Made by a program: the position numbers and the translations under genes
Part shown: in pieces, positions 1 through 64,000 of the stretch
Layout: every line of letters begins with the position of its first letter
How positions within the stretch are numbered: position 1 is the first letter of the stretch
Assembly (NCBI RefSeq): GCF_900243745.1
Contig: NZ_LT984798.1
Coordinates: 2,874,001-2,938,000 of the forward strand
DNA length: 64,000 bases
Source of the DNA: Desulfovibrio sp. G11
GTDB taxonomy: Bacteria > Desulfobacterota > Desulfovibrionia > Desulfovibrionales > Desulfovibrionaceae
Reading direction: 5' to 3'
Notes under the pieces: model-generated
What the model was told of the DNA's origin: nothing
Databases searched by the model: none
What the model saw: only the letters and a program-made list of their open reading frames with translations

Positions 1-2
1 TT

Positions 3-800
3 ATGGACAATTTGCTCACAGCGTTGATATTGAGCATAGTTGAAGGGTTAACAGAATTCTTGCCGGTCTCGTCATCCGGCCACCTCATTCTTGCCGGCGA
101 TCTGCTCGGTTTTGTGGGGGAAAAAGCCGCCACCTTTGATGTCGTCATCCAGCTTGGCGCCATCATGGCTGTGGTGGTTCTCTACTGGAAGCGCTTCTGG
201 GGCCTTGTGCGGCCACAGCCGTATGCCCGCTTTGCCGGCAGACGCGGCATCGTTCTGCTCATGCTTACTTCGCTGCCCGCATGCATTCTGGGCCTACTGC
301 TGCACTCCTACATCAAGGAATATCTGTTTCGCCCGGCGACAGTGCTTATCGCTCTTGTGGTGGGGGCCATCTGCATGATTCTTGTGGAAAAACGCAAATT
401 CAAGCCCACCTGCATCAGCCTTGATGACATGACACCACGTCTGGCTCTGGGCATTGGCTGCTTTCAGTGCCTGGCCCTCTGGCCGGGCTTTTCACGTTCG
501 GCGGCCACCATTATGGGAGGCATGCTGCTGGGAGCCAAAAGGCCTTTGGCAGCGGAGTATTCCTTTATTGCGGCCGTGCCGATTATGGTTGCCGCCACTG
601 GATACGACCTGCTGAAAAATCTGAGTATGTTCACCGCTGCGGATATTCCCTTTTTTCTGGTAGGCATGATTGGTTCTTTTGTGTCTGCCCTTTTGGCGGT
701 AAAGGTTTTTGTGGCCCTGGTGGGACGGATGACACTGATTCCTTTTGCCTGCTATCGTTTGCTGATAGCGCCTTTTGTATATTATTTTATGGTGAATTAA
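3..800 (+). CDS. uppP: Undecaprenyl-diphosphatase UppP/BacA
   Basis: Inner-membrane enzyme that dephosphorylates undecaprenyl diphosphate, recycling the lipid carrier for peptidoglycan and other envelope polymers; extra activity is linked to bacitracin tolerance. The 265 residues match the family length. The first conserved region, EGLTEFLPVSSSGHL, lies near residues 14-28, and the second, PGFSRSAATIMGG, near 161-173; the acidic, Ser and Arg residues typical of the active site are present. Several hydrophobic segments fit the multi-pass fold. The ATG is at the very edge of the window, so its ribosome site cannot be seen and a slightly longer form is possible. It appears monocistronic here, since the next feature on this strand is a tRNA. 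Family assignment is secure. Confidence 0.95.
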   Translation: MDNLLTALILSIVEGLTEFLPVSSSGHLILAGDLLGFVGEKAATFDVVIQLGAIMAVVVLYWKRFWGLVRPQPYARFAGRRGIVLLMLTSLPACILGLLLHSYIKEYLFRPATVLIALVVGAICMILVEKRKFKPTCISLDDMTPRLALGIGCFQCLALWPGFSRSAATIMGGMLLGAKRPLAAEYSFIAAVPIMVAATGYDLLKNLSMFTAADIPFFLVGMIGSFVSALLAVKVFVALVGRMTLIPFACYRLLIAPFVYYFMVN

Positions 801-1096
801 CCGGCAGGTATCCCCCCCAAAAAATACTGTTTTGCGCCCGACGGGTGAAAAAATGCTGTGTGAGGCAGGGCATCTTGTAAAAATTGTGTACCGTGGGTGA
901 GGAGTACCCTGCAGGATGCTTCGCCGCGATACATTTGTGCTCTTCTGGAAAAGCAGCAGGTCTGAAGCCAAAAAGCGTTGCGTAAAGATAAAAATGCAGG
1001 AAAAACGAATAGGCACAGATAATTGGGCAAATTTTGCTTGCCAATCCTGACCAAATCTTATATTTAGATCGTCGCGCCGCTTGAGGGCGAACGTAC
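801..1096. other. Intergenic region without a recognised gene
   Basis: About 300 bases between uppP and tRNA-Met. Open frames here have no recognisable protein features. The last 70 bases are AT-richer (TTATATTT near 1059) and probably hold the tRNA promoter, but I could not assign clean -35 and -10 boxes. Confidence 0.5.
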
Positions 1097-1173
1097 GGCA
1101 AGGTAGCTCAGTTGGTTAGAGCATGCGGTTCATACCCGCAGTGTCGGGGGTTCAAATCCCTCCCTTGCTACCA
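1097..1173 (+). tRNA. tRNA-Met (anticodon CAT)
   Basis: A full cloverleaf can be drawn. The acceptor arm GGCAAGG pairs with CCTTGCT (first pair G-U), the D stem is GCTC/GAGC, and the anticodon stem TGCGG/CCGCA encloses TTCATAC with anticodon CAT. The T loop is TTCAAAT and CCA is encoded. The anticodon stem lacks the three G-C pairs of initiators, so this is an elongator tRNA-Met, or possibly a tRNA-Ile2 that reads AUA after lysidine modification. An integrase gene lies directly downstream, so the tRNA 3' end is the likely attachment site of the element that brought it. Confidence 0.95.
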
Positions 1174-1184
1174 AAAAACATACT

Positions 1185-1222
1185 AAAGACTTCCTGGGAA
1201 TACCAGGAAGTCTTTGTTTTTT
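1185..1222 (+). terminator. Rho-independent terminator after tRNA-Met
   Basis: Perfect 13-bp stem (AAAGACTTCCTGG with its complement), a 5-nt loop GAATA and a following G plus T6 run. It sits 11 bases after the tRNA CCA end. Confidence 0.9.
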
Positions 1223-1287
1223 ATGATGTTACAGAGTTTTTTGTTCCTGTAAATTCCAATGTAATCCTCTGAAATCCTACCTACCTT

Positions 1288-1337
1288 GACGGTATCTTTG
1301 ACGGTATAGTATAGTTCTTACAAAAGGAGATACCGTC
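1288..1337 (+). promoter_or_regulatory. Three GACGGTAT boxes before the integrase gene
   Basis: GACGGTAT occurs twice in direct orientation (1288-1295 and 1300-1307, 12-bp pitch) and once inverted as ATACCGTC (1330-1337), directly abutting the integrase ATG and the AAAGGAG ribosome site. The arrangement suggests an operator for autoregulation or arm-type integrase sites. The repeats are seen; the role is inferred. Confidence 0.55.
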
Positions 1338-1868
1338 ATGGCTCTTACTGATACCACCATTAAGAACGCCAAGCCCAAAGATAAAGACTATAAACTCACA
1401 GATGAAAAGGGCATGTATCTCCTTGTCGCAAGGTCTGGAGGTAAATATTTCAGGCTTGATTATCGCTTTGCTGGAAAACGTAAAACTTTCGCTCTTGGCG
1501 TATACCCCGAAACTTCCTTAAAAGAAGCCAGGGTAGAACGTGATGAGGCAAGAAAACTTCTTGCTAATAACATTGACCCCTTAGAAGAGAAAAAATCTAA
1601 AAAAGTCCAGCTCATTGCTGAGACGACTAATACCTTCGAAGCTATTGCCAATGAATGGTTTGAGAAGATGAGAAGTAAATGGACTGGCTACTATGCTGAA
1701 AAAAAATGGGGTTCCCTAAAAAAAGATGTTTTCCCATCCCTTGGGGCTAAGCCAATCAAAAGCATAACCCCCGGTGATGTTCGTGCGATTTTAGACAGCA
1801 TACAGGCAAGAGGAGCTATTGATATTGCTCACCGAGTAAAAGGTATTTGTGCATTGCTGTCCGGCTAA
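1338..1868 (+). pseudogene. Tyrosine integrase, 3' truncated (P4/DUF4102 type)
   Basis: N-terminal part of a tRNA-targeting tyrosine recombinase. The opening residues (MALTDTTIKNAKPK, then a GGKYFRLDYRFAGKRKTFALG core) are the DUF4102 DNA-binding domain of P4-type integrases. The start of the core-binding domain follows from about residue 95. Family members are about 400 residues; here only about 171 genuine codons remain before an IS4-family element begins at 1852, and the last few codons come from the IS. The catalytic R-H-R-Y part is absent, so the protein cannot recombine. Its position beside tRNA-Met fits integration at the tRNA 3' end. I found no second copy of the tRNA end in the window. 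Confidence 0.88.
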
Positions 1869-3111
1869 GGGGTAACAAAAAAGTCCAAAATCTCAGCAGT
1901 ATGTGGTATAAGAAGTTACCACAACAACTTGCCACACAAGGAGATTTTGGACTTGAGCCATCATACTACACTCTTCTCTCAACTGCTATCCCTGATACCG
2001 GGACATGTTTTTGAAAAACTCGAACGCAAGCACAAAACTGGCCGCTCTTCACGCCAATTTGGATTCAAGGAGCAATTCACCGTCATGGCCTTTATCCAAC
2101 TCGCTGCAAGGCGCTCTTTACGCGATGGGCTTCGCGCCTTGGAGGCGGCCAAGAGACGGCTGTATCACCTCGGCTTGAAATCAGTAGCGCGTTCCACGGT
2201 TGCCGATGCCAACAATTCAAGGCCTGTGGAATTTTTCAAAGACCTGTTCGCTGAAATGTATGGCCTGTGCCATCTTCGTGCGCCTCGTCACAAATTCCGC
2301 TTCAAGTGCAAGCTGTACAGCATGGACGCCACCACCATCAGCCTATGCCTGTCCATCTTTCCCTGGGCGTCGTTCCGGCGGAACAAGGCTGGCGTGAAAG
2401 TAAATACCGTGCTTGACCACGATGGCTACATTCCCGCTTTTCTCGATATCAACAATGCCAAAACCCACGAAAGCCGCATGGCCAAAAGTCTTTCATTGCC
2501 AAAGGGTTCCATCGTCACCTTCGATAAAGGCTATATCTGCTATTCCTGGTTTCGCATGTTGACCGCGAAGGGCATTTTCTTCGTAACCCGACTGAAGAGC
2601 AATGCTGCCTATAAGCTCGTTGATCGCCGCGCCGTAGACCGGAAAACCGGGGTCACGTCCGATCACATCATTGACGTGAGCAGCCGGGGAAAAACCACTC
2701 GTCTACGCAGAATCGGCTATCGCGATGCGAAAACCGGCAAACGGTACGAATTTTTGACCAACCATTTCCGCCTGTCCGCCAAGACAATTGCTGATATCTA
2801 TAAAGAACGCTGGCAAATTGAAATATTCTTCCGCGAAGTCAAACAAAATCTGCATATTAAAAGCTTTGTCGGGCGCTCGGAGAATGCGGTGCACATCCAG
2901 ATTTATACGGCCCTGACCGTGTATTTACTCCTGGCCTATCAGAAATTCCTGAGCAAGCTTGGGCTGTCGGTGCAACAACTCTTCGAGCTCATTTGCTTGA
3001 ATCTGTTCGGCAAGGATTCTCTGGAAGAACTTCTGAATCCACGAAGACGAAAAACTATAAACACCTATAGTTATAGCCTGTTAGCTATGGGTGCTTAACC
3101 GGACAACATTG
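1852..3111 (+). mobile_element. IS4-family insertion sequence, copy 1 (no target duplication)
   Basis: A 1,260-bp element with imperfect terminal inverted repeats, CATTGCTGTCCGG at the left and the complement of CAATGTTGTCCGG at the right. It has the same length as the copy at 20925-22184 and encodes an identical transposase. The flanking bases, GTATTTGTG on the left and ATCTATGAC on the right, do not match, so this copy lacks the 9-bp duplication seen at the other copy. Each side joins a truncated gene (integrase and EAL protein), which points to a deletion or recombination at the element. Confidence 0.92.
1953..3098 (+). CDS. IS4-family transposase, copy 1
   Basis: DDE transposase that cuts and pastes the surrounding element. 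The first catalytic Asp is in SMDATTISLCLS, the second in IVTFDKGY, and the IS4 signature Y-x2-R-x3-E-x6-K is in YKERWQIEIFFREVK. The frame stays open from a TTG at 1929, but AAGGAG at 1938-1943 is placed to serve a TTG at 1953 (M-SHHTTLFSQ), which matches how relatives begin, giving 381 residues. Protein identical to the second copy, and no frameshift, so it should be active. The N-terminal part resembles the DUF4372 domain found in this group. Confidence 0.9.
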   Translation: MSHHTTLFSQLLSLIPGHVFEKLERKHKTGRSSRQFGFKEQFTVMAFIQLAARRSLRDGLRALEAAKRRLYHLGLKSVARSTVADANNSRPVEFFKDLFAEMYGLCHLRAPRHKFRFKCKLYSMDATTISLCLSIFPWASFRRNKAGVKVNTVLDHDGYIPAFLDINNAKTHESRMAKSLSLPKGSIVTFDKGYICYSWFRMLTAKGIFFVTRLKSNAAYKLVDRRAVDRKTGVTSDHIIDVSSRGKTTRLRRIGYRDAKTGKRYEFLTNHFRLSAKTIADIYKERWQIEIFFREVKQNLHIKSFVGRSENAVHIQIYTALTVYLLLAYQKFLSKLGLSVQQLFELICLNLFGKDSLEELLNPRRRKTINTYSYSLLAMGA

Positions 3112-3561
3112 ATCTATGACCTCGGCGACAGAGTGTCCCAAACAATCAAGCTTGATAATATCAATATACGGGAAGATATCCTTATAACTGGGGTTGCCTA
3201 CAAAATCATCAAGGGCAATCATGTAACCTTCTGCCTTTAATTCCCTGAGGCGCTCCACCAGTTTTGGAGTGACAGGGACGTTTTCCAGAATTTCGATAAC
3301 TGTTTTCTGGGGAGGCAGCGCCAGTGGAAAGCGCTGGAAAATCAGTTTTTCAGTGAAATTGATGCATAGTTTGATGTTGTCGGGGAGTCCCGATGTGGCA
3401 CGTAAAAATCCATCAGAGGCTACCAGCATGGTGGCCGCATCGGGATTATCAATTATTGCCGCATGTTCAGAAAGCCCAGTGCGAAAAAGCAGCTCAAAGG
3501 CCCAAAGCTTACCGGAATGGTCAAAAATAGGTTGGCGTGCAACAAAAAAATCTTTGAGCAT
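3112..3561 (-). pseudogene. EAL-domain (YuxH/HDOD-type) protein, 3' truncated
   Basis: N-terminal part of a cyclic-di-GMP-type EAL protein. It starts MLKDFFVARQPIFD followed by WAFELLFRTG, the EAL motif variant of YuxH-like proteins that carry an EAL domain followed by HDOD. Later EAL landmarks ENVPVT, ALDDFVGN and IIKLD are recognisable up to about residue 140. The reading frame then enters the IS4 element and stops at 3085 after about eight IS-encoded residues. Family members are around 400 residues, so the end of the EAL domain and all of HDOD are lost. Signalling activity is unlikely. Confidence 0.8.
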
Positions 3562-3582
3562 ACCTATCTCACCCTGTTAATT

Positions 3583-3624
3583 AGGTAGTTGGCAATCTCC
3601 TATTTGGGGGATTACCAACTACCT
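3583..3624. repeat. 18-bp imperfect inverted repeat
   Basis: AGGTAGTTGGCAATCTCC pairs with GGGGATTACCAACTACCT with two mismatches around a 6-nt loop, just upstream of the truncated EAL gene start. It could be a cruciform, an operator or a relic element end. Confidence 0.5.
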
Positions 3625-3696
3625 TCAAGTAGAAGCTGGACAATTATGCATTTTTCAGATTCTGAATAATGCTAGTGAGTTCTTGTGCCTGGATAG

Positions 3697-4113
3697 CCAA
3701 ATCTGATACAGCCCGGATTTGGAGTAAGCCTGCGAACCGCCAGAAAATGGATGAAGCGATACCGTGAAGGAGGTCTTGCTTCTTTAGCAGACGCCTCTTC
3801 CCGGCCTCGACATTGCAGAAATCGGCTGACGGAGCTGGACGTTTCCAGAATTTTTGAGTTGCGGAAAAAGCGACAGACTGGCGACGCAATCGCATTACGC
3901 CTTGGCCTGTGCCGCAGCACTGTGTTTCGTGCCTTGCGCAGACTCGGCTGCTCCCGGCTTTCTTCTTTGGAAGAAAAAGAGCCGGTACAGCGTTATCAAT
4001 GGGCGAAGCCGGGGCAGATGCTTCATCTGGACATCAAGTGTCTCGGCAAGATTTGGAGACGGCAGCGTTACAGCGTGTATTTCCAGCATAAAAGGTGTTC
4101 TGCGTACCTGTAA
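3697..4113 (+). pseudogene. IS481-type transposase remnant
   Basis: Remnant of an IS481-family transposase. In one frame it reads GVSLRTARKWMKRYREGGLA (from about 3721), then SRPRHCRNRLTELD, RLGLCRSTVFRALRRLGCSRL and QRYQWAKPGQMLHLDIKCLGKI. This is the helix-turn-helix part and the entry to the DDE core in normal IS481 order. The frame lacks a good start upstream (stop at 3694) and stops at 4111-4113, before the remaining acidic residues. About 140 of roughly 320 residues are left, so it is inactive. No terminal repeats were identified. Confidence 0.75.
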
Positions 4114-4318
4114 ATACTCCAGTTGTGTAGACCGAGAAAGGAGAAGAGGCAGATAATTGTGTAAAAAGATTCCTCCCGTGTGCACTATTTATGTCTTATG
4201 GATGTTTTTGATTTTTTTCATATGTCCCTTTGACGGTTTGGCCTTTCAGGCAGTATAAAAGGTCGGAGAAAAACCGGCAAAAAGAAGTGGGGATATTATG
4301 AGAGCAAAAGAGTGGAAC
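4114..4318. other. Gene-free stretch after the transposase remnant
   Basis: About 200 bases without a credible gene; probably decayed mobile-element sequence up to the tRNA-Lys terminator. Confidence 0.4.
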
Positions 4319-4352
4319 AAAAAAGAGGTTACAGATTCCTCCGTAACCTCTT
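4319..4352 (-). terminator. Terminator of tRNA-Lys
   Basis: On the minus strand AGAGGTTAC, a 10-nt loop and GTAACCTCT are followed by a T6 run, 10 bases beyond the tRNA CCA end. Confidence 0.88.
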
Positions 4353-4361
4353 ATTGCTCTC

Positions 4362-4437
<76 letters not shown>

Positions 4438-4520
4438 GCATTGCGTGAAAAGGGGTTTACGCTTATGGGTGCCAACTGTCAAGCAATTTTGAAAAAAAAT
4501 AGAAAGAAAGAGTTAATATT

Positions 4521-6536
4521 GTGAAATTAAAGGATTTTTATTTAATAAAGGTTTTCAGGGCATACAGGTTTTCTACAGCCCTGTGGCTGATACCCCTGTG
4601 TATCAGCTTGTTTCTTTTTGTCTTTTTTTCCCGGGCAGAGGCTGAAAGCCTCTCGGGTCGCTTTGAAACCGCAGCGGAAGGCGGCAATCTCATAGGAGCC
4701 TTGCACCTGACCCTGCCGCAGGGTTTTCATGCTTATGCGCACGACCCCGGCGATGCGGGCCGCCCTACAACACTGCGCTTCAGCGTTGACGGCGGCGCGC
4801 CGCAGGCCGTGTGGTATCCTGAAGGCGCTGTACAGCGGGATTTTTATGATCCTTCGGCCACAATTTTTGTTTATGAGAGCGAGGTAACGCTCTATGTGCT
4901 TTTGCCCGCAGCCGATGCAGGCAAGACCTATACTGCTGATGTGAGCATGCTGCTCTGCTCGACACGCAACTGTATGCCCGTCAACCAGCAGTTTCAGGGC
5001 GTGGTTCCCCGGGCAGACCTGCCCCTTGCCGATGTGCCCTGGGCGGCACGGTGGCGCGGGCTGAAAAAACAGCCACCCAGATTTTTTGAAGGTGGGACCG
5101 CACAGGCGCTGCCCGCTTTTGGCACGGGCTCTTCCTTGGCAGCCGGTTCAGATCAGGTTCCGGCCGAAGGGCAGGGCAGCGTGTCCTCCGACGGAAAGTC
5201 TGAAGGCATAGCCCGCTGGCTGGCAGCCCAGAACGGTGAGGCTGCCCCTGCGAGTGATAAGAAACTTGAAGAAGAAAAAGGGCAAAAAGCCCTGCCGCCG
5301 CCCGATGGCTTTGTAAGCCTGACGCCTCGCTATATGGATGAATCAATGGAGATATCAGGACTTGGCAAAGCTCTGCTATTCGGCATTCTGGCCGGCCTGC
5401 TGCTCAATGCCATGCCCTGTGTGCTGCCCGTGCTTACTTTTAAGGTCAGCGGTCTTCTCATGGTAGGCGGCTACGACAAGGAAGGGTTGAAAAATTTCAG
5501 ACGGCATAACATCTGCTTTGCCGCGGGGGTCATGACGCTGTTCAGCGCCCTCGCCCTGGTGCTCGGGCTTGCGGATCTGATGTGGGGGCAATTGTACCAG
5601 AGTCAGCCTGTTCTGCTTGTCATGCTGCTGCTGGTATTTCTCATGGGCCTTTCCATGCTGGGTGTTTTTACCCTGCCCGTCATAGACCTGAAAACCGGCA
5701 CAAATACCAAGAATCCCTGCCTTCAGGCCTACTTTACGGGACTTGTCTCCACCTTTCTGGCTACGCCATGCAGCGGACCCCTTTTGGGGGGCGTGCTTGG
5801 CTGGGCCTTCACCCAGCCCCTCATGGTGGTTGTGGTGGTTTTCTGGGCAGTTGGCCTGGGCATGGCCCTGCCGTATGTCCTGTTCAGCATCTGGCCTGTG
5901 CTGGCGCGTATTTTGCCCAAACCCGGCGCGTGGATGCATGTTTTTGAAAGGGTTGTGGGCTTTTTTCTGCTGGGTACGGCCCTGTATCTGCTCTCCATCC
6001 TGCCTGTGGAAAAGCACATGCAGGTGCTGAGCGTTCTGCTGGTTGTGGCCCTGTGTGCATGGCTGTGGGGCCAGTTTTGCGGCATATCGGCACCGCCTCT
6101 GCGCCGCCGTGTTGTAGGCCTTGTTTCTCTTGGCCTGCTGCTGGCCTCCTTTGTCTGGGTGCTGCGTCCCGTGGCGCCTTTGCCGCAGTGGCGTGATTTT
6201 ACTCCGCAAACATTTGAAGCAACCCTGGGGCATAAGCCCATGCTGCTGGAATTTACTGCCGACTGGTGCCCGAACTGCAAGTTTATGGAGGCTACCGTGC
6301 TGACGGATGAACGCTTGCGCCGCTTGCAGGCCCGCTACGGTATGGAGCTTGTGCGGGTGGATCTGACCAATGCCAATGCCTATGCTGTGCGGCTTCTGGA
6401 GGCCCTGGGCAGCAAAAGCATCCCGCTTACGGCGCTGTTTCCCGCAGGAAGCGAGGCCACTGCCCCCCTGGTGCTCCGCGATGTGTACGGAGGCGAAACG
6501 CTGGAACGCGCTTTGGGTGAAGCATTCGGGAAGTAA
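4521..6536 (+). CDS. dsbD: DsbD-type thiol:disulfide interchange protein
   Basis: Carries electrons from cytoplasmic thioredoxin across the inner membrane to periplasmic thiol proteins such as disulfide isomerases and cytochrome c maturation factors. The 671 residues show the three DsbD parts in order. After a signal anchor (residues about 18-42) comes the periplasmic alpha domain with Cys146 and Cys151 (CSTRNC). The multi-pass CcdA-like domain has Cys300 (MPCVLPV) and Cys417 (TPCSGP). The C-terminal thioredoxin domain has CPNC at 583-586. All six redox cysteines are present. A proline- and lysine-rich linker of about 100 residues separates alpha from the membrane part. The start lies 12 bases after an AAGAAAGAG run. 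High c-type cytochrome demand in Desulfovibrio fits the role. Confidence 0.93.
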   Translation: MKLKDFYLIKVFRAYRFSTALWLIPLCISLFLFVFFSRAEAESLSGRFETAAEGGNLIGALHLTLPQGFHAYAHDPGDAGRPTTLRFSVDGGAPQAVWYPEGAVQRDFYDPSATIFVYESEVTLYVLLPAADAGKTYTADVSMLLCSTRNCMPVNQQFQGVVPRADLPLADVPWAARWRGLKKQPPRFFEGGTAQALPAFGTGSSLAAGSDQVPAEGQGSVSSDGKSEGIARWLAAQNGEAAPASDKKLEEEKGQKALPPPDGFVSLTPRYMDESMEISGLGKALLFGILAGLLLNAMPCVLPVLTFKVSGLLMVGGYDKEGLKNFRRHNICFAAGVMTLFSALALVLGLADLMWGQLYQSQPVLLVMLLLVFLMGLSMLGVFTLPVIDLKTGTNTKNPCLQAYFTGLVSTFLATPCSGPLLGGVLGWAFTQPLMVVVVVFWAVGLGMALPYVLFSIWPVLARILPKPGAWMHVFERVVGFFLLGTALYLLSILPVEKHMQVLSVLLVVALCAWLWGQFCGISAPPLRRRVVGLVSLGLLLASFVWVLRPVAPLPQWRDFTPQTFEATLGHKPMLLEFTADWCPNCKFMEATVLTDERLRRLQARYGMELVRVDLTNANAYAVRLLEALGSKSIPLTALFPAGSEATAPLVLRDVYGGETLERALGEAFGK

Positions 6537-6670
6537 TGGATTTTTTTCCGGTAGGCCTATGGTGCTTTACCAATCAGCCGATAAGGCATAGTATGTAAAA
6601 AGGCGTGGGCCGGCGGTATTCTCTTCGGCCTTTGTACAGGTTGAACTGCTGGTTGCAACAAGGAGCGCAC

Positions 6671-7147
6671 ATGGATTTGAATCAGAAAAAGCAGGAAGAC
6701 GAACTTCTGCAACTGGTGACGTTCAGCATCGGTGAAGAGGAGTTTGGGGTAAATATCCTGAAGGTGCAGGAGATCATCCGCACTATGGAAATTACCAAAG
6801 TACCCCGCGCTCCCGAATTTGTGGAAGGCGTCATCAATTTGCGCGGCAAGGTTATCCCCATCATTGATCTGCGGCGGCGTTTCGGGCTTGCCTCCAAGGC
6901 GCACGACAAGAATACGCGGATCATTGTTATTGAAATCAACAATATTATCGTGGGCTTTGTGGTCGATGCCGTTTCCGAGGTACTGCGTATTCCCGCGAGC
7001 ACGGTGGAGCCGCCGCCGCCCGTAGTGGCCGGGGTGGATTCGGATTACATCAGTGGCGTGGGCAAGCTGCAGGACCGTCTGCTCATCATGCTTGACCTCG
7101 ACAAACTGCTTTCCAATGACGACATGGACATGCTCGGCGGCATCTAG
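6671..7147 (+). CDS. cheW: Chemotaxis coupling protein CheW
   Basis: Adaptor that links chemoreceptors to the kinase CheA. The product has 158 residues with the full CheW fold: LVTFSIGEEEFGVNILKVQEIIR, then VINLRGKVIPIIDLRRRFGL, then the closing DRLLIMLDLDKLL. I chose the ATG at 6671 because AAGGAGCGCAC stands directly upstream; an open frame reaching back to 6605 has no ribosome site. It is a single gene with no cheA or receptor beside it, so it probably serves a chemosensory cluster elsewhere. A terminator follows. Confidence 0.95.
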   Translation: MDLNQKKQEDELLQLVTFSIGEEEFGVNILKVQEIIRTMEITKVPRAPEFVEGVINLRGKVIPIIDLRRRFGLASKAHDKNTRIIVIEINNIIVGFVVDAVSEVLRIPASTVEPPPPVVAGVDSDYISGVGKLQDRLLIMLDLDKLLSNDDMDMLGGI

Positions 7148-7182
7148 CCCCACTGTCCGGACAAAAAATTGCGGAATATTAC

Positions 7183-7213
7183 AGGGTGGGGGCTGCGGCT
7201 CCTGCCCTTTTTT
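7183..7213 (+). terminator. Terminator after cheW
   Basis: AGGG-T-GGGGGC, loop TGCG, GCTCCT-G-CCCT and then a T6 run, 35 bases after the cheW stop. The stem has one mismatch and one wobble pair. Confidence 0.6.
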
Positions 7214-7430
7214 CATGCAGCATGATGCTTGCAAGCCGTTCGGCTTGCGGCGTGAATGACAACCGTGCACGCGGCATGTTGGCGTTCCGGTGCTGAACCA
7301 CGCCAAAAACAGCAACGTTGTTTTATGAGTAAGGCGCCAGAAAAACCGACTCCTGAACCTGTAAAGTCCCCGTAAAGTAGGTCCATTGCCAAGTAGAGAC
7401 TTCTGGCCCAAAATGGGACAGGAGTTTTGA

Positions 7431-7697
7431 ATGCGCAAAACGAAGTTCAGCGAGTACCAGATCGTCAAGATCTTGAAGGCAGTGGAAGGCGGACGGACTG
7501 TCGTCGATGTCTGCCGCGAGCACGGCGTGAGCAGCGCCACGTACTACAAGTGGAAGTCAAAGTATGGCGGCATGGAGGCATCCGATATCCAACGGATGAA
7601 GGATCTCGAAGCGGAGAACCGCAAGCTCAAGCAGATGTTCGCCGACCTCAGCCTGGAAAACATGGCGCTCAAGGATGTGATCGAAAAAAAACTCTGA
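7431..7697 (+). CDS. IS3-family transposase OrfA
   Basis: DNA-binding subunit of the element. The 88 residues open with a helix-turn-helix (SEYQIVKILKAVEGG, then VCREHGVSSATYYKWKSKYGG) and end in a leucine-zipper-like coil (LEAENRKLKQMFADLSLENMALKD). The ATG follows GGAGTTTTGA. The 3' end runs into AAAAAAA at 7684-7690, a slippery string where a -1 shift would join OrfB and make the full OrfAB transposase, as is standard for IS3 elements. Confidence 0.92.
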   Translation: MRKTKFSEYQIVKILKAVEGGRTVVDVCREHGVSSATYYKWKSKYGGMEASDIQRMKDLEAENRKLKQMFADLSLENMALKDVIEKKL

Positions 7698-7723
7698 GGC
7701 CAGTTCAACGCAAGGAATTTGTC

Positions 7724-8572
7724 ATGCACATGGTCAACGCGTTTGAGTTGAGCTTGCGCAAGGCATGCGCGGCCATGGGCATCAGTAGGAGCTACTACGC
7801 CTACAAGCCGCATCCGCGGGACGACAGCGATGTCATCGCAGCCTTGACTGAACTGGCCGAGAAAAAGCCTACATGGGGCTTCAGTAAGCTTTTCAACGTC
7901 CTTCGCCAGCAGGGCAAGCCCTGGAACCACAAGAAGGTTTGGAGGGTTTACTGCCTCTTGAAAATGAACCTGAAGCGCAAGGCCAAGAAGCGGCTTCCGC
8001 AAGCCTCTCGGACGGCAGTAGCCCAGCCGCTTGCGCCAAACCATTGCTGGTCGATCGATTTCATGCGGGACACCCTTTACAGCGGTCGCGTCTTCAGGAC
8101 TTTCAACGCTGTAGATGATTACAACCGTGAGGCCTTGGCCGTGGAAATCGATACCAATATGCCAGCAGGACGAGTGGTAAGGGTGCTGGATCGGGTCGCC
8201 GAAGAGCGTGGCTGCTATCCCGAAAGGTTGCGAATGGACAATGGTCCGGAGTTCTCGGGGACTGTCATGGCGGCCTGGGCAGAATCGCATGGCGTGAATC
8301 TGGAGTTCATTCAGCCTGGCAAACCCACCCAGAACTCATACATCGAGCGGTTCAACCGGACCTACAGAGAGGAAGTCCTGGATTTGTACGTGTTCAACAG
8401 CCTGAGCGAAGTTCGGGCCATTACGGAGGACTTTATTCGTGAGTACAACGAGGAACGTCCTCATGAATCTCTGGGGAATATGTCGCCGATAAATTTTGCT
8501 GCCCAGAGGGCAGGGGGATCCCCCTGCCCTCTGGGCAACCCCCCGAAAACTGCCGGGAGTCTCTACAGCTAA
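7724..8572 (+). CDS. IS3-family transposase OrfB
   Basis: Catalytic subunit with a retroviral-type integrase core. Asp in WSIDFMRD, Asp in RMDNGPEFS and Glu in NSYIERFNRTYREEVLD form the DDE triad with normal spacing. An HTH_21-type N-terminal region (KPTWGFSKLFNVLRQQG) precedes it. The frame is open far upstream, so OrfB is probably made mainly as an OrfAB fusion by slippage; the ATG at 7724 is the first in-frame ATG after the slip site. The last 18 or so residues are encoded by a 36-bp palindrome and beyond, unlike ordinary OrfB tails. Confidence 0.9.
   Translation: MHMVNAFELSLRKACAAMGISRSYYAYKPHPRDDSDVIAALTELAEKKPTWGFSKLFNVLRQQGKPWNHKKVWRVYCLLKMNLKRKAKKRLPQASRTAVAQPLAPNHCWSIDFMRDTLYSGRVFRTFNAVDDYNREALAVEIDTNMPAGRVVRVLDRVAEERGCYPERLRMDNGPEFSGTVMAAWAESHGVNLEFIQPGKPTQNSYIERFNRTYREEVLDLYVFNSLSEVRAITEDFIREYNEERPHESLGNMSPINFAAQRAGGSPCPLGNPPKTAGSLYS
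8501..8536. repeat. 36-bp perfect palindrome inside IS3 orfB
   Basis: GCCCAGAGGGCAGGGGGA followed immediately by its exact complement. It lies in the coding end of orfB and would form an 18-bp stem in either transcript. Confidence 0.9.
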
Positions 8573-8602
8573 CTGGCCCTAGGAAAGGGGACTTTACAAA
8601 CC

Positions 8603-9052
8603 TACCCGTGCTTATGCCCGACACGGTTGCAAGGCCGTGATCTGAGCCTCTATTTTGCTGCCTGTCGTTTGAGTCTTCGTCTCCCCGGGAGCGCCTCGCT
8701 GACGGCATTGCGCCGCGCGAAGCGATGAGCCAGCGCAGCGTATGCCGGACAGCCCTCGCGACCGCATGGTAATTGAAAATTCTGGGGATGCTCCGGGGGA
8801 AATGCGGCCCCTCGGAGGGAACAACCCTAGTCACTCCCCCCCCTTTGCCGCTCCGCGCAGACGCCAATGGATGCAAGAAACATATTCAGATGGTAACTGT
8901 ATTGAACAGGCTATGAAGTTACGTTGCCTTCAGGGTGGATGCTTGTTTTCGCAGCCCGTGGAGAAAATTTATGGCAGCATTGCTCCAAGCAGCCAGGGGT
9001 GTGCAAGCACGGTGCTGTCCGATATGGGGCCGCCGTGCCTGCGGAGTCAGGT
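8603..9052. other. Intergenic region without a recognised gene
   Basis: About 450 bases, GC-rich, between the IS3 element and the acetyltransferase. Frames present on both strands carry no family features. It probably holds the acetyltransferase promoter, which I could not pinpoint. Confidence 0.4.
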
Positions 9053-9571
9053 ATGAAGATTTCGATTGCAGTGGTCAGTGAAAATAAAAAAGACTTTCTT
9101 GATCTTCTGTTACTTGGCGATGAGCAGGAAGACATGATCGACCGTTATCTTGAACGGGGCGAGCTTTTTGTCCTCTCTGAGCGGGGCGGGCGGGCCGCCA
9201 TATGCGTGTGCGTGGTAACCGACGAAGGCAACGGGCTGTTTGAGATAAAAAACCTGGCTACGGACGCCAGGTATCAGGGGCTGGGGTACGGAAGCCTGAT
9301 GGTACGACATGTGTGCGCCCAATATATGGGCAAAGGAACGGACATGCTTGTAGGTACGGGTGAAAGTCCGCGTACGCTGAATTTTTACAGGCGGTGCGGT
9401 TTCAGCTACTCGCACCGCCTGAAAGATTTTTTTATCAACAACTACCGCCATACCATTGTGGAGGACGGCGTGGTGTTGACCGACATGATTTACCTTAAAA
9501 AGGCGCTCAGATCTTCGCTGTCAAGCTGCTTTGCCACGGCTTGCCCTATTTTGTGGCGTGTCCGGCGTTGA
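9053..9571 (+). CDS. GNAT-family N-acetyltransferase
   Basis: Predicted acetyl-CoA-dependent acetyltransferase of unknown substrate, 172 residues. The acetyl-CoA binding segment is seen in EIKNLATDARYQGLGYGSLMVRHV (R/Q-x-x-G-x-G/A type), followed by GESPRTLNFYRRCGFSYSHRLKDFFI, the typical motif B where N-FY-R-GF packs the cofactor. The start at MKISIAVVSE is preferred because GGAG at 9043-9046 precedes it; an upstream extension of the frame has no such site. Its 3' end overlaps the convergent gene by 26 bases. Similar enzymes are annotated as YhhY- or phosphinothricin-type, but the substrate cannot be told here. Confidence 0.85.
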   Translation: MKISIAVVSENKKDFLDLLLLGDEQEDMIDRYLERGELFVLSERGGRAAICVCVVTDEGNGLFEIKNLATDARYQGLGYGSLMVRHVCAQYMGKGTDMLVGTGESPRTLNFYRRCGFSYSHRLKDFFINNYRHTIVEDGVVLTDMIYLKKALRSSLSSCFATACPILWRVRR

Positions 9572-9776
9572 TGCGGCGGCTATGGCGCAGGCGCAATTCT
9601 TCCACAATGACCTTTTCGTAATCCGGAGCTATGGAAAAATCGGCATGAAGTTCGGCACAGAGCATATTTTCGATCTGCTGTGTTTCTTCCCATATTTCAA
9701 GCAGTTCGTCATCCGCAAGGGTTTTGACACGCTCGATAAAGGGTTCTTCGTCAGCAAAAGGTATACAGGATGCCAT
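9546..9776 (-). CDS. Small conserved-looking hypothetical protein
   Basis: 76 residues, acidic and predicted largely helical (FIERVKTLADDELLEIWEETQQIENMLCAELHADF), with no membrane segment. I do not recognise a family. The ATG at 9776 has GGGAG eight bases upstream, while the longer frame to 9812 does not. It is convergent with the acetyltransferase and lies just upstream of the next minus-strand gene's end (9856). A real gene is likely from the ribosome site and non-shadow composition, but its role is unknown. Confidence 0.6.
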   Translation of the reverse strand: MASCIPFADEEPFIERVKTLADDELLEIWEETQQIENMLCAELHADFSIAPDYEKVIVEELRLRHSRRINAGHATK

Positions 9777-9855
9777 AATATTTCTCCCATGTGGCGGGCA
9801 AAACAGGATCAAAAGTCAAAAAACGCTGCAGTGTAAGTTCCATTTGCAGGGCCGC

Positions 9856-12624
9856 TTACGGGTATTCTCGCGCATCGGCAAAAAACTGTGCAGTTTTCAT
9901 CAATTTGAGTTTGGGTCGCAAGGTTTCTGGTGTTCCCATAGGCTGTAAAACTGCCAGGCTGAACAGTAGAGGCGACAGATAACCACTATCCCAGTCAGCC
10001 ACAAATGTCACGGTCTCAATGGCATTTGTGCCCTTCTCGGTGGGCCGGGTTTCCCATTGGCTCAGCATGGGCCTGATGTCGGCCGTGCGTGGGCCTTTTT
10101 TTGTGTCTCTGGTGTAGAACACCTCGGGCAGGGCGGCAAAGTCGGCAAAACATTGAGCCGCAAGGCGGTTTTCTTCGGGGGTGGGCAGGCTCAGGCTGAA
10201 AGCCTCGGCAAGGGCCTGTTCCGTACGGCGGTTCTTGTCTTCTACCTTTTCAACGCGAAGAATTTCCATGCCGGGGGGCAGCAGCGGGTTCAGACGCCCG
10301 GCCACTTCTTCGACAGGCAGTGTTTTGTGCAGAGTCAGGGCAAACCATTCGGCCCGGCTTTCAACGCCCACAGGCAAGGCCCGGCCGAATGACATGAGGG
10401 GCATGGGGTGGAAACCCTGTGAAAAGGCAAGCGGCAATGCCGCCCGACGCATGGCACGCTCCAGAACGGCCTGCAGCTCCAACTGGCTCAGATAGGCGCT
10501 GCCTTCGGCCTTGCTGTGCCAGACACGATACTGGGCGGCCTTGATTGTCAGCTCAAGTGTTATCTTGGGCGGACGGCTGGCCGGGGGGCGGCATACAAGG
10601 CGCCCGTCGGCATCGCGGTTTGCCTGATGGGCGCGCTGGTCGCGCTGCGGAAAGATAAGCCTGTTGCGGTGCAGATGCGCGTCAGAAAGGGGGGCTGTCT
10701 GCCCGGCGGCGGCATCCTGCCCGGAAGGCAGGTGTGCAACGACATTTTCTTCATACGTGCCTTCGCACGGGGCTGCATCGCAAGAACCAGCAGGAGCGGG
10801 GGAAGGTGTGTGCGGCATGCGCGATGGCCCCGCCTTTGTGTCGCAGGCTCCGCATTGGCGGCATGCGCCATAGCGGCAGTCGGCGGTAATTTTTTCCTGC
10901 AGGGCTCGCTGCCACTCGCGCAATAGAAATTCTTCAGAAATACCGGCTTCCAGGTGGTCCCAGGGCATGGGGCTGCCCGGCACCCGCTCGGCGATGCATT
11001 GGGCAGGGCTGAGGCCACATTCCTCCAAAGCTTCAAGCCAGGGCGCCAGATCAAAATTTTCCACCCAGCTCGTGAAGATGGAGCCTTTCCGGTAGGCTTT
11101 TTCCACAACATCAGCCATGCGGCGGTCCGCACGGGAAAGGATGCCTTCAAGATGGCTCATGGCAGGCTCATGCCAGCGCAGTTTGAGGAATTTTTGTCCC
11201 TTGAACTGGTGCCGTACCAGATGTACGCGCCGCTGGATTTCCTCCTGGCTTATCTGGGGAACCCACTGAAAGGGCGTAAAGGGCTTGGGCACGAAGGGCG
11301 AAAGAGCTGCCGTAACCTGAAGCCGCGGGCCGCCGCGCCCGGCCGCATCGCGCACTTTGAGGCAGGTTTCGGTGATGGCGGAAAGGTCGTCGTCGGTTTC
11401 TGTGGGCAGGCCGATCATAAAGTAGAGCTTTACCTGCCGCCAGCCGTGCTCAAGCAATTTCTGGGCGTGCAGCAGCAGTTCTTCTTCGGTTATGCCCTTG
11501 TTGATGACATCACGCAGGCGCTGGCTGCCTGCCTCCGGAGCGAGGGTGCAGCCGGTGCGGCGCAGGTCGGCCATCCGTTCGATGATTTCATCATCAATGG
11601 AGCCGACGCGCAGTGATGGCAGGGAAAGGCCGATCTGTTCGCGGGCGCAGCGGTCAAGTACGCCAAAGCACAGGGTTTTCAGCGCGGAAAAATCTCCGGT
11701 GCTGAGAGAGAGAAAAGAAATTTCGTCAAAGCCCGTTTCACTCAGGCACTGGTCCAGCAGCGTCTGGATGGTCGCAAGTGAGCGCTCCCGAACAGGACGG
11801 TACACCATGCCCGCATGGCAGAAGCGGCAGCCGCGGGTACACCCGCGCGCGATTTCCAGCGACAGCCTGTTGTGCACGGCCCCCACGGGGACCACCTGCC
11901 TGGCTGGATAAGGGGTGTTATTGATGTCCGCCACGATACGACGCACCGGGCGGGTATAGTCCGCAACCAGGGGGACGGGGGGCGCAGAGGGGGCTTCCGG
12001 GCGGGCGGCAAAAAGCGAAGGTACATAAATGCCGGGTAGATGGCGTGCCTCAAGGAGCATCCGTTCGCGGGGCCAGTCTTCGTCCAGGGCCTTTTCGAGC
12101 AGCTGCAGCACATCGGGCAGGCTTTCTTCGCCATCACCAAGAACCATGATATCTATGAAGGGCGTCAAAGGTTCGGCGCTGAGCAAGGCTCCGCCCCCGG
12201 CAATAATCAGGGGGCAGGCCGTCAGGTCCTGCGGCCGGTTGGCTGTGCGCAGGGGAATGCCTGCAAGATCAAGCATGTAAAGCACATTGGTATAGCAAAG
12301 TTCGTGCGTTATGGAAAAGCTCAGGCAATGCATCTGCGCCAGGGGCGTGTCTGACTCCAGCGTTGCCAGCGGCGTGTTGTGAGCGCGCAGGATTTCCGCG
12401 GCTTCGCGCTCGGGGGCCATGACCCTTTCAGCCCACCACTGGGGGCGGCTGTTGACGATATTGTAGAGAATTTTTTGCCCCAGATAGGACATACCGACAT
12501 CATAGGTATCGGGAAAGGCCAGGGCTACACGCAGACGCACCCGGCTGGGATCCTTGCGGCAGGCATTGTCTTCAATACCCGCATAGCGGCTGGGCTTCGG
12601 CAAAAGGGGCAAAAGGGAACGCAT
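9856..12624 (-). CDS. Radical SAM protein fused to DUF2344 (TIGR03960-TIGR03936)
   Basis: Large cytosolic protein (922 residues). Residues about 20-230 form a B12-binding-like domain (RVALAFPDTYDVGMSYLGQKILY). A radical SAM core follows with the cluster motif in GCTRGCRFCHAG and later GLPTETDDDL. A cysteine-rich stretch (CRYGACRQCGAC) and a low-complexity linker lead to the C-terminal DUF2344 domain (YLSQLELQAVLERAMRRA, FSQGFHPMP). In many bacteria the two halves are separate neighbouring genes, often near rplU, rpmA or RNase E/G genes; here they are one chain. A tRNA or ribosome-related modification is often suspected, but the reaction is unknown. I chose ATG 12624, which has AGGAAG five bases upstream. 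Confidence 0.88.
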   Translation of the reverse strand: MRSLLPLLPKPSRYAGIEDNACRKDPSRVRLRVALAFPDTYDVGMSYLGQKILYNIVNSRPQWWAERVMAPEREAAEILRAHNTPLATLESDTPLAQMHCLSFSITHELCYTNVLYMLDLAGIPLRTANRPQDLTACPLIIAGGGALLSAEPLTPFIDIMVLGDGEESLPDVLQLLEKALDEDWPRERMLLEARHLPGIYVPSLFAARPEAPSAPPVPLVADYTRPVRRIVADINNTPYPARQVVPVGAVHNRLSLEIARGCTRGCRFCHAGMVYRPVRERSLATIQTLLDQCLSETGFDEISFLSLSTGDFSALKTLCFGVLDRCAREQIGLSLPSLRVGSIDDEIIERMADLRRTGCTLAPEAGSQRLRDVINKGITEEELLLHAQKLLEHGWRQVKLYFMIGLPTETDDDLSAITETCLKVRDAAGRGGPRLQVTAALSPFVPKPFTPFQWVPQISQEEIQRRVHLVRHQFKGQKFLKLRWHEPAMSHLEGILSRADRRMADVVEKAYRKGSIFTSWVENFDLAPWLEALEECGLSPAQCIAERVPGSPMPWDHLEAGISEEFLLREWQRALQEKITADCRYGACRQCGACDTKAGPSRMPHTPSPAPAGSCDAAPCEGTYEENVVAHLPSGQDAAAGQTAPLSDAHLHRNRLIFPQRDQRAHQANRDADGRLVCRPPASRPPKITLELTIKAAQYRVWHSKAEGSAYLSQLELQAVLERAMRRAALPLAFSQGFHPMPLMSFGRALPVGVESRAEWFALTLHKTLPVEEVAGRLNPLLPPGMEILRVEKVEDKNRRTEQALAEAFSLSLPTPEENRLAAQCFADFAALPEVFYTRDTKKGPRTADIRPMLSQWETRPTEKGTNAIETVTFVADWDSGYLSPLLFSLAVLQPMGTPETLRPKLKLMKTAQFFADAREYP

Positions 12625-12976
12625 AGACTTCCTCATTGAAAGTTTTGCAACAGATATATGTGTCTGTACGGGTTCGCTGGGGGCACGGCGCTTTTTGGCG
12701 CATGCGCAACAAAAAAACGGCAGCATTGCTTTTTTGTCAGCCTTGCCGGTCCGGGAATTTTCGGTTTTCCCGCAGATGGCGCTGCCGCATTTTCGGGGTA
12801 GTGCTGCCTGCCAATTGCCCTGGCGGCTGTGCCCGGGCAGATATCCGGCATGAGGGTGCCACGCAGTAGGTCTGCACGGTTAATCATCACCGTGGGGGCA
12901 ACATTGGAAATACATATTCAACAGCCCCACGCCCCAATGATAGGCCGGTCAGGCATGAAAGTAAAAGCAGGGTATG

Positions 12977-13003
12977 AAAAGGGCGGCACATGGGGCCGCC
13001 CTT
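12977..13003 (-). terminator. Terminator of the downstream Sm-like gene
   Basis: On the minus strand AAGGGCGGC and GCCGCCC flank a short loop and are followed by TTTTC, 27 bases after the stop of the gene ending at 13030. The rest of the 12625-13029 gap shows no gene. Confidence 0.65.
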
Positions 13004-13029
13004 GGAAAAACCTGAACAGGAAACCGGAC

Positions 13030-13371
13030 TTATTTTATAAGGCCGCTGCCGGAGCCGTTGAACGGCTCGGAGCTGAACTGCATTCTGCCAAGCCCGCCAG
13101 CCACGGTAAGGTTGGTGCAGGCTTCGATGTATTTGTCCTGAAGTTCCTTGGGGGTGTTGGCGTAGCGGTAGAGGAAATTTTTTCCTTCCAGGCTGCCGTC
13201 AAATTCTGGCTCAAAGGGATAGCCGTAGGGCATCATCATCATCTGTACGCCCTGCTGGGTGGGTATGCTCTGGATGGCGGCCACGTCATTAAGGCAGTCT
13301 TTTTCGGCATCATACTTGCCAATGACCAGTTCACCCGTTACCAGCTTCATCAAACGAATATCGTAAGCCAT
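13030..13371 (-). CDS. Small protein with possible Sm-like fold
   Basis: 113 residues. It begins MAYDIRLMKLVTGELVIGKY, a pattern (KLVTGE-hydrophobic-GKY) that resembles strand 1-2 of small LSm-like proteins. A PTQQGVQMMMMPYGYPFEPE segment with four methionines and a helical tail follow. The ATG at 13371 has AGGAG seven bases upstream. Divergent from rnc, with about 100 bases between the two starts. The fold guess is weak and the function unknown, but gene status is well supported by ribosome site, terminator and coding composition. Confidence 0.65.
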   Translation of the reverse strand: MAYDIRLMKLVTGELVIGKYDAEKDCLNDVAAIQSIPTQQGVQMMMMPYGYPFEPEFDGSLEGKNFLYRYANTPKELQDKYIEACTNLTVAGGLGRMQFSSEPFNGSGSGLIK

Positions 13372-13472
13372 GCTTTGCTCCTGAATGTTAATGGCTTGTA
13401 GGTAGGCATTGAAGCAGCGCATGTCAAGGCATTTTCTGTTGCCTTGGCTGCCGAAAAGACTAAAATACCGCC

Positions 13473-14204
13473 ATGCATAATTTTGACGCTTCATCAGAAT
13501 ACACTTCGTCCAGGGCGCTTGAGCTAGTAAAAAAGCAGCTCGGGCATGGCTTTATTCGCAAAGACCTGCTGGAACTGGCCCTTACCCACAGCTCATGGGC
13601 CAATGAGTGCGGGCCGGGACAGGAACACAACGAGCGGCAGGAATTTCTTGGAGACGCCGTTCTTGAGCTTTGTGTCTCGTGGGAGCTTTACCGGCGTTTT
13701 CCCTCCGCTCGCGAAGGGGAGCTGACCAAGATGCGTTCCAGCCTTGTCAGCGCTGTAAGCCTTGCGGAAAGAGCGCGTGACATGGGTCTTGACAGGCTTT
13801 TGAAGTTGGGGCGGGGCGAGGAAAGTCAGGGGGGAAGAAAGCGGGACGCGGTGTTGAGTGACGCTCTTGAAGCAGTATTGGCTGCCATTTACGAAGACGG
13901 TGGTTTTGCCGCAGCGCAAGAGGCCGTAGGCCGCATATTCGCCGATCAGTGGCCCAGCCGCGCTGGGGACGGCAAGGCCTCTAAAGATTACAAGACCAGG
14001 CTGCAGGAAGCCTCGCAGCAGCGCTTCGGTCAGGCTCCGCTATATACGCGCGTGGGCAGTCATGGTCCCGAGCATTCAAAGGTTTTTGAAGTCGCCTTGC
14101 GGCTGCCCGACGGCAGCGAATTTTCGGCCAGCGGCAGCAGTTGTAAAAAAGCTGAACAGCAGGCAGCCCGTATTGCGCTGGAAACTCTTGGACACACGGA
14201 ATAA
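13473..14204 (+). CDS. rnc: Ribonuclease III
   Basis: Double-strand-specific endoribonuclease that processes rRNA precursors and some mRNAs. The 243 residues have the catalytic domain with the signature ERQEFLGDAVLELCVS near residues 49-64. The second acidic cluster, SDALEAVLAAIYEDGG, lies near 129-144. A C-terminal double-stranded RNA-binding domain follows (DYKTRLQEASQQRFG ... CKKAEQQAARIALETLG). All metal-binding acidic residues appear present. Length matches the family. It is not followed by era here, unlike many proteobacteria. Confidence 0.96.
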   Translation: MHNFDASSEYTSSRALELVKKQLGHGFIRKDLLELALTHSSWANECGPGQEHNERQEFLGDAVLELCVSWELYRRFPSAREGELTKMRSSLVSAVSLAERARDMGLDRLLKLGRGEESQGGRKRDAVLSDALEAVLAAIYEDGGFAAAQEAVGRIFADQWPSRAGDGKASKDYKTRLQEASQQRFGQAPLYTRVGSHGPEHSKVFEVALRLPDGSEFSASGSSCKKAEQQAARIALETLGHTE

Positions 14205-14314
14205 CATCCGCAAGCGCCCGCCGGGCAACGAAAAGCCGTTGCGACCTGAGGGCTGCTGAGCAGCTTTTTGGGCGTGAAGTGGCTGTATGGCGCGGGAATG
14301 ACGCAGTCTTGTCT

Positions 14315-14339
14315 GGTCCGGGGGCACGGCCCCCGGACC
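14315..14339. terminator. GC-rich hairpin between rnc and flagellin
   Basis: GGTCCGGGGGC, loop ACG, GCCCCCGGACC: a perfect 11-bp stem in the convergent gap. No T run follows on either strand, so termination is plausible but not certain. Confidence 0.5.
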
Positions 14340-14377
14340 TCCCATCTTTGGTCTGCCACAGCCTATTATAAGATGGC

Positions 14378-15286
14378 CTAGCCGCCGATAAGCTGCATGG
14401 CCATCTGGGGCAGCGAGTTGGCCTGCGAGAGCATGGCTACCGCAGACTGGCTCAGAATCTGGTTGCGCACAAACTGCGTCATTTCCGTGGCTACGTCCAC
14501 GTCGGAAATGCGCGATTCGGCTGCCTGCAGATTTTCCGCCTGAATATTCAGGTTGGTAATGGTGTTTTCCAGGCGGTTTTGCATGGCGCCCAGGTGAGCG
14601 CGTATCTTGTCTTTGGAAACAATGGCGTTGGTGATGGCGTCCAGGGCGCGCTGCGCGGCCTGCTGGGTAGAAACTGTTCCGCCGTCACGCAGTTGGCCTG
14701 TCGCATCGTCAATGGCCTGATTGCCTACGCCGAGGGCAGAGGCAGTGCTGTTGCCGATTTTGATGTAGTAATAGTCTTCGGCGGAGTCGTTGCCTGTGCC
14801 GAAGTGGACCTTGAGCTTGCCTGTAGACGTCATACCACTGCCGTTGTGCGTGTCGCTGGACAGGGAACCGTTGAGCAGGTGAATGCCGTTAAAGTCCGTG
14901 GCATTGGCTATACGGGTGATTTCCGAAGCCATAGCCTGATATTCGGACTCGATCATGAGGCGCTGGGTGGAATCATACGTGCCGGTAGCGGCCTGTTCCG
15001 CCAGCTCTTTCATGCGGGTGAGCTTTTCGTCAATAACACCCAGAGCACCGTCAGCGGTCTGAATCATGGATATGGCGTCGTTGGCGTTGCGTGCGCCCTG
15101 TTGCAGGGTCGCGATGTCGGCCCTCTGCAGTTCGCGGATTGCCAGGCCGGCGGCGTCGTCCGCCGCGCTGTTGACGCGCAGGCCTGTAGAAAGGCGCTGT
15201 ACCGACTTGCTCAGTTGTGAATAGTGAGCATTCAAATTTCTGGCCGTGTTTGCGGCCATCAGGTTGTGGTTAATAACCAAAGACAT
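14378..15286 (-). CDS. fliC: Flagellin
   Basis: Filament subunit of the flagellum, 302 residues. The conserved N-terminal D0/D1 region (SLVINHNLMAANTARNLN ... RLSTGLRVNSAADDAAGLAIRE) and the C-terminal D1/D0 region (NLQAAESRISDVDVATEMTQFVRNQIL ... LPQMAMQLIGG) are both complete. The variable middle is short, making a small flagellin. The ATG at 15286 follows AGGAGGTG; a longer open frame upstream has no such site. A sigma-54 promoter 41 bases upstream indicates control by the flagellar FlrC/FleQ-type cascade. No FliD, FliS or glycosylation gene lies beside it. Confidence 0.96.
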   Translation of the reverse strand: MSLVINHNLMAANTARNLNAHYSQLSKSVQRLSTGLRVNSAADDAAGLAIRELQRADIATLQQGARNANDAISMIQTADGALGVIDEKLTRMKELAEQAATGTYDSTQRLMIESEYQAMASEITRIANATDFNGIHLLNGSLSSDTHNGSGMTSTGKLKVHFGTGNDSAEDYYYIKIGNSTASALGVGNQAIDDATGQLRDGGTVSTQQAAQRALDAITNAIVSKDKIRAHLGAMQNRLENTITNLNIQAENLQAAESRISDVDVATEMTQFVRNQILSQSAVAMLSQANSLPQMAMQLIGG

Positions 15287-15326
15287 GGGACACCTCCTGG
15301 TGGTTACTAAGCTGTATCCCCGGCTT

Positions 15327-15342
15327 TGCAATCCATGTGCCA
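15327..15342 (-). promoter_or_regulatory. Sigma-54 promoter of flagellin
   Basis: Minus strand TGGCACATGGATTGCA: GG and GC dinucleotides are exactly 10 bases apart, matching the -24/-12 consensus TGGCAC-N5-TTGC. AT-rich sequence lies upstream, and the flagellin ATG is 41 bases away. Confidence 0.9.
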
Positions 15343-15504
15343 AAAAAAATTATATTATAATTAAAGTATGTTATGAATTAATTGTGGGTGTGGGAATTTT
15401 TTTCCTCCCCTTTGGTGCGAAAATTTTGACGCATCGGTCATTGTCTGCGAGCTGCTGGAGGAAAAATTTGCGGGCAGTGAAACCGGCTGGTTACAGCCGT
15501 GGAC

Positions 15505-15530
15505 GAAAAAAGCTTCCGCGAGGAAGCTTT
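15505..15530 (-). terminator. Terminator of the nik operon
   Basis: Minus strand AAAGCTTCC, loop TCGC, GGAAGCTTT continuing into T6. It lies about 180 bases beyond the stop of the nikDE gene. No gene is seen in 15531-15708. Confidence 0.75.
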
Positions 15531-15708
15531 CAAGGATGAGGCCGGGGTTGCCGGGCCGTTTTTCAGGCGGGATGCTTCAGTCGGGGTGGCCGGCTGCCCC
15601 GCAGTGTGCCCAGATATGCGCCGCGCGGCATCAAAAAGCAGGGCTGGTTGCAATCATACCGGTACGGCCACATCCGCCCGGGCCGCCTTTCTGATGTTCG
15701 CCTGAGCA

Positions 15709-17343
15709 TCAGACCGCCTGCTGATGGCCTTCTGCCAGTTCGGCGGCGGCGCGGAGCAGATGCGTAAAAGATTCATGCCTGCCCGCATCAAGATGCTGGC
15801 AGGGGCGGAACTCATCCACCAGACAGCCCTCGCTCAATACTACCACCCGGTCGCAGAGGCGAAAAACAGAACCCATATCGTGCGATACATAAAGTAGCGA
15901 CAGTCCCAGACTGTTTTTCAGGTTTTCCAGCAGGTCCTGCAATTGCGCGCGTACTACGGCGTCCAGGTCGGTCAGCGCTTCATCAAGAAGCAGAATGTCC
16001 GGTTTTGGGGCCAGGGCACGAGCGATGCAGACCCGTTGCAACTGCCCGCCGCTCAACTGCCCCGGGTATCTATGCGCACAGGACTGGGGCAGTTCCACCA
16101 GCGAAAGCAGCTCCGCCACACGTTTTTTGCGGTCTGCTCCTGACGCCAGCCCGTGGGCCAGCAGAGGCTCTTCAATGATCTGCCCGATCGTCATGCGTGG
16201 ATTCACCGCGCCCCGCGAATCCTGAAAGACCGTTTGCACATGTCTGCGCCAGTTATTTTTGCGGGCTTCCGGCGAGCCGATGTCTTTGCCCATAATCAGG
16301 ATATTGCCGTTATCGGGTTTTTCCAGTCCCAGCAACAGGCGGAAAAGCGTACTTTTGCCCGCGCCGTTGCGGCCCATGATGGCAAGACTTTCCCCACGGT
16401 GCAGGCGCAGGCTTACATCCCGTAAAACTTCCTGACCGGGCTGACGCCGCCAGCGGCATGCGCCATAAGTTTTTTTCAGGTTGCGACACTCCAGCAGTAC
16501 CGGTCGGTTGGGATCGACATGCTTTGTTGTGCGGGGCGTTGCGATGGCCTGTTTTTCAACAGCAGGGCGAATCCTGGATGCGTGAAAGGCATACAGCAGT
16601 TCTTTGGTATGGTCATGGCCCGGACGGCGCAGCAGTTCACGGGCCGGTGCCTGCTCCACGATGCGTCCGTCCTGCATGACAGCAATGTTGTCGGCCATGC
16701 AGGTGGCGGTGGTGAGGTCATGATCAATATAGAGCAGGGCAAAACTGTGGCGGGCCTGCAGGTTTTTCAGCAGGCGAAGAATGCGCGCCTTGCCGGGCAG
16801 GTCAAGGCTCGAGATTGGCTCGTCTGCAATAATCAGCGGGCTTTTTCGGGCCAGCGCCAAGGCTATCATAAGCCGGTGGAGCATGCCGCCGCTCAGTTCA
16901 AAAGGGTGTCGGGGCAGTATGGAACCGGGATTGGCAAAGCCCACTTCGCGCAAGCGCCGTCGCATGGCGGCTTCTTCGCGCCTGCGCGGTACGCAGCCAG
17001 TGTCTCTGAATGTTTCGCGAAAAGTATGCCGTACGGTGAAAAGGTGGTCGAAGCAGTCACCGGGGTTCTGCATGATCAGCGCGGGAGCGCCCCCGGCAAT
17101 GCGGATACTTCCTTTTTCCTGTTGCACACCGGGCGGCAGCAGGTCCATGACAGCCATGGCGGTGAGAGATTTGCCGGATCCGCTGGACCCCATAAGGGCC
17201 AGTGTTTCCCCTGCGCGAATGCTCAGGGAAACATGGTCCACAAGCCTTGATGCTTCTGTTCCGGCGGTTTTCAGGCAAAGGTCGCGAACCTCAAGAATGT
17301 ATGGGGAGTTCGGCGGGCAGGCCGGTTTTGTCACATGTTTCAT
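15709..17343 (-). CDS. nikDE: Nickel/peptide importer ATPase with two ABC domains (NikD-NikE fusion)
   Basis: Energises uptake through the two permeases encoded just upstream. The 544 residues hold two complete nucleotide-binding domains. Domain 1 has Walker A GSSGSGKS, signature LSGGMLHR and Walker B LIIADEP. Domain 2 has Walker A GRNGAGKS, signature LSGGQLQR and Walker B ILLLDEA. In E. coli these are separate NikD and NikE chains. The ATG at 17343 lies one base past the nikC stop, so translation is coupled. Peptide transporters (Dpp/Opp) share this design; the nickel assignment comes mainly from the binding protein. Confidence 0.85.
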   Translation of the reverse strand: MKHVTKPACPPNSPYILEVRDLCLKTAGTEASRLVDHVSLSIRAGETLALMGSSGSGKSLTAMAVMDLLPPGVQQEKGSIRIAGGAPALIMQNPGDCFDHLFTVRHTFRETFRDTGCVPRRREEAAMRRRLREVGFANPGSILPRHPFELSGGMLHRLMIALALARKSPLIIADEPISSLDLPGKARILRLLKNLQARHSFALLYIDHDLTTATCMADNIAVMQDGRIVEQAPARELLRRPGHDHTKELLYAFHASRIRPAVEKQAIATPRTTKHVDPNRPVLLECRNLKKTYGACRWRRQPGQEVLRDVSLRLHRGESLAIMGRNGAGKSTLFRLLLGLEKPDNGNILIMGKDIGSPEARKNNWRRHVQTVFQDSRGAVNPRMTIGQIIEEPLLAHGLASGADRKKRVAELLSLVELPQSCAHRYPGQLSGGQLQRVCIARALAPKPDILLLDEALTDLDAVVRAQLQDLLENLKNSLGLSLLYVSHDMGSVFRLCDRVVVLSEGCLVDEFRPCQHLDAGRHESFTHLLRAAAELAEGHQQAV

Positions 17344-17344
17344 A

Positions 17345-18157
17345 TCAGGCCCCCGCGGCGCGCAGGGCAGGGTCCAGGCGGTCCCGCAGCGCATCGCCCA
17401 TAAGGTTGCAGGCGGCAGTAGCCATGAAGATCATCATGCCGGGATAGAACATGAGCATGGGTTGTGAGCGTATGTAGTTGCGGGCTTCGGAGATCATGAG
17501 TCCCCACTCCGGTGTGGGGGGCTGTATGCCCAGCCCCAAAAAGGAAAGCCCGGCCACATGCAGAAGCATATGGCCCACATCCAGCGTTGCAAGTACCAGA
17601 ACCTGCACAATAATCGCGGGCAGGAAATGGCGAATGACAATGCGCGTGCGGCTCAGACCCATGGCCTGCGCTGCCAGGATATGCCCCCGGCTTTTCAGGC
17701 TCAGTACATGACTGCGCACGAGCCGTGTGTACCATGCCACATGGGTTATAGCGATGGCGATGACAAGGTTTGTCAGCCCGGCCCCGAGAATACCGATAAG
17801 AAAAAGCGCCAATACTATGGTTGGAAAGGTCATCATGGCATCGCAGACGCGCATGATGGCGGAATCTGCCCTGCCGCCGAGATAGCCTGCCACGGAGCCA
17901 AGGGCGAGGCTTGCCGCCACGATACAGGCGATGATGTACAGCACTGTGGACAGGGAGTAGCGGGCCCCCACCATGAGGCGGGAGAGAATGTCGCGCCCCA
18001 GGTGGTCTGTGCCCAGCAGATGGTCCGCACCGGGAGGCAGAAATTTTTTTGCCAGCTCCACGGCTTCGGGGTCGTGGGGTGCCAGCCAGGGACCCAGCAG
18101 GGCGCAGGCCATCAGCGGCAGCAGAATAAGAAGGGCTACGAGCGTTTTTTTGTTCAT
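17345..18157 (-). CDS. nikC: Nickel/peptide ABC transporter permease NikC-like
   Basis: Inner-membrane channel subunit of 270 residues in the BPD_transp_1 family. An N-terminal anchor (residues about 7-28) is followed by the DPEAVELAKKFLPPGADHLLGTDHLGRDILSRL motif region typical of DppC/NikC. The EAA loop is seen near AAQAMGLSRTRIVIRHFLPAI, where it contacts the ATPase. The ATG overlaps the nikB stop by four bases (ATGA), a sign of translational coupling. Second permease of the operon. Confidence 0.88.
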   Translation of the reverse strand: MNKKTLVALLILLPLMACALLGPWLAPHDPEAVELAKKFLPPGADHLLGTDHLGRDILSRLMVGARYSLSTVLYIIACIVAASLALGSVAGYLGGRADSAIMRVCDAMMTFPTIVLALFLIGILGAGLTNLVIAIAITHVAWYTRLVRSHVLSLKSRGHILAAQAMGLSRTRIVIRHFLPAIIVQVLVLATLDVGHMLLHVAGLSFLGLGIQPPTPEWGLMISEARNYIRSQPMLMFYPGMMIFMATAACNLMGDALRDRLDPALRAAGA

Positions 18158-19092
18158 CGTCCTTCTCCAAGGCGGATGCGCGGGTCGATGCGCGCGTAAA
18201 GTACATCAGTAAGCAGGTTGACAAACACAAAAATAAGGGTGGTTACCAGTGTAAACGTCTGGATCACGGGGTAGTCGTGATTGTAGATGGCAGAAACCAC
18301 ATAACGGCCAACACCGGGCCAGTTGAAAATGTTTTCAACAATCACAGCCCCGCCGAGCAGTTCGCCGAAGTGCATGCTCATGGATGTCAGGACGGGAATA
18401 AAAGCATTGCGCAGCACATGCTGGCCTATGATGCGCCATTTTTTCAAACCTCTTGAGCGGGCATAGATGACGCTGCGGCTATGCATGTGTTCCAGCATGC
18501 TGGCTCGCACCAGGCGTATGTTGATCCCCATAGACATGAAAGAAAGCGTGAACACGGGCAAAATCAGAAATTCCGGGCCGCCCCGGCCCATGGCTGGCAG
18601 AATGTCAAGATGGCGCGAAAAAAGGAGCACCAGTAGAAAACCCAGCCAGAATGAGGGCATGGATACGGCACTGAACGCAAAAATACGGGTAAGATGATCC
18701 GGCCAGCGGTCTTTGTACAGAGCAGCCGCGATACCAAGGGGAACGCTGATGAAAATTGTGGCGGCCATAGCCCACATGGTCAGTTCAATGGTAGCGGGAA
18801 GATAATACAGGATTTCGTTGAGGGCCGGATTGCCTGTGACATAGGACAGGCCCAGGTCGCCTTGCAGGGCCGAGCTCAGCCAGTCCAGATACTGCTTCCA
18901 GAGCGGCTGGTTCAGGCCCAGGCTTTCGCGGGTGGTCGCCAGCAGGCTTTCAGTGGGCGGCAGACCGGACAAACGCAGATATGCCATTGCCGGATCTGTT
19001 TTACCGTGGCGCAGGACGGCAAAAACAAAAACAGAAACTCCCAGCAGCAGAGGGGACAGGACAAGAAGGCGGCGGCACAAAAAGCGTATCAT
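18154..19092 (-). CDS. nikB: Nickel/peptide ABC transporter permease NikB-like
   Basis: Inner-membrane channel subunit, 312 residues, the DppB/NikB member of the pair. It starts with a membrane segment (LVLSPLLLGVSVFVFAVLRHG) and contains the EAA loop (YARSRGLKKWRIIGQHVLRNAFIPVLT) and the downstream GGAVIVENIFNWPGVGRY signature of this family. It is separated from nikA by 148 bases that contain a strong hairpin, and overlaps nikC. Confidence 0.88.
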   Translation of the reverse strand: MIRFLCRRLLVLSPLLLGVSVFVFAVLRHGKTDPAMAYLRLSGLPPTESLLATTRESLGLNQPLWKQYLDWLSSALQGDLGLSYVTGNPALNEILYYLPATIELTMWAMAATIFISVPLGIAAALYKDRWPDHLTRIFAFSAVSMPSFWLGFLLVLLFSRHLDILPAMGRGGPEFLILPVFTLSFMSMGINIRLVRASMLEHMHSRSVIYARSRGLKKWRIIGQHVLRNAFIPVLTSMSMHFGELLGGAVIVENIFNWPGVGRYVVSAIYNHDYPVIQTFTLVTTLIFVFVNLLTDVLYARIDPRIRLGEGR

Positions 19093-19152
19093 GAACGGGG
19101 TCCGCGTTGAGGTTGCAGGGAGCGGCGCCGGTCAGACGCCATGTCGCACTTT

Positions 19153-19193
19153 GCCCATGCCGTGGAATGCGCGAGGCATACCACGGCATGGGC
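19153..19193 (-). promoter_or_regulatory. 13-bp perfect hairpin between nikA and nikB
   Basis: GCCCATGCCGTGG and its exact complement enclose a 15-nt loop in the intercistronic region. There is no T run, so the likely role is protecting the nikA transcript end or partial attenuation, which would give more binding protein than permease. Role inferred. Confidence 0.6.
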
Positions 19194-19240
19194 AACAGGG
19201 TATAGAGGCGATCACGGGAGATCGTCGTGCCGGCAGTTAC

Positions 19241-20875
19241 CTATGGCCTTGAAATCCGCGCCAGAGGCAGTTCGTAGGAGACAGGGCTGAAGGCGAAATC
19301 CTTGATGTTTTTCTTTTTGAACAGTGCCTTGTCAATAGTACGGCTTACGGGAACGTAAACGGCTTCTTCATGCAGCATGGTCAGAATGCTGGTGAACAGG
19401 TTCTGAAGTTCCTTGGTGTCCGTTGTGGCAAGGGCTTTTGTAATGGCTGCATCCAGTTCTTTTTTCTGCGGCAGCCCGCGCTGGGCCTGGTAGTCCGCAT
19501 GTCCGGCCACGCGCATGGCTGCAACGTATGAGAACGGATCATAGGGCGCACCGTTGGATTCGCAGAATATCATGTTGAATGCGCCGTCGGTCTGCGACGC
19601 CCCGAACGCGTTAGGCTCTTCGCCCATCAGCTTAACATCCACGCCGATGCGGGCCAGGTTGTTTTGCACCACTTCGGCAATGGAGCGCATGATGCTTTCG
19701 TTGGCAATGAACTTAAGTTCAAGGCGCAGGGTTTTGCCATCTCTGGTCCGGAATTTTTCGCCGGATTTAAGCTTCCAGCCAGCCTTGTCCAGAATGGCGG
19801 CGGCCTCTTCAAGAGAATGGGGATAAGGCTTCAGCGCGACATCACAGAAGGGAATGTCCTTAGCCAGCAGTTCTTCGGCCGGAGCTTCCTGGCCGAGCAG
19901 CACACCCTTTATTATAGAAGGACGATCAATGGCGCGCACAATGGCCTGACGCACAGCAAGCTCATTGGTCGGGAACAGGGCGGTATTCATAGCCAGCAGA
20001 CGGGTATTGCGCGGAGAAGATTCGCGGGTGGCGTAGGCCGGATCCTTGGACAGGGCGGCGTAAGCATCCGGATTTACTCCGGCCGAGCCGTGGTCGGCAA
20101 TGGCAGTGGCTATAAGGTCCACCTCACCGCTTTCAAGCGCGACAGCCCGGGTTTCTGCATCAGGAATCACCTTGACCACAAGCTGGCGCATCTGCGGTTT
20201 TTCGCCCCAGTAATTATCGTTGCGCACAAAGCGGTCAAATTCGCCTTTGCGGCTTTCGGCCAGAACCCAGGGACCAGTTCCCACAGGTGCTTTTATGCTT
20301 TGGGCGGTATTGCCGTCTTCGGGCATGGCCGCGGGGGAGAGAAAGCGCAGGGGGCGCACCAGGCTCAGTTCCTGAAGCGCTGCAGCATACGGCTGCTTGA
20401 GTACCAGTTCAAAGGTATGAGGCCCGACAGCCTTGTATGAATCGATAAGGTCAGCCGTGGCCAGCCAGTCATGACGCTTGATGTTCATGTGGACGGCATC
20501 GAAGTTTTTTACCACTGCATCGGCTGTAAAGGGAGTGCCGTCTGAAAATTTTACATCTTTGCGCAGATTGAAAGTGTAGACCTTGCCATCGGGCGAGATT
20601 GTCCAGCTTTCGGCCAGCCAGGGGACGATCTTGCCGCCTTCGGCATATTGCACCAGCGGCTCATATATGAGGGCCTGGGCGAACATCTTGTTGGCGCCGT
20701 AGGCGTGTGGGTTAAGGGGACCCACATTGCTGCTCCAGGCGTACACCAGCGTGTCTTTGTCCCATCCATTGGCAGCAGATGCGGGGAGGAGTGAAAACAG
20801 AAGGAAAAACAGAGCCAGAAAACAGCCGCAGGCATGACGGAACGATAGGGGAAACGCCTTGAAAATTCTGTTCAT
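19241..20875 (-). CDS. nikA: Periplasmic nickel-binding protein NikA-like
   Basis: Solute-binding component that captures chelated nickel in the periplasm, 544 residues. A signal peptide (FLALFFLLFSLLPASAA) precedes a SBP_bac_5 fold. Several stretches closely follow E. coli NikA as I remember it: VGPLNPHAYGANKMFAQALIYEPLV, VGTGPWVLAESRKGEFDRFVRN, YWGEKP and GAPYDPF. That is better than a generic DppA match and is the reason for the nickel call. The ATG has AGGA ten bases upstream. An IS4-family element is inserted 49 bases upstream, inside the probable promoter. Export of a peptide- or heme-type ligand cannot be excluded from sequence alone. Confidence 0.88.
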   Translation of the reverse strand: MNRIFKAFPLSFRHACGCFLALFFLLFSLLPASAANGWDKDTLVYAWSSNVGPLNPHAYGANKMFAQALIYEPLVQYAEGGKIVPWLAESWTISPDGKVYTFNLRKDVKFSDGTPFTADAVVKNFDAVHMNIKRHDWLATADLIDSYKAVGPHTFELVLKQPYAAALQELSLVRPLRFLSPAAMPEDGNTAQSIKAPVGTGPWVLAESRKGEFDRFVRNDNYWGEKPQMRQLVVKVIPDAETRAVALESGEVDLIATAIADHGSAGVNPDAYAALSKDPAYATRESSPRNTRLLAMNTALFPTNELAVRQAIVRAIDRPSIIKGVLLGQEAPAEELLAKDIPFCDVALKPYPHSLEEAAAILDKAGWKLKSGEKFRTRDGKTLRLELKFIANESIMRSIAEVVQNNLARIGVDVKLMGEEPNAFGASQTDGAFNMIFCESNGAPYDPFSYVAAMRVAGHADYQAQRGLPQKKELDAAITKALATTDTKELQNLFTSILTMLHEEAVYVPVSRTIDKALFKKKNIKDFAFSPVSYELPLARISRP

Positions 20876-20911
20876 CTTCTTGTCCTGTATGGGGTTGTGA
20901 GGATTTTTAGA

Positions 20912-20917
20912 ATAGTA
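20912..20917 (-). promoter_or_regulatory. -10 box of the split nikA promoter
   Basis: Minus strand TACTAT, 36 bases before the nikA ATG. With the IS4 copy and one target duplication removed it is 17 bp from TTGACA at 22204-22209. In the present arrangement the best -35 is TTAACC within the IS end at 18-bp spacing, a weak hybrid promoter. Confidence 0.65.
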
Positions 20918-20924
20918 TCGGCAT

Positions 20925-22184
20925 CAATGTTGTCCGGTTAAGCACCCATAGCTAACAGGCTATAACTATAGGTGTTTATAGTTTTTCGTCTTCGTGGATT
21001 CAGAAGTTCTTCCAGAGAATCCTTGCCGAACAGATTCAAGCAAATGAGCTCGAAGAGTTGTTGCACCGACAGCCCAAGCTTGCTCAGGAATTTCTGATAG
21101 GCCAGGAGTAAATACACGGTCAGGGCCGTATAAATCTGGATGTGCACCGCATTCTCCGAGCGCCCGACAAAGCTTTTAATATGCAGATTTTGTTTGACTT
21201 CGCGGAAGAATATTTCAATTTGCCAGCGTTCTTTATAGATATCAGCAATTGTCTTGGCGGACAGGCGGAAATGGTTGGTCAAAAATTCGTACCGTTTGCC
21301 GGTTTTCGCATCGCGATAGCCGATTCTGCGTAGACGAGTGGTTTTTCCCCGGCTGCTCACGTCAATGATGTGATCGGACGTGACCCCGGTTTTCCGGTCT
21401 ACGGCGCGGCGATCAACGAGCTTATAGGCAGCATTGCTCTTCAGTCGGGTTACGAAGAAAATGCCCTTCGCGGTCAACATGCGAAACCAGGAATAGCAGA
21501 TATAGCCTTTATCGAAGGTGACGATGGAACCCTTTGGCAATGAAAGACTTTTGGCCATGCGGCTTTCGTGGGTTTTGGCATTGTTGATATCGAGAAAAGC
21601 GGGAATGTAGCCATCGTGGTCAAGCACGGTATTTACTTTCACGCCAGCCTTGTTCCGCCGGAACGACGCCCAGGGAAAGATGGACAGGCATAGGCTGATG
21701 GTGGTGGCGTCCATGCTGTACAGCTTGCACTTGAAGCGGAATTTGTGACGAGGCGCACGAAGATGGCACAGGCCATACATTTCAGCGAACAGGTCTTTGA
21801 AAAATTCCACAGGCCTTGAATTGTTGGCATCGGCAACCGTGGAACGCGCTACTGATTTCAAGCCGAGGTGATACAGCCGTCTCTTGGCCGCCTCCAAGGC
21901 GCGAAGCCCATCGCGTAAAGAGCGCCTTGCAGCGAGTTGGATAAAGGCCATGACGGTGAATTGCTCCTTGAATCCAAATTGGCGTGAAGAGCGGCCAGTT
22001 TTGTGCTTGCGTTCGAGTTTTTCAAAAACATGTCCCGGTATCAGGGATAGCAGTTGAGAGAAGAGTGTAGTATGATGGCTCAAGTCCAAAATCTCCTTGT
22101 GTGGCAAGTTGTTGTGGTAACTTCTTATACCACATACTGCTGAGATTTTGGACTTTTTTGTTACCCCTTAGCCGGACAGCAATG
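20925..22184 (-). mobile_element. IS4-family insertion sequence, copy 2, with 9-bp target duplication
   Basis: A 1,260-bp element, same length as copy 1 and in opposite orientation. Ends are CAATGTTGTCCGG and the complement of CATTGCTGTCCGG. The target duplication TATCGGCAT is intact at 20916-20924 and 22185-22193, so this is a simple transposition. It lies between the -10 and -35 elements reconstructed for nikA. Confidence 0.95.
20938..22083 (-). CDS. IS4-family transposase, copy 2
   Basis: 381-residue DDE transposase, protein identical to the one at 1953-3098. The catalytic Asp residues (SMDATTIS and TFDKGYICY) and the Y-x2-R-x3-E-x6-K signature are intact. As in copy 1, the best start is a TTG placed nine bases after AAGGAG. 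The two identical copies in opposite orientation 18 kb apart could invert the intervening DNA by homologous recombination; the matching target duplication here shows that this copy has not undergone such an exchange. Confidence 0.9.
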   Translation of the reverse strand: MSHHTTLFSQLLSLIPGHVFEKLERKHKTGRSSRQFGFKEQFTVMAFIQLAARRSLRDGLRALEAAKRRLYHLGLKSVARSTVADANNSRPVEFFKDLFAEMYGLCHLRAPRHKFRFKCKLYSMDATTISLCLSIFPWASFRRNKAGVKVNTVLDHDGYIPAFLDINNAKTHESRMAKSLSLPKGSIVTFDKGYICYSWFRMLTAKGIFFVTRLKSNAAYKLVDRRAVDRKTGVTSDHIIDVSSRGKTTRLRRIGYRDAKTGKRYEFLTNHFRLSAKTIADIYKERWQIEIFFREVKQNLHIKSFVGRSENAVHIQIYTALTVYLLLAYQKFLSKLGLSVQQLFELICLNLFGKDSLEELLNPRRRKTINTYSYSLLAMGA

Positions 22185-22202
22185 TATCGGCATGTTATTT
22201 TT

Positions 22203-22229
22203 GTGTCAACTTTTAAAAAAACGTGACAC
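22203..22229 (-). promoter_or_regulatory. Orphaned -35 box and NikR-like operator of nikA
   Basis: Inverted repeat GTGTCAA-N13-GTGACAC. On the minus strand the inner arm contains TTGACA (22204-22209), a perfect -35. The repeat resembles the deltaproteobacterial NikR box that I recall as GTGTTAC-N13/14-GTAACAC. Before the IS insertion it would have lain about 58-85 bases upstream of the nikA ATG, overlapping the -35. Confidence 0.65.
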
Positions 22230-23029
22230 ACGTTGTGCATGCTTTTTTGCTGGCGCACCGGCTCGGTCCGGGGCTGCTGCCACCCTGGCCTGTAGTTTTA
22301 CGTGAGGAGGCGCATGCCGCCACAATCGGGCTGGAGAATTGTCTGTTTTTATCAACACCGTTTCCGCGTGATGGAATTTTTTCGAGCAGGTGCTTTATTG
22401 CACGTAAGATGATAACTGGGCTGGCTGATACTGGTCGTCGTGTCACGCATGCACCTGTTGGTGTTATAAAGCACAAGGATGGAAGCGACAGCGCCGGAAA
22501 AACATGCTTTCCCGGCCAGAGGGGCGCTTTTGGGACATTTTTGAGCAACGTGCTCTTCTGCATGTGTTTGTCTGGTTTAAATGCTTTTCTGATGAACATG
22601 GACTGCATTACAAGATAAAATTAAGCCATGTTTGTGCATATTAAAATCATAAGAAAGTTTTTTTTGTCTTTTATTATAAATACTGTGTGGAGTATCGTAT
22701 AAATACTTTCTACAGAGTGATTATTTTTATTTTATACAGTGAGAAAAATGCTGCCTAACCTGTCAGGATAAGAGGATATTTACAGGTTGTTAAACTTTGA
22801 ACTAATGCTTGACAATCTGGCTCAGAAAGGTATGTTCTCAGGCGGTGCCGCTGATTTTTTCTGTAAGACGGCACCATTTTTGGCGTGGTTTCCCCAGCCG
22901 GACACTGCGGCAAATTTTGTCTTTTGGTGCGCCATGTGCTCGTTTGTACAAGGTCGCCAGAGGCAATAGGTGCCGGCGGGGGAGGTGTTTTCGTGATTAC
23001 TTGCATTATTCGCATGGAGGACTATGGGT
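22230..23029. other. Long leader region before the YeiH-type gene
   Basis: About 800 bases without a credible gene. The segment 22610-22760 is very AT-rich and repeats TATAAATACT twice (22676 and 22699 regions). TTGACA (22809-22814), a 16-bp spacer and TATGTT (22831-22836) form a possible promoter for the gene at 23030. Frames on both strands lack family features. Confidence 0.45.
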
Positions 23030-24472
23030 ATGGCATCACCAAAGGCAGCATTTAACGAAGACAAAGTTGCCCTGCTTATCGGCTGCCTTGTCTTCGTTTT
23101 AGCGCTCGGCAAAATGGTCGGCCTGGATATGATGGGCTGGGTCGTGCGCGTTGGCATGTGGGTTGATAACCCGCTTACCGCCTGGAAGGCCGCAACGTGG
23201 AAGTGGCTGCCCGGCTGGGGTTCGCTGCTGGTCAGCTATGTGGTCATCACCACCCTGCTGGCTGTGGGCATCAAGCTTATCAAAGGCAATGTGCCCAGCT
23301 TCATTCGCGGCTTCACCATCATCTTCTTCATGGCCATCGCCTGCTACACGGCCGGGGCCAACGCCTACATCGCGGCCAACCCCACGCAGCTCGCCAAGCA
23401 GGGCATTCCGTGGGCCTTGGGCCTCAGCACTGAAGCTGGTCTTATCGTGGCTCTGGTTGTCGGTATTCTTGTGGGCAACATTACCCCCAAGTTTGCCGAA
23501 AGCCTGCGTGAAGCCTGCCGGCCCGAGCTTTTCGTTAAGATCGCCATTGTTATCATGGGTGCCGAACTGGGCGTGAAAGCCGCTGATGCCGCCGGTTTTG
23601 CCGGTCACATCATTTTCCGCGGTCTTTGCGCCATCGTTGAAGCTTACCTGCTCTACTGGTGCGTTGTTTACTACGTTGCCCGTAAGCACTTCAAGTTCAA
23701 CAAGGAATGGGCTGCCCCTCTTGCTTCCGGTATCTCCATCTGCGGCGTCTCCGCGGCCATTGCTACCGGCGGCGCCATCCGCGCCCGGCCTGTGGTGCCG
23801 ATCATGGTGTCTTCGCTGGTCGTGGTGTTTACCTGCATCGAAATGCTGATCCTGCCTTTTGTGGCTCAGCAGTTCCTTTCCACCGAACCCCTGGTGGCCG
23901 GTGCCTGGATGGGCCTCGCTGTTAAGTCTGACGGCGGCGCCATCGCCAGCGGTGCCATCACCGAATCCCTTATTCTGGCCAAGATGGCCGGTCAGGGCAT
24001 CAACTGGGAGCCGGGCTGGGTCGTGATGGTTACCACTACCGTCAAGATCTTCATTGACGTGTTCATCGGCGTGTGGGCCCTGGTGCTCGCTTACGTCTGG
24101 ACCGCCAAGTTTGACAAAACCCGTGGCGAGCGCACCATGACCTGGGGCGACGTTATGGACCGTTTCCCCCGCTTCGTGCTGGGCTACATTGGCACCTTCC
24201 TGATCCTGCTGTTCATGTGCCTGTCCTCGCCCGAACTGCACAAGCTCGGCAAGAGCCTGTCCGGCACTATCAACGGGTTCCGTGTACTGTTCTTCCTCAT
24301 GACCTTCTTCACCATCGGTGTGGTGTCCAACTTCCGCAAACTGCGTGAAGAAGGCATCGGTCGTCTGGCTGTTGTGTACGTGGTGTGCCTGTTCGGCTTC
24401 ATCATCTGGGTGGGCCTGTTCATTTCCTACGCCTTCTTCCACGGCATGACCCCGCCTGTTATCGGCGGCTAG
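23030..24472 (+). CDS. YeiH/UPF0324-family membrane protein (putative sulfate exporter family)
   Basis: Polytopic inner-membrane protein of 480 residues with about 10-12 hydrophobic segments. The UPF0324 core is seen in VIMGAELGVKAADAAG, ASGISICGVSAAIATGGAIRARP and GLAVKSDGGAIASGAITESLI. The family is often labelled sulfate or sulfite exporter, but transport has not been shown for most members; in a sulfate reducer a sulfur oxyanion role is attractive yet unproven. Two ATGs are close: GGAGG lies 9 bases before 23030 but only 3 before 23024, so I chose 23030. A 54-residue membrane protein follows 17 bases downstream in the same transcript. Confidence 0.8.
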   Translation: MASPKAAFNEDKVALLIGCLVFVLALGKMVGLDMMGWVVRVGMWVDNPLTAWKAATWKWLPGWGSLLVSYVVITTLLAVGIKLIKGNVPSFIRGFTIIFFMAIACYTAGANAYIAANPTQLAKQGIPWALGLSTEAGLIVALVVGILVGNITPKFAESLREACRPELFVKIAIVIMGAELGVKAADAAGFAGHIIFRGLCAIVEAYLLYWCVVYYVARKHFKFNKEWAAPLASGISICGVSAAIATGGAIRARPVVPIMVSSLVVVFTCIEMLILPFVAQQFLSTEPLVAGAWMGLAVKSDGGAIASGAITESLILAKMAGQGINWEPGWVVMVTTTVKIFIDVFIGVWALVLAYVWTAKFDKTRGERTMTWGDVMDRFPRFVLGYIGTFLILLFMCLSSPELHKLGKSLSGTINGFRVLFFLMTFFTIGVVSNFRKLREEGIGRLAVVYVVCLFGFIIWVGLFISYAFFHGMTPPVIGG

Positions 24473-24489
24473 CATATTCGGAGTGAGAT

Positions 24490-24654
24490 ATGGAAAAGAC
24501 TAATGAAGTAAAACTCCATGAAGAAATCGAGAAGATGGAGTACGAACCCCTGGACCCCATTGAAATGAAGCTCATTAAGGGTGGCGTGGGGCTTGGCCTC
24601 TTCCTGCTGATAGTGCTCTTCCTCGTCAGCAAGTTTGTGATGACCACACACTAG
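24490..24654 (+). CDS. 54-residue single-span membrane protein, probable YeiH partner
   Basis: A tiny protein: an acidic, charged N-terminus (MEKTNEVKLHEEIEKMEYEP) followed by one membrane segment (GGVGLGLFLLIVLFLVSKFV) and a short tail. The ATG is preceded by GGAGTGAG. It starts 17 bases after the YeiH-type gene and ends before a strong hairpin, so the two are cotranscribed. It has no family that I recognise. By analogy with small subunits of other transporters, it may stabilise or regulate the large protein; this is inference. Confidence 0.7.
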   Translation: MEKTNEVKLHEEIEKMEYEPLDPIEMKLIKGGVGLGLFLLIVLFLVSKFVMTTH

Positions 24655-24681
24655 GCACCGCCATTGTGTAACTGACTAAAC

Positions 24682-24712
24682 ACACCGGGAAGGGGAACCC
24701 CCTTCCCGGTGT
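24682..24712 (+). terminator. 14-bp hairpin after the YeiH operon
   Basis: ACACCGGGAAGGGG, loop AAC, CCCCTTCCCGGTGT. Very stable but without a T run; it may stop or only attenuate transcription into the gene at 24733. Confidence 0.6.
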
Positions 24713-24732
24713 TCGCGTTGAAAGGATTTGCC

Positions 24733-24957
24733 ATGCCGCGCTATCATCTGCGCTTTATGAAAGGGCCTAATTATACGCTTAACCTCGAGTATGAGGCCGT
24801 GGTAGAAGCTGCCTCATTTGAAGAAGCCCTGGCTCCGCATACTGACTGGCCTATTACCGAAAGCTACGATCACGCCACGGCTACCGCCTGGAACCCCGGC
24901 ACCTGCGTTTATTATCAGGAAATGTGGGAAGCCGCGCTGCTGCCCGAAGAAAAGTAG
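24733..24957 (+). CDS. Small hypothetical protein
   Basis: 74 residues with no membrane segment. The sequence (MPRYHLRFMKGPNYTLNLEYEAVVEAASFEEALAPH) suggests an alternating strand-helix pattern, and aromatic residues are frequent in the second half. The ATG at 24733 follows AAAGGA nine bases upstream. It ends 5 bases before the DUF523 gene and is probably cotranscribed with it. I do not recognise a family. Confidence 0.65.
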   Translation: MPRYHLRFMKGPNYTLNLEYEAVVEAASFEEALAPHTDWPITESYDHATATAWNPGTCVYYQEMWEAALLPEEK

Positions 24958-24962
24958 GCATT

Positions 24963-25397
24963 ATGCGTCCTCGTTATGTCGTCAGTGCCTGTCTGGCAGG
25001 CATTGCCTGTCGCTATGACGGGCGCGCCACGCCCTGTGCCGCAGTCATGCGCCTGATGGAAGAGGGCAGGGCTGTGGCAGCCTGCCCGGAGTGCCTCGGG
25101 GGGTTGCCAACGCCCAGGCCTGCTTGCGAATTGTCGGGGCAGCGGGTGGTAAACAAAAACGGGGAAGATGTAACCACGGCTTTTCTGCTCGGTGCGCAAG
25201 CGGCCACTGCTCTGGCCCGGCAGGGCGGCTGTACCGCCGCTATCCTTAAAAGCCGTTCACCTTCATGTGGTTGTGGTCAGGTATATGACGGCACGTTCAC
25301 CGGAACATTGCGCAAAGGGGACGGGCTGTGGGCCGATGATCTGAGGCGGGCCGGCATTGCCCTGTTTACCGAAGAACGATTGCCCCGGGATGAATGA
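24963..25397 (+). CDS. DUF523-family protein
   Basis: 144 residues that match DUF523 throughout: VVSACLAGIACRYDG at the start, ACPECLGGLPTPRPACEL in the middle and AAILKSRSPSCGCGQVYDGTFTG near the end. The conserved cysteines (CLxGxxCRYDG, CPE, SPSCG) could bind a metal or thiolate ligand. The biochemical role of the family is not established to my knowledge. It follows the 74-residue gene by 5 bases. The start ATG at 24963 lies after AAGAAAAG at the end of that gene. Confidence 0.88.
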   Translation: MRPRYVVSACLAGIACRYDGRATPCAAVMRLMEEGRAVAACPECLGGLPTPRPACELSGQRVVNKNGEDVTTAFLLGAQAATALARQGGCTAAILKSRSPSCGCGQVYDGTFTGTLRKGDGLWADDLRRAGIALFTEERLPRDE

Positions 25398-25684
25398 CGC
25401 AGGGCAGTTTTAGGGCAAGGCCGAATCATAGCCTGTTTGCATCCGTACGTTTTGCGGAACATTGACAAATACTTTGTTTGAAGCCAAGGGAGCACCTGGC
25501 CGGCGATCTGGCAGATTTGCAAGATGTGTGATTTTAACAACGGTCAGGACGCCACAGAAAAATGCTCTTGGTGTGTTTCGTGCAACGCAACATCGCTGTG
25601 CATTTTTTTCAAATAAAGAACTGTCTTGTCGGGCATCCGGCAGTTTCTGCAAGTCTTGCAGTGCGAAAAGTCCCTGTTGTGACG

Positions 25685-25739
25685 CCAATGCAAATATCCC
25701 GTAACAGCCAAATACGCTGCTACGGGATATTTGCATTGG
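25685..25739. repeat. Large hairpin in the DUF523-hynD gap
   Basis: Perfect 19-bp arms (CCAATGCAAATATCCCGTA and complement) enclose 17 bases whose ends pair again as CAGC/GCTG after one mismatch. It lies in a 520-base convergent gap (25398-25917) with no credible gene. No T run is adjacent, so it is not a textbook terminator. Confidence 0.85.
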
Positions 25740-25917
25740 AAGACTGGAACAGTTTTGTGACGAAGCCTTTTGCCGTGGCTGCGCAAGAGGTTCAGCCGTT
25801 GACCGGCAGGTTACGGAGGTGCAGACGACTTCGCTGAGTAATTGCGTTGTCAGGCACCGTAGTGAGCACTGTGACAGCTTCGAGATATGCCTCAACGGTA
25901 TAATTACGCTCCAGGGG

Positions 25918-26403
25918 TCAGATTTTTTCGGCGCAAATGTCGTGATGAACAAGCTCGGCCACCACTTTTGCGCAAAACTCCGGCAACCTGGCTTCTGCCT
26001 CTGAAGTCAACCCGACCTGCATGGTTTTGTAGTCATATGGCTGCATGCCGAAGACAAGCGCTCGTGGCCGGTGACCGGCCAGTTCGCAGGTTACAAGCGT
26101 GTCTACAAGATCGGTCTGGTGCATTGAATCTCTGAAGCTCAGGCTTTGCCGCAGTTTTTCCCCTTCCAGCAAGTATATGGATCCGGGCGCTTCTCGGCCC
26201 AATACCACGTCCAGAACCACCAGAAAATCACAATCCATAAGTATGCTCATGAGCATCAGCCCTTGAGTGCCGCCATCCATAAGAGTCACATTTTCAGGCC
26301 AACGGTACTGTGCCTCAAGGTATTCCACCGCCCGCACCCCAAAGCCTTCATCGGTCAGCAGAATATTGCCCACACCCAGGATAAGCACTTTTTCTTTGCT
26401 CAT
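25918..26403 (-). CDS. hynD: [NiFe] hydrogenase maturation protease HynD/HybD type
   Basis: Endoprotease that clips the C-terminal peptide from the hydrogenase large subunit after nickel insertion. The 161 residues show the family landmarks GVGNILLTDEGFGVRAVEYLE (metal-sensing Glu), MDGGTQG and LVVLDVVLGREAPG (Asp). The final metal-coordinating His is probably in the segment around DSMHQTDLVD. The ATG at 26403 has only a weak GAGCAGG upstream; the frame reaches back further without a better start. It is third after hynB and hynA, but a complete terminator lies between hynA and this gene, so its expression may be lower or need readthrough. Confidence 0.93.
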   Translation of the reverse strand: MSKEKVLILGVGNILLTDEGFGVRAVEYLEAQYRWPENVTLMDGGTQGLMLMSILMDCDFLVVLDVVLGREAPGSIYLLEGEKLRQSLSFRDSMHQTDLVDTLVTCELAGHRPRALVFGMQPYDYKTMQVGLTSEAEARLPEFCAKVVAELVHHDICAEKI

Positions 26404-26427
26404 GTGCCTGCTCGCTTTCTTGAAGGT

Positions 26428-26460
26428 GAAAAAAAGGGCGGGGGCAAATCCCCCCGCCCT
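26428..26460 (-). terminator. Terminator between hynA and hynD
   Basis: Minus strand GGGCGGGGG, loop GATTTG, CCCCCGCCC followed by T7: a textbook rho-independent terminator 23 bases after the hynA stop and 25 bases before the hynD ATG. Confidence 0.88.
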
Positions 26461-26482
26461 CATCTATTCCGGCTACGGCAGA

Positions 26483-28159
26483 CTACAGAACCTTGTAGTC
26501 ATGCACTTCGTTGCTTTCACCATCAATGACGTGCACAGAACAGGCGATGCAGGGGTCAAAGGAGTGAATGGTGCGCAGGATTTCTACCGGGCGCTTGGGA
26601 TCGGCCACAGGAGTGCCGACCAGGGCGGCTTCGGCAGCGCTGGGCACTCCCTTGTCGTCCCGGGGACCCAGGTTCCAGGTGGTGGGAACCACAAGCTGGA
26701 AGTTGTCGATCTTGCCGTCTTCAATGGTCATCCAGTGTGAGAGACCGCCACGTGAAACGTCGGCAAAGCCAACACCGCGTGCGGAAGTCGGTACGGCGTA
26801 ATCTTCAACGATCTGTTTGTCCTTGACGATGTTATTCTCGTATTCGTTAAGCCAGTTTTCCATCTGCTGGGCAATGACCAGCGTCTGTATGCCGCGGGCG
26901 GCAGTACGGCCCAAGGTAGAGAACAGCGCTTCGGGGCCGAGATTCAGCTTGCCGAGCACTGCGTCAATGGTGGGCTTGATGGTTTTGTGGTTGTGCCCGT
27001 AGGCCACCAGCATCTGGGCAAGGGGGCCGGTTTCCACGGCGTGGCCGTCATAGCGCGGAGCCTTGTTCCACGAATACTTGTCCGTGTCGCCCATAAAGGT
27101 AAAGTGCGGATTGGTCTCGCCTTCAAAGGGAGCACGGGCTTTGCCCTCGTACCAGCTATGGCGCACGTGCTCTTCGATCTTGCTGGGATCGAAGGGCTGC
27201 ACAGAACCCACCTTGCGGTCATAGATAACGCCAGGCTTGTACCAGCGGCTGTTGAGGTCGCGTTCGCCGCCGGGAGCGGGAAACTCGCCAAAGGCCATGA
27301 AGTTGTTGGTTCCGCCGATTTTACCCCAATCCTTGTAGTAACTGGCTACCAGCAGAAGGTCAGGGATGTAAACTTCTTCAATAAAGGCACGGGCCTTGAC
27401 ATAAAGTTCACGGAACTGCTTGATGCGTTCGGGTGTCAGGGCTTCATAGCAGGTCACGCCACCGGCAACAGTGAACTGGGTGTGCGGGTTCTTGGCGCCG
27501 AAAACGGCCATGCCCTTGGCCACTTCCACCTGGGCGCGCAGGGCCTGCAGGTAGTGGGCGGTGCACACAAGGTTGGCTTCGGGGTCCATATAGTACCCTT
27601 CGTGCCCGCCCAGAAAGTAGGCGTTGGTGAAGGGGCCAAGCTGCCCGCTTGCCACAAAGGTCTTCAGTTTTGCCTGTACGGCGGCAAACTCTTCAGTAGT
27701 TGCCTTGCGGGGCGAAATGGAGTTCGCCAGCTTGGCTGCCTTGGCGGGATCGGCCAGAAGGGCGCTCGTAACGTCCACGAAGTCCAATGCGTGGAGATGG
27801 TAGAAGTGGACCAGGTGGTCGTGCATGAACTGGTTGCCCAGAACTAGGTTGCGGATATAGGTAGCGTTGGCCGGAATGGGCTTGTTGATGGCGTCTTCAA
27901 GGCAGCGTGTGGAGGCCAGGGCGTGGGTATAGGTGCAGACGCCACAGGTACGCTGGGTGAAGTGTTGCGCATCGCGGGGATCGCGACCTTTAAGAATGGT
28001 TTCAATTCCACGGAAGAGGGTGGCGCAACTGCGGGCCTCTTTGATCACGCCGCCTTCAACTTCCACTTCAATACGCAGATGGCCTTCGATGCGGGTCAGC
28101 GGATCCACCACAATGGGACCGGTGTAATTGCTCCGGGGCGTTTTAGTGACTTGGCTCAT
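26483..28159 (-). CDS. hynA: Periplasmic [NiFe] hydrogenase large subunit
   Basis: Carries the Ni-Fe active site that oxidises or produces H2. The product has 558 residues. Nickel ligands are Cys72 and Cys75 (RTCGVC) and Cys537 and Cys540 (DPCIACSVH). The last 15 residues after His543 (VIDGES...) are the peptide removed by the maturation protease. It has no signal peptide and is exported with the small subunit by its Tat signal. It follows hynB by 11 bases, in the small-then-large order usual for Desulfovibrio. No selenocysteine codon replaces the nickel cysteines, so it is the [NiFe], not the [NiFeSe], enzyme. Confidence 0.97.
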   Translation of the reverse strand: MSQVTKTPRSNYTGPIVVDPLTRIEGHLRIEVEVEGGVIKEARSCATLFRGIETILKGRDPRDAQHFTQRTCGVCTYTHALASTRCLEDAINKPIPANATYIRNLVLGNQFMHDHLVHFYHLHALDFVDVTSALLADPAKAAKLANSISPRKATTEEFAAVQAKLKTFVASGQLGPFTNAYFLGGHEGYYMDPEANLVCTAHYLQALRAQVEVAKGMAVFGAKNPHTQFTVAGGVTCYEALTPERIKQFRELYVKARAFIEEVYIPDLLLVASYYKDWGKIGGTNNFMAFGEFPAPGGERDLNSRWYKPGVIYDRKVGSVQPFDPSKIEEHVRHSWYEGKARAPFEGETNPHFTFMGDTDKYSWNKAPRYDGHAVETGPLAQMLVAYGHNHKTIKPTIDAVLGKLNLGPEALFSTLGRTAARGIQTLVIAQQMENWLNEYENNIVKDKQIVEDYAVPTSARGVGFADVSRGGLSHWMTIEDGKIDNFQLVVPTTWNLGPRDDKGVPSAAEAALVGTPVADPKRPVEILRTIHSFDPCIACSVHVIDGESNEVHDYKVL

Positions 28160-28170
28160 TTTTTATCCCC

Positions 28171-29118
28171 CTAGTTCTGGTAGAACGGCGTCATATCGTC
28201 CCAGAAATTGGGCTCACTGCAGCCTATGCAGGGATGCCCGGCAGCCACCGGCCAGTTGGTCTCGTTGAAAAGAACCTTGGGACAATTGTTGTAGGTCTCG
28301 GGTCCTTTACAGCCGACATCGTAGAGGCACCAGCCCTTGCGCGCTTCTTCAGAATTGAAGGAAGGCGCAAACTCACCGGCGTCGAAATGCTTGCGGCGTT
28401 CGCAGAGGTCATGCACGCTCTGCCCAAAGAACATAACGGGGCGGCCCACTTCGTCCAGCTCGATTTTTTGGCCCTTGAGGAAAGCCACAAGAGTGCCAAC
28501 CATATTCAGGGGGTTGGGTGGGCAGCCAGGCACGTTGATGGCCTTGACGCCCAGATCCGCATAGCAGTCATTGATGCCCTTGGCGGCGGTGGGATTGGGC
28601 TTGGCCGCCTGAATGCCGCCGTAACAGGCACAGGTGCCGATGCTGACAACGGCCTTGGCCTTGGGCAGGATGTTTTTGCAGATGTCGTACATGGTGTGTC
28701 CGGCAATATAGCCGTACTTGTTGTCCATGCCCGTGGGGATAGCGCCTTCGACAAGGCAGATGAAACCGTCAGGCCCGTTGACGGCGGCCTGAAGGGCCTC
28801 TTCGGCGGCTTCACCGGCGGCGGCCATGATGGTTTCGTGATAGTCAAGAGAAATGGTGTCAAGAATAAGAGTGTCAATGAAGGGCTGATAGGTGCGCAAC
28901 AGCGCTTCGGAACAGCCCGTGCACTCGGCGGCGTGCAGGTACACCACCGAAGGACGACGCCCGGTAAGGGCGGCAGCCACATCGGTAGCAAAAGCCGGTC
29001 CCATGCCCATGGCCACGGCCACCGCTGTACAAAATTTCATGAAATCGCGGCGGCTGATGCCCTGGCGCTCCAAACGCTCTTCTCCGCCTTCTTTGCCCAG
29101 ACCCACGGCAATACGCAT
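28171..29118 (-). CDS. hynB: Periplasmic [NiFe] hydrogenase small subunit
   Basis: Electron-transfer subunit with three iron-sulfur clusters, 315 residues. A Tat signal, SRRDFMKF at residues 22-29 followed by a hydrophobic run ending AFA, directs export of the folded dimer. Cluster cysteines are visible in [48 protein letters not shown] and [12 protein letters not shown], giving proximal 4Fe-4S, medial 3Fe-4S (the Pro-containing motif) and distal 4Fe-4S sites. The ATG at 29118 has AGGAGG upstream. It is the first gene of the hyn unit; electrons would pass to a periplasmic type I cytochrome c3 encoded elsewhere. Confidence 0.97.
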
Positions 29119-29380
29119 AATAGCCTCCTGGCAAGAGTGAATGAACATCTGCGGCGCAGTCCCCCTGCCACTGGGGCCTGCTGTGCGGCGCGAAAAAGTC
29201 ACGCCGTCCGTGTCGAAGACAACGGCATAGCGACGTCCGGCTTTGCAGCCGTGCGCCCTGTGGCGCTGTCTGTGCATAATTCAGGAACTGGTATGATGCG
29301 AAAAGGCTGCTGGCTTTGGCGTGTGCGGCGGTCATGCCCCTCATGTTTCCGCACGGCCAGCTGGCCGTCATTTGCGAAAA

Positions 29381-29409
29381 ATTATATACAGTAAGCTAGA
29401 AACGGTCAA
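29381..29409 (-). promoter_or_regulatory. Sigma-70 promoter of hynB
   Basis: Minus strand TTGACC, 17-bp spacer, TATAAT, about 260 bases before the hynB ATG. An IS30 element begins 73 bases upstream, so the core promoter is intact but farther upstream sites would be displaced. The leader 29119-29380 contains no gene that I can support. Confidence 0.75.
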
Positions 29410-29482
29410 TAGGTTCGTGATTTTTTGCTGGCGTTTACGGGGCAGGTCCCCCCGGGGACGGCGGCTTGAAAAGATTCGCGGT

Positions 29483-30552
29483 TTCAAGTTCAAAGTGCAA
29501 CACCCAGTCCTTGGGTATTGGCGTCTTCTAAAAAAACTTCATAGGGTGTCTTAAACCCAAGGCATTTTCTAGGCCGCCAGTTCAAGCGGCACATTGCCGC
29601 TATGATCTCATCTTGCGTGACCGATGCCAAGCTTACCCCCTTGGGGAAGTATTGGCGTAGAAGGCCATTGGAGTTCTCGTTCAAGCCACGCTCCCACGAA
29701 TGGTAGGGGTGCGCAAAAAATCCCTGAGCCTCGAGTGTAGCTGACACATCGGCATGGTAGCTGAACTCCTTGCCGTTATCATAGGTAATAGTCTGAACAA
29801 AGTCCTTAATGGGTGTCAAGAGTCCTTCAATGACCCGCCTTACTTCGCTGGCGCTTTTGTTGGGAGCCTTGCCAAACAGGAAAAGACGACTTTTACGCTC
29901 TGCAAGTGTCACCAAAACGGGGCCTCCTTTACTGCCTTCAACGGTATCAGCCTCCCAATCACCAAGGCGTGAGCGCTCGGCAACAATGGACGGGCGTATG
30001 TCTATGCTGATACGCCCCTTGATTTGACCTCGTCTGTCGGGTTTGCCATATCGTCGTTTGCGTTTGCGCTGGCAGCGCAAATGGCTGTGCAGCGTTCCTC
30101 CTCGTTTTTTGTCCGCCAGAATGTACTGGTAAATCCATTCATGACTGAGGGCAAAACCTTTGCGTTTGAGAACTCCAGAGATTTGCTCCGGACTGAAGTC
30201 CTGGTGCAGACACTGTTCAACATACGTCCATACCTCAAGGCCAATGCGCTTCTTCCCTTTACTGGTCTGCCTTTTCTGACTGCGCTTGTGTGCCTGCCTG
30301 TAGCGGTAGCCACGCGCCCCGGTATTTCGCGCAAGTTCGCGGCTTACAGTTGAGACGCTACGGCCTATCGCTTTGGCTATGGCCCTCAGTGACGTTCCAC
30401 TTTTCACTGCCTGGCAGATGTAGTACCGTTCTTCCCTGGCAAGGTGTGCATAGCCCATACGCCCCTCAATCTTTGGTTGGATGGAGAGGCTAAAGTGCTA
30501 TACCACCTTGCCTTTTCATTCAACCTTGAGGGTGTTGCACTTGCAAGTTGAA
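29483..30552 (-). mobile_element. IS30-family insertion sequence
   Basis: About 1,070 bp with 23-bp terminal repeats sharing 20 bases (TTCAAGTTCAAAGTGCAACACCC and, at the far end, the complement of TTCAACTTGCAAGTGCAACACCC). One transposase gene fills it. I could not identify a clear target duplication. It sits in the divergent region between hynB and metY. Confidence 0.88.
29490..30458 (-). CDS. IS30-family transposase
   Basis: 322 residues. The N-terminal helix-turn-helix (HLAREERYYICQAVKSGTSLRAIAKAIGRSVSTVSREL) is the IS30 DNA-binding signature. The DDE core follows with Asp in RLGDWEADTVEG, Asp in TITYDNGKEF and Glu in ERGLNENSNGLLRQYFPKG. All parts are intact and the length is normal, so the element is probably active. 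It is transcribed towards hynB and ends seven bases inside the element. Confidence 0.93.
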   Translation of the reverse strand: MGYAHLAREERYYICQAVKSGTSLRAIAKAIGRSVSTVSRELARNTGARGYRYRQAHKRSQKRQTSKGKKRIGLEVWTYVEQCLHQDFSPEQISGVLKRKGFALSHEWIYQYILADKKRGGTLHSHLRCQRKRKRRYGKPDRRGQIKGRISIDIRPSIVAERSRLGDWEADTVEGSKGGPVLVTLAERKSRLFLFGKAPNKSASEVRRVIEGLLTPIKDFVQTITYDNGKEFSYHADVSATLEAQGFFAHPYHSWERGLNENSNGLLRQYFPKGVSLASVTQDEIIAAMCRLNWRPRKCLGFKTPYEVFLEDANTQGLGVAL

Positions 30553-30744
30553 TCCGCCTTTTGTAAAAAACTTTGCCCGGGCGGCCATCAGGGTTGTCTT
30601 GCGGGGATATGTCATGCGTGTCGAAGGATGGATCCGGAGCTTGCGCGTCAGGTTGCCACCCGGATGCGCTTGCGTTATTTTCATGCTGCGCGGCGCGAAT
30701 GTATGGCCGTCATGATCTTTAAATTTCACCGCATTGAGGATGGC

Positions 30745-32010
30745 ATGAAAACGGAATCTCTTTGTCTGCACGCCGGGTATGAGCCTAAAAATGGTGAGCC
30801 GCGTGTTGTGCCTATCGCCCAGAGCACCACATTCAGATATGAATCCACCGCAGCTGTGGCCAGGCTTTTTGACCTCGAGGATGCGGGATTTTTTTATACC
30901 CGCCTTGGTAATCCCACAGTAGATGCGGTAGAGCGCAAGATCGCGGCCCTTGAAGGCGGCGTGGGCGCCCTTTGCACATCCTCCGGGCAGGCGGCCAACC
31001 TGCTTGCCCTGCTTAATGTGGCGCGCAGCGGCGATCATATCGTCAGCGCTTCCAGCATTTATGGGGGTACATTCAACCTTTTTGCCGTCACCCTGAAAAA
31101 GCTCGGCATTGAAGTAACATTTGTGGATCAGACCGCTTCGGACGAAGAGCTTGAAAAAGCCTTCAGGCCCAATACGAAAGCGGTGTTCGGAGAGGTTCTG
31201 ACAAATCCGTCCATGGACGTGCTGGATATAGAGCGTTTTGCCGGGCTGGCGCACAGGCATGGTCTGCCGCTTGTGGTGGACAGTACTTTTGCCACGCCCG
31301 TGCTGTGCCGCCCCTTTGAATACGGGGCGGATGTGGTCGTGCACTCCACCACAAAGTATATGGACGGGCATGCTCTACAAATGGGCGGTGTTATTGTGGA
31401 TAGTGGGAATTTTGACTGGACTGGCGGCAAGTTTTCCGAATTCACCGAGCCGGATCCTTCCTATCACGGGCTGGTTTACACAGAAGCCTTTGGCCGTGCA
31501 GCCTATATCGTCAAGGCTCGTGTACAGCTTATGCGTGACATGGGCTGCTGCCAAAGCCCACAGGGAGCCTTTTACATTAATCAGGGCCTTGAAACTCTGC
31601 CACTGCGCATGGAGCGCCATTGCCGCAATGCCGAAACTGTGGCTGCCTACCTTGCAAACCATCCCAAGGTCGAGTCTGTCAGTTATCCACGTCTGCCGGG
31701 CAACGCCAACAAGGTGCTGGCCGATAAATACCTGCCCGACGGGTGCAGCGGCGTGATTTCCTTTTCGCTCGGCGGAGGGCGTGACGCCGGGGCGCGCTTT
31801 ATCGACAGCCTTGCAATGGTTTCACTTGAAGTGCACGTGGCTGACATTCGCACCTGCGTATTACACCCGGCAAGCTCCACCCACCGGCAGTTGACCGATG
31901 AGCAATTGCGCGAGGCGGGCATAAATCCCGGCACAGTGCGTTTGTCTGTGGGGCTTGAGCATGTGGATGACATTATTGCGGATCTGGACCAGGCACTCAA
32001 GCAGGCGTAG
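30745..32010 (+). CDS. metY: O-acetylhomoserine sulfhydrylase (MetY) / PLP-dependent Cys-Met enzyme
   Basis: Pyridoxal-phosphate enzyme that makes homocysteine from O-acetylhomoserine and sulfide, a direct sulfhydrylation route that suits a sulfide-producing cell. The product has 421 residues. PLP-binding features are SGQAANLLALLN, VDSTFATP and the lysine in VVHSTTKYMDGH. The tail (SVGLEHVDDIIADLDQAL) is typical of the family. ATG 30745 has GAGGA just upstream; the frame is open to 30481 but crosses the IS30 end. Cystathionine gamma-synthase and methionine gamma-lyase are close relatives, so the exact reaction needs biochemistry. Its native upstream region may have been altered by the IS30 insertion. 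Confidence 0.88.
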   Translation: MKTESLCLHAGYEPKNGEPRVVPIAQSTTFRYESTAAVARLFDLEDAGFFYTRLGNPTVDAVERKIAALEGGVGALCTSSGQAANLLALLNVARSGDHIVSASSIYGGTFNLFAVTLKKLGIEVTFVDQTASDEELEKAFRPNTKAVFGEVLTNPSMDVLDIERFAGLAHRHGLPLVVDSTFATPVLCRPFEYGADVVVHSTTKYMDGHALQMGGVIVDSGNFDWTGGKFSEFTEPDPSYHGLVYTEAFGRAAYIVKARVQLMRDMGCCQSPQGAFYINQGLETLPLRMERHCRNAETVAAYLANHPKVESVSYPRLPGNANKVLADKYLPDGCSGVISFSLGGGRDAGARFIDSLAMVSLEVHVADIRTCVLHPASSTHRQLTDEQLREAGINPGTVRLSVGLEHVDDIIADLDQALKQA

Positions 32011-32055
32011 CCGCTGTTGCCATAATATGCGGGCCATAAAAAATATATGGGCCAT

Positions 32056-32089
32056 AAAAAAGGCGGCGGGAATTCCCGCCGTCTTTTTT
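32056..32089 (+). terminator. Terminator between metY and the carboxypeptidase
   Basis: GCGGCGGG-AATT-CCCGCCGT with A-rich sequence before and T6 after, serving metY and possibly the convergent gene. A 13-base repeat, GGGCCATAAAAAA, occurs just before it at 32031 and 32049. Confidence 0.8.
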
Positions 32090-32206
32090 ATGAACTTTTC
32101 GAAAGCTGCTTTTAACTGATTTTTTGTGTAACAGGCTGCGCCACATGCATTGCCGCTTCCCTGCTTCAGCCACAAAAAATTATAATGTGCTCTGGCATGG
32201 CTGGCG

Positions 32207-33211
32207 TCAGCGCTTTTTTCTGGCAGAGAACATTTGCTGTACTTTTTTAGGCGATGCCGGATGCCGGAATCCGGCCTCAATGAGTCTGCGGGCGGCATTA
32301 TCGCGCCCGACTCTGCTGGTGCCGCCCATAACCACTGCCAGCATGCGGGTTTTACCCCGTTGACCTGTCACAATAAGGTTGTAGCCCGAGGCTACGGTCC
32401 AGCCCGTCTTCAAGCCGTTGACGCCAGCGACCGTACCCAGCAGCCCATTGGTATTGCGCGTTTTTCTGTCCCGATAGGTGAGCAGCTGCACACTGTGGTA
32501 GCGCAGGGCAGACGGGTGAGAACGCAGGTAGGCTCTCGTCATTCGCGCCATGTCTCTGGCAGTGGTTTTCTGTCCGGCGGCCGGTAGCCCGGTGGGGTTT
32601 TTGAATGTGGTGCGGTTCATACCCAGGGCCCTGGCCTTCTGGTTCATAGCGCGAACAAACTGGCGGTCATTGCCACCAACCCGGCGGGCCACTGCTGTGG
32701 CTGCATCATTGCCGGAAACCACGGCCATGCCCGTAAGCAGCTGTGACAGCGCGACGCGCTCGCCTGCCCGCAAGTGCATGGATGATCCGCCTACGGCAGC
32801 TACCTGCGGCGTAATCCTGATTTTTTCACCCGGTTTGATCTTGCCCGCGCGAATCTGGTCCATAGCTAGGTACATTGTCATGACCTTGGTGAGTGAAGCC
32901 GGGGGAATGGCCATATCCGCATTTTTGGCATAAAGAATTTTGCCGGTGTCCATATTGATAAGAATGGCGGAACGCACGGGCATGGCCGCCTGAGCGCCGC
33001 CAGGAACTGCACAGATGGCAATCAGGCAAAGCCACAACAAACAGACCGCCAGACGTGCAGTCGCCCACGGTAGTGCGCCGTGGCGGGCGTATGCGGGGTA
33101 CGGTCGTGCAGACGTGCCGCTGTTTTCCGTACGGCGTTGTCCGCAGCTGTCCTTGAGGCGGCAAGGCTCTTCCTCTACCGTAAGTGTGGCGTGAGAGTCT
33201 TTTTTAACCAT
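32207..33211 (-). CDS. D-alanyl-D-alanine carboxypeptidase (penicillin-binding protein 5/6 type)
   Basis: Periplasmic serine peptidase that trims the terminal D-Ala from peptidoglycan stem peptides. The product has 334 residues: a charged N-terminal extension of about 50 residues, a membrane segment (LAVCLLWLCLIAICAVPGGAQA), then the catalytic domain with SxxK (SLTK), SxN (SGN) and KTG (LKTGW). It lacks the C-terminal amphipathic anchor domain of larger DacA proteins, so it may be a DacD/PBP7-like short form or soluble in the periplasm. Nine bases separate its stop side from the next upstream gene, suggesting cotranscription with the AI-2E-family gene. Confidence 0.9.
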   Translation of the reverse strand: MVKKDSHATLTVEEEPCRLKDSCGQRRTENSGTSARPYPAYARHGALPWATARLAVCLLWLCLIAICAVPGGAQAAMPVRSAILINMDTGKILYAKNADMAIPPASLTKVMTMYLAMDQIRAGKIKPGEKIRITPQVAAVGGSSMHLRAGERVALSQLLTGMAVVSGNDAATAVARRVGGNDRQFVRAMNQKARALGMNRTTFKNPTGLPAAGQKTTARDMARMTRAYLRSHPSALRYHSVQLLTYRDRKTRNTNGLLGTVAGVNGLKTGWTVASGYNLIVTGQRGKTRMLAVVMGGTSRVGRDNAARRLIEAGFRHPASPKKVQQMFSARKKR

Positions 33212-33220
33212 TATACTTTG

Positions 33221-34327
33221 TCAGGCATTGTACTTGTAGATACGGTTTGCTTCCTCCACAGCCTGCATGGCAAAGGCCAGCAGCACGGGACCGGCAATAA
33301 GCCCCACCGGGCCAAAGCTGGAAAGTCCACAGAGGATGGCGATAATCAGCACAAAGAAAGGGGCCTTGATACCCTGCCGCAGAAAAAGAGGGCGCAGTAC
33401 GTTGTCCACACCCGCTACGGCCAGCATTCCCCACAGTCCCAACCCTATGGCGGCCATGCTTTTGCCGGTAAACCAGAGCGAAATGCACAGGGGCAGCCAT
33501 ACAAGAGCTGTGCCCACCATGGGGATAGGGGCTACCAGTGTCGCCAGTAATCCCCAGAAGGCAGGCTGGTTGACGCCTGCCACAGCAAAGGCGACGCCGC
33601 ACAGAAAGCCCTGGGCCAGCGCTACCAGAACAATGCCCAGCATGATGCCGCGCAGCGCCCGGTGTATGGCCGTGATGAAGCGCCGCAGCATGGACTGGGA
33701 AATATGGAATATCCTGCCCGTGATCTTGCGTACACGGCGGGAATAGATGGTAAATATCACTGTCAGGCTTACAAAGAGAAAGCTGGTCCAGAGCACGGTC
33801 ATGGTGCCCCCAAGGAAATCTACGCCGCGCGACAGCAGCAGACCCATGGCAGTATCAAAAAAGCTGTCCAGCCGCATGAGCAGATCATTGAAGGCGCGCT
33901 CAAGGCGCGGATGCTCTGTAAGGCTCTGCCTCCATTGCTGGATGTAGTTTACCCACTCAACGGGCAACTGAAAATTATTGGCCTGCAGTTCACGCAGCCG
34001 CGTAAAACCGGCTGCTGCCTGCGGCGATACCAGAAGAACCAGCACGGCAATGGGAACGATAAGGGCCGCTATCAGCATGGTGATATATCCGTAAAGCGGC
34101 GATGAATTGACAAAGGAGATGAGAAGGCGTCGCTTGCGTGAATCCGGCCGGCTGCGTTCAATGCGGATTCGCCAGGCCCGGGCTTTTTGCCGCAGTTTGC
34201 GGTACTGCGGCAGGGTGAGGCAAGACAGACAGGCCGCCATAAAGATTGTGACGGGATTGGGCAGCAGCAGCAGATACCAGGCCAGTACGGCCAGCAGGTA
34301 GAGCAAGCGGGGCATTGTTTGTGTCAT
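33221..34327 (-). CDS. AI-2E/PerM-family membrane protein
   Basis: Polytopic inner-membrane protein, 368 residues with about seven to eight hydrophobic segments. The family core is recognisable in GIVLVALAQGFLCGVAFAVAGVNQPAFWGLLATLVAPIPMVG and in the closing FGPVGLIAGPVLLAFAMQ. Relatives include TqsA and YdiK; substrates range from AI-2 to ions and are mostly unknown. The ATG at 34327 has AAGG nine bases upstream, and a longer frame reaching 34456 lacks a ribosome site. It lies directly upstream of the carboxypeptidase gene on the same strand. Confidence 0.85.
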   Translation of the reverse strand: MTQTMPRLLYLLAVLAWYLLLLPNPVTIFMAACLSCLTLPQYRKLRQKARAWRIRIERSRPDSRKRRLLISFVNSSPLYGYITMLIAALIVPIAVLVLLVSPQAAAGFTRLRELQANNFQLPVEWVNYIQQWRQSLTEHPRLERAFNDLLMRLDSFFDTAMGLLLSRGVDFLGGTMTVLWTSFLFVSLTVIFTIYSRRVRKITGRIFHISQSMLRRFITAIHRALRGIMLGIVLVALAQGFLCGVAFAVAGVNQPAFWGLLATLVAPIPMVGTALVWLPLCISLWFTGKSMAAIGLGLWGMLAVAGVDNVLRPLFLRQGIKAPFFVLIIAILCGLSSFGPVGLIAGPVLLAFAMQAVEEANRIYKYNA

Positions 34328-34914
34328 GCATAAGCCTTGGGTTGCGTACCCCAAAATTCTGGATGCGGTTGATGTGGCGGATACAGCCCACGGCGCGGAC
34401 TGTGCCTGTACGATAGCCCGTGGCTGCCAAAGGGCTGGGCGCAGCCAGACTAGCAAATATATGCTTGGTCTGCCAAGCCTTACGGCGCAGTGCGGAAAAA
34501 AGAAGGATGTGATTGAAAAACTTCTTTTTTATTGGAATGTTATGAGTTTTTAATCAAGGGACGAGGCTTTGGGGATTAAAATTTTTGCAAAAAATACGCT
34601 CCATTGCCTGCAGGGGGCTGCCGTTTGATCAAGTGCCGAACGTCACGCGACGTGATGAAGGCACCGTGTGGAAAAGTTTGTATTTCAGGGCAAACCCCTT
34701 GCCCCAATGGCGTATTCCATCTTGCAGGTTCTGTGTTTCCGCAGACAGGGTGCAGCAACGGCGGCACGCTCTGCCTGCATGGTATCTTTAACTGCAAAAA
34801 CAGGACGTCGAAGGTTCGAAGCGCTCCTGCGCACCATCTTGCCATTGCTGATTTGCGCCATCAGCGAAACCGTGGCGCGTTGCGCCGCCCCACGCCCTGT
34901 GCTAGTTTGTGGGC
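34328..34914. other. Intergenic region without a recognised gene
   Basis: Nearly 590 bases between divergent genes. It contains a weak inverted repeat AAAAAAGAAG/CTTCTTTTTT (34496-34530) and CTTGG-TCTG-CCAAG (34464-34477). No protein-coding frame here carries recognisable features. Confidence 0.4.
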
Positions 34915-37900
34915 ATGACGACAGAAGCACGTAGCAGGCCCTGGCTGACCGTTTTATTGCGCGTACTGCCGGAGTTCTCTGCCCAGGACTGTTGCGCTGC
35001 CCTTGAGTACGCCGGAGCCGCTGGGCAGGTACTCATGGCGGCATGCCATGAAGAGATGCGCCCGCATCTCATGTCTTTTGGTCAGGGGATGGTGCGCCGT
35101 CAGACAATGCACGCCTTTCGCTGCTATAGCCCGTCCGCAGGGCAATCCTGCCTTGAAGCGCTTAATCTGGCGGCCAGTCAGGCGCGAACCCCTTATCTTT
35201 TACTTCTTTCTTCAGCCGTACGCCTTTTGCCCGGCAGCTTGCCGTCAATGCGCGACAGGTTGGAACGCTCGGGCCAGCTTGCCGGGGTCAATCCCCTGTT
35301 CCTTTACCGCCAGGAAGCTTTCGGCCAGTCTGCTTCTCTGACGGAAAGCCATATTTTCCCCCAGAGCCGTATTGCCCACATGGGCAGCGTGGGCAATTGT
35401 CTTGGGCAATTGCAGTATCTTTATGAAGGCCTGCCTCTGGAGCATGAGCTGGCACGAAAGCGGAGATTTTTTCAGGTAGCTCATATGGGAGCGCTTTTGC
35501 TGCGGCGTGAGGATTTTCTGGCTGTGGGCGGCCTTACGACTGCTCTGGACGAGCTTGCACCGCAGGATTTTTGCCTGCGCCTGGCTGCCCCGTATTCCTC
35601 CGCTTCTGGGTGCGCTCCGCAGCGTTTTTTCAGCAGCGAGCCCGATGCGCTGGCGGTTCTGGCTGACGATTTTGACAGCTGGAAGACCTGTGGCTTGTGG
35701 AACAGTCTGTTGTTGCGCGGCAGACTGTATCCCGGCCTGCTGCATCCTGATCAGGCGGAGCATGCACGGCAAGATGGTCTGGATTACGTATGCACTGCCT
35801 GGCTGCATCCGGGGCCGCGCCTGACCTCCTGTCTGGAACAGGATGAGGCAGCCATGCCCGTCATGGCAGCATGGCTGCGTTGGCGGCATGATCCCGGGCC
35901 GCAACATCTGCTGGATCTGCTCAGCCTTCTGCCCGAAGGGCAGAGGCGTACTGCTTTGGCTCTTTGCCGTGATTTGCCCGACAGTCTGCCCCGGGTCCTG
36001 TCCTGGTATGCAGAAGCCGCCCGCGCGTTATATACCTACGGTCATGAAAAGGAATACCCGGCTCTGGTGGAGCAGGCCGGTGCATGGATGCAACGGGAGG
36101 AAGATTTCAGGTGCAGATGTTTGCGTCCCGGCCTGAGCGCGTTGCAGAAGGAGGGGTTGTACGCCTGCGGCCTGGACAATTGCCCTGCGATTTATGATGC
36201 CTGGCTGGAACTGGCGGAAAAAAACAGCTTTGCTGCAAAGCTCATGCTGCAGGAAGGAGAGGAAAAAGAATACCAGTATAGTGAACTGCTCGTTGGCCGT
36301 CAATGGCCTCGTCTGGCCGTGATTATGCCCGTGTATAGCCCGCAGCCCGAATATTTGCGCGCGGCTCTGGACTCTGTTTTAGCCCAGACCTATCCCCACT
36401 GGCAGCTCTGTATTGCTGATGACGCTTCTCCCGACCCACATACGCCTGAAATACTGCGCGCCTACGCGGCCATGGACGCGCGGCTGCGTTGTGTACGACG
36501 TGAGAGCAACGGGCATATTTCCCTTGCCAGTAACAGCGCCCTGGATATGGCTGATGCGCCCTGGACCGGTTTCTTGGACCACGATGACGTGCTGGCACCT
36601 GCCGCCCTTGAACAGATGGCCGCAGTGGCCGCGTCCGCGCCACATCTGGGGCTGGCTTTCAGTGACGAAGACAAGGTGGATTTTCGTGGTGTCCGGCGCA
36701 CGCCCATCTTCAAGGCGGCCTTCGACCCCTGGACCCTGTACGTCGGGCACTTTTCTGTTTATTCCACAGAATTGCTGCGCCGCCTTGGCGGCTTGCGGCC
36801 CGGTCTGGAAGGATCGCAGGATTTTGACCTCTGCCTGCGCGCCACGGAATGTCTAGGGCCGGAGCAGATTGTTCATGTACCGCATGTGCTCTATCACTGG
36901 CGCGTGCACGAAGGCAGTTCAAGCGGCGCCGTGGGAGCGAAACCCTATGTTCTTGAGGCAACACGTCGTGCACTGAACGAAAGTGCAATACGCCGCAGGC
37001 TTTCTGCCGTTGCCGCGCCTGCGGGACGCAACAATTTTTACGCTCTGCGATTCAGCGTGTTGTCCTGCAAGTGCAGCGTTATACTGCTGGCCCGGCACGG
37101 ACGGCCAGTACAGGCCGGATTGTGGCAGGCGTTGATGCGCCTTGCCGCACTTTTGCCGCTGGAGGTGCTTTGTCAGCCTTTGACGACAGACAGCGCAGCG
37201 GCCTTTGCCACCGTTCCTGCGTCTCTGTCCGCCAGGATTTTGCCCCCGCCGCAGGGGCCAGGGGCAGGCGACTGGAACATCGCCTGCAATCTGGCCGCCC
37301 GCGCGGCACGTGGCGAGGCGGTACTTTTTCTGGATTCCTCCTTGCTGCCATGCGAAGATTGCCAGCCGGAGCAATTGCTGGCCCTGGCCCTGCAAGGTGG
37401 CGTCGGGGCCGTGGGCGGCATGCTGCGACACGGCAATATCCTCTGGCACGCTGGGCTGATGCCGGATGCTGGCGGACAAATCTTTGCACTGCAGCGCGGC
37501 GCGGATTGTTTTCTGCTGCCTTCGCTCTGCTGGGGGCAGCTCTTGCTCACGCGCAGAGTGCTGGCAGCCCCGCAGCAGGCTATGGCTGTAGAGCGCCGGC
37601 TGTTTTTGGGACACAACGGCTTTAATCCGTCCATGGGGGCCTGGGCCGGTGCTGATCTGGCCTTGCGTATGGCATCCGCCGACCGACACAGTCTTGTTTG
37701 TCCTTGGGCATGGTGGCAGGTTTCTGCAGACGGCCTTGGCGTTGTGGACAGCAGGGCAGGGCAGGTGAACTGGCAGGGCTGGGGGGCAGGTCGCAAGCCG
37801 CAACCGAAAACAGAACCGCCCCAGGCGCTGGAGAAATTTCTCGCGCTCTGGGGCGTGTCCGTTCAAAAAAGCGGCTTGCGAAACATAAATCTGCGCGCTG

Positions 37901-37944
37901 CCTTTGATCAGGGGTGGACCCTGATAATGGAGAAGAAATTATAG
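34915..37944 (+). CDS. Large family 2 glycosyltransferase with three GT-like segments
   Basis: 1,009 residues, predicted soluble or membrane-associated. The middle segment (about residues 460-680) is a canonical GT-A family 2 domain: LAVIMPVYSPQPEYLRAALDSVLAQTYPHWQLCIADDAS, then the DHDD metal motif in GFLDHDDVLAP and EGSQDFDLCLRA. The N-terminal segment keeps fold traces (RTPYLLLLSSAVRLLPGSL, LLLRREDFLAVGGL) without a DxD, and the C-terminal segment likewise (RGEAVLFLDSSLLP, DLALRMA). Two flanking domains therefore look degenerate. ATG 34915 or the GTG at 34909 could start it; neither has a strong ribosome site. Likely substrates are O-antigen, capsule or flagellin glycans, but no partner gene is adjacent. 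Confidence 0.82.
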   Translation: MTTEARSRPWLTVLLRVLPEFSAQDCCAALEYAGAAGQVLMAACHEEMRPHLMSFGQGMVRRQTMHAFRCYSPSAGQSCLEALNLAASQARTPYLLLLSSAVRLLPGSLPSMRDRLERSGQLAGVNPLFLYRQEAFGQSASLTESHIFPQSRIAHMGSVGNCLGQLQYLYEGLPLEHELARKRRFFQVAHMGALLLRREDFLAVGGLTTALDELAPQDFCLRLAAPYSSASGCAPQRFFSSEPDALAVLADDFDSWKTCGLWNSLLLRGRLYPGLLHPDQAEHARQDGLDYVCTAWLHPGPRLTSCLEQDEAAMPVMAAWLRWRHDPGPQHLLDLLSLLPEGQRRTALALCRDLPDSLPRVLSWYAEAARALYTYGHEKEYPALVEQAGAWMQREEDFRCRCLRPGLSALQKEGLYACGLDNCPAIYDAWLELAEKNSFAAKLMLQEGEEKEYQYSELLVGRQWPRLAVIMPVYSPQPEYLRAALDSVLAQTYPHWQLCIADDASPDPHTPEILRAYAAMDARLRCVRRESNGHISLASNSALDMADAPWTGFLDHDDVLAPAALEQMAAVAASAPHLGLAFSDEDKVDFRGVRRTPIFKAAFDPWTLYVGHFSVYSTELLRRLGGLRPGLEGSQDFDLCLRATECLGPEQIVHVPHVLYHWRVHEGSSSGAVGAKPYVLEATRRALNESAIRRRLSAVAAPAGRNNFYALRFSVLSCKCSVILLARHGRPVQAGLWQALMRLAALLPLEVLCQPLTTDSAAAFATVPASLSARILPPPQGPGAGDWNIACNLAARAARGEAVLFLDSSLLPCEDCQPEQLLALALQGGVGAVGGMLRHGNILWHAGLMPDAGGQIFALQRGADCFLLPSLCWGQLLLTRRVLAAPQQAMAVERRLFLGHNGFNPSMGAWAGADLALRMASADRHSLVCPWAWWQVSADGLGVVDSRAGQVNWQGWGAGRKPQPKTEPPQALEKFLALWGVSVQKSGLRNINLRAAFDQGWTLIMEKKL

Positions 37945-38101
37945 TCTGTCGGTCTGGAGCATTGCAGTTTTGAGAACGTGCATTCGCAATATCTGCAAAA
38001 TACCCACACGGGCGTCTGGTCGCGCAGGCAAACTTCGCTCACCAATTGTGCCGGGTGCCGCCCGCGCAGCCGCCGCCATGCAATGTTGGGGCAATATTGC
38101 C

Positions 38102-38590
38102 TTAGCCGAGGTTTTTGCTGCCCTTGAAGCTGACGCCGATAATTTCGTAAGTGACACGGCCACGAGGAATTTCAACGGAAACTTCGTCCCCTTCCTCGCG
38201 CCCGAGCAGGGCCTGCCCCACGGGTGAAAGAAAAGAAATGGATCCCTTGCTGGGGTCGGCCTCATCCGGGCCAAGAATGGTGTAGGTTTTGGCTTCGCCG
38301 CTATCTACATCTTCCAGGTCCACAGTTGCGCCAAAGATGACCTTGTCGCCGCTGAGGGTATCAAGGTCAATGACCTGATACAGGGCCATGCGCGACTCGA
38401 TGTACTTTATACGCGCCTCAGCCATGCCCTGGCGTTCGCGCGCGGCGTCATAGCCGGCATTTTCGCGCAGGTCGCCTTCTTCTCTGGCTTCCTTGATGGC
38501 TTGAATGATCTCCGGCCGTTCGCTTTTCAGGCGGGCCAATTCTTCTTCCAGCGCCTTGTAGCCTTGTACGGAAATGGGAATACTCGTCAT
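38102..38590 (-). CDS. greA: Transcription elongation factor GreA
   Basis: Binds the RNA polymerase secondary channel and triggers cleavage of backtracked RNA. The product has 162 residues: an N-terminal coiled-coil with the acidic tip (EARLKSE-type helix, AREEGDLRENAGYDAARERQGMAEARI) and a C-terminal FKBP-like domain (FLSPVGQALLGREEGDEVSVEIPRG). Length and motifs are normal. A hairpin followed by a T8 run stands between the probable promoter and the ribosome site, so expression may be attenuated as in the GraL leader of E. coli greA. Confidence 0.95.
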   Translation of the reverse strand: MTSIPISVQGYKALEEELARLKSERPEIIQAIKEAREEGDLRENAGYDAARERQGMAEARIKYIESRMALYQVIDLDTLSGDKVIFGATVDLEDVDSGEAKTYTILGPDEADPSKGSISFLSPVGQALLGREEGDEVSVEIPRGRVTYEIIGVSFKGSKNLG

Positions 38591-38606
38591 GTCGAACCTC
38601 GCAACG

Positions 38607-38635
38607 CAAAAAAAACGCCGCTGCCCAGGCAGCGG
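38607..38635 (-). terminator. Leader terminator/attenuator upstream of greA
   Basis: Minus strand CCGCTGCCTGGGCAGCGG followed by CG and T8, ending about 17 bases before the greA ATG. It is oriented to stop transcription before greA, since no gene upstream on this strand needs a terminator here. Confidence 0.75.
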
Positions 38636-39046
38636 AGCATGCGTTTACCAAAAAGTGGTTTTTATGAAAAAATATCTGGTATTCCGGCAGAGGCCTTGGT
38701 TCGGCTTGCATAAGCGCTTTGAGCGCTACCAGCTGCCAGAAAAAATGCCGGCCTTGCGGCGTTTCACAGTGTGAATTTTGCCGGAAAATACACACCGGGC
38801 AGCTGCACCTTGCAGGCCCGAAAACCTCTCCGGCCAAGCGGGCCGGAATCAAAACCGTAACTGCGCTTCTACCTTAACCACTGCACAGGTTCCGGTCAAG
38901 CTTTAAACAAAAAATTCCAGCCCTGTTGGGAGCATACCGGCAGGGCGCGTACAGTTGGCACTTGCGCCGTGCTGGTGCAGCGTATATGGTAAAAAAATTG
39001 TTATAAACCGAGCTGATCGTCAGCCGCATTCAAACAACGGCAGCTT
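38636..39046. other. Intergenic region without a recognised gene
   Basis: About 410 bases between the divergent greA leader and the YbhN-type gene. Overlapping frames on both strands have no recognisable domains. Confidence 0.4.
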
Positions 39047-40600
39047 ATGAAAAAATATTTGCGTTATCTCGGGCCATTACTGATCTCTGCCATTTTTCTG
39101 CTGGCAGTGTATCTTTTGTACCATAAACTGAAAAGCTACAGTGTCGCGCAAATTCGCGAAAGTCTTTCGCAGATATCCCACACACGTATCACCCTTTCAC
39201 TCCTGCTCATGGTGGTCAATTATATGATCCTTGTGGGCTATGACTGGCTTGCGCTCAAGGCCATCCATAAAAGCCTTCCCTTGCCGCGTGTGGGGCTGGT
39301 TTCTTTTGTGGGGCAGGCCGTAAGCTATAACTTTGGTGCGCTGCTCGGCGGCACAAGCGTACGCTACCGCTTTTACTCAGCCTGGGGGTTTTCGCTGACA
39401 GACATAGTGCGGCTTGTGCTTATGCTGGCGGTTACCTTCTGGGTGGGAGCACTTGGACTGTGCGGAGCCATCTTTATGGTGGCGCCCCCCATTATTCCTG
39501 ACGAGCTGCTGGTCAAGATGCCACTCAAAGACGTGCGCATCCTGGGCGCCATTCTTTTTGCCATCGCCTGCTCATACCTTGCCCTGTGCTTTTTTATTCG
39601 CAAGCCCGTGCATATGTTCGGCAAGGAATTCGTTTTTCCCCCGCCGCGCATAGCCATTGCCCAGGCCCTTGTGGCGGGCGTGGACATCGTGGCCGCGGCG
39701 GCCTGCATGTATGTGTTGCTGCCGGGCGATATGGGCATAAGCTTTATCGATTTTCTGCCAAGCTACCTTATGGCCCAGGTGGCCGTGGTATTGACGCATA
39801 TTCCCGGCGGGGTCGGAGTGTTTGAGCTTGTCATCCTGCACCTTACCCACACTACGCACGAGCAGATGGTTTTTGCCGCGGTGCTCTTGTTCCGGTTGAT
39901 TTATTTTATTATTCCGCTGCTGGCCGCGGCGCTTTTGCTTGCACTCTATGAAGTGCGCCAGCGCCGTCAGGTTCTGCGCGGGGCCGGGCGATGGCTTTCT
40001 GTGCTTTCACATACCATTTCGGCCTATATGTGTTTTTCTGCCGGGATTATTTTGCTGGTTTCATCCACATTGCCCTTGGGCCATCACGCCCTCAGCATGC
40101 TGCGGATTATGGAACCCTACCATGTGACGGCTATAGGGCATTTTGTGAGCTGCCTGTCGGGCGCGGCCTTGCTTTTTGTTTCTTACGGGCTGGAACGACG
40201 GCAGACACGGGCTTTTTATATGGCTGTGTTTTTTCTCTGTCTCGGCATTGCCGGGGCCTTGCTCAACGGCTTTTCCTGGCTCACGGCAGGCATGGTGAGC
40301 GTGGTGCTTTTGGCCGTATGCATGGCCCGCAGGCGGTTTTATCGTGCTTCATTTTTCTGGCAGGAGCCTATTCCCCTGTTCTGGCTGGGGGGGGCCATGG
40401 GGGTGCTTGTGCTGGTAGGCGCGTTGGGCTGGACGCTGTACCACACGGCATGGAGCCATTCTGCCAACTGGTGGGGCAACGCTGCCCCCAACGCGGCGCG
40501 TACAACGTATGCTTTTGCAGGCATTGCCGTGAGCTTGGTACTTTCGTGGATATGGCGGGCGTCTCTTCGGCGGCGTGCGCGTCACAGACAAGAAAATTAG
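39047..40600 (+). CDS. YbhN/UPF0104-family membrane protein (MprF flippase-like domain)
   Basis: Polytopic inner-membrane protein, 517 residues with about 12 hydrophobic segments. Typical UPF0104 features are the GYDWLALKAIHKSLP segment, GQAVSYNFGALLGGTSVRYRFY and HIPGGVGVFELVIL, which are shared with the membrane part of lysyl-phosphatidylglycerol synthase MprF. The C-terminal catalytic (aminoacyl transfer) domain of MprF is absent, so it is a membrane-only relative, perhaps a lipid flippase. The last about 200 residues form additional membrane helices beyond the family core. The gene stands alone and ends in a strong terminator. Confidence 0.85.
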   Translation: MKKYLRYLGPLLISAIFLLAVYLLYHKLKSYSVAQIRESLSQISHTRITLSLLLMVVNYMILVGYDWLALKAIHKSLPLPRVGLVSFVGQAVSYNFGALLGGTSVRYRFYSAWGFSLTDIVRLVLMLAVTFWVGALGLCGAIFMVAPPIIPDELLVKMPLKDVRILGAILFAIACSYLALCFFIRKPVHMFGKEFVFPPPRIAIAQALVAGVDIVAAAACMYVLLPGDMGISFIDFLPSYLMAQVAVVLTHIPGGVGVFELVILHLTHTTHEQMVFAAVLLFRLIYFIIPLLAAALLLALYEVRQRRQVLRGAGRWLSVLSHTISAYMCFSAGIILLVSSTLPLGHHALSMLRIMEPYHVTAIGHFVSCLSGAALLFVSYGLERRQTRAFYMAVFFLCLGIAGALLNGFSWLTAGMVSVVLLAVCMARRRFYRASFFWQEPIPLFWLGGAMGVLVLVGALGWTLYHTAWSHSANWWGNAAPNAARTTYAFAGIAVSLVLSWIWRASLRRRARHRQEN

Positions 40601-40613
40601 CGGCGTTTGCTAC

Positions 40614-40647
40614 AAAAAAGCCCGCGGTATATACCGCGGGCTTTTTT
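40614..40647 (+). terminator. Terminator after the YbhN-type gene
   Basis: AAAAAAGCCCGCGG-TATATA-CCGCGGGCTTTTTT: symmetrical, effective in both directions, 14 bases after the stop. Confidence 0.92.
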
Positions 40648-40755
40648 GTATGTATTGTAGTCGAAATAGCCGGCGCGCATCGCGCAGCCGCTCTCTGCCG
40701 GTGACTGGCGAGGAAGTTCAAGGTGTATTTATGACGCATGGCTACTCGGATGGGC

Positions 40756-40798
40756 GAAAGCCCCCGCTTCCGGTTATCAGGCGGAGGCGGGGGCTTTC
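40756..40798 (-). terminator. Terminator of the outer-membrane protein gene
   Basis: GAAAGCCCCCGC and GCGGGGGCTTTC, a perfect 12-bp outer stem with further TTCCG/CGGAG pairing inside, 37 bases beyond the stop at 40835. Only a short T tract follows. Confidence 0.7.
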
Positions 40799-40834
40799 TT
40801 AACCATGTGGAAAGCAATTTTTTATGCAGACAGG

Positions 40835-41506
40835 CTAGAACGTAAAGCGAACGCCAAGGCTGAATTCATTGGCATAAGGGGCCATGCCGACCTTGGCCTT
40901 TTGACCGGCAAAAGACTTTTCATGTTCGTAGTAACCCAGGCCCACGAAGCGGTAGGCCAGGTCAGCAGAGATTGTTTCGGTAAAGGCGTAGGAAACACCG
41001 GCCCCGGCATTCCAGGCAAATACCGTATTATAATCGGTGCTGCTTCCACTGTACCCCTGACCTTCTACCTTGTATCTGCTTTCAATAAAGCCCATGCCAA
41101 GCCCGCCGCCGATATATGGCGTAAAGGCTGTGTCATTGTGGAAATCCCAATACACATTGAGGAAGAGGGTCTGCAGGTTCCAGCGGCCCTTCAGGGTCGC
41201 GTCCAGGCCGTGCTTGGCGTCCCAATCCGTTTCTGAATTGGTGCGAATGGCGTATTCAATTTCGGCGCGTAAGGGGATGTCGTTGGCAGGGTAAAAGTCG
41301 TAACCGACAAAGGCGCCGCCCCCTACGGTGTTCTGGCTGTAGTCGCCGGTGTCAAAGAAGCTTGCGCCCTTGCTGGTAGAGACATTTCCGGTGCTCTGGA
41401 TGGAATCAATGAATTTGAGTCCAAGATAAAAGCCGGAGTTTTGCGCAAAGGCGGGTACAGCAAGGGCCATAGTCAGCGCGACGGTCAGAAAGATTCTTTT
41501 GAACAT
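40835..41506 (-). CDS. Outer-membrane beta-barrel protein (porin/OmpW/Opa-like)
   Basis: 223 residues with a signal peptide (FLTVALTMALAVPAFA, cut before QN). The mature part alternates polar and hydrophobic residues and ends in an aromatic residue (SLGVRFTF), the hallmark of barrel proteins inserted by BamA. Typical small-barrel landmarks are FVGYDFYPANDIPLRAEIEYA, FTPYIGGGLGMGFIES and NAGAGVSYAFTETISADLAYRFVGLGYY. It probably has eight strands. Its role may be structural or in uptake of small hydrophobic compounds; the sequence does not decide. GGAGAG precedes the ATG. Confidence 0.88.
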   Translation of the reverse strand: MFKRIFLTVALTMALAVPAFAQNSGFYLGLKFIDSIQSTGNVSTSKGASFFDTGDYSQNTVGGGAFVGYDFYPANDIPLRAEIEYAIRTNSETDWDAKHGLDATLKGRWNLQTLFLNVYWDFHNDTAFTPYIGGGLGMGFIESRYKVEGQGYSGSSTDYNTVFAWNAGAGVSYAFTETISADLAYRFVGLGYYEHEKSFAGQKAKVGMAPYANEFSLGVRFTF

Positions 41507-42053
41507 GATTCTCTCCAGGTTTTGTTGTGCTGTTTTTCAAAGCCTTTCTTTGGCATTCGCCTGTTGTTTCTGAATTGATATCCGCTTTTGTGTAGACCAT
41601 ACCTGAACATTGTAAATTATCAAGCTGCTGCAAGGCATATATGAGTGATGCAATCAGTAATAATTGCATGGTGTTGCGGGAGGTTGTTTCGCTGCATCCT
41701 GTTTTTCATGAAGTTGGAGTTTGCTGCACAACTTTATCCATGCGATGGTGTTGCCGTGGCGCTTACCTGCATGTTGTGTATGGCGCCATATCTGCAGCGT
41801 GGATGCCGCAGACGGCGGAGCGAAATTCTCTTGCGAAAACGACAGGTTGGTTCAGCCGGACCATCTTTCTATAGGCTGATCGCTTTGAGCTTGGGGCACT
41901 GCACGCAGGAACAGGGGCTTTGAGCGGCCGGAAAGGCGGTTGGGTGTTGTTTGAGCGGTTTGGATTGTTGGCCCAGGAGTTGCCCCAAAAAAATCAGAGG
42001 CAGTCAACGGCACGGATGGGCATTTTTGAGCACAGCAAATTGCCTAGCTACAC
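41507..42053. other. Intergenic region without a recognised gene
   Basis: About 550 bases between the outer-membrane protein and tRNA-Ser. Short frames occur on the plus strand, but none shows a ribosome site together with protein-like composition. The first 130 bases probably contain the promoter of the barrel gene. Confidence 0.4.
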
Positions 42054-42100
42054 AAAAAAAGAAGGTTTCATGAGCGCTTATGAGCATTCACGAAACCTTC
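42054..42100 (-). terminator. Terminator of tRNA-Ser
   Basis: Minus strand GAAGGTTTC pairs with GAAACCTTC around a 22-nt loop that itself contains TGAGC/GCTCA, followed by T7, 13 bases after the tRNA end. Confidence 0.8.
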
Positions 42101-42113
42101 TAATCATTTATTG

Positions 42114-42205
42114 TGGCGGAGAGGGAGAGATTCGAACTCTCGGTACGCTGTTAACGTACACACGATTTCCAATCGTGCTCCTTCGGCCAGCTCGGACACC
42201 TCTCC
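42114..42205 (-). tRNA. tRNA-Ser (anticodon GGA)
   Basis: A 92-nt class II tRNA on the minus strand. The acceptor arm GGAGAGG pairs with CCTCTCC, the anticodon stem CACGA/TCGTG encloses TTGGAAA with anticodon GGA, the long variable arm is TACGTTAACAGCGTA, and the T loop is TTCGAAT. CCA is encoded. Confidence 0.95.
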
Positions 42206-42398
42206 GCATGTTTTGCATTCGTGCAAAGCCGAAACTGTATATGGCATATCCACAGAGAATGCAAGCAAAAAGTGGTAAAATTATGAGCTGATGCCACCGG
42301 GCTGTTCTGTTTGCCTAGTTTTTATCTTCAGGCGGTATTTTTTTAGCGCCCGTCTTTTTTTCGCCCCTCCGCCGGAGGGGTGGCAGCCGGAAGTCCAT

Positions 42399-42482
42399 TC
42401 AACAGAGGCCGCCGCCTGTTTTGACGAGCATCCAGAACAGACCGCCCACAATGGCCACAGTCAGCAAGATTTTGATCAGCAT
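42399..42482 (-). CDS. 27-residue micro-protein (membrane segment)
   Basis: Reads MLIKILLTVAIVGGLFWMLVKTGGGLC and stop: almost entirely one hydrophobic helix. It starts three bases after the stop of the 46-residue frame, so it would be translated by re-initiation. The membrane-type composition and compact arrangement after fabI suggest a real micro-gene, but there is no family evidence. Confidence 0.4.
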   Translation of the reverse strand: MLIKILLTVAIVGGLFWMLVKTGGGLC

Positions 42483-42485
42483 TGC

Positions 42486-42626
42486 TTAATCCTGCCCGGG
42501 CTTTTCACCCTTTTTATTTTTCTGCCCTGCGCGTTTTTTTTCGACCCTGGCCGAACGGTAAAAAATCCATAGCGCCAGTGCGGATAACAGGGTGATCGCT
42601 ATGGCATTGAGCGTCAGGTAGCCCAT
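42486..42626 (-). CDS. 46-residue single-span membrane protein downstream of fabI
   Basis: Begins MGYLTLNAIAITLLSALALWIFY, one membrane helix, followed by a strongly basic tail (RSARVEKKRAGQKNKKGEKPGQD). Ribosome site GAGGA overlaps the end of fabI, and the ATG lies 10 bases past the fabI stop, so the two are cotranscribed. Topology by the positive-inside rule puts the tail in the cytoplasm. Function unknown. Confidence 0.6.
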   Translation of the reverse strand: MGYLTLNAIAITLLSALALWIFYRSARVEKKRAGQKNKKGEKPGQD

Positions 42627-42636
42627 AGTTTTATCC

Positions 42637-43407
42637 TCAGGCGATTACGCCCACCTTGCTGAAGCCGCTGTCAACGTAAATGACCTGCCCTGTCACGGCG
42701 CTGGCAAGATCAGACGCCAGAAAAGCCGCCACGCCACCTACATCGGCTGTGGTTACGTTGCGGCGCAGGGGGGAGTTGCCTTCCACCATGGTGAAAATAT
42801 CCTTGAGACTCGACACGGCCGAGGCGGCCAGAGTTTTTATGGGGCCGGCGCTGATGGCGTTGACCCGTACTCCCTTGGGGCCAAGGTCGTAGGCCAGATA
42901 GCGCATGGACGCTTCAAGAGCGGCCTTGGCCACACCCATGATATTGTAGCCGGGAATGACCTGAGTGGACCCGTGGTAGGTCATGGTGAGCACCGAGGAG
43001 TTTTCGTTGAACAACGGCTCAAAGGCGCGGCAAAGCCCGGTGAGGGAATAGGCCGAAACTTCCAGGGCAAGATTGAATCCGTCGCGCGAAGTGTCCACAA
43101 AGCGGCCACACAGGTCATCGCGATTGGCAAAAGCCACGGAGTGAATCAGAATGTCCAGATCCCCCCATTTTTCCTTGACGATAGATGCGGCACTTTCAAT
43201 CTGTGCATCGTCACACACATCGCACTGGAAGGTAAACTCGCCGCCCAGCTCTTCGCTCAGAGGCTCAACACGTTTTTTAATGGCATCACCCACATAGTTG
43301 AACGCCAGGCGCGCTCCCTGAGCCTTCAGGGCAGCGGCAATGCCGTAAGCGATGCTTCTGTTGTTGGCCAATCCCATTATAAGAGCTTTCTTTCCTTGCA
43401 GCAGCAT
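42637..43407 (-). CDS. fabI: Enoyl-[acyl-carrier-protein] reductase (NADH) FabI
   Basis: Performs the last reduction of each fatty-acid elongation cycle. The product has 256 residues in the short-chain dehydrogenase fold. The cofactor region ALIMGLANNRSIAYGIA has the FabI spacing, SVAFA follows, and the catalytic pair is in YNIMGVAKAALEASMRY (Tyr-x6-Lys). The substrate tail region AGPIKTLAASAV is typical and is the site where triclosan-type inhibitors bind. ATG 43407 has AAGGAGG upstream; the frame extends to 43614 without a start signal. It leads a unit with two tiny membrane proteins. Confidence 0.95.
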   Translation of the reverse strand: MLLQGKKALIMGLANNRSIAYGIAAALKAQGARLAFNYVGDAIKKRVEPLSEELGGEFTFQCDVCDDAQIESAASIVKEKWGDLDILIHSVAFANRDDLCGRFVDTSRDGFNLALEVSAYSLTGLCRAFEPLFNENSSVLTMTYHGSTQVIPGYNIMGVAKAALEASMRYLAYDLGPKGVRVNAISAGPIKTLAASAVSSLKDIFTMVEGNSPLRRNVTTADVGGVAAFLASDLASAVTGQVIYVDSGFSKVGVIA

Positions 43408-43748
43408 GGATCCTCCTTGAAAAATACGGGCCGGACAGGCCGCGTGCGGTTGTAATTTGCGCCGCCTGTCCGCTTTTGCGGCTGGAGGCTGTATGAAAAA
43501 AATATTCGGCAACGCCGGTCTGGTCACCCAACGGCAGCAGCCGGAGCACATTGCGCGGGGTTGCCCCACGCTTGTGAAATGGGTTGGGCAGCAGGAGCCG
43601 TGCTTACCCATCATGCGGCATCAGGACTGTGCCGGTAACGGACCGCATGCGCTGATGTCAGGCATGCGTGACATACGGCGATGATCCTTCGCACGGCAGA
43701 TGCAAAGCCGCAAGCCCACACCGTTGACGGCACGGGCATATCTACTGT
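43408..43748. other. Gap between purC and fabI
   Basis: 340 bases on the minus strand between the purC stop and fabI start. It presumably holds the purC end signals and the fabI promoter, neither of which I could define. No gene seen. Confidence 0.4.
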
Positions 43749-44630
43749 TTATTTTGTAATAATTTCGTAGGCTTCTTTGTATTTATCCGCAGTGATTTTT
43801 ATAATGTCCTCAGGCAGGGGCGGCGGTGGAGGCTGCATATCCCAGGGTTGTGCTTTCAGCCAGTCGCGCAGGTACTGTTTGTCAAAACTGGGCTGCCCCT
43901 GCCCGGCCTTGTACTGATCCGCAGGCCAGAAGCGCGAGGAATCGGGAGTGAGAACTTCATCAATGAGGTGCAACCTACCGTCGATAAAACCAAATTCAAA
44001 TTTGGTGTCTGCCACGATAATGCCGCGGCTTGCAGCATAGATTCGTCCGGCTTCGTAGATGGCCAGAGAGGTCTGCTCAACCTGACGGGCCATGTCTTCA
44101 CCCAGCAGGCGGGCAGCTTCGGCCACGCTCAGGTTTTCGTCATGCTTGCCCAGTTCTGCCTTGGTAGAGGGGGTAAAGATGGCAGGTTCAAGTTTGTCGG
44201 ACTCCTGCAGACCGGGGGGCAGCGTATAGCCGCAAAGGGTGCCGGTGGTCTGATAGTCGCTCCAGCCGGACCCCGTGATATAGCCGCGTACGATGCATTC
44301 CACAGGCAGGGGGGCCGCCTTGCGTACAAGTACTGCGCGTCCTTCAAGCTCGTCTTTCCAGGGGGCCAGTCTGTCTGGAAAGCGGTTCACATCGCTTTCC
44401 AGCAGATGGTTGGGGATAATGCTCTTGAACTTTTCCATCCAGAACAGGGTGATCTGGTTCAGAATTACCCCCTTGTAGGGGATAGGCTCGTTCATGATCA
44501 CGTCAAAGGCCGACATTCTGTCTGTGGTAACGATGAGCAGTGTTTTTTCGTCCACGTTGTAGATGTCGCGCACCTTGCCGCGTGAAAGCAGCGGGTAGGC
44601 GGTAATGTCAGTTTTGACCACAACCTTCAT
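43749..44630 (-). CDS. purC: Phosphoribosylaminoimidazole-succinocarboxamide synthase PurC
   Basis: Purine pathway step joining CAIR and aspartate with ATP. The 293 residues are close to the long bacterial/yeast form rather than the about 240-residue form. Landmarks are LLSRGKVRDIYNVDEKTLLIVTTDRMSAFDV (ATP-binding loop), ECIVRGYITGSGWSDY and DTKFEFGFIDGRLHLIDEVLTPDSSRFW. The ATG at 44630 follows AGGAG. It lies 25 bases downstream of hisD on the same strand, so purine and histidine biosynthesis, which share AICAR, are cotranscribed here. Confidence 0.96.
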   Translation of the reverse strand: MKVVVKTDITAYPLLSRGKVRDIYNVDEKTLLIVTTDRMSAFDVIMNEPIPYKGVILNQITLFWMEKFKSIIPNHLLESDVNRFPDRLAPWKDELEGRAVLVRKAAPLPVECIVRGYITGSGWSDYQTTGTLCGYTLPPGLQESDKLEPAIFTPSTKAELGKHDENLSVAEAARLLGEDMARQVEQTSLAIYEAGRIYAASRGIIVADTKFEFGFIDGRLHLIDEVLTPDSSRFWPADQYKAGQGQPSFDKQYLRDWLKAQPWDMQPPPPPLPEDIIKITADKYKEAYEIITK

Positions 44631-44655
44631 GGGTGCTCCTGGTGTGTCGGCCCGA

Positions 44656-45960
44656 TTATTTTTTGGCTCGCGCTTCAACGCTGCGCGCGTGCGCTTCCAG
44701 TCCTTCCATGCGTGCAAGGGCGGCAATGGATTGCATATTTTGCTGCAAAAAGGTTGGGGACGTTGCCACGATGCTGGTTCTCTTGCAAAAGGTCTGCACA
44801 GAAAGGGCAGAAGAAAAGCGGGCCGTACCCAATGTGGGCAGCACATGGTTCGGACCGGCGAAATAGTCCCCCACTGCCTCGGGGCTATGCTGGCCCATAA
44901 AAATGGCTCCGGCATGGCGGATGTGGGGCAGAACGGCCCAAGGGTCACGAGTGCAGATTTCCAGGTGCTCGGGAGCGACCATATTGGCCACGGCTACGGC
45001 CACACTCAGGTTGGGCGTGACCACAATGGCCCCCCAGTCTTCAAGCGAGCGGGCTGCGGTGGTGGCTCTGGGCAGGGCGGCGCACTGTTTGTTGAGCTCC
45101 TGCCAGAGATTGTCGGCCAGGCGCTGATCGTCAGTAACGCAGATTGCCGATGCCAGGGTGTCGTGCTCGGCCTGAGAAAGCATGTCCGCTGCGAGCCATT
45201 CGGCATTGGCGGAAGAGTCGGCCAGGATCAGCACTTCGCTGGGACCAGCGATCATGTCGATACCCACTGTGCCTTGCACCAGGCGTTTGGCTGTGGTGAC
45301 AAAGATGTTGCCCGGTCCGGCGATGACGTCTACCGGGGCCATGCTTTGCGTGCCATAGGCCATGCCCGCCACGGACCAGGCCCCGCCAACGCGGTATACT
45401 TCTTCAATGTCCAGCAGGTGGGCCGCAGCAAGAATATGGGGGTTGACGCTGCCGTCCTTGCGGGGCGGAGTGCAGATGGCAAGACGCGGCACACCTGCGA
45501 CCTGCGCCGGAATGGCTGTCATGAGCAGGCTTGAGATAAGCGGTGTATTGCCGCCTTGTCCGCCGGGCACGTACAGCCCGGCAGCATCGACGGGCAAAAC
45601 GTGCTGGCCGAGAATGCTGCCGTCAGGGCGTGTGGTAAACCAGGATTTTTCCGTCTGCGCTTCATGAAAAGAGCGTATGTACGTGGCCGCCTGACTGATG
45701 ATTTCTCTGTTTTCAATGGAAACAGAAGCAGCCGCGCGCGCGATTTCCTGCTCGCTGACGAGCAGTGGGGGCGCAAAATCCGGGCAGTCAAAATTACGGG
45801 TATATTCCACCAGGGCTTCGTCGCCCCTTTCGCGCACAGCAGCGATGATGTCGCGCACAGCGCTTTCCACCCCGTCACCGGGGTTATTGCGGCCTTGCAG
45901 CCATTGGGCAAGCTTGGGCCACTCCTGCTCATTATGCAGAGTCAAAGTCCGGCATGTCAT
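44656..45960 (-). CDS. hisD: Histidinol dehydrogenase HisD
   Basis: Zinc enzyme that oxidises histidinol to histidine in two NAD-dependent steps. The 434 residues match the family. Recognisable parts are the cofactor region GLYVPGGQGGNTPLISSLLMTAIPAQVAGVPRLAICTPP, AGPGNIFVTTAKRLVQG, AGPSEVLILAD, and MVAPEHLEI, where the Glu and His act in catalysis. GAGGA lies ahead of the ATG at 45960. No other his genes are adjacent; purC follows. Confidence 0.96.
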   Translation of the reverse strand: MTCRTLTLHNEQEWPKLAQWLQGRNNPGDGVESAVRDIIAAVRERGDEALVEYTRNFDCPDFAPPLLVSEQEIARAAASVSIENREIISQAATYIRSFHEAQTEKSWFTTRPDGSILGQHVLPVDAAGLYVPGGQGGNTPLISSLLMTAIPAQVAGVPRLAICTPPRKDGSVNPHILAAAHLLDIEEVYRVGGAWSVAGMAYGTQSMAPVDVIAGPGNIFVTTAKRLVQGTVGIDMIAGPSEVLILADSSANAEWLAADMLSQAEHDTLASAICVTDDQRLADNLWQELNKQCAALPRATTAARSLEDWGAIVVTPNLSVAVAVANMVAPEHLEICTRDPWAVLPHIRHAGAIFMGQHSPEAVGDYFAGPNHVLPTLGTARFSSALSVQTFCKRTSIVATSPTFLQQNMQSIAALARMEGLEAHARSVEARAKK

Positions 45961-46104
45961 AGTATTTTCCTCACCTCGGTTGAGGGAATATACAGAAGGC
46001 GCCTATGAATGTCGAGACTTGCCGCGGCTTGAGGGGAACAACCGGCATGCGCTTTTTTAATTCCGGAGCATGAAGACAGAAAAAAACAAACCGGCAGGAA
46101 ATAT

Positions 46105-46139
46105 CCGGCCCGGTCAGGAGGAGAGCCTGACCGGGCCGG
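46105..46139 (-). terminator. 14-bp GC-rich hairpin upstream of hisD
   Basis: CCGGCCCGGTCAGG and its exact complement around a 7-nt loop. It lies between the secreted protein gene (stop 46340) and hisD (ATG 45960). There is no immediate T run; it may end the upstream transcript or act in the hisD leader. Confidence 0.5.
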
Positions 46140-46339
46140 GCAGTGCTGCAAAGACAGCGGGAAACTTTGGTTTGCTGTTGCCGGAGCATTGCTCACAGCT
46201 TTTGCCTTTGTAAATTTTTCAGTGATGCTTGCACTAAAAATCTTTGGGATTGCGGAAAGTACACGAGACGCGCGTATTTCTGCACGGGCGCTCTGCCGGC
46301 AGTTTCTGCGCGGATGCCTCATATGCCTGCCTGCAGCGC

Positions 46340-47599
46340 CTAGATAAAGGGCGGCGCGTGGCGGGCTGTAACAGGACGCGGCAGAGGTGCGCTGTCTTGC
46401 GTTTTGACGAGATATGTGAGGGCATGGCTGCATTGTTCACGCAATTGTGCGGTCAGCGCATTCCTTCGCTCACGCTCCATTACCAGCTCTGCCTGGCGTT
46501 GCGCCTGAAAGGCGCGCAGCCAGGCAGAGGCCCGTTCCATCGCCCTGTTCTGCATTTCATCGTCAATGACGCGGGGACGTCTGATCTTCTGCGAATCCTG
46601 AAAATGCAGTTTTTCTTCCTGCGAAAGCAGCGGCCAGGGCGGCAGCACTGCGCAGAGCGCGTACGCCAGTACCTGCTCAAAGGGGATGGGCTGCATTTGA
46701 GGCAGGGACCTGTCAGCAAGCAGAAGGCCATTGTCGGTCTTTTCAAGCACACGGCCAATATGTGTATACATGCAGGCATCCTCTACTGCCTGGGCCGCAT
46801 TTTCTTCAGCAAGCGCTTCAAAAGCGGCATAGGCGAAGGCCCGGGGATAGCCCCTGTTCATGGCTATGGTCCGGTATCGGCGTGCCATGTCGGTGTCCGG
46901 AGCTTTGGGGAGGCTGTAGCCGCTGTTTTGTCCGCCGAAGCGATACCAGCGGGAGATTTCATGTGCTGCCGGGCCATAGCCCGCATCCGCGGCCATGAGC
47001 AGCCAGTGCAGGTTGGTTCCGGTGTTCCAGCGGGTGGCGTAGGCGTGCATGGATTTGGGGTCGCCAAGAAAGGCGCCTCGCGTATAAGCGCTACGGGTGT
47101 GCCCTATGCCGTCATCATACAGGGCAAGGCGGGCATATATCCAGCCTGGGGAGGTATAACGCGCGGCCCATTCCAGCCAGAAGGGGACGGAATGCATGAA
47201 GGCCGGGATGTCCGGATGCGCGGCGGCCAGTGCCGGACGATCGCATTGAATGCGGATGATGAGGTCGGCCATGGCTACGGGATTGCCCTCAAGGGCCTCT
47301 TGCAGGATGGGCAGATACTGGCCCGGCGCCTGGCAGCCCACATAGTGCGGTTTGTTATGGGTTTTGTCGGGGGGAGGGGAGTACCAGGCCGGGTCTTCCA
47401 CTACGGGCGACGTGACCAGCAGTGTCTGGGGCAGAGCCTGGTTGCAGTGAGCGGAGTTTTCGTCCATGCAGGCAAGCTCGGGCAGGGAACGCAACCCCAG
47501 TTGCGGCATGAAGTCAACTTCGGCGGCAGAAAGCCGCAAAGGTGCAACCAGCAGGCAAAGAGCGGCAAAAAGCAGGATGACAGTGCTGCGCCATGACAT
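46340..47599 (-). CDS. Secreted protein with Sel1-like helical repeats
   Basis: 419 residues. A signal peptide (STVILLFAALCLLVAPLRLSA) is followed by a periplasmic region rich in alanine and aromatic helices. Helical-repeat character is seen in GNPVAMADLIIRIQ, SPGWIYARLALYDDGIGHTRSAYTRGAFLGDPKSMHAYA, LLMAADAGYGPAAHEISRWYRFGG and RGYPRAFAYAAFEALAEENAAQAVE, which recall Sel1/TPR units used for protein binding. Several cysteines could form disulfides. The tail is charged and probably coiled. Start 47599 follows AGGAGGG. I do not recognise a named family and give no function. Confidence 0.65.
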   Translation of the reverse strand: MSWRSTVILLFAALCLLVAPLRLSAAEVDFMPQLGLRSLPELACMDENSAHCNQALPQTLLVTSPVVEDPAWYSPPPDKTHNKPHYVGCQAPGQYLPILQEALEGNPVAMADLIIRIQCDRPALAAAHPDIPAFMHSVPFWLEWAARYTSPGWIYARLALYDDGIGHTRSAYTRGAFLGDPKSMHAYATRWNTGTNLHWLLMAADAGYGPAAHEISRWYRFGGQNSGYSLPKAPDTDMARRYRTIAMNRGYPRAFAYAAFEALAEENAAQAVEDACMYTHIGRVLEKTDNGLLLADRSLPQMQPIPFEQVLAYALCAVLPPWPLLSQEEKLHFQDSQKIRRPRVIDDEMQNRAMERASAWLRAFQAQRQAELVMERERRNALTAQLREQCSHALTYLVKTQDSAPLPRPVTARHAPPFI

Positions 47600-47935
47600 G
47601 ATACGCCCTCCTGTGGCATAAGGAGAATCAAGCCGTTGCCTGCCGGACAGCGCGGCAGGCCTGAATTCATATGCCATGTTTCGGACCGGCTTTTGGCAGT
47701 CGTCTGCAAAGCCGGGGCATGGCGTAAAAGAGAAAAGCGTATGTTTGCAAAACCGGCCCGCAGATGTATGCTATGCCAGCGGCATGTTTTGTAAATATGT
47801 CAATGCTTATTTATAATTTTATATTCCAATTCAAATATACGTCAAGCCTCATATGGCCTTGACAGTCTGTGAACGCGAACTTAGTTACAACCAATGAAAG
47901 CGACCGTCCTTGGGCGGGGCGACTCAGGAGGAATC
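47600..47935. promoter_or_regulatory. Divergent promoter region; candidate grpE promoter
   Basis: 336 bases between the secreted protein gene and grpE, very AT-rich around 47800-47840. TTGACA (47859-47864), a 17-bp spacer and TAGTTA (47882-47887) make a plausible housekeeping promoter for grpE. I saw no CIRCE element and no clear sigma-32 site. Confidence 0.5.
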
Positions 47936-48559
47936 ATGCAGCGTCACAAGATGCACAAGTCTTATGAAAGGGCGGCGCAGCCGGAAGACGAATTTTCGGA
48001 AGACGACCTGAATTTTTGCGCGCCGGACGGCATGGGAGACATGCCTGGCGAATTGGACGATACCTTGCTGGAGAACATGTCTGAAGCGATGACAGAGCAG
48101 GGCGACGTCTTTTCGGCGGCAGAAGTTGAAGCACGGTGCAAAGCCGAAGTGGAAGAAATGCGTTTGCGCATGGCTGCTGAGATGGACAACTTTCAGAAGC
48201 GCCTCAAGCGTGAGCATGAAGAACAAATGCGTTACGCCGCTGAAAATGTCTTGGGTGATCTTTTGCCCAGTCTTGACAATCTTGATCTGGCCTTGCAGTA
48301 CGGCAGTACCAGTGAGGTTTGCAAGGACATGTTGCAGGGCGTGGCCATGACACGCAAACTGCTTCTTGAAGCTGTTGCCAAGCACGGCCTTACCCCGGTG
48401 GGCGAAGAAGGCGAAGAATTTGACCCAGCCATACATGAAGCCGTGGGTTTTGACGCCCGCCCGGAGCTTGCCCCCAATTCTGTGGCCCGCCTGCTGCAGC
48501 GCGGGTACAAGCTTGGTGAGCGCCTGTTGCGCCCCGCAAAGGTTATGGTCAATCCCTGA
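47936..48559 (+). CDS. grpE: Nucleotide exchange factor GrpE
   Basis: Releases ADP from DnaK in the chaperone cycle. The product has 207 residues: an acidic, disordered N-terminus (residues 1-75), the long dimerisation helix (VEARCKAEVEEMRLRMAAEMDNFQKRLKREHEEQMRYA), a four-helix region (VLGDLLPSLDNLDLALQY ... GVAMTRKLLLEAVAKHGL) and the beta domain (FDPAIHEAVGF ... QRGYKLGERLLRPAKVMV). Start 47936 has AGGAGG; an ATG at 47894 is in frame but lacks one. Neither dnaK nor hrcA is adjacent. Confidence 0.93.
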   Translation: MQRHKMHKSYERAAQPEDEFSEDDLNFCAPDGMGDMPGELDDTLLENMSEAMTEQGDVFSAAEVEARCKAEVEEMRLRMAAEMDNFQKRLKREHEEQMRYAAENVLGDLLPSLDNLDLALQYGSTSEVCKDMLQGVAMTRKLLLEAVAKHGLTPVGEEGEEFDPAIHEAVGFDARPELAPNSVARLLQRGYKLGERLLRPAKVMVNP

Positions 48560-48577
48560 CCGACACGTTCAGTGAAA

Positions 48578-48625
48578 GAAAAAAGGCCGTAACCGACGGG
48601 AACTCCGTCGATTACGGCCTTTTTT
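48578..48625. terminator. Bidirectional terminator between grpE and the HD-GYP gene
   Basis: AAAAAAGGCCGTAACCGACGG, short loop, CCGTCGATTACGGCC and T7; one mismatch in a roughly 17-bp stem. It is placed to serve both convergent genes. Confidence 0.9.
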
Positions 48626-48702
48626 GGGGATACTCCAGACACCCTGTGCACGCAGCAGTGAAGCTTGCCGCATAAAGTGGAGAGCCGCCGCATCTTGCGG
48701 CG

Positions 48703-49782
48703 TCAGCCTTCCAGATCTTTGTAGCGTTCGGCAATGGTCTTGAATTGTTCCTGAATAGCCATAAAGGCATCAACAACATCAGGGTCAAACTGGGTTCCCC
48801 TGCCGTCCAGGATAATTTTTGCGGCGCTTTCGTGGCTCATGGCAGGCTTGTAAACGCGCTGGCTGCGCAGGGCGTCGTACACATCGGCAAGACTCATAAG
48901 CCGTGCTGAAAGCGGAATTCCCTCTTCTTTCAGCCCTTGCGGATACCCCCGGCCATCCCACCGTTCATGATGGCAATGGGCAATGTCGCAGGCCATTTTC
49001 AAAAAAGAGTCTTCGCCCAAAAATTTGTCCGCAGCGGCAAGAACATTCCTGCCATGCACGGTGTGTGTCTTCATGGCTTCATATTCTTCATCGGTAAGGG
49101 GGCCGGGTTTGTGCAATACCGTGTCGGCAATGGCAACCTTGCCCACATCATGCAGCGGGGCCGAAAGATAAAGCCAGGAAATAACGTCCGCGTCCAGTTG
49201 TTCACGGTATTTGGGCTGCCCGGCCATGTGCAGCGCCAGTGCTTTCACATAGTTTTGCGTCCGTTTGATGTGCGCACCCGTTTCGGTGTCTCGCCATTCA
49301 GCAAGGCTTGCCATGGCATGAATGGTAGCCTCCTGGGTAAGAGCCAACTGGCGTGTGCGTTCGTGCACCAGGTCGTTGAGATGGTCGCGATAACGCTTGT
49401 ATTTCAATTGATTGGCAACCCTGTTGCGCACCAGGGAAACGCGAAATGGTTTGGCTATATAGTCTTGCGCGCCCAGGGATAGGCCGGTGGCTTCGTCGGT
49501 TTCCTCATTCTGGGCCGTGATGAACATGATGGGAATGTCGCGCGTGTCGGGATCTTCCTTGAGCCTGCGGCAGACTTCGTATCCGTTCATACCCGGCATG
49601 ATGACATCAAGCAGAATGAGGTCCGGCGGCGGGTTACCCATGGCCAGGCGCAGGGCGTCCGGGCCATTTTTGGCAAACATGATGGTATAGTCCTCGCGCA
49701 GGCTTTCGCTCAGGATGCGTAAGTTTTCCGGGGCGTCGTCCACAAGTAATATGCGGCTGCGCTGGGCTGCCGCCTCGCTCAC
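48703..49782 (-). CDS. Response regulator with HD-GYP domain
   Basis: Predicted cyclic-di-GMP phosphodiesterase switched by phosphorylation, 359 residues. The receiver domain (1-120) has LLVDDAPENL, the phospho-acceptor Asp in LILLDVIMPGMNG, and the lysine in YIAKPF. After a linker helix, the HD-GYP domain shows HIKRT, the HD pair in LHDVGKVAIAD, HH in AHCHHERWDGRGYPQG (GYP motif) and LADVYDALRS. All metal ligands appear intact. The start is a GTG that overlaps the stop of the upstream lipoprotein gene (GTGA). As the fifth gene of an Mla/Pqi-type operon, it ties second-messenger signalling to envelope lipid transport by position. Confidence 0.92.
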   Translation of the reverse strand: MSEAAAQRSRILLVDDAPENLRILSESLREDYTIMFAKNGPDALRLAMGNPPPDLILLDVIMPGMNGYEVCRRLKEDPDTRDIPIMFITAQNEETDEATGLSLGAQDYIAKPFRVSLVRNRVANQLKYKRYRDHLNDLVHERTRQLALTQEATIHAMASLAEWRDTETGAHIKRTQNYVKALALHMAGQPKYREQLDADVISWLYLSAPLHDVGKVAIADTVLHKPGPLTDEEYEAMKTHTVHGRNVLAAADKFLGEDSFLKMACDIAHCHHERWDGRGYPQGLKEEGIPLSARLMSLADVYDALRSQRVYKPAMSHESAAKIILDGRGTQFDPDVVDAFMAIQEQFKTIAERYKDLEG

Positions 49783-50375
49783 TGCCTGCCCCCGGTAAAG
49801 CCCGGCAAGCGCTGTGTCAGGTGCTCAGCCATGCGCTGCACCATGCGGCTTTCAGCGGCAGTGAGAATATCGTAGCTTTTCCCGGCGACGTCTTCTTCGT
49901 CCACATAAATGCCGCGAGCGAGCACATCATTATACTTGCTGCGCAATGTCCAGCGCACGTCAAGCACGGCCTTTTGGTCAAAATTTCCGTCCAGGCGCTG
50001 CACATCCAGATACAGAACGTAGTCGGCAGTGGATTCGTCCCCGGCGGGCAATACGTTGATGCCGTTGTCGAGCATGGGGCGGGTGAGCACTTCGCGGGTG
50101 ACACGTCGCACGCCGTGACTCAGCGGCTCGGCCCAGCTGTGAAACTGTGCTACCACAAGCTGGGTGGATTCGCCCACACGGCTGACGATGCCGTCGCGGT
50201 CAAGATATTCAGGCACGGTAACGGGCGCCACCCGCAGGCTCTTGCCCGGCAGACTTTCGGCTGAAACGGGCGTGAGGCGGCTTTCCAGAAGATAGTAATT
50301 CGTAGGCGTACTGCGGCTGCAGGCAGCCATCAGCACGACGAAGGCCATGAGGGTGTACAGGGCGTAACGTTGCAT
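49779..50375 (-). CDS. PqiC/YmbA-like ABC transporter lipoprotein
   Basis: 198 residues. A lipoprotein signal (LMAFVVLMAACS, with lipid attached to the Cys) is followed by the PqiC domain: NYYLLESRLTPV, LRVAPVTVPEYLDRDGIVSRVG and VAQFHSWAEPLSHGVRRVTREVL. In E. coli PqiC works in the outer membrane with the MCE protein PqiB. Here it directly follows the MCE gene (one-base overlap of stop and start) and precedes the HD-GYP regulator, so it is probably the outer-membrane partner of this lipid bridge. Confidence 0.9.
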   Translation of the reverse strand: MQRYALYTLMAFVVLMAACSRSTPTNYYLLESRLTPVSAESLPGKSLRVAPVTVPEYLDRDGIVSRVGESTQLVVAQFHSWAEPLSHGVRRVTREVLTRPMLDNGINVLPAGDESTADYVLYLDVQRLDGNFDQKAVLDVRWTLRSKYNDVLARGIYVDEEDVAGKSYDILTAAESRMVQRMAEHLTQRLPGFTGGRQ

Positions 50376-51343
50376 CAGCGTTTTCCTTGTCTGCCCATAA
50401 GCAGGGCTTCGGGGTTGCGTTCAAGCATCTGTGTGAAGTTGCGGATGGTGCGCAGGGTTTCAATGCTTTCCCTGATCAGGCGGCGGACATCGTTGACGGT
50501 GGGCGAGTCACGCCCCACAAGGCTTTGGGCCGAGGCCGTGACTACACGCAGCTGGTCCGCTGCCAGGCTCATGCTCTCCAGCGCGGCTCGCAAGGTAACA
50601 AAGGTTCCCGGCATTTGCCCTTCAACTGTGCTTGCGGCGGTGTTGAGCTTTTTCAGGATGCTTTCGGCATTTTGCCGCATGGAACTGTTTTTGAGGACGT
50701 CTTCAACTTCTTCAAATGTGCGCGTAAACGCTTTGAGGCCGCGTCCAAGGCTGTCGTCCGCCAGGGAATGGGCCAGGCTTTGCAGGATGGCTTCAAGTGC
50801 GTGGGCCATGGATTCCAGCGGCAGTTGCGCCAGGGTGGTTTGCAGCGTGTCAATGGGGGAGGGGATGGTGGGAATTTCCGTATCGGGTGTGCCGGAACGG
50901 AAAACAGCGGGTGTGCCGGGAAAGAAGTCCAGCTCGATCCGGTATTGTCCGGTGATAAGGCTTTGTAGTTGCAGGCGGGCACGAAGGCCCCGCTGCACCA
51001 TGCGGCGGACGATTTCTTCCCGCACTGATTCCGAAATGGGCGCAGAGCCGCGGGCGCGCACAAAGCTTTGTTCGTCTATACGGATATAGACGGGAATGGT
51101 GACATTGGAGTCTTTTGTGTTGGCCACAAGGTTGATGCGGGTGACGCTGCCCATGGGAACACCGCGGAACACAACGGGGGCTCCCGTGGAAAGGCCGCTC
51201 ACAGAGCCGTCAAAGTAGAGAACATACTGCATGTCATTGCTGAACAGACGGCCGCCGCCCAGTACGATGAATCCCAGAGCCAGCAGGGATAGCCCGCCAA
51301 GCACAAAGGCTCCCACAGTGGTTCTGTATTTTTGCGCGTTCAT
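50375..51343 (-). CDS. mlaD: MCE-domain lipid transport protein (MlaD/PqiB-like)
   Basis: Periplasmic lipid-binding component anchored in the inner membrane, 322 residues. It has an N-terminal anchor helix (VGAFVLGGLSLLALGFIVLGGG), then one MCE domain (GSVSGLSTGAPVVFRGVPMGSVTRI), then a long predominantly helical C-terminal region (about residues 165-310). A single MCE domain fits MlaD, while the long helical tail and the neighbouring PqiC-like lipoprotein are closer to Pqi/Let-type systems. Its ATG overlaps the ATPase stop by four bases. Confidence 0.92.
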   Translation of the reverse strand: MNAQKYRTTVGAFVLGGLSLLALGFIVLGGGRLFSNDMQYVLYFDGSVSGLSTGAPVVFRGVPMGSVTRINLVANTKDSNVTIPVYIRIDEQSFVRARGSAPISESVREEIVRRMVQRGLRARLQLQSLITGQYRIELDFFPGTPAVFRSGTPDTEIPTIPSPIDTLQTTLAQLPLESMAHALEAILQSLAHSLADDSLGRGLKAFTRTFEEVEDVLKNSSMRQNAESILKKLNTAASTVEGQMPGTFVTLRAALESMSLAADQLRVVTASAQSLVGRDSPTVNDVRRLIRESIETLRTIRNFTQMLERNPEALLMGRQGKR

Positions 51344-52320
51344 ATATTCGTTTCCTTGTCCGGCGCAGCGGAAGCGTTTTTTTCCGTCTGCTCTTTTTCA
51401 GCGTGACTGCGCTCACCCCTGGTAAGAAAAAGCATTGCGCTGGACGCTGTACCGGGGTCTTGCAGCAGTTGGTGCGGATTGCCGCATGCCGCCACCTGGC
51501 GCGTCTGGGCATCCAGAAAGATGAGACTGTCGGCAATGGCGTAGATGCTTGCCAATTCGTGTGAAACAATAACAAAAGTAGTCCCCAGGCTTGCGCGCAG
51601 CTCCAGGATCAGGTCGTCCAGCAGGCGCGAGCTTACGGGGTCAAGCCCGGCGGACGGTTCGTCCAGAAAAAGAATTTTGGGGTCAAGGGCCAGGGCGCGG
51701 GCCAGACCCGCGCGCTTGCGCATGCCGCCGCTGATCTCGGAAGGGTAGTAGTCTTCAAAGCCTGCAAGCCCGGCGAGGGCCAGCTTGAGTTTGGCCTGTT
51801 CGCGTATGGCCGCGCCGCTCAGGTCTGTATATTGCTGCAGGGGCAGTCCCACGTTTTCTGCAAGGGTCATGGAGCTCCACAAGGCTCCACTCTGAAAGAG
51901 TACACCTGTGTCGCGGCCCATTCTGCGACGCTGCTCTTCACTGCAGGCCCAGAAGTCCGTCTTTCCATAAAAAACCTGGCCCGCCTGTGGGGACTTCAGT
52001 CCCATAAGTACCCGCAGCAAAGTGCTTTTGCCGCAGCCTGAGCCGCCGGTGATAAAGAAAATGTCTCCGGCACGCACGTCAAATGTCACATCGCGCATGA
52101 GGACATACGAGCCGTAACCCACCTGCAGCTCATTGATTTTGATGCGCATTTCACCGCTGTTTTGTCCGGTACGTAGGGCGGTTTCCGGTTTCGGCGGTGT
52201 ACCCGGCGCAGGCGCGTGTGCGGAGCCGTCCGGCATGCCTGGCTGGCGGCTTGCGGAAGAACTCGCGCCCGCGGAATTTTTTTCGGGCGTGATTTCTGCT
52301 ATGGTGTTCTTTTCGGCCAT
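51340..52320 (-). CDS. mlaF: MlaF-like ABC transporter ATPase
   Basis: Drives lipid movement through the MlaE-type permease. The product has 326 residues. The ABC domain has Walker A GGSGCGKST, a Q-loop in VLFQSGALWSSMT, signature ISGGMRKR and Walker B ILFLDEPSAGLD, followed by the switch His in VIVSHELAS. An N-terminal extension of about 57 residues is rich in Ala, Pro and Ser, and the C-terminal 20 residues are highly charged; both are unusual for MlaF. An internal ATG at MRIKINELQVGYGS could be a second start. It begins one base after the permease stop. Confidence 0.92.
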   Translation of the reverse strand: MAEKNTIAEITPEKNSAGASSSASRQPGMPDGSAHAPAPGTPPKPETALRTGQNSGEMRIKINELQVGYGSYVLMRDVTFDVRAGDIFFITGGSGCGKSTLLRVLMGLKSPQAGQVFYGKTDFWACSEEQRRRMGRDTGVLFQSGALWSSMTLAENVGLPLQQYTDLSGAAIREQAKLKLALAGLAGFEDYYPSEISGGMRKRAGLARALALDPKILFLDEPSAGLDPVSSRLLDDLILELRASLGTTFVIVSHELASIYAIADSLIFLDAQTRQVAACGNPHQLLQDPGTASSAMLFLTRGERSHAEKEQTEKNASAAPDKETNI

Positions 52321-52321
52321 G

Positions 52322-53452
52322 TCAGATGTCCAGCACGTTGCAGATGACGGTTATGACCGCAGTGGCTACGATAATGCCCACAATGGCGTGCACCACGGCG
52401 GTTGTGGTTGCAAGGCCCACGGCCTGGGCGCTGCGCCCGCAGCGCATTCCCTGATAGCAGCCCGTCATGGCGATGATGACGCCGAAAACCGTGCCGTAGG
52501 CAAGGCCGATAAAGACGTGTTTGTAGGGAACCATCTGCATGGTGGCGTTGATGTATTCCATCGGATTGATGTTCAGCATGGTTGTGGCCACAATATAGCC
52601 GCCCACCACGCCCATGAGGTCGGCGTAGAGCGTGAGCAGGGGGATCATGGCAGTCAGGGCCACCACGCGGGGCAGAACAAGAAAATCCACCGGGGCTATG
52701 CCGAGGGTGGCAAGGGCGTCCACCTCTTCATTGACCTGCATGGTGCCGATAAGGGCGGCATAAGCCGCACCTACGCGGCCTGCCATGACCACACCCACCA
52801 TAACAGCGCCCATGACACGCAGCATGCCTATGCCTACAAGGCCGGCCACGTAGATCTGCGCGCCGAACTGGGTAAGCTGCACAGCGCCTACAAAGGCCAG
52901 AATAAGGCCGAAGAGCATGCTGGTTATGGAGATGATAGGCAGCGCCTGCACCCCGCACTCCTGCATGGCTGCCAGCAGGTCTTGCGGGCGCATCTGGGTG
53001 CGCCCTACAAACAGGCGGCCCACAGCCAGGGTTACATCGCCCACAAAGTTCAGAAAGTCGGTCACGCGCGGCGGCAGATCAATGGCGACCTGACCCACGC
53101 GCTGCACGAAATTGAGTTCTTCTTTTTTACGGTCTGAACCGGCCTTGGCGGGCACGGCAAAGGCGAGCTTGAGCAGGCGTTCCAGGCCGTCGGGCAGGCT
53201 GGTGTGCAGGTTTGCCTTGCGTTCATTGGCTGTTTGCACCAACTGCACAAGAAAAACGAGCAGGCTGCTGTCCCAGACGCCGAGATTGTCGCTTTCAAGG
53301 CGAACTTCGCGGATGCTCTGGTCTGTCAGGCTTTCCAGGGCGGTTCTGGCTTCAGGGGGCCAGGCCCTATCGATATTCCAGCTGCCACCAACGCTGACGC
53401 GCAGAAGCGGCCCCTGAATGGAAGCTGTCACTTGCGGACTTGTTTCCATCAC
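52322..53452 (-). CDS. mlaE: MlaE-type permease with fused N-terminal STAS domain
   Basis: Inner-membrane lipid transport permease, 376 residues. The first 100 residues form a STAS-like domain (LRVSVGGSWNIDRAW, IREVRLESDNLGVWDSSLLVFLVQL), the role played by the separate MlaB protein in E. coli. The rest is the MlaE permease with its conserved motifs FGLILAFVGAVQLTQFGA, MAGRVGAAYAALIGTMQVNEEVDAL and GVVGGYIVATTMLNI. It is the first gene of the unit mlaE-mlaF-mlaD-pqiC-HD-GYP and is divergent from polA, with 87 bases between. Confidence 0.93.
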   Translation of the reverse strand: MMETSPQVTASIQGPLLRVSVGGSWNIDRAWPPEARTALESLTDQSIREVRLESDNLGVWDSSLLVFLVQLVQTANERKANLHTSLPDGLERLLKLAFAVPAKAGSDRKKEELNFVQRVGQVAIDLPPRVTDFLNFVGDVTLAVGRLFVGRTQMRPQDLLAAMQECGVQALPIISITSMLFGLILAFVGAVQLTQFGAQIYVAGLVGIGMLRVMGAVMVGVVMAGRVGAAYAALIGTMQVNEEVDALATLGIAPVDFLVLPRVVALTAMIPLLTLYADLMGVVGGYIVATTMLNINPMEYINATMQMVPYKHVFIGLAYGTVFGVIIAMTGCYQGMRCGRSAQAVGLATTTAVVHAIVGIIVATAVITVICNVLDI

Positions 53453-53539
53453 TATAGTATACGCATAGCTTTATTTATCCGCAAGAGCCGTTCCGGGCAA
53501 ACTCGCGGACTTGCCACACTCAAAAGAATACGGTTAGCC

Positions 53540-56305
53540 ATGTCTTTAAAAAAACGTCTTGATCTTGCTACTGAACCTGTTTTTCTCATGGACGGTTCGG
53601 CCTTTATTTACCGGGGTTTTTTTGCCAACAGAAACATGCAGCGTTCTGACGGGTTTCCCACCAATGCCCTGGTTGTGGTCACCCGTGTGTTGCTGCGTAT
53701 CCTGCGCGAAGAACGGCCGCAGTATTTTCTTTTTGTCAAAGACGGCAAAGGCAAGAACTTCAGGCATGATATTTTTCCGCTCTACAAGGCTAACCGCGAC
53801 GCTACGCCGGAAGACCTGGTACGCCAGATGCAACCCATCGAGCGCATGGTGACGGCGCTGGGCATGAATCTTGAGGTTTCCGACCATTGCGAGGCTGACG
53901 ACTGCATAGCCTCGCTGGCCGCCCGGTTTTCGCAGGAACGCCCCGTGGTCATCGTTGGCGGCGACAAGGACCTCAAACAGTGCCTCGGCCCCAATGTCTA
54001 TATGTGGGACCCCGCATTCAGGGATGAAAAACTGCTTACGGCCGCGCAGTTTACAGAGGAAAGCGGCTTGACTCCCGCCCAGTGGCCCGATGTTCAGGCG
54101 CTTGTGGGTGACACCAGCGACAATATTCCCGGTGTTCCTGGCATCGGTCCCAAGACGGCTGCAAAAATTTTTGAAATCTGCCCCAGCCTTGAAGACATAC
54201 GCGACCATTTTGCGCTGCTGCCGCCAAAGATTCAGGACAAGCTGCGCGACCATCTGGACGAAATGTTCACCTGGCGCAAGCTGACGACCCTGTCGCTGGA
54301 TGTCTGCACAGCGGTCGAGATGGACGATCTGCTGGTGCGGCCTATCAACGCCGCCCGCTGCGCCGATCTGGCAGAAGAGTTCGAGCTTCATGCCCTGCGG
54401 CGGGAAATGGCTTCTCTTGAACGCATGCAGCTCTCTGCTCCGGCAGATTCAGAACGGGCTGGCAAGGATGAACGTTTCCGGGGCGAATCGTTGCCCTTGC
54501 TTTCGGCATCTGTAGAAGCAGGCTCCGACGCAAAAAAAACAGGCGGTGGCCCCGCCCGGGGGGCTGCCGCACAGCCCTTGCCGCCCAAGGGCGCCGGGGC
54601 GCAGATGAGCCTTCTTGAGGTGGTGGAAGAAAAACCGGCTCCACAGGTGAGCCGGGTAGAAGACCTGCCGGACTGCCGCGGCAGGAATGTGGCTCTTGTC
54701 TGGGCCAGAGGGTTTGATGCCGCGCCTCATGCGGCAGTCGAGGGCGGCGAAGACGTCTGCTGGACCGGCGGGCAGGAAAGCATGAGCCTCCTGTGCGCCT
54801 GGGCCGCCGAGGCGCGACGTATTGTGACGCCGGATCTCAAGGGGCTGCTTTCGCAGGCAGCCTGCTGGCGCAGCCTGACGCAGGAAAAAAAACAGGATTT
54901 TTTTATGGACCTGGGGCTGGCCGCCTATCTCGTCAATCCGGAAGAGAGCGACTACGCCTGGCCGCGTCTAGCGGTACATTGGGGTGCGCCGTTACGTGAC
55001 GATGGTCCCGGTCCGGCCCTGCTTGCCCTGCGTATGGTCGAAGTGCTGGAGGCCCGCATGCGACAGGATGGGCTTGCGGAGCTTTACGAAAGCCTTGAGC
55101 TGCCCCTCACTCCCATACTGGCGGATATGGAACGGCGTGGCATCGCCATTGATGCCGCCGCATTCGAATCATTTCTTTCCGACGTGCAGGGGAGGCTGGA
55201 CACCCTGACGGCGGCTGTTTACGAGGCAGCAGGCAGGGAATTCAACATCCGTTCCGCGCAGCAGCTGGGCGATGTGCTTTTCAGTACGCTTGAACTGCCT
55301 TCGCCCCGGAAAACAAAAGGAGGGCAGGCCTCCACCAGCCAGGACACCCTTGAAAAACTGGCGGGCCGCCATCCTGTGGTCGACAGCGTCCTTGAATTCC
55401 GCAAGCTGGAAAAAATGCGTTCCACCTATCTTGACCCGCTACCGCGCCTCATGGACGGCAATGGGCGCATCCACACCACCTTTAACCAGAAAGCCACGGC
55501 CACAGGGCGGCTTTCTTCCAGCAATCCCAACCTGCAGAATATCCCCGTGCGTGGTGATCTGGGCAAACGCATGCGAACCTGCTTTATTGCGAACCCGGGC
55601 AGTGCCCTGGTGTCGGCAGACTACTCGCAGGTGGAACTTCGGGTGCTGGCCCACATGTCGCAAGACAAGGCGCTGCTTGAAGCCTTCCGCAACGGGGAGG
55701 ATATTCACGCCCGCACGGCCGCTCTGGTTTACGATCTTGCGCCCGACCAGGTAAGTCCGGACCAGCGCCGCAATGCCAAAACAATCAACTTCGGCCTTAT
55801 TTACGGCATGGGGGCGCAAAAGCTGGGGCAGGACCTGAAAATCAGCACCAGTGAGGCCAAGGAATTCATAGCACGCTATTTTTCGCGCCTCACGGGGCTG
55901 AAAGAGTTTTATGACTCTGTGGAGGCAACCGCCAAACGCCAGGGCTATGTGACCACGCTCGGCGGCCGCCGCCGTCTTTTGCCGGACATCCATTCACCCA
56001 ACGGGCAGGCATATGCCCTGGCCCGCCGCCAGGCCATCAATACGGTCATTCAGGGGTCGGCTGCGGATATCATCAAACTGGCCATGCTGGCAGTGGCTGA
56101 AGATGAGCAGTTGCGCGAACATGAGGCCCGCCTGCTTTTACAGGTGCATGACGAACTGCTGCTGGAAGTGCCGGAAGCCTCCGCCAGGGCTGCCGGGGCG
56201 CGGGTAGCGGACCTGATGAGCAGCGTAAAACCCGGTGGAGAACCTCTCTCGGTTCCGTTAGTGGTGGATTGGGGAGTAGGTAAAAACTGGGGCGCGGCGC
56301 ATTAG
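53540..56305 (+). CDS. polA: DNA polymerase I
   Basis: Repair and primer-replacement polymerase, 921 residues. The N-terminal 5' nuclease (residues 1-290) has FLMDGSAFIYRGFFA, SDHCEADDCIASLA, GDKDLKQCLG and LVGDTSDNIPGVPGIGPKTA. A low-complexity linker (about 300-375) follows. The 3'-5' exonuclease region (about 380-530) lacks the DxE and other acidic motifs needed for proofreading. The polymerase domain has motif A DYSQVELRVLAH, motif B RRNAKTINFGLIYGMGAQKL and motif C VHDELLLEVPE. The ATG at 53540 starts the conserved MSLKKRL region; upstream frame sequence is not family-like. Confidence 0.95.
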   Translation: MSLKKRLDLATEPVFLMDGSAFIYRGFFANRNMQRSDGFPTNALVVVTRVLLRILREERPQYFLFVKDGKGKNFRHDIFPLYKANRDATPEDLVRQMQPIERMVTALGMNLEVSDHCEADDCIASLAARFSQERPVVIVGGDKDLKQCLGPNVYMWDPAFRDEKLLTAAQFTEESGLTPAQWPDVQALVGDTSDNIPGVPGIGPKTAAKIFEICPSLEDIRDHFALLPPKIQDKLRDHLDEMFTWRKLTTLSLDVCTAVEMDDLLVRPINAARCADLAEEFELHALRREMASLERMQLSAPADSERAGKDERFRGESLPLLSASVEAGSDAKKTGGGPARGAAAQPLPPKGAGAQMSLLEVVEEKPAPQVSRVEDLPDCRGRNVALVWARGFDAAPHAAVEGGEDVCWTGGQESMSLLCAWAAEARRIVTPDLKGLLSQAACWRSLTQEKKQDFFMDLGLAAYLVNPEESDYAWPRLAVHWGAPLRDDGPGPALLALRMVEVLEARMRQDGLAELYESLELPLTPILADMERRGIAIDAAAFESFLSDVQGRLDTLTAAVYEAAGREFNIRSAQQLGDVLFSTLELPSPRKTKGGQASTSQDTLEKLAGRHPVVDSVLEFRKLEKMRSTYLDPLPRLMDGNGRIHTTFNQKATATGRLSSSNPNLQNIPVRGDLGKRMRTCFIANPGSALVSADYSQVELRVLAHMSQDKALLEAFRNGEDIHARTAALVYDLAPDQVSPDQRRNAKTINFGLIYGMGAQKLGQDLKISTSEAKEFIARYFSRLTGLKEFYDSVEATAKRQGYVTTLGGRRRLLPDIHSPNGQAYALARRQAINTVIQGSAADIIKLAMLAVAEDEQLREHEARLLLQVHDELLLEVPEASARAAGARVADLMSSVKPGGEPLSVPLVVDWGVGKNWGAAH

Positions 56306-56330
56306 AGCAACTCCACCTTGAAGTTGCTCT
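56304..56330 (+). terminator. Hairpin after polA
   Basis: AGAGCAACT, 9-nt loop, AGTTGCTCT, directly after the polA stop and without a T run. The right arm begins a segment that resembles 57348-57395 (see findings). Confidence 0.45.
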
Positions 56331-56460
56331 GGCGGCTGCGCGAGCGGGCGCTCGCCGTGCAGGCGTAAGCGTCATAACGGGCGTATCGTAAATTTTGAGG
56401 ATGTACGCTTGATGAACTTGTGAAGATTCTGCCTCTTGCAGGGGGGCAAGCGACGGGCGG

Positions 56461-57243
56461 CTATTTTCGCAATATGGTGCGCAGGGTTTCTGCCTGCGGG
56501 CCGGAAAGGCCGTCAAGTCTTTGCCGCACACGGTCTTGTACCGATTCGTGGCGGGGGGCCATTTCGTAAAGCGATGCCGCTGCGGTCTGGCTTACGGCAA
56601 AAGCCGGATCATTCTGCCTGCCGCTGGAGTTGAGGTCGGCATAGCGCAGCGCGGCGTCAATGATGGCGTCCAGATAGGCAGTGTTGCCCGAAGCAGTGTA
56701 GGCTGCCCAATACATCTGCAGGACTGTTTTTTCCCTTGTTAGGTCCCATTGCAGCAGGGGCGTGGGATTATGCTGTATCTGCTGTAGCAGGATGGCGTCT
56801 TTTTCATCCAGCAGCAACTGCATAAGCGCCGCTTCATCCGTAAGCCGTGCCAGATGTACGGCCCAGGCCAGGGTGCGTTTGCCGTCACGGCTGAGGGAAG
56901 GGACCAGAGGCAGCAGGCGCCGGCGCGCGGCAGGGTCTGTCTTGAGGGACTCTGCCAGAAAGGCCGCGAGGGTGAGCTGTTTTTGCCGGTCGTAGAGCAC
57001 GTTTTGCGCATCAAACGAGCGAAGGATGCCGGGCAGTGTTTCGGGCCGGTTTTCCTTGTAATAGAACTCCATATCCCGGGCGTAGAATGAAAGCCCCTTG
57101 GAAGCGGTAAGGGCAGAGGCCCCGGATGTTCCCGCCAGCATGCAGATGCTGGCGAGAAGCAGGACCCGCATAAAAGGTGCGCCCGGCTTGGCATGTGCAA
57201 GCACGTGGCGCAGGCGATGGAAAAAAATGGAGAGCAAGTGCAT
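56461..57243 (-). CDS. Exported hypothetical protein, helical
   Basis: 260 residues from the start chosen here. The hydrophobic signal MRVLLLASICMLAGTSGASALTA begins at 57171 and may itself be the true start; ATGs at 57243 and 57303 are alternatives, and none has a convincing ribosome site. The exported part is alpha-helical and rich in Leu, Ala and Arg, with repeats reminiscent of HEAT/TPR-type units (LAAFLAESLKTDPAARRRLLPLVPSLSRDGKRTLAWAVHLARL). Convergent with polA and cotranscribable with the HD-domain gene 240 bases upstream. No family recognised. Confidence 0.55.
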   Translation of the reverse strand: MHLLSIFFHRLRHVLAHAKPGAPFMRVLLLASICMLAGTSGASALTASKGLSFYARDMEFYYKENRPETLPGILRSFDAQNVLYDRQKQLTLAAFLAESLKTDPAARRRLLPLVPSLSRDGKRTLAWAVHLARLTDEAALMQLLLDEKDAILLQQIQHNPTPLLQWDLTREKTVLQMYWAAYTASGNTAYLDAIIDAALRYADLNSSGRQNDPAFAVSQTAAASLYEMAPRHESVQDRVRQRLDGLSGPQAETLRTILRK

Positions 57244-57485
57244 GGCGGCCTGCGGTCGATCCTTCCAGAGAGGTTGAAACGTGTTTTTCAGAAATATGCA
57301 CATCAATGGCCTGATCCCAATGCCACAGGAGTCTCGAGCAGCGTTACGCTGCAGTTGCTCTGACACCTGCGCAGCCAGACGTCGCCGCGAGGCGTAAGCC
57401 AGCCTGTACGGTTTGCCGGCGCGGCCCAACACCGCAGCGCATGTCTTGCAAGCCTTGGAGCATATCTTCTTGAAGGCTAAATGGT

Positions 57486-58727
57486 CTAGTCAAAGTCCGC
57501 CAGCAAAGAATCCAGCTTGAGACATGCAAGCGGGCTTTGCCGCAGCAGGGTGAGCAGGCGCACTCGGGCTTCCAGCAGGTGAGGGGACGAAACACCGTTA
57601 CGGATAGAGCTGTGGGCCTCAAGAAAGGCGGCCAGGTTGTCGCAATCCTTGATAAGGCGTCCATCCTTGGGGTCAAGGGCGTCGGTGTTGCAGTTTTCCT
57701 GCAGGGTGCAGAAGTCCGAAACCTTTTCAATCCTGCCGTGGCGCCGTACGCATTCCTGAAATTCGGACTGAACCCCCAGGCCGAGATAGTAGGATATGCG
57801 TTCTACAAGCGCTGTGAATCCCTGTTGCCGCAACGGAGCGAAAACACGGCGTTCAAGCTCTTTTTCTTCATATTCCTTGATAATCTTTGGCAGGTCAGCC
57901 ACAGAGCGCTTGACCGGCGAGATGATGTCGCGGGTGAGCACTTCCGGCAGGTCATGAAAAAGTCCGCAGAAAAAATTGTTGTTGGCTCTGGCGCGGCAGG
58001 CGTTGACCGACAGGCTGAAAAAGTAGGCGAAGCAGGCCACAATAAACATGTGCCCCAGTACGGACGTTGCGGGTATGCGCGGAGCCTGCGTCCAGCGGAT
58101 CTGAAAACGCAGCTGCCCGCAGAGGTTGGCCAGGCGGTTCAGGGCTGTACCCTGGGTACGCATATGCTCCAGGCCCTTCAGGTCGGTGAACGAATGCAGC
58201 CTGTCCACAAAGGATTGCCCGATATCGTCCATTTCGTCGTCAAAATGGCTGTTGAGGGGCTTGATAAGATTGAACTCCCACTGTGAGGCGTACAGGTGCG
58301 CGGCCGTGAGTATGCGCCGGGGCAGGCTGCCATCATCCGGCGCATGGTGCCAGCGGCACATCCGTTCCCAGAAGGGGCCAAGAGGCGACAGCGCCGGCTG
58401 CAGGCTTTCCAGCACATGGTCTGTCAACTGACGGTACTGTTCGGGATTTTCTTTTATGCGGTAAAAGATCGGCGGTTTGATGTCGGTTATGATCAGGCGG
58501 TAGAAATAGTCGAAAAGGCCGCCTTCAATAATGTCGCCCGCAAGGCGCACTTTTTTTTCTTCAGACATGTGGAGCGAGTTTTCATGCCACAGCACACAGG
58601 CTAGCAGCATCTTGTGCGCCTGCTTGTCGGTTTCAAGCAGTTCTGCCGGGCGCAATTTGTCGTTCCAGCGCAGAAGGTACGCACCTGAAAAAATGAGTTG
58701 AAGCAAGCTTTTGCGAATATCTGCCAT
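57486..58727 (-). CDS. HD-domain phosphohydrolase (YfbR-like)
   Basis: 413 residues. The C-terminal half holds an HD domain: GHMFIVACFAYFF (first His), then FFCGLFHDLPEVLTRDIISPVKR, which closely follows the HDLxEVLTGD-TPVK motif of YfbR 5'-deoxynucleotidases, and a later acidic residue in KDCDNLAAFLEA. The N-terminal half (about 190 residues) is helical and unfamiliar, so the protein is twice the size of YfbR. A nucleotide monophosphatase function is the best guess. ATG 58727 has GGAG upstream. Confidence 0.8.
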   Translation of the reverse strand: MADIRKSLLQLIFSGAYLLRWNDKLRPAELLETDKQAHKMLLACVLWHENSLHMSEEKKVRLAGDIIEGGLFDYFYRLIITDIKPPIFYRIKENPEQYRQLTDHVLESLQPALSPLGPFWERMCRWHHAPDDGSLPRRILTAAHLYASQWEFNLIKPLNSHFDDEMDDIGQSFVDRLHSFTDLKGLEHMRTQGTALNRLANLCGQLRFQIRWTQAPRIPATSVLGHMFIVACFAYFFSLSVNACRARANNNFFCGLFHDLPEVLTRDIISPVKRSVADLPKIIKEYEEKELERRVFAPLRQQGFTALVERISYYLGLGVQSEFQECVRRHGRIEKVSDFCTLQENCNTDALDPKDGRLIKDCDNLAAFLEAHSSIRNGVSSPHLLEARVRLLTLLRQSPLACLKLDSLLADFD

Positions 58728-58848
58728 ATTTTCTCCGGAGGCCTGTCGGAAAAACACTTGGCAGTATAGGAAGATATGGGGTAAAGCTCAAGGGCTTCAT
58801 GACGTCCCCGTATTTTGCGGCTTTTACCGCGAATGGGTGAACAAGCTC

Positions 58849-58877
58849 TTGACAGGTTCAAGAGTTTATCGTATTGA
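58849..58877 (+). promoter_or_regulatory. Sigma-70 promoter of rplM-rpsI
   Basis: TTGACA, 17-bp spacer, TATTGA, about 110 bases before the rplM ATG. An inverted repeat CTCTTGA/TCAAGAG overlaps the -35, a possible operator. Confidence 0.65.
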
Positions 58878-58989
58878 AGCTTTCTTTACTGCGATACTGT
58901 TGTCACCCCCGTTCGACGGCGCATCGCGCAATGAACTTTTTTGCGGCCTCTACGGCTGCTGCTATTTGCAGATGTGAGGAGTCATTCCG

Positions 58990-59424
58990 ATGAAGACGTT
59001 CAGCCCCACCCCCAAAGACATCAACCGCCAGTGGTTCGTGGTTGACGCCCAGGATCAGGTGCTTGGCCGTCTGGCCAGCCAGATCGCCCACCGCCTGCGC
59101 GGCAAGCACAAGCCGGAATTTGCCCCGCATATGGATAACGGGGACTTTATCGTGGTAGTTAACTGCGAAAAGATCAAGGTCACCGGCAACAAGCTGGCTG
59201 ACAAAAAATATTACCGGCACTCCGGCTGGGTTGGCGGCCTCAAGACCACCATCCTCGGCGATGTGCTGGCCGACAAGCCTTCCCGCGCCCTGATGGCTGC
59301 CGTGAAGGGTATGCTGCCCAAAAATCGCCTGGGCCGCGCCATGCTGAAGAAGCTTAAGATTTACGCCGGGCCTGAACATCCGCACACGGCCCAGAATCCC
59401 CAGCCGCTGACGCTGCCGCATTAA
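58990..59424 (+). CDS. rplM: 50S ribosomal protein L13
   Basis: Early-assembly protein of the large ribosomal subunit, 144 residues as usual. Conserved parts are [63 protein letters not shown] and [31 protein letters not shown] precedes the ATG. It leads the standard rplM-rpsI pair; the leader of about 110 nt could carry autoregulation, as L13 does in E. coli. Confidence 0.98.
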
Positions 59425-59437
59425 GGAGTAGAATGCC

Positions 59438-59830
59438 ATGAGCGAGAAATTTGAATACGGCACCGGCCGCCGCAAGACCGCCACGGCGCGTACCCGCATA
59501 TATGCCGGTTCCGGTGGCATCACGGTCAACGGGCGTTCCTTTGAGAACTATTTTCCCCGTAAGACCCTGCAGATGATTATCCGCCAGCCCTTGGTGCTTG
59601 CCAAGCTGGCCGACAAGCTCGACGTGCGCGTCAACGTGGCTGGCGGTGGTGTGACCGGTCAGGCCGAAGCTGTGCGCCACGGTATTTCCAGAGCTCTTCT
59701 GCTGGTAGACCCGGCCCTGCGCCCTGTGCTCAAGAAAGCCGGCTTTCTTACCCGCGATGCCCGCAAGAAAGAACGTAAAAAGTACGGCCTGCGCGCTGCA
59801 CGCGCCCGGTACCAGTACTCCAAACGTTAA
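59438..59830 (+). CDS. rpsI: 30S ribosomal protein S9
   Basis: Small-subunit protein whose basic tail reaches the P-site tRNA. The 130 residues include [27 protein letters not shown] and the C-terminal [32 protein letters not shown], ending in the invariant Lys-Arg. It follows rplM by 13 bases with AAGGAG ahead of its ATG. Confidence 0.98.
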
Positions 59831-59840
59831 TACCTTTTAC

Positions 59841-59906
59841 GAAAGCCCTGCATGTCAGGGCTTTCGTGTTTTTCCGGCGGGTCGCCTTTGCGGCCCGCCT
59901 TTTTTT
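59841..59906 (+). terminator. Tandem terminators after rpsI
   Basis: First hairpin GAAAGCCCTG-CATGT-CAGGGCTTTC then GTGTTTTT; second GGCGGG...CCCGCC followed by T7 (59876-59906). Both lie within 80 bases of the rpsI stop and isolate the ycaO gene. Confidence 0.85.
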
Positions 59907-60009
59907 ACACGCCGCGCCATCGGGCGTTTTTATGCGGATTTTTCCCAGTAAAACTGTATGATCTGTGGCTGCCGGTGGTCCGCATGTCCACATGCCAAAG
60001 AGAGTTGCC

Positions 60010-61824
60010 ATGACCGCTATGACCAGAGACGGCCAGCCTTCAGGCCGGTTTCCTATCCTTGATTACGCTTATACGCACGAACAGACGCAGGCCACCACCG
60101 GCTATTTTTCCTGTGTGCCGCCTGAGGGCCTGGGGTTCGAGGCCGCCCTCGAGCGCCTTGAAGCCGCGCCTATGGATGATTTTCTTCATCTGCATCTTCT
60201 CCGTCATCTGAGTGCGCAAAATACGGGCTATCTGGCCGGGCTTGCGGCCTTGTGCCATGATGAAAAAAAGGATGATTTCGTGCGTCCTGTTCTGGCTGCC
60301 CTGCTGCTGGAGTGCGCGATTCTTGTGCCGCAGCATGAAAAAGCCTGCGCAGCCTTTCCCGCCGATGCTGCGGCTCGCCTGGCGCATGCCAGTCCGGCAC
60401 TGTACCTGCGGGCGGTCTGCCGTTCCGACATGGAGACCGCAGCAGCGTGGAGCGAGCTGTTCCGGAACAATATTTGTGGGCATCATGCGCTGCCGCGCCC
60501 GGAAGAGGCAGGCATTCCTTTGCTTTTCAGCCAGAAAAGCATTGCGGAAACAGCCCGGGGTATGGCAGCCGGGGCAGGCTCCATCGTCGCGCACCATGAG
60601 CGGCTAGCTGCGGAGGCTGCCCCGGCATGGCAGCGCCCTCCAGCCCAAGAGACATTTTTGCGCGCCCTGGATGCCCTGATGGAGGCGGGTATTATTGCCG
60701 GTCCGGAAATGCGTCACGAAGCATCGCTTTCGCCCATAGCACTGCTGCGGGCATGGCAGGTGGATATGGAGGTGTGCTGCGGCGCGGCACGTCACCGCTT
60801 GCGTGGTCAGGCCACTGCTTATGGCCGGGGGCTGTCTCTTGCTGCGGCGCGTGCCTCTTATGCCATGGAGATTGTGGAGCGTTCCAGTGCTTACGTCAGT
60901 ATCGGGCCATCGGATGACGGATGCGATGGTGATTGCGAGCGGGCGGAAGTCGGGCAGGTGCGCAACCGCAAGCAGCCGCTGCCGCTGGTGAAGGCCCGTT
61001 TTTCCGAGTTGCAGGCATGGGGCAGGGCAGCTCTGGATCCCAACATGTTGCCTGTGGAAACCCCGTACGAAGACTCTCCTTTGCACTGGCTGCCAGCCGT
61101 GGCACCGGATGGAAGCGGGGTTCTTGTGCCGGCCCAGGCAGTATTTTTGTTCTGCAACCTTGATGAGCAGGCTCTTTTTCTGGCCGGTGGTTCTACAGGG
61201 CTTGCATCGGGCAACACGCTGGATGAAGCCCGGCAGGCGGCGTTGACGGAAATATTCGAGCGCGATGCCGAAGCCACCACGCCTTACAGCCGCTCACGCT
61301 GCTTTGTCCTGAAAAGCCGTGATGCGCGTCTGCAATCCCTGCTGGATGATTATGCCGCTTGCGGCATCAATGTACAGTTTCAGGACATTACTACTGAATT
61401 CGGGCTGCCCGTGTACCAGTGTTTTGTTATGGGACGCGATGGCGTCCTTGCCCGGGCCACGGGTGCGGGGCTGAGCGGCCCGCGCGCCGCCCTTGCCGCA
61501 CTGACGGAAACCCCCTGGCCCTATTCCACCTCGCAAGCCGTTCGGCCTACGCCTTCCGGCCCCGGCCTTGCCGGGCTCCCCGTGCGTATGCTGGAAGACC
61601 TGCCGGACTACAGCCTGCCATCGCCCGCCGACAATTGCCGCCTGCTGGAGGCCATATTGGCTGATCACGGCAAAAAACCACTTTATGTGGATATAAGCCG
61701 GGCGGACCTTGATTTGCCTGTTGTGCGGGCCATTGTCCCCCATCTCTCACTCACCGGAGAATGGGACAGGTTTTCGCGGCCGGATATGCGGATTTTTGCG
61801 CGTTACCTTAATCTGTTTACCTGA
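60010..61824 (+). CDS. ycaO: YcaO-family ATP-dependent cyclodehydratase/thioamidation-type protein
   Basis: 604 residues. YcaO enzymes use ATP to activate amide backbones; E. coli YcaO is linked to RimO-dependent methylthiolation of ribosomal protein S12. The ATP-binding elements are seen as ERSSAYVSIGPSDD after the GRGLSLAAARASYAME motif, and as GSTGLASGNTLDEARQAALTEIFERDAEA, the typical Glu-rich helix with ERD. The about 230-residue N-terminal region resembles the extension of E. coli-type YcaO. The C-terminus does not end in the Pro-rich tail of azoline-forming YcaOs. No precursor peptide or E1-like partner gene is adjacent, so natural product synthesis is unlikely. Confidence 0.85.
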   Translation: MTAMTRDGQPSGRFPILDYAYTHEQTQATTGYFSCVPPEGLGFEAALERLEAAPMDDFLHLHLLRHLSAQNTGYLAGLAALCHDEKKDDFVRPVLAALLLECAILVPQHEKACAAFPADAAARLAHASPALYLRAVCRSDMETAAAWSELFRNNICGHHALPRPEEAGIPLLFSQKSIAETARGMAAGAGSIVAHHERLAAEAAPAWQRPPAQETFLRALDALMEAGIIAGPEMRHEASLSPIALLRAWQVDMEVCCGAARHRLRGQATAYGRGLSLAAARASYAMEIVERSSAYVSIGPSDDGCDGDCERAEVGQVRNRKQPLPLVKARFSELQAWGRAALDPNMLPVETPYEDSPLHWLPAVAPDGSGVLVPAQAVFLFCNLDEQALFLAGGSTGLASGNTLDEARQAALTEIFERDAEATTPYSRSRCFVLKSRDARLQSLLDDYAACGINVQFQDITTEFGLPVYQCFVMGRDGVLARATGAGLSGPRAALAALTETPWPYSTSQAVRPTPSGPGLAGLPVRMLEDLPDYSLPSPADNCRLLEAILADHGKKPLYVDISRADLDLPVVRAIVPHLSLTGEWDRFSRPDMRIFARYLNLFT

Positions 61825-61943
61825 TTTTTACGGGCTTATGGCTTTTCTGAATTGCAGGCTATGCTCAAGTTGTTTATAGTGTGGGCCTGATGGCCGCGTC
61901 CTTGTGGCACGGCCCTGTGAAAACAAAAAACTGGAGGGAAAGG

Positions 61944-63089
61944 ATGAAAATGGGCAAATTTTTTGCGGCGCTGGCCGGGCTGGCGCTCACCTTCGGCTTT
62001 GCCGGGCAGGCTCTGGCCGCTGATGCCGCTCCTATCAAAATAGGCGTATACCTTCCCTTGACCGGGCAGAATGCCTTTGGCGGGCAGCTTGAGCTTGAAG
62101 GCGTACGCCTGGCCCATAAGGAAATGCCCACCGTTCTCGGGCGTCCTGTTGATCTGGTGGTTGTGGACAACAAGTCCGACAAGGTCGAGGCTGCCAACGC
62201 TGTAAAACGCCTTGTGGAACGTGACAAGGTTGTGGCGCTCATCGGTTCCTATGGTTCTTCTTTGGCCATGTCTGGCGCAGAAGTGGCCGAAAAGGCCAAA
62301 GTTCCCGGCATCGGCACCTCCTGCACCAACCCCCTCGTGACCCAGGGCAAGAAGTATTACTTCCGCGCCTGCTTCATCGACCCCTATCAGGGGGCTGCCG
62401 CGGCCACGTATGCCCGTGAAAACCTGGGCTTCAAAAAGGCCGCCGTGCTTATGGATATGACCAATGACTACGCTGTGGGCCTGGCCAGTTTCTTCTCCCG
62501 TTCGTTCAAGAAGCAGGGAGGAGAAGTTGTCGGCACTCTCAAGTACAGCTCCGGCGACCAGGACTTCACGGCCCAGCTTACCGAACTGATCTCCAAACAG
62601 CCCGACATCGTTTTCATGCCCGCCTACTTTGCTGAAGGCGCTATCATCATGAAGCAGGCCCGTGAACTGGGTGCCAAGTTCCGCCTTATGGGCGCGGACG
62701 CCATGGATAACCCCGACACCCTCAAGCTCGGCGGCAAGGCTGCTGAAGGCTTCCTGCACACCACCTTTCCCTATGATCCGGCTATGACCAATATGAGCGA
62801 AGCCGCCCAGCGGTTTACCGATGCCTGGAAGGCCACCTATCCCGACAAGGAAACCAACGTTAACGGCGCTCTTGGATACAACAGCTACTTCATCATCATT
62901 GACGCCATCAAGCGCGCTAATTCCGCCGAGCCTCAGGCCATTGCCAAGGCTCTGGGCGAAACCAAGGACCTGTCCACGGCTCTTGGCGTGTTGTCCATCA
63001 ACGAATCTCACGATGCTGAAATGCCCGTGGGCATCATTGAGTACAAGGATGGCAAGCGCGTGTATGTGGGCGAAGTGACGCCCAAATAA
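61944..63089 (+). CDS. livK: Branched-chain amino acid ABC transporter substrate-binding protein
   Basis: Periplasmic receptor of a Leu/Ile/Val-type importer, 381 residues. A signal peptide (FFAALAGLALTFGFAGQALA) precedes a Peripla_BP_6 fold: IKIGVYLPLTGQNAFGGQLELEGVRLA, VVDNKSDKVEAANAVKRLVERDKVVALIGSYGSSLA, PGIGTSCTNPLVTQGKKYYFRACFIDPYQG and GADAMDNPDTLKLGG. The ATG has GGAGGGAAAGG upstream. The permease gene follows after a hairpin terminator. The exact ligand (amino acid, amide or urea) is not certain. Confidence 0.92.
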   Translation: MKMGKFFAALAGLALTFGFAGQALAADAAPIKIGVYLPLTGQNAFGGQLELEGVRLAHKEMPTVLGRPVDLVVVDNKSDKVEAANAVKRLVERDKVVALIGSYGSSLAMSGAEVAEKAKVPGIGTSCTNPLVTQGKKYYFRACFIDPYQGAAAATYARENLGFKKAAVLMDMTNDYAVGLASFFSRSFKKQGGEVVGTLKYSSGDQDFTAQLTELISKQPDIVFMPAYFAEGAIIMKQARELGAKFRLMGADAMDNPDTLKLGGKAAEGFLHTTFPYDPAMTNMSEAAQRFTDAWKATYPDKETNVNGALGYNSYFIIIDAIKRANSAEPQAIAKALGETKDLSTALGVLSINESHDAEMPVGIIEYKDGKRVYVGEVTPK

Positions 63090-63103
63090 GTTGCCTTTTC
63101 CCT

Positions 63104-63136
63104 GCCCCGCAGCCTCTGTGGCTGCGGGGCGCTTTT
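63104..63136 (+). terminator. Terminator/attenuator between livK and livH
   Basis: GCCCCGCAGCC, loop TCTGT, GGCTGCGGGGC, then GCTTTTCTC and a later T7. It lies inside the operon, so partial termination would raise the receptor over the membrane parts. Confidence 0.75.
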
Positions 63137-63220
63137 CTCTTTTTTTGCCGCCGTCCGCGCGGAAAGGCCCCTTGTGGCCTTTCTTTCGTCGCGATCCAGT
63201 ACGGCTGCCGAGGTGGCCAC

Positions 63221-64000
63221 ATGAGCCTTGACATGTTTTTGCAGCACTGCTTTAACGCCCTTACCCTGGGATCGCTCTACGCGCTTATCGCCATTGGCTA
63301 CACAATGGTCTACGGCATATTGCGCCTGATCAACTTTGCGCATGGCGATATCCTGATGGTTGGCGCCTACTTTGTTTTTTTCGGCACGTTCGCTTTTGGC
63401 TGGCCCTGGGGTGTGGCCGCCGTAGTTTCGGTGGCGGGCGCAAGCCTGCTCGGGGTTTTCATTGAAAGGGTCGCGTACCGGCCTTTGCGCGATGCGCCAC
63501 GTATTTCGGCGCTTATCAGCGCCATTGCCGTTTCATTTTTTATAGAAAGTCTGGCTGTAGTCGTCTTTACAGGCCAGCCGCGTCCGGTGCTTCAGCCTGA
63601 ATGGCTTGTTGCCGAGTGGCAGATAGGCAGCCTGCGCATTTTACCGCTCACAGCGTTTGTGCCTTTGATGACCATAGTTCTTGTGGGCTTTCTGCTGTAC
63701 GTGGTTTATCGCACCAAGCCAGGACTGGCCATGCGCGCCATATCTAAGGATATCGAGACCACGCGCCTGCTCGGTGTGCGGGTGGACAACATCATTGCCC
63801 TGACCTTCTGCATCGGTTCGGCTCTGGCCGCGGCTTCAGGCATTATGTGGGCCTTGCGCTACCCCCAGGTGCATCCGTATATGGGGATCATGCCGGGGCT
63901 CAAGGCATTTATTGCCGCCGTGTTCGGGGGGATCGGTTCCATCCAGGGCGCGGTTATCGGCGGGGTGGCCCTGGGCTTTGTGGAAATCATGACTGTGGCC
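63221..64000 (+). CDS. livH: Branched-chain amino acid ABC transporter permease LivH (runs off the window)
   Basis: First 260 residues of an inner-membrane permease. It begins MSLDMFLQHCFNALTLGSLYALIAIGYTMVYGILRLINFAHGD, the family signature, followed by further membrane segments and the loop TKPGLAMRAISKDIETTRLLGVRVDNIIALTF, which includes the ATPase contact region, and GGIGSIQGAVIGGVALGFVE. LivH proteins are about 300 residues, so roughly 40 remain beyond the edge. The ATG follows GAGGTGG at 63210-63216. The order livK-livH suggests that livM, livG and livF follow. Confidence 0.92.
   Translation, partial: MSLDMFLQHCFNALTLGSLYALIAIGYTMVYGILRLINFAHGDILMVGAYFVFFGTFAFGWPWGVAAVVSVAGASLLGVFIERVAYRPLRDAPRISALISAIAVSFFIESLAVVVFTGQPRPVLQPEWLVAEWQIGSLRILPLTAFVPLMTIVLVGFLLYVVYRTKPGLAMRAISKDIETTRLLGVRVDNIIALTFCIGSALAAASGIMWALRYPQVHPYMGIMPGLKAFIAAVFGGIGSIQGAVIGGVALGFVEIMTVA

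Follow-up and report, generated by a model that had tools for sequence, protein, structure and literature searches.

A predicted NikR operator separated from the nikA operon by an IS4-family insertion in Desulfovibrio sp. G11

The consensus of delta-proteobacterial NikR operators is GTGTTAC-[N13/14]-GTAACAC (Rodionov et al., 2004; PMC545781, Table 4), and the same source describes operons of the NikABCDE type as absent from the genomes that it studied. In Escherichia coli, the NikR operator of nikABCDE is GTATGA-N16-TCATAC (PMC7055735). Insertion sequences (IS) can create hybrid or fusion promoters, in which, according to a legend in PMC9330008, the -35 hexamer comes from the IS and the -10 hexamer from the target.

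In this study, we analyzed a window of 64,000 nucleotides from Desulfovibrio sp. G11 (NZ_LT984798.1, positions 2,874,001 to 2,938,000). The original prediction, whose consensus agrees with that in Table 4 of PMC545781, read a palindrome in this window as nikA's NikR-type operator stranded beyond an IS, and proposed that nickel uptake may have lost repression. The palindrome itself was confirmed. Its reading as a NikR operator is strongly supported by comparison, namely by the presence of nikR, motif matrices of the genus, a footprint in an IS-free relative, and the NikA score; the physiological part is unproven. A literature search, conducted mostly outside subscription journals, returned no paper on this insertion, and no priority is claimed.

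The nik operon, the palindrome, and the IS

The coordinates of the features are listed in Table 1. nikA, nikB, nikC, and the fused nikD-nikE have no internal stops, and each of the A to E components scored above at least one Nik cut-off; NikB and NikC missed TIGR02789 and TIGR02790, respectively. By family assignment, nikABC(DE) is predicted to be a nickel transporter. Residues 24-543 of the NikD-NikE fusion match one collinear stretch (73%) in the relative G009. The nikR gene that the original prediction presupposed is present in one copy: the sole NikR_C gene of the genome is a 168-aa ORF without internal stops, has a ribbon-helix-helix domain, and aligns with solved nickel-responsive regulators (1q5v/2hzv), which we take to be E. 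coli NikR. nikR was found in 71 of the 79 genomes of the genus and in 54 of the 55 of good quality. On the far side of the IS, a YeiH-like membrane gene (34.5 bits, far under the family cut-off) is followed by a [NiFe]-hydrogenase cluster, whose hydrogenase names are our reading.

Table 1. Coordinates of the nik genes, the IS, and the predicted regulatory elements in the window.
Feature	Position	Strand	Basis
Fused nikD-nikE, two ATPase domains in one 561-aa frame	15709..17394	-	TIGR02770 360.7 (cut-off 318.7), TIGR02769 372.6 (332.55); whole-protein scores over two ATPase stretches
nikC, permease	17345..18157	-	NF007738 418.2 bits, cut-off 335; TIGR02790 346.3, below cut-off 358.45
nikB, permease	18154..19092	-	NF007677 444.4 bits, cut-off 433; TIGR02789 400.2, below cut-off 447
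nikA, nickel ABC transporter substrate-binding protein	19241..20875	-	TIGR02294 617.6 bits, cut-off 393
TACTAT, -10-like hexamer of the putative pre-insertion promoter, nikA side	20912..20917	-	Joined empty site; presumed use
9-bp target duplication TATCGGCAT, nikA side	20916..20924	.
IS4-family insertion sequence, 1260 bp	20925..22184	-	Transposase; 18-bp imperfect terminal inverted repeats 20925-20942, 22167-22184
Transposase gene	20938..22107	-	NF033592 269.6 bits, cut-off 115
Perfect 14-bp inverted repeat over transposase start region	22082..22155 (22082-22095 / 22142-22155)	-	Loop 46 nt
TACATT, -10-like: duplication TA plus IS end CATT	22181..22186	-	Presumed use
9-bp target duplication TATCGGCAT, operator side	22185..22193	.
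Predicted NikR-type operator GTGTCAA-N13-GTGACAC, formerly nikA's	22203..22229	.	Motif matrices, repeat, footprint in relative
TTGACA, -35-like hexamer within operator	22204..22209	-	Presumed promoter use

Positions 22203-22229 read GTGTCAACTTTTAAAAAAACGTGACAC, so that the predicted GTGTCAA-N13-GTGACAC was correct to the letter and in its coordinates. The inverted repeat is longer than noted earlier, with arms of 13 nt each (22202-22214 and 22218-22230) that are 85% complementary. Its architecture is that of a 27-bp inverted repeat with two 7-bp half-sites and a 13-bp spacer, the published operators having 27-28 bp and spacers of 13/14 bp. The distance from the nikA start (20875) to position 22203 is 1328 bp, as claimed (more than 1.3 kb).

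The IS carries an IS4 transposase, terminal inverted repeats, and a target duplication, which place it in the IS4 family. At least 40 near-identical copies are present in the 3.42-Mb genome (40 of 75 candidates were scored), and 20 of these 40, this one included, share the top score. When the flanks of 10 copies were inspected, the 9-bp duplication was kept in four, including this one, and absent in six. A second full-length copy lies in the window at 1852-3111 (G000:C1:2875852-2877111) in the opposite orientation and without a matching duplication (L097). Two further copies, L099 and L100, are about 4 kb apart in opposite orientation, and the right flank of the former and the left flank of the latter share AAACCATGC, which would fit an inversion between the two copies. 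By our reading, a further transposase-like gene (window 29490-30458) lies beside the hydrogenase genes and recurs truncated at L013:5083-5439, upstream of a HydG-like gene and next to another transposase-like gene; on this reading, other mobile elements also appear to adjoin nickel- and hydrogenase-related genes.

Motif statistics and conservation in relatives

The site differs from GTGTTAC / GTAACAC at 3 of the 14 half-site letters. Because the genome contains 44 places with an equal or better match (within 3 mismatches; reversed control, 213), the published consensus alone proves nothing. With 3 mismatches, the pattern gave 3 matches in the window vs 3.29 expected. Exact GTGTCA-N15-TGACAC occurs once in the 3.42-Mb genome and in 4 of 79 genomes of the genus vs 5 of 79 for the reversed control (our count). 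Exact and mismatch-tolerant consensus searches were thus rejected as proof, since the site did not stand out from background in them, as it did with full-length matrices and footprinting.

The 79 genomes of the genus were then searched with the pattern GTGTTAY-N13-RTAACAC, which was found in 14 genomes vs 10 for the reversed control (our count). This strict-pattern count is weak by itself, so the neighboring genes and the spacers carry the argument. Outside this genome, 13 sites were obtained: six before HydE-like and three before HydG-like radical-SAM genes, two before TonB-plug receptors, and two without assignment (in G012, one ORF beside the site had no Pfam match; G054 lay outside the Pfam scan). 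The names HydE and HydG are our reading. The Pfam analysis covered a single HydE-like ORF, three HydG-like ORFs, and the two receptor ORFs; the remaining HydE-like genes (G003, G005, G023, G042, and G022, the last without a complete listed frame) were assigned by reading of translations. In most of these sites, the spacer is AT-rich and contains runs of T and of A.

A 27-column matrix was built from 11 of the 13 sites, all from other genomes of the genus; G012 and G054 were excluded as their neighbor genes were not recognized. Two of the 11 sites are identical (G005 and G042), and an 8-site set was formed by excluding G005, G023, and G042 as duplicates or near-duplicates. With the 11-site matrix, the operator scored 24.8 bits and was the top of the window, the next score being 4.0 (20 bits lower). 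None in a 3.4-Mb simulated genome reached 24.8 bits (maximum, 11.7), nor did any in 2 Mb of simulated AT-rich background. A scan with a NikR motif model had been proposed originally as a check; with the genus matrices, it returned a full-length match far above background. By its half-sites alone, the operator is unremarkable (26 as good per simulated genome, 32 per 2 Mb of AT-rich background, second in the window), and at full length it is unmatched in the simulated DNA; spacer and halves are needed together. The genome's own site before a HydG-like gene scored 40.5 bits with the 11-site matrix, and the operator is identical to it at 22 of 27 positions (our count). A site before a NikK-like gene (L152:4441-4467, 15.1 bits) is not claimed, since it scored below the simulated maximum of 17.1.

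A further comparison comes from G009, in which the gene order is identical (nikDE-C-B-A, YeiH-like gene, hydrogenase genes) and nikA is 86% identical. No transposase match was found within the 12-kb stretch of G009. In this relative, the operator is kept at 24 of 27 bases in otherwise unrelated surroundings, although one half-site is the degenerate GTAGCAC, and it lies 57 bp from the nikA start vs 58 bp here with the flanks joined. Past the operator, the alignment shows no further conservation until close to the YeiH-like gene. After masking of the operator, the highest other 27-base match in 550 bp was 19, and 200 simulated pairs gave 21 or fewer. A role of the palindrome in the promoter of the YeiH-like gene was rejected, because about 800 bp separate the two, vs 58 bp to nikA once the flanks are joined.

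Upstream regions of nikA homologues (39-86% identical) were scanned at one homologue per genome, 29 loci besides the own one; L126 fell outside the scan because its upstream sequence is too short. A site at p ≤ 0.01 was present in 12 of 28 regions (11 of 27 without G009), counts that ignore kinship; the other 16 regions had no significant site. Control stretches from the same loci had sites in 0/27, 0/27, 0/29, and 1/29. The motif is thus conserved before nickel-related genes in relatives, in G009 and in these 12 regions, of which G009 is one. A 12-site nikA set was assembled with L130 (p = 0.066, chosen by eye) and without L131 (contains N, p = 0.013) and the G009 site. Half-sites at nikA homologues vary, with GTAGCAC, GTGGCAC, GTGCTAC, and GTATTAC among them, which makes GTGTCAC/GTGTCAA unremarkable. 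A search of named genomes for nikA gave 80 loci, none above 46% identity.

Could the palindrome serve something else? The Desulfovibrio ModE consensus, as quoted in PMC545781, likewise has cGTGACC; however, 14 bp separate its GTCACg and cGTGAC vs 11 bp here (our count), and with the half-site partly similar and the spacing different, ModE was rejected as the binder. A terminator scan flagged 22234-22220 (-), but it found 2 hairpins vs 2.1 expected, no more than shuffles give, and by our reading G009 lacks an equivalent of the 6-bp stem, although it retains the operator. Since NikR is consistent with both the matrix and the sites at nikA homologues, another regulator, a chance palindrome, or a terminator-like hairpin is improbable, and 22203-22229 is very probably a NikR operator.

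Two other observations concern the regulon. L013:4321-4347 and L013:4470-4496 (G000:C1:216320 and 216469) of this genome are NikR-like sites of 35.2 and 25.9 bits, followed downstream by a HydG-like gene and, after it, a HydE-like gene; [FeFe]-hydrogenase maturation may be under nickel repression here. L139 (G002) and L143 (G009) are strict NikR-like sites before TonB-plug receptor genes, possibly for outer-membrane nickel receptors.

Promoter elements before and after the insertion

With the flanks joined, the minus strand reads TTGACA-N17-TACTAT, with TTGACA in the operator. G009 has the promoter-like pair TTGACA-N17-TAGGTT, whose -10 is poor. As TTGACA is part of a half-site, its conservation need not mean a -35 element, and we infer its promoter use. 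On the operator side, the IS end now completes TTGACA-N17-TACATT, which matches the consensus at 10 of 12 positions (-10, 4 of 6). It is the only promoter-like pair on both strands of 20800-22400 (shuffles average 1.3), and a relaxed minus-strand scan of 20851-22260 again gave it as the only pair. The "orphaned -35" of the original prediction holds in that TTGACA lost its old -10, TACTAT; it does not hold in that TTGACA now faces TACATT at 17 bp.

The proposed loss of nickel repression fared less well. With both the -35 and the operator gone from nikA, a drop in expression is no less likely than derepression. In addition, the IS end restores a promoter-like element beneath the operator, and read-through from it could preserve some control by NikR. 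Constitutive expression of nikA from the IS, with a real operator and nickel uptake free of repression, was the view of the original prediction. It would agree with an operator 1.33 kb away and a co-directional transposase gene that ends about 60 bp before the nikA start. By our reading, candidate promoters are an extended -10 inside the IS (TGGTATAAG, ~22130-22122) and TTAACC-N18-TACTAT over the nikA-side junction (8 of 12), but both failed the promoter scans. Transposase promoters are usually weak, and nikA's own -35 is lost too. We regard constitutive expression as unlikely.

It is doubtful, too, that control survives, with operator and IS end forming a NikR-repressed hybrid promoter whose transcript runs over the IS into nikA. 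TTGACA-N17-TACATT being the sole pair in both scans favors this, as does the IS itself, in whose minus strand the scan found no terminator-like site. However, the -10 matches at just four of six positions, and the 1.3 kb RNA would be mostly translation-blocked by its fold, so that Rho may end the transcript. In a transcript entering from the hybrid promoter, the 14-bp stem had a z of -3.56, and 0 of 200 shuffles were as stable (fold prediction). Such a start-region hairpin protects IS10 and IS50 against read-through. Pairing probabilities of modelled internal transcripts showed most ribosome-binding bases paired as well, which leaves the start region as the basis of the contrast. It is equally doubtful that the insertion, rather than freeing nickel uptake from NikR, put the IS4 element inside the nickel regulon, with a nickel-repressed hybrid promoter, a transcript through the IS into nikABC(DE), and the hairpin preventing transposase yield. 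If true, one NikR site would govern transcription over a transposable element and a transporter.

Starting from what was directly observed (the site, the insertion, the footprint, the motif match, and nikR and nik genes without internal stops), our preferred account, reduced and partly uncoupled expression, is as follows. The palindrome would have served the nikABC(DE) operon ancestrally as its NikR operator. Binding of Ni-loaded NikR there would have shut off a promoter whose TTGACA falls within the operator and whose -10, TACTAT, lay 17 bp nearer nikA. The IS4-family insertion, with its 9-bp duplication, would have divided the -35 of this promoter from its -10, and the operator now lies 1.33 kb upstream. 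From there, NikR could regulate only those transcripts that begin at the operator, arise from a weak hybrid promoter, and pass through the co-directional transposase gene; transcription starting inside the IS would escape it. The net effect would most likely be lower nik expression, partly uncoupled from nickel. A CbiM/NikM gene lies in a cluster that reads as nikKMLQO (other names are our reading after PMC545781). This cluster reads as back-up nickel import and would still import nickel, so neither nickel starvation nor overload need follow. Taken whole, with NikR binding, promoter use, read-through, and phenotype all presumed, we give this account an even chance.

Comparison with known systems

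The case adds a new example to known phenomena and can serve as a natural experiment, in which a single insertion parts a metal-responsive operator from its operon and an IS-free relative is available for comparison. The genus sites suggest that NikR also controls HydE/HydG-like [FeFe]-hydrogenase maturation genes, TonB-dependent receptors, and NikABCDE-type operons. This would extend the 2004 prediction, which PMC545781 gives for hydAB and nikMQO-type genes, with a half-site that is more variable at nikA-type promoters.

Like the operators tabulated in PMC545781, the present one is a 27-bp inverted repeat with a 13-bp spacer and GTGTTAC-like half-sites before a nickel transporter in a genome with nikR; unlike them, it differs at three half-site letters, would have served a NikABCDE-type operon, and is now separated from that operon by an IS. 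With the E. coli operator as given in PMC7055735, it shares the arrangement of one palindromic NikR site in a nikABCDE promoter; however, the half-site sequence is another, and here an AT-rich spacer adds to the match. As in the hybrid promoters of the PMC9330008 legend, the hexamers are shared between an IS end and target DNA, but here the target keeps the putative -35 and the operator, the IS end gives the -10, and the promoter points into the IS.
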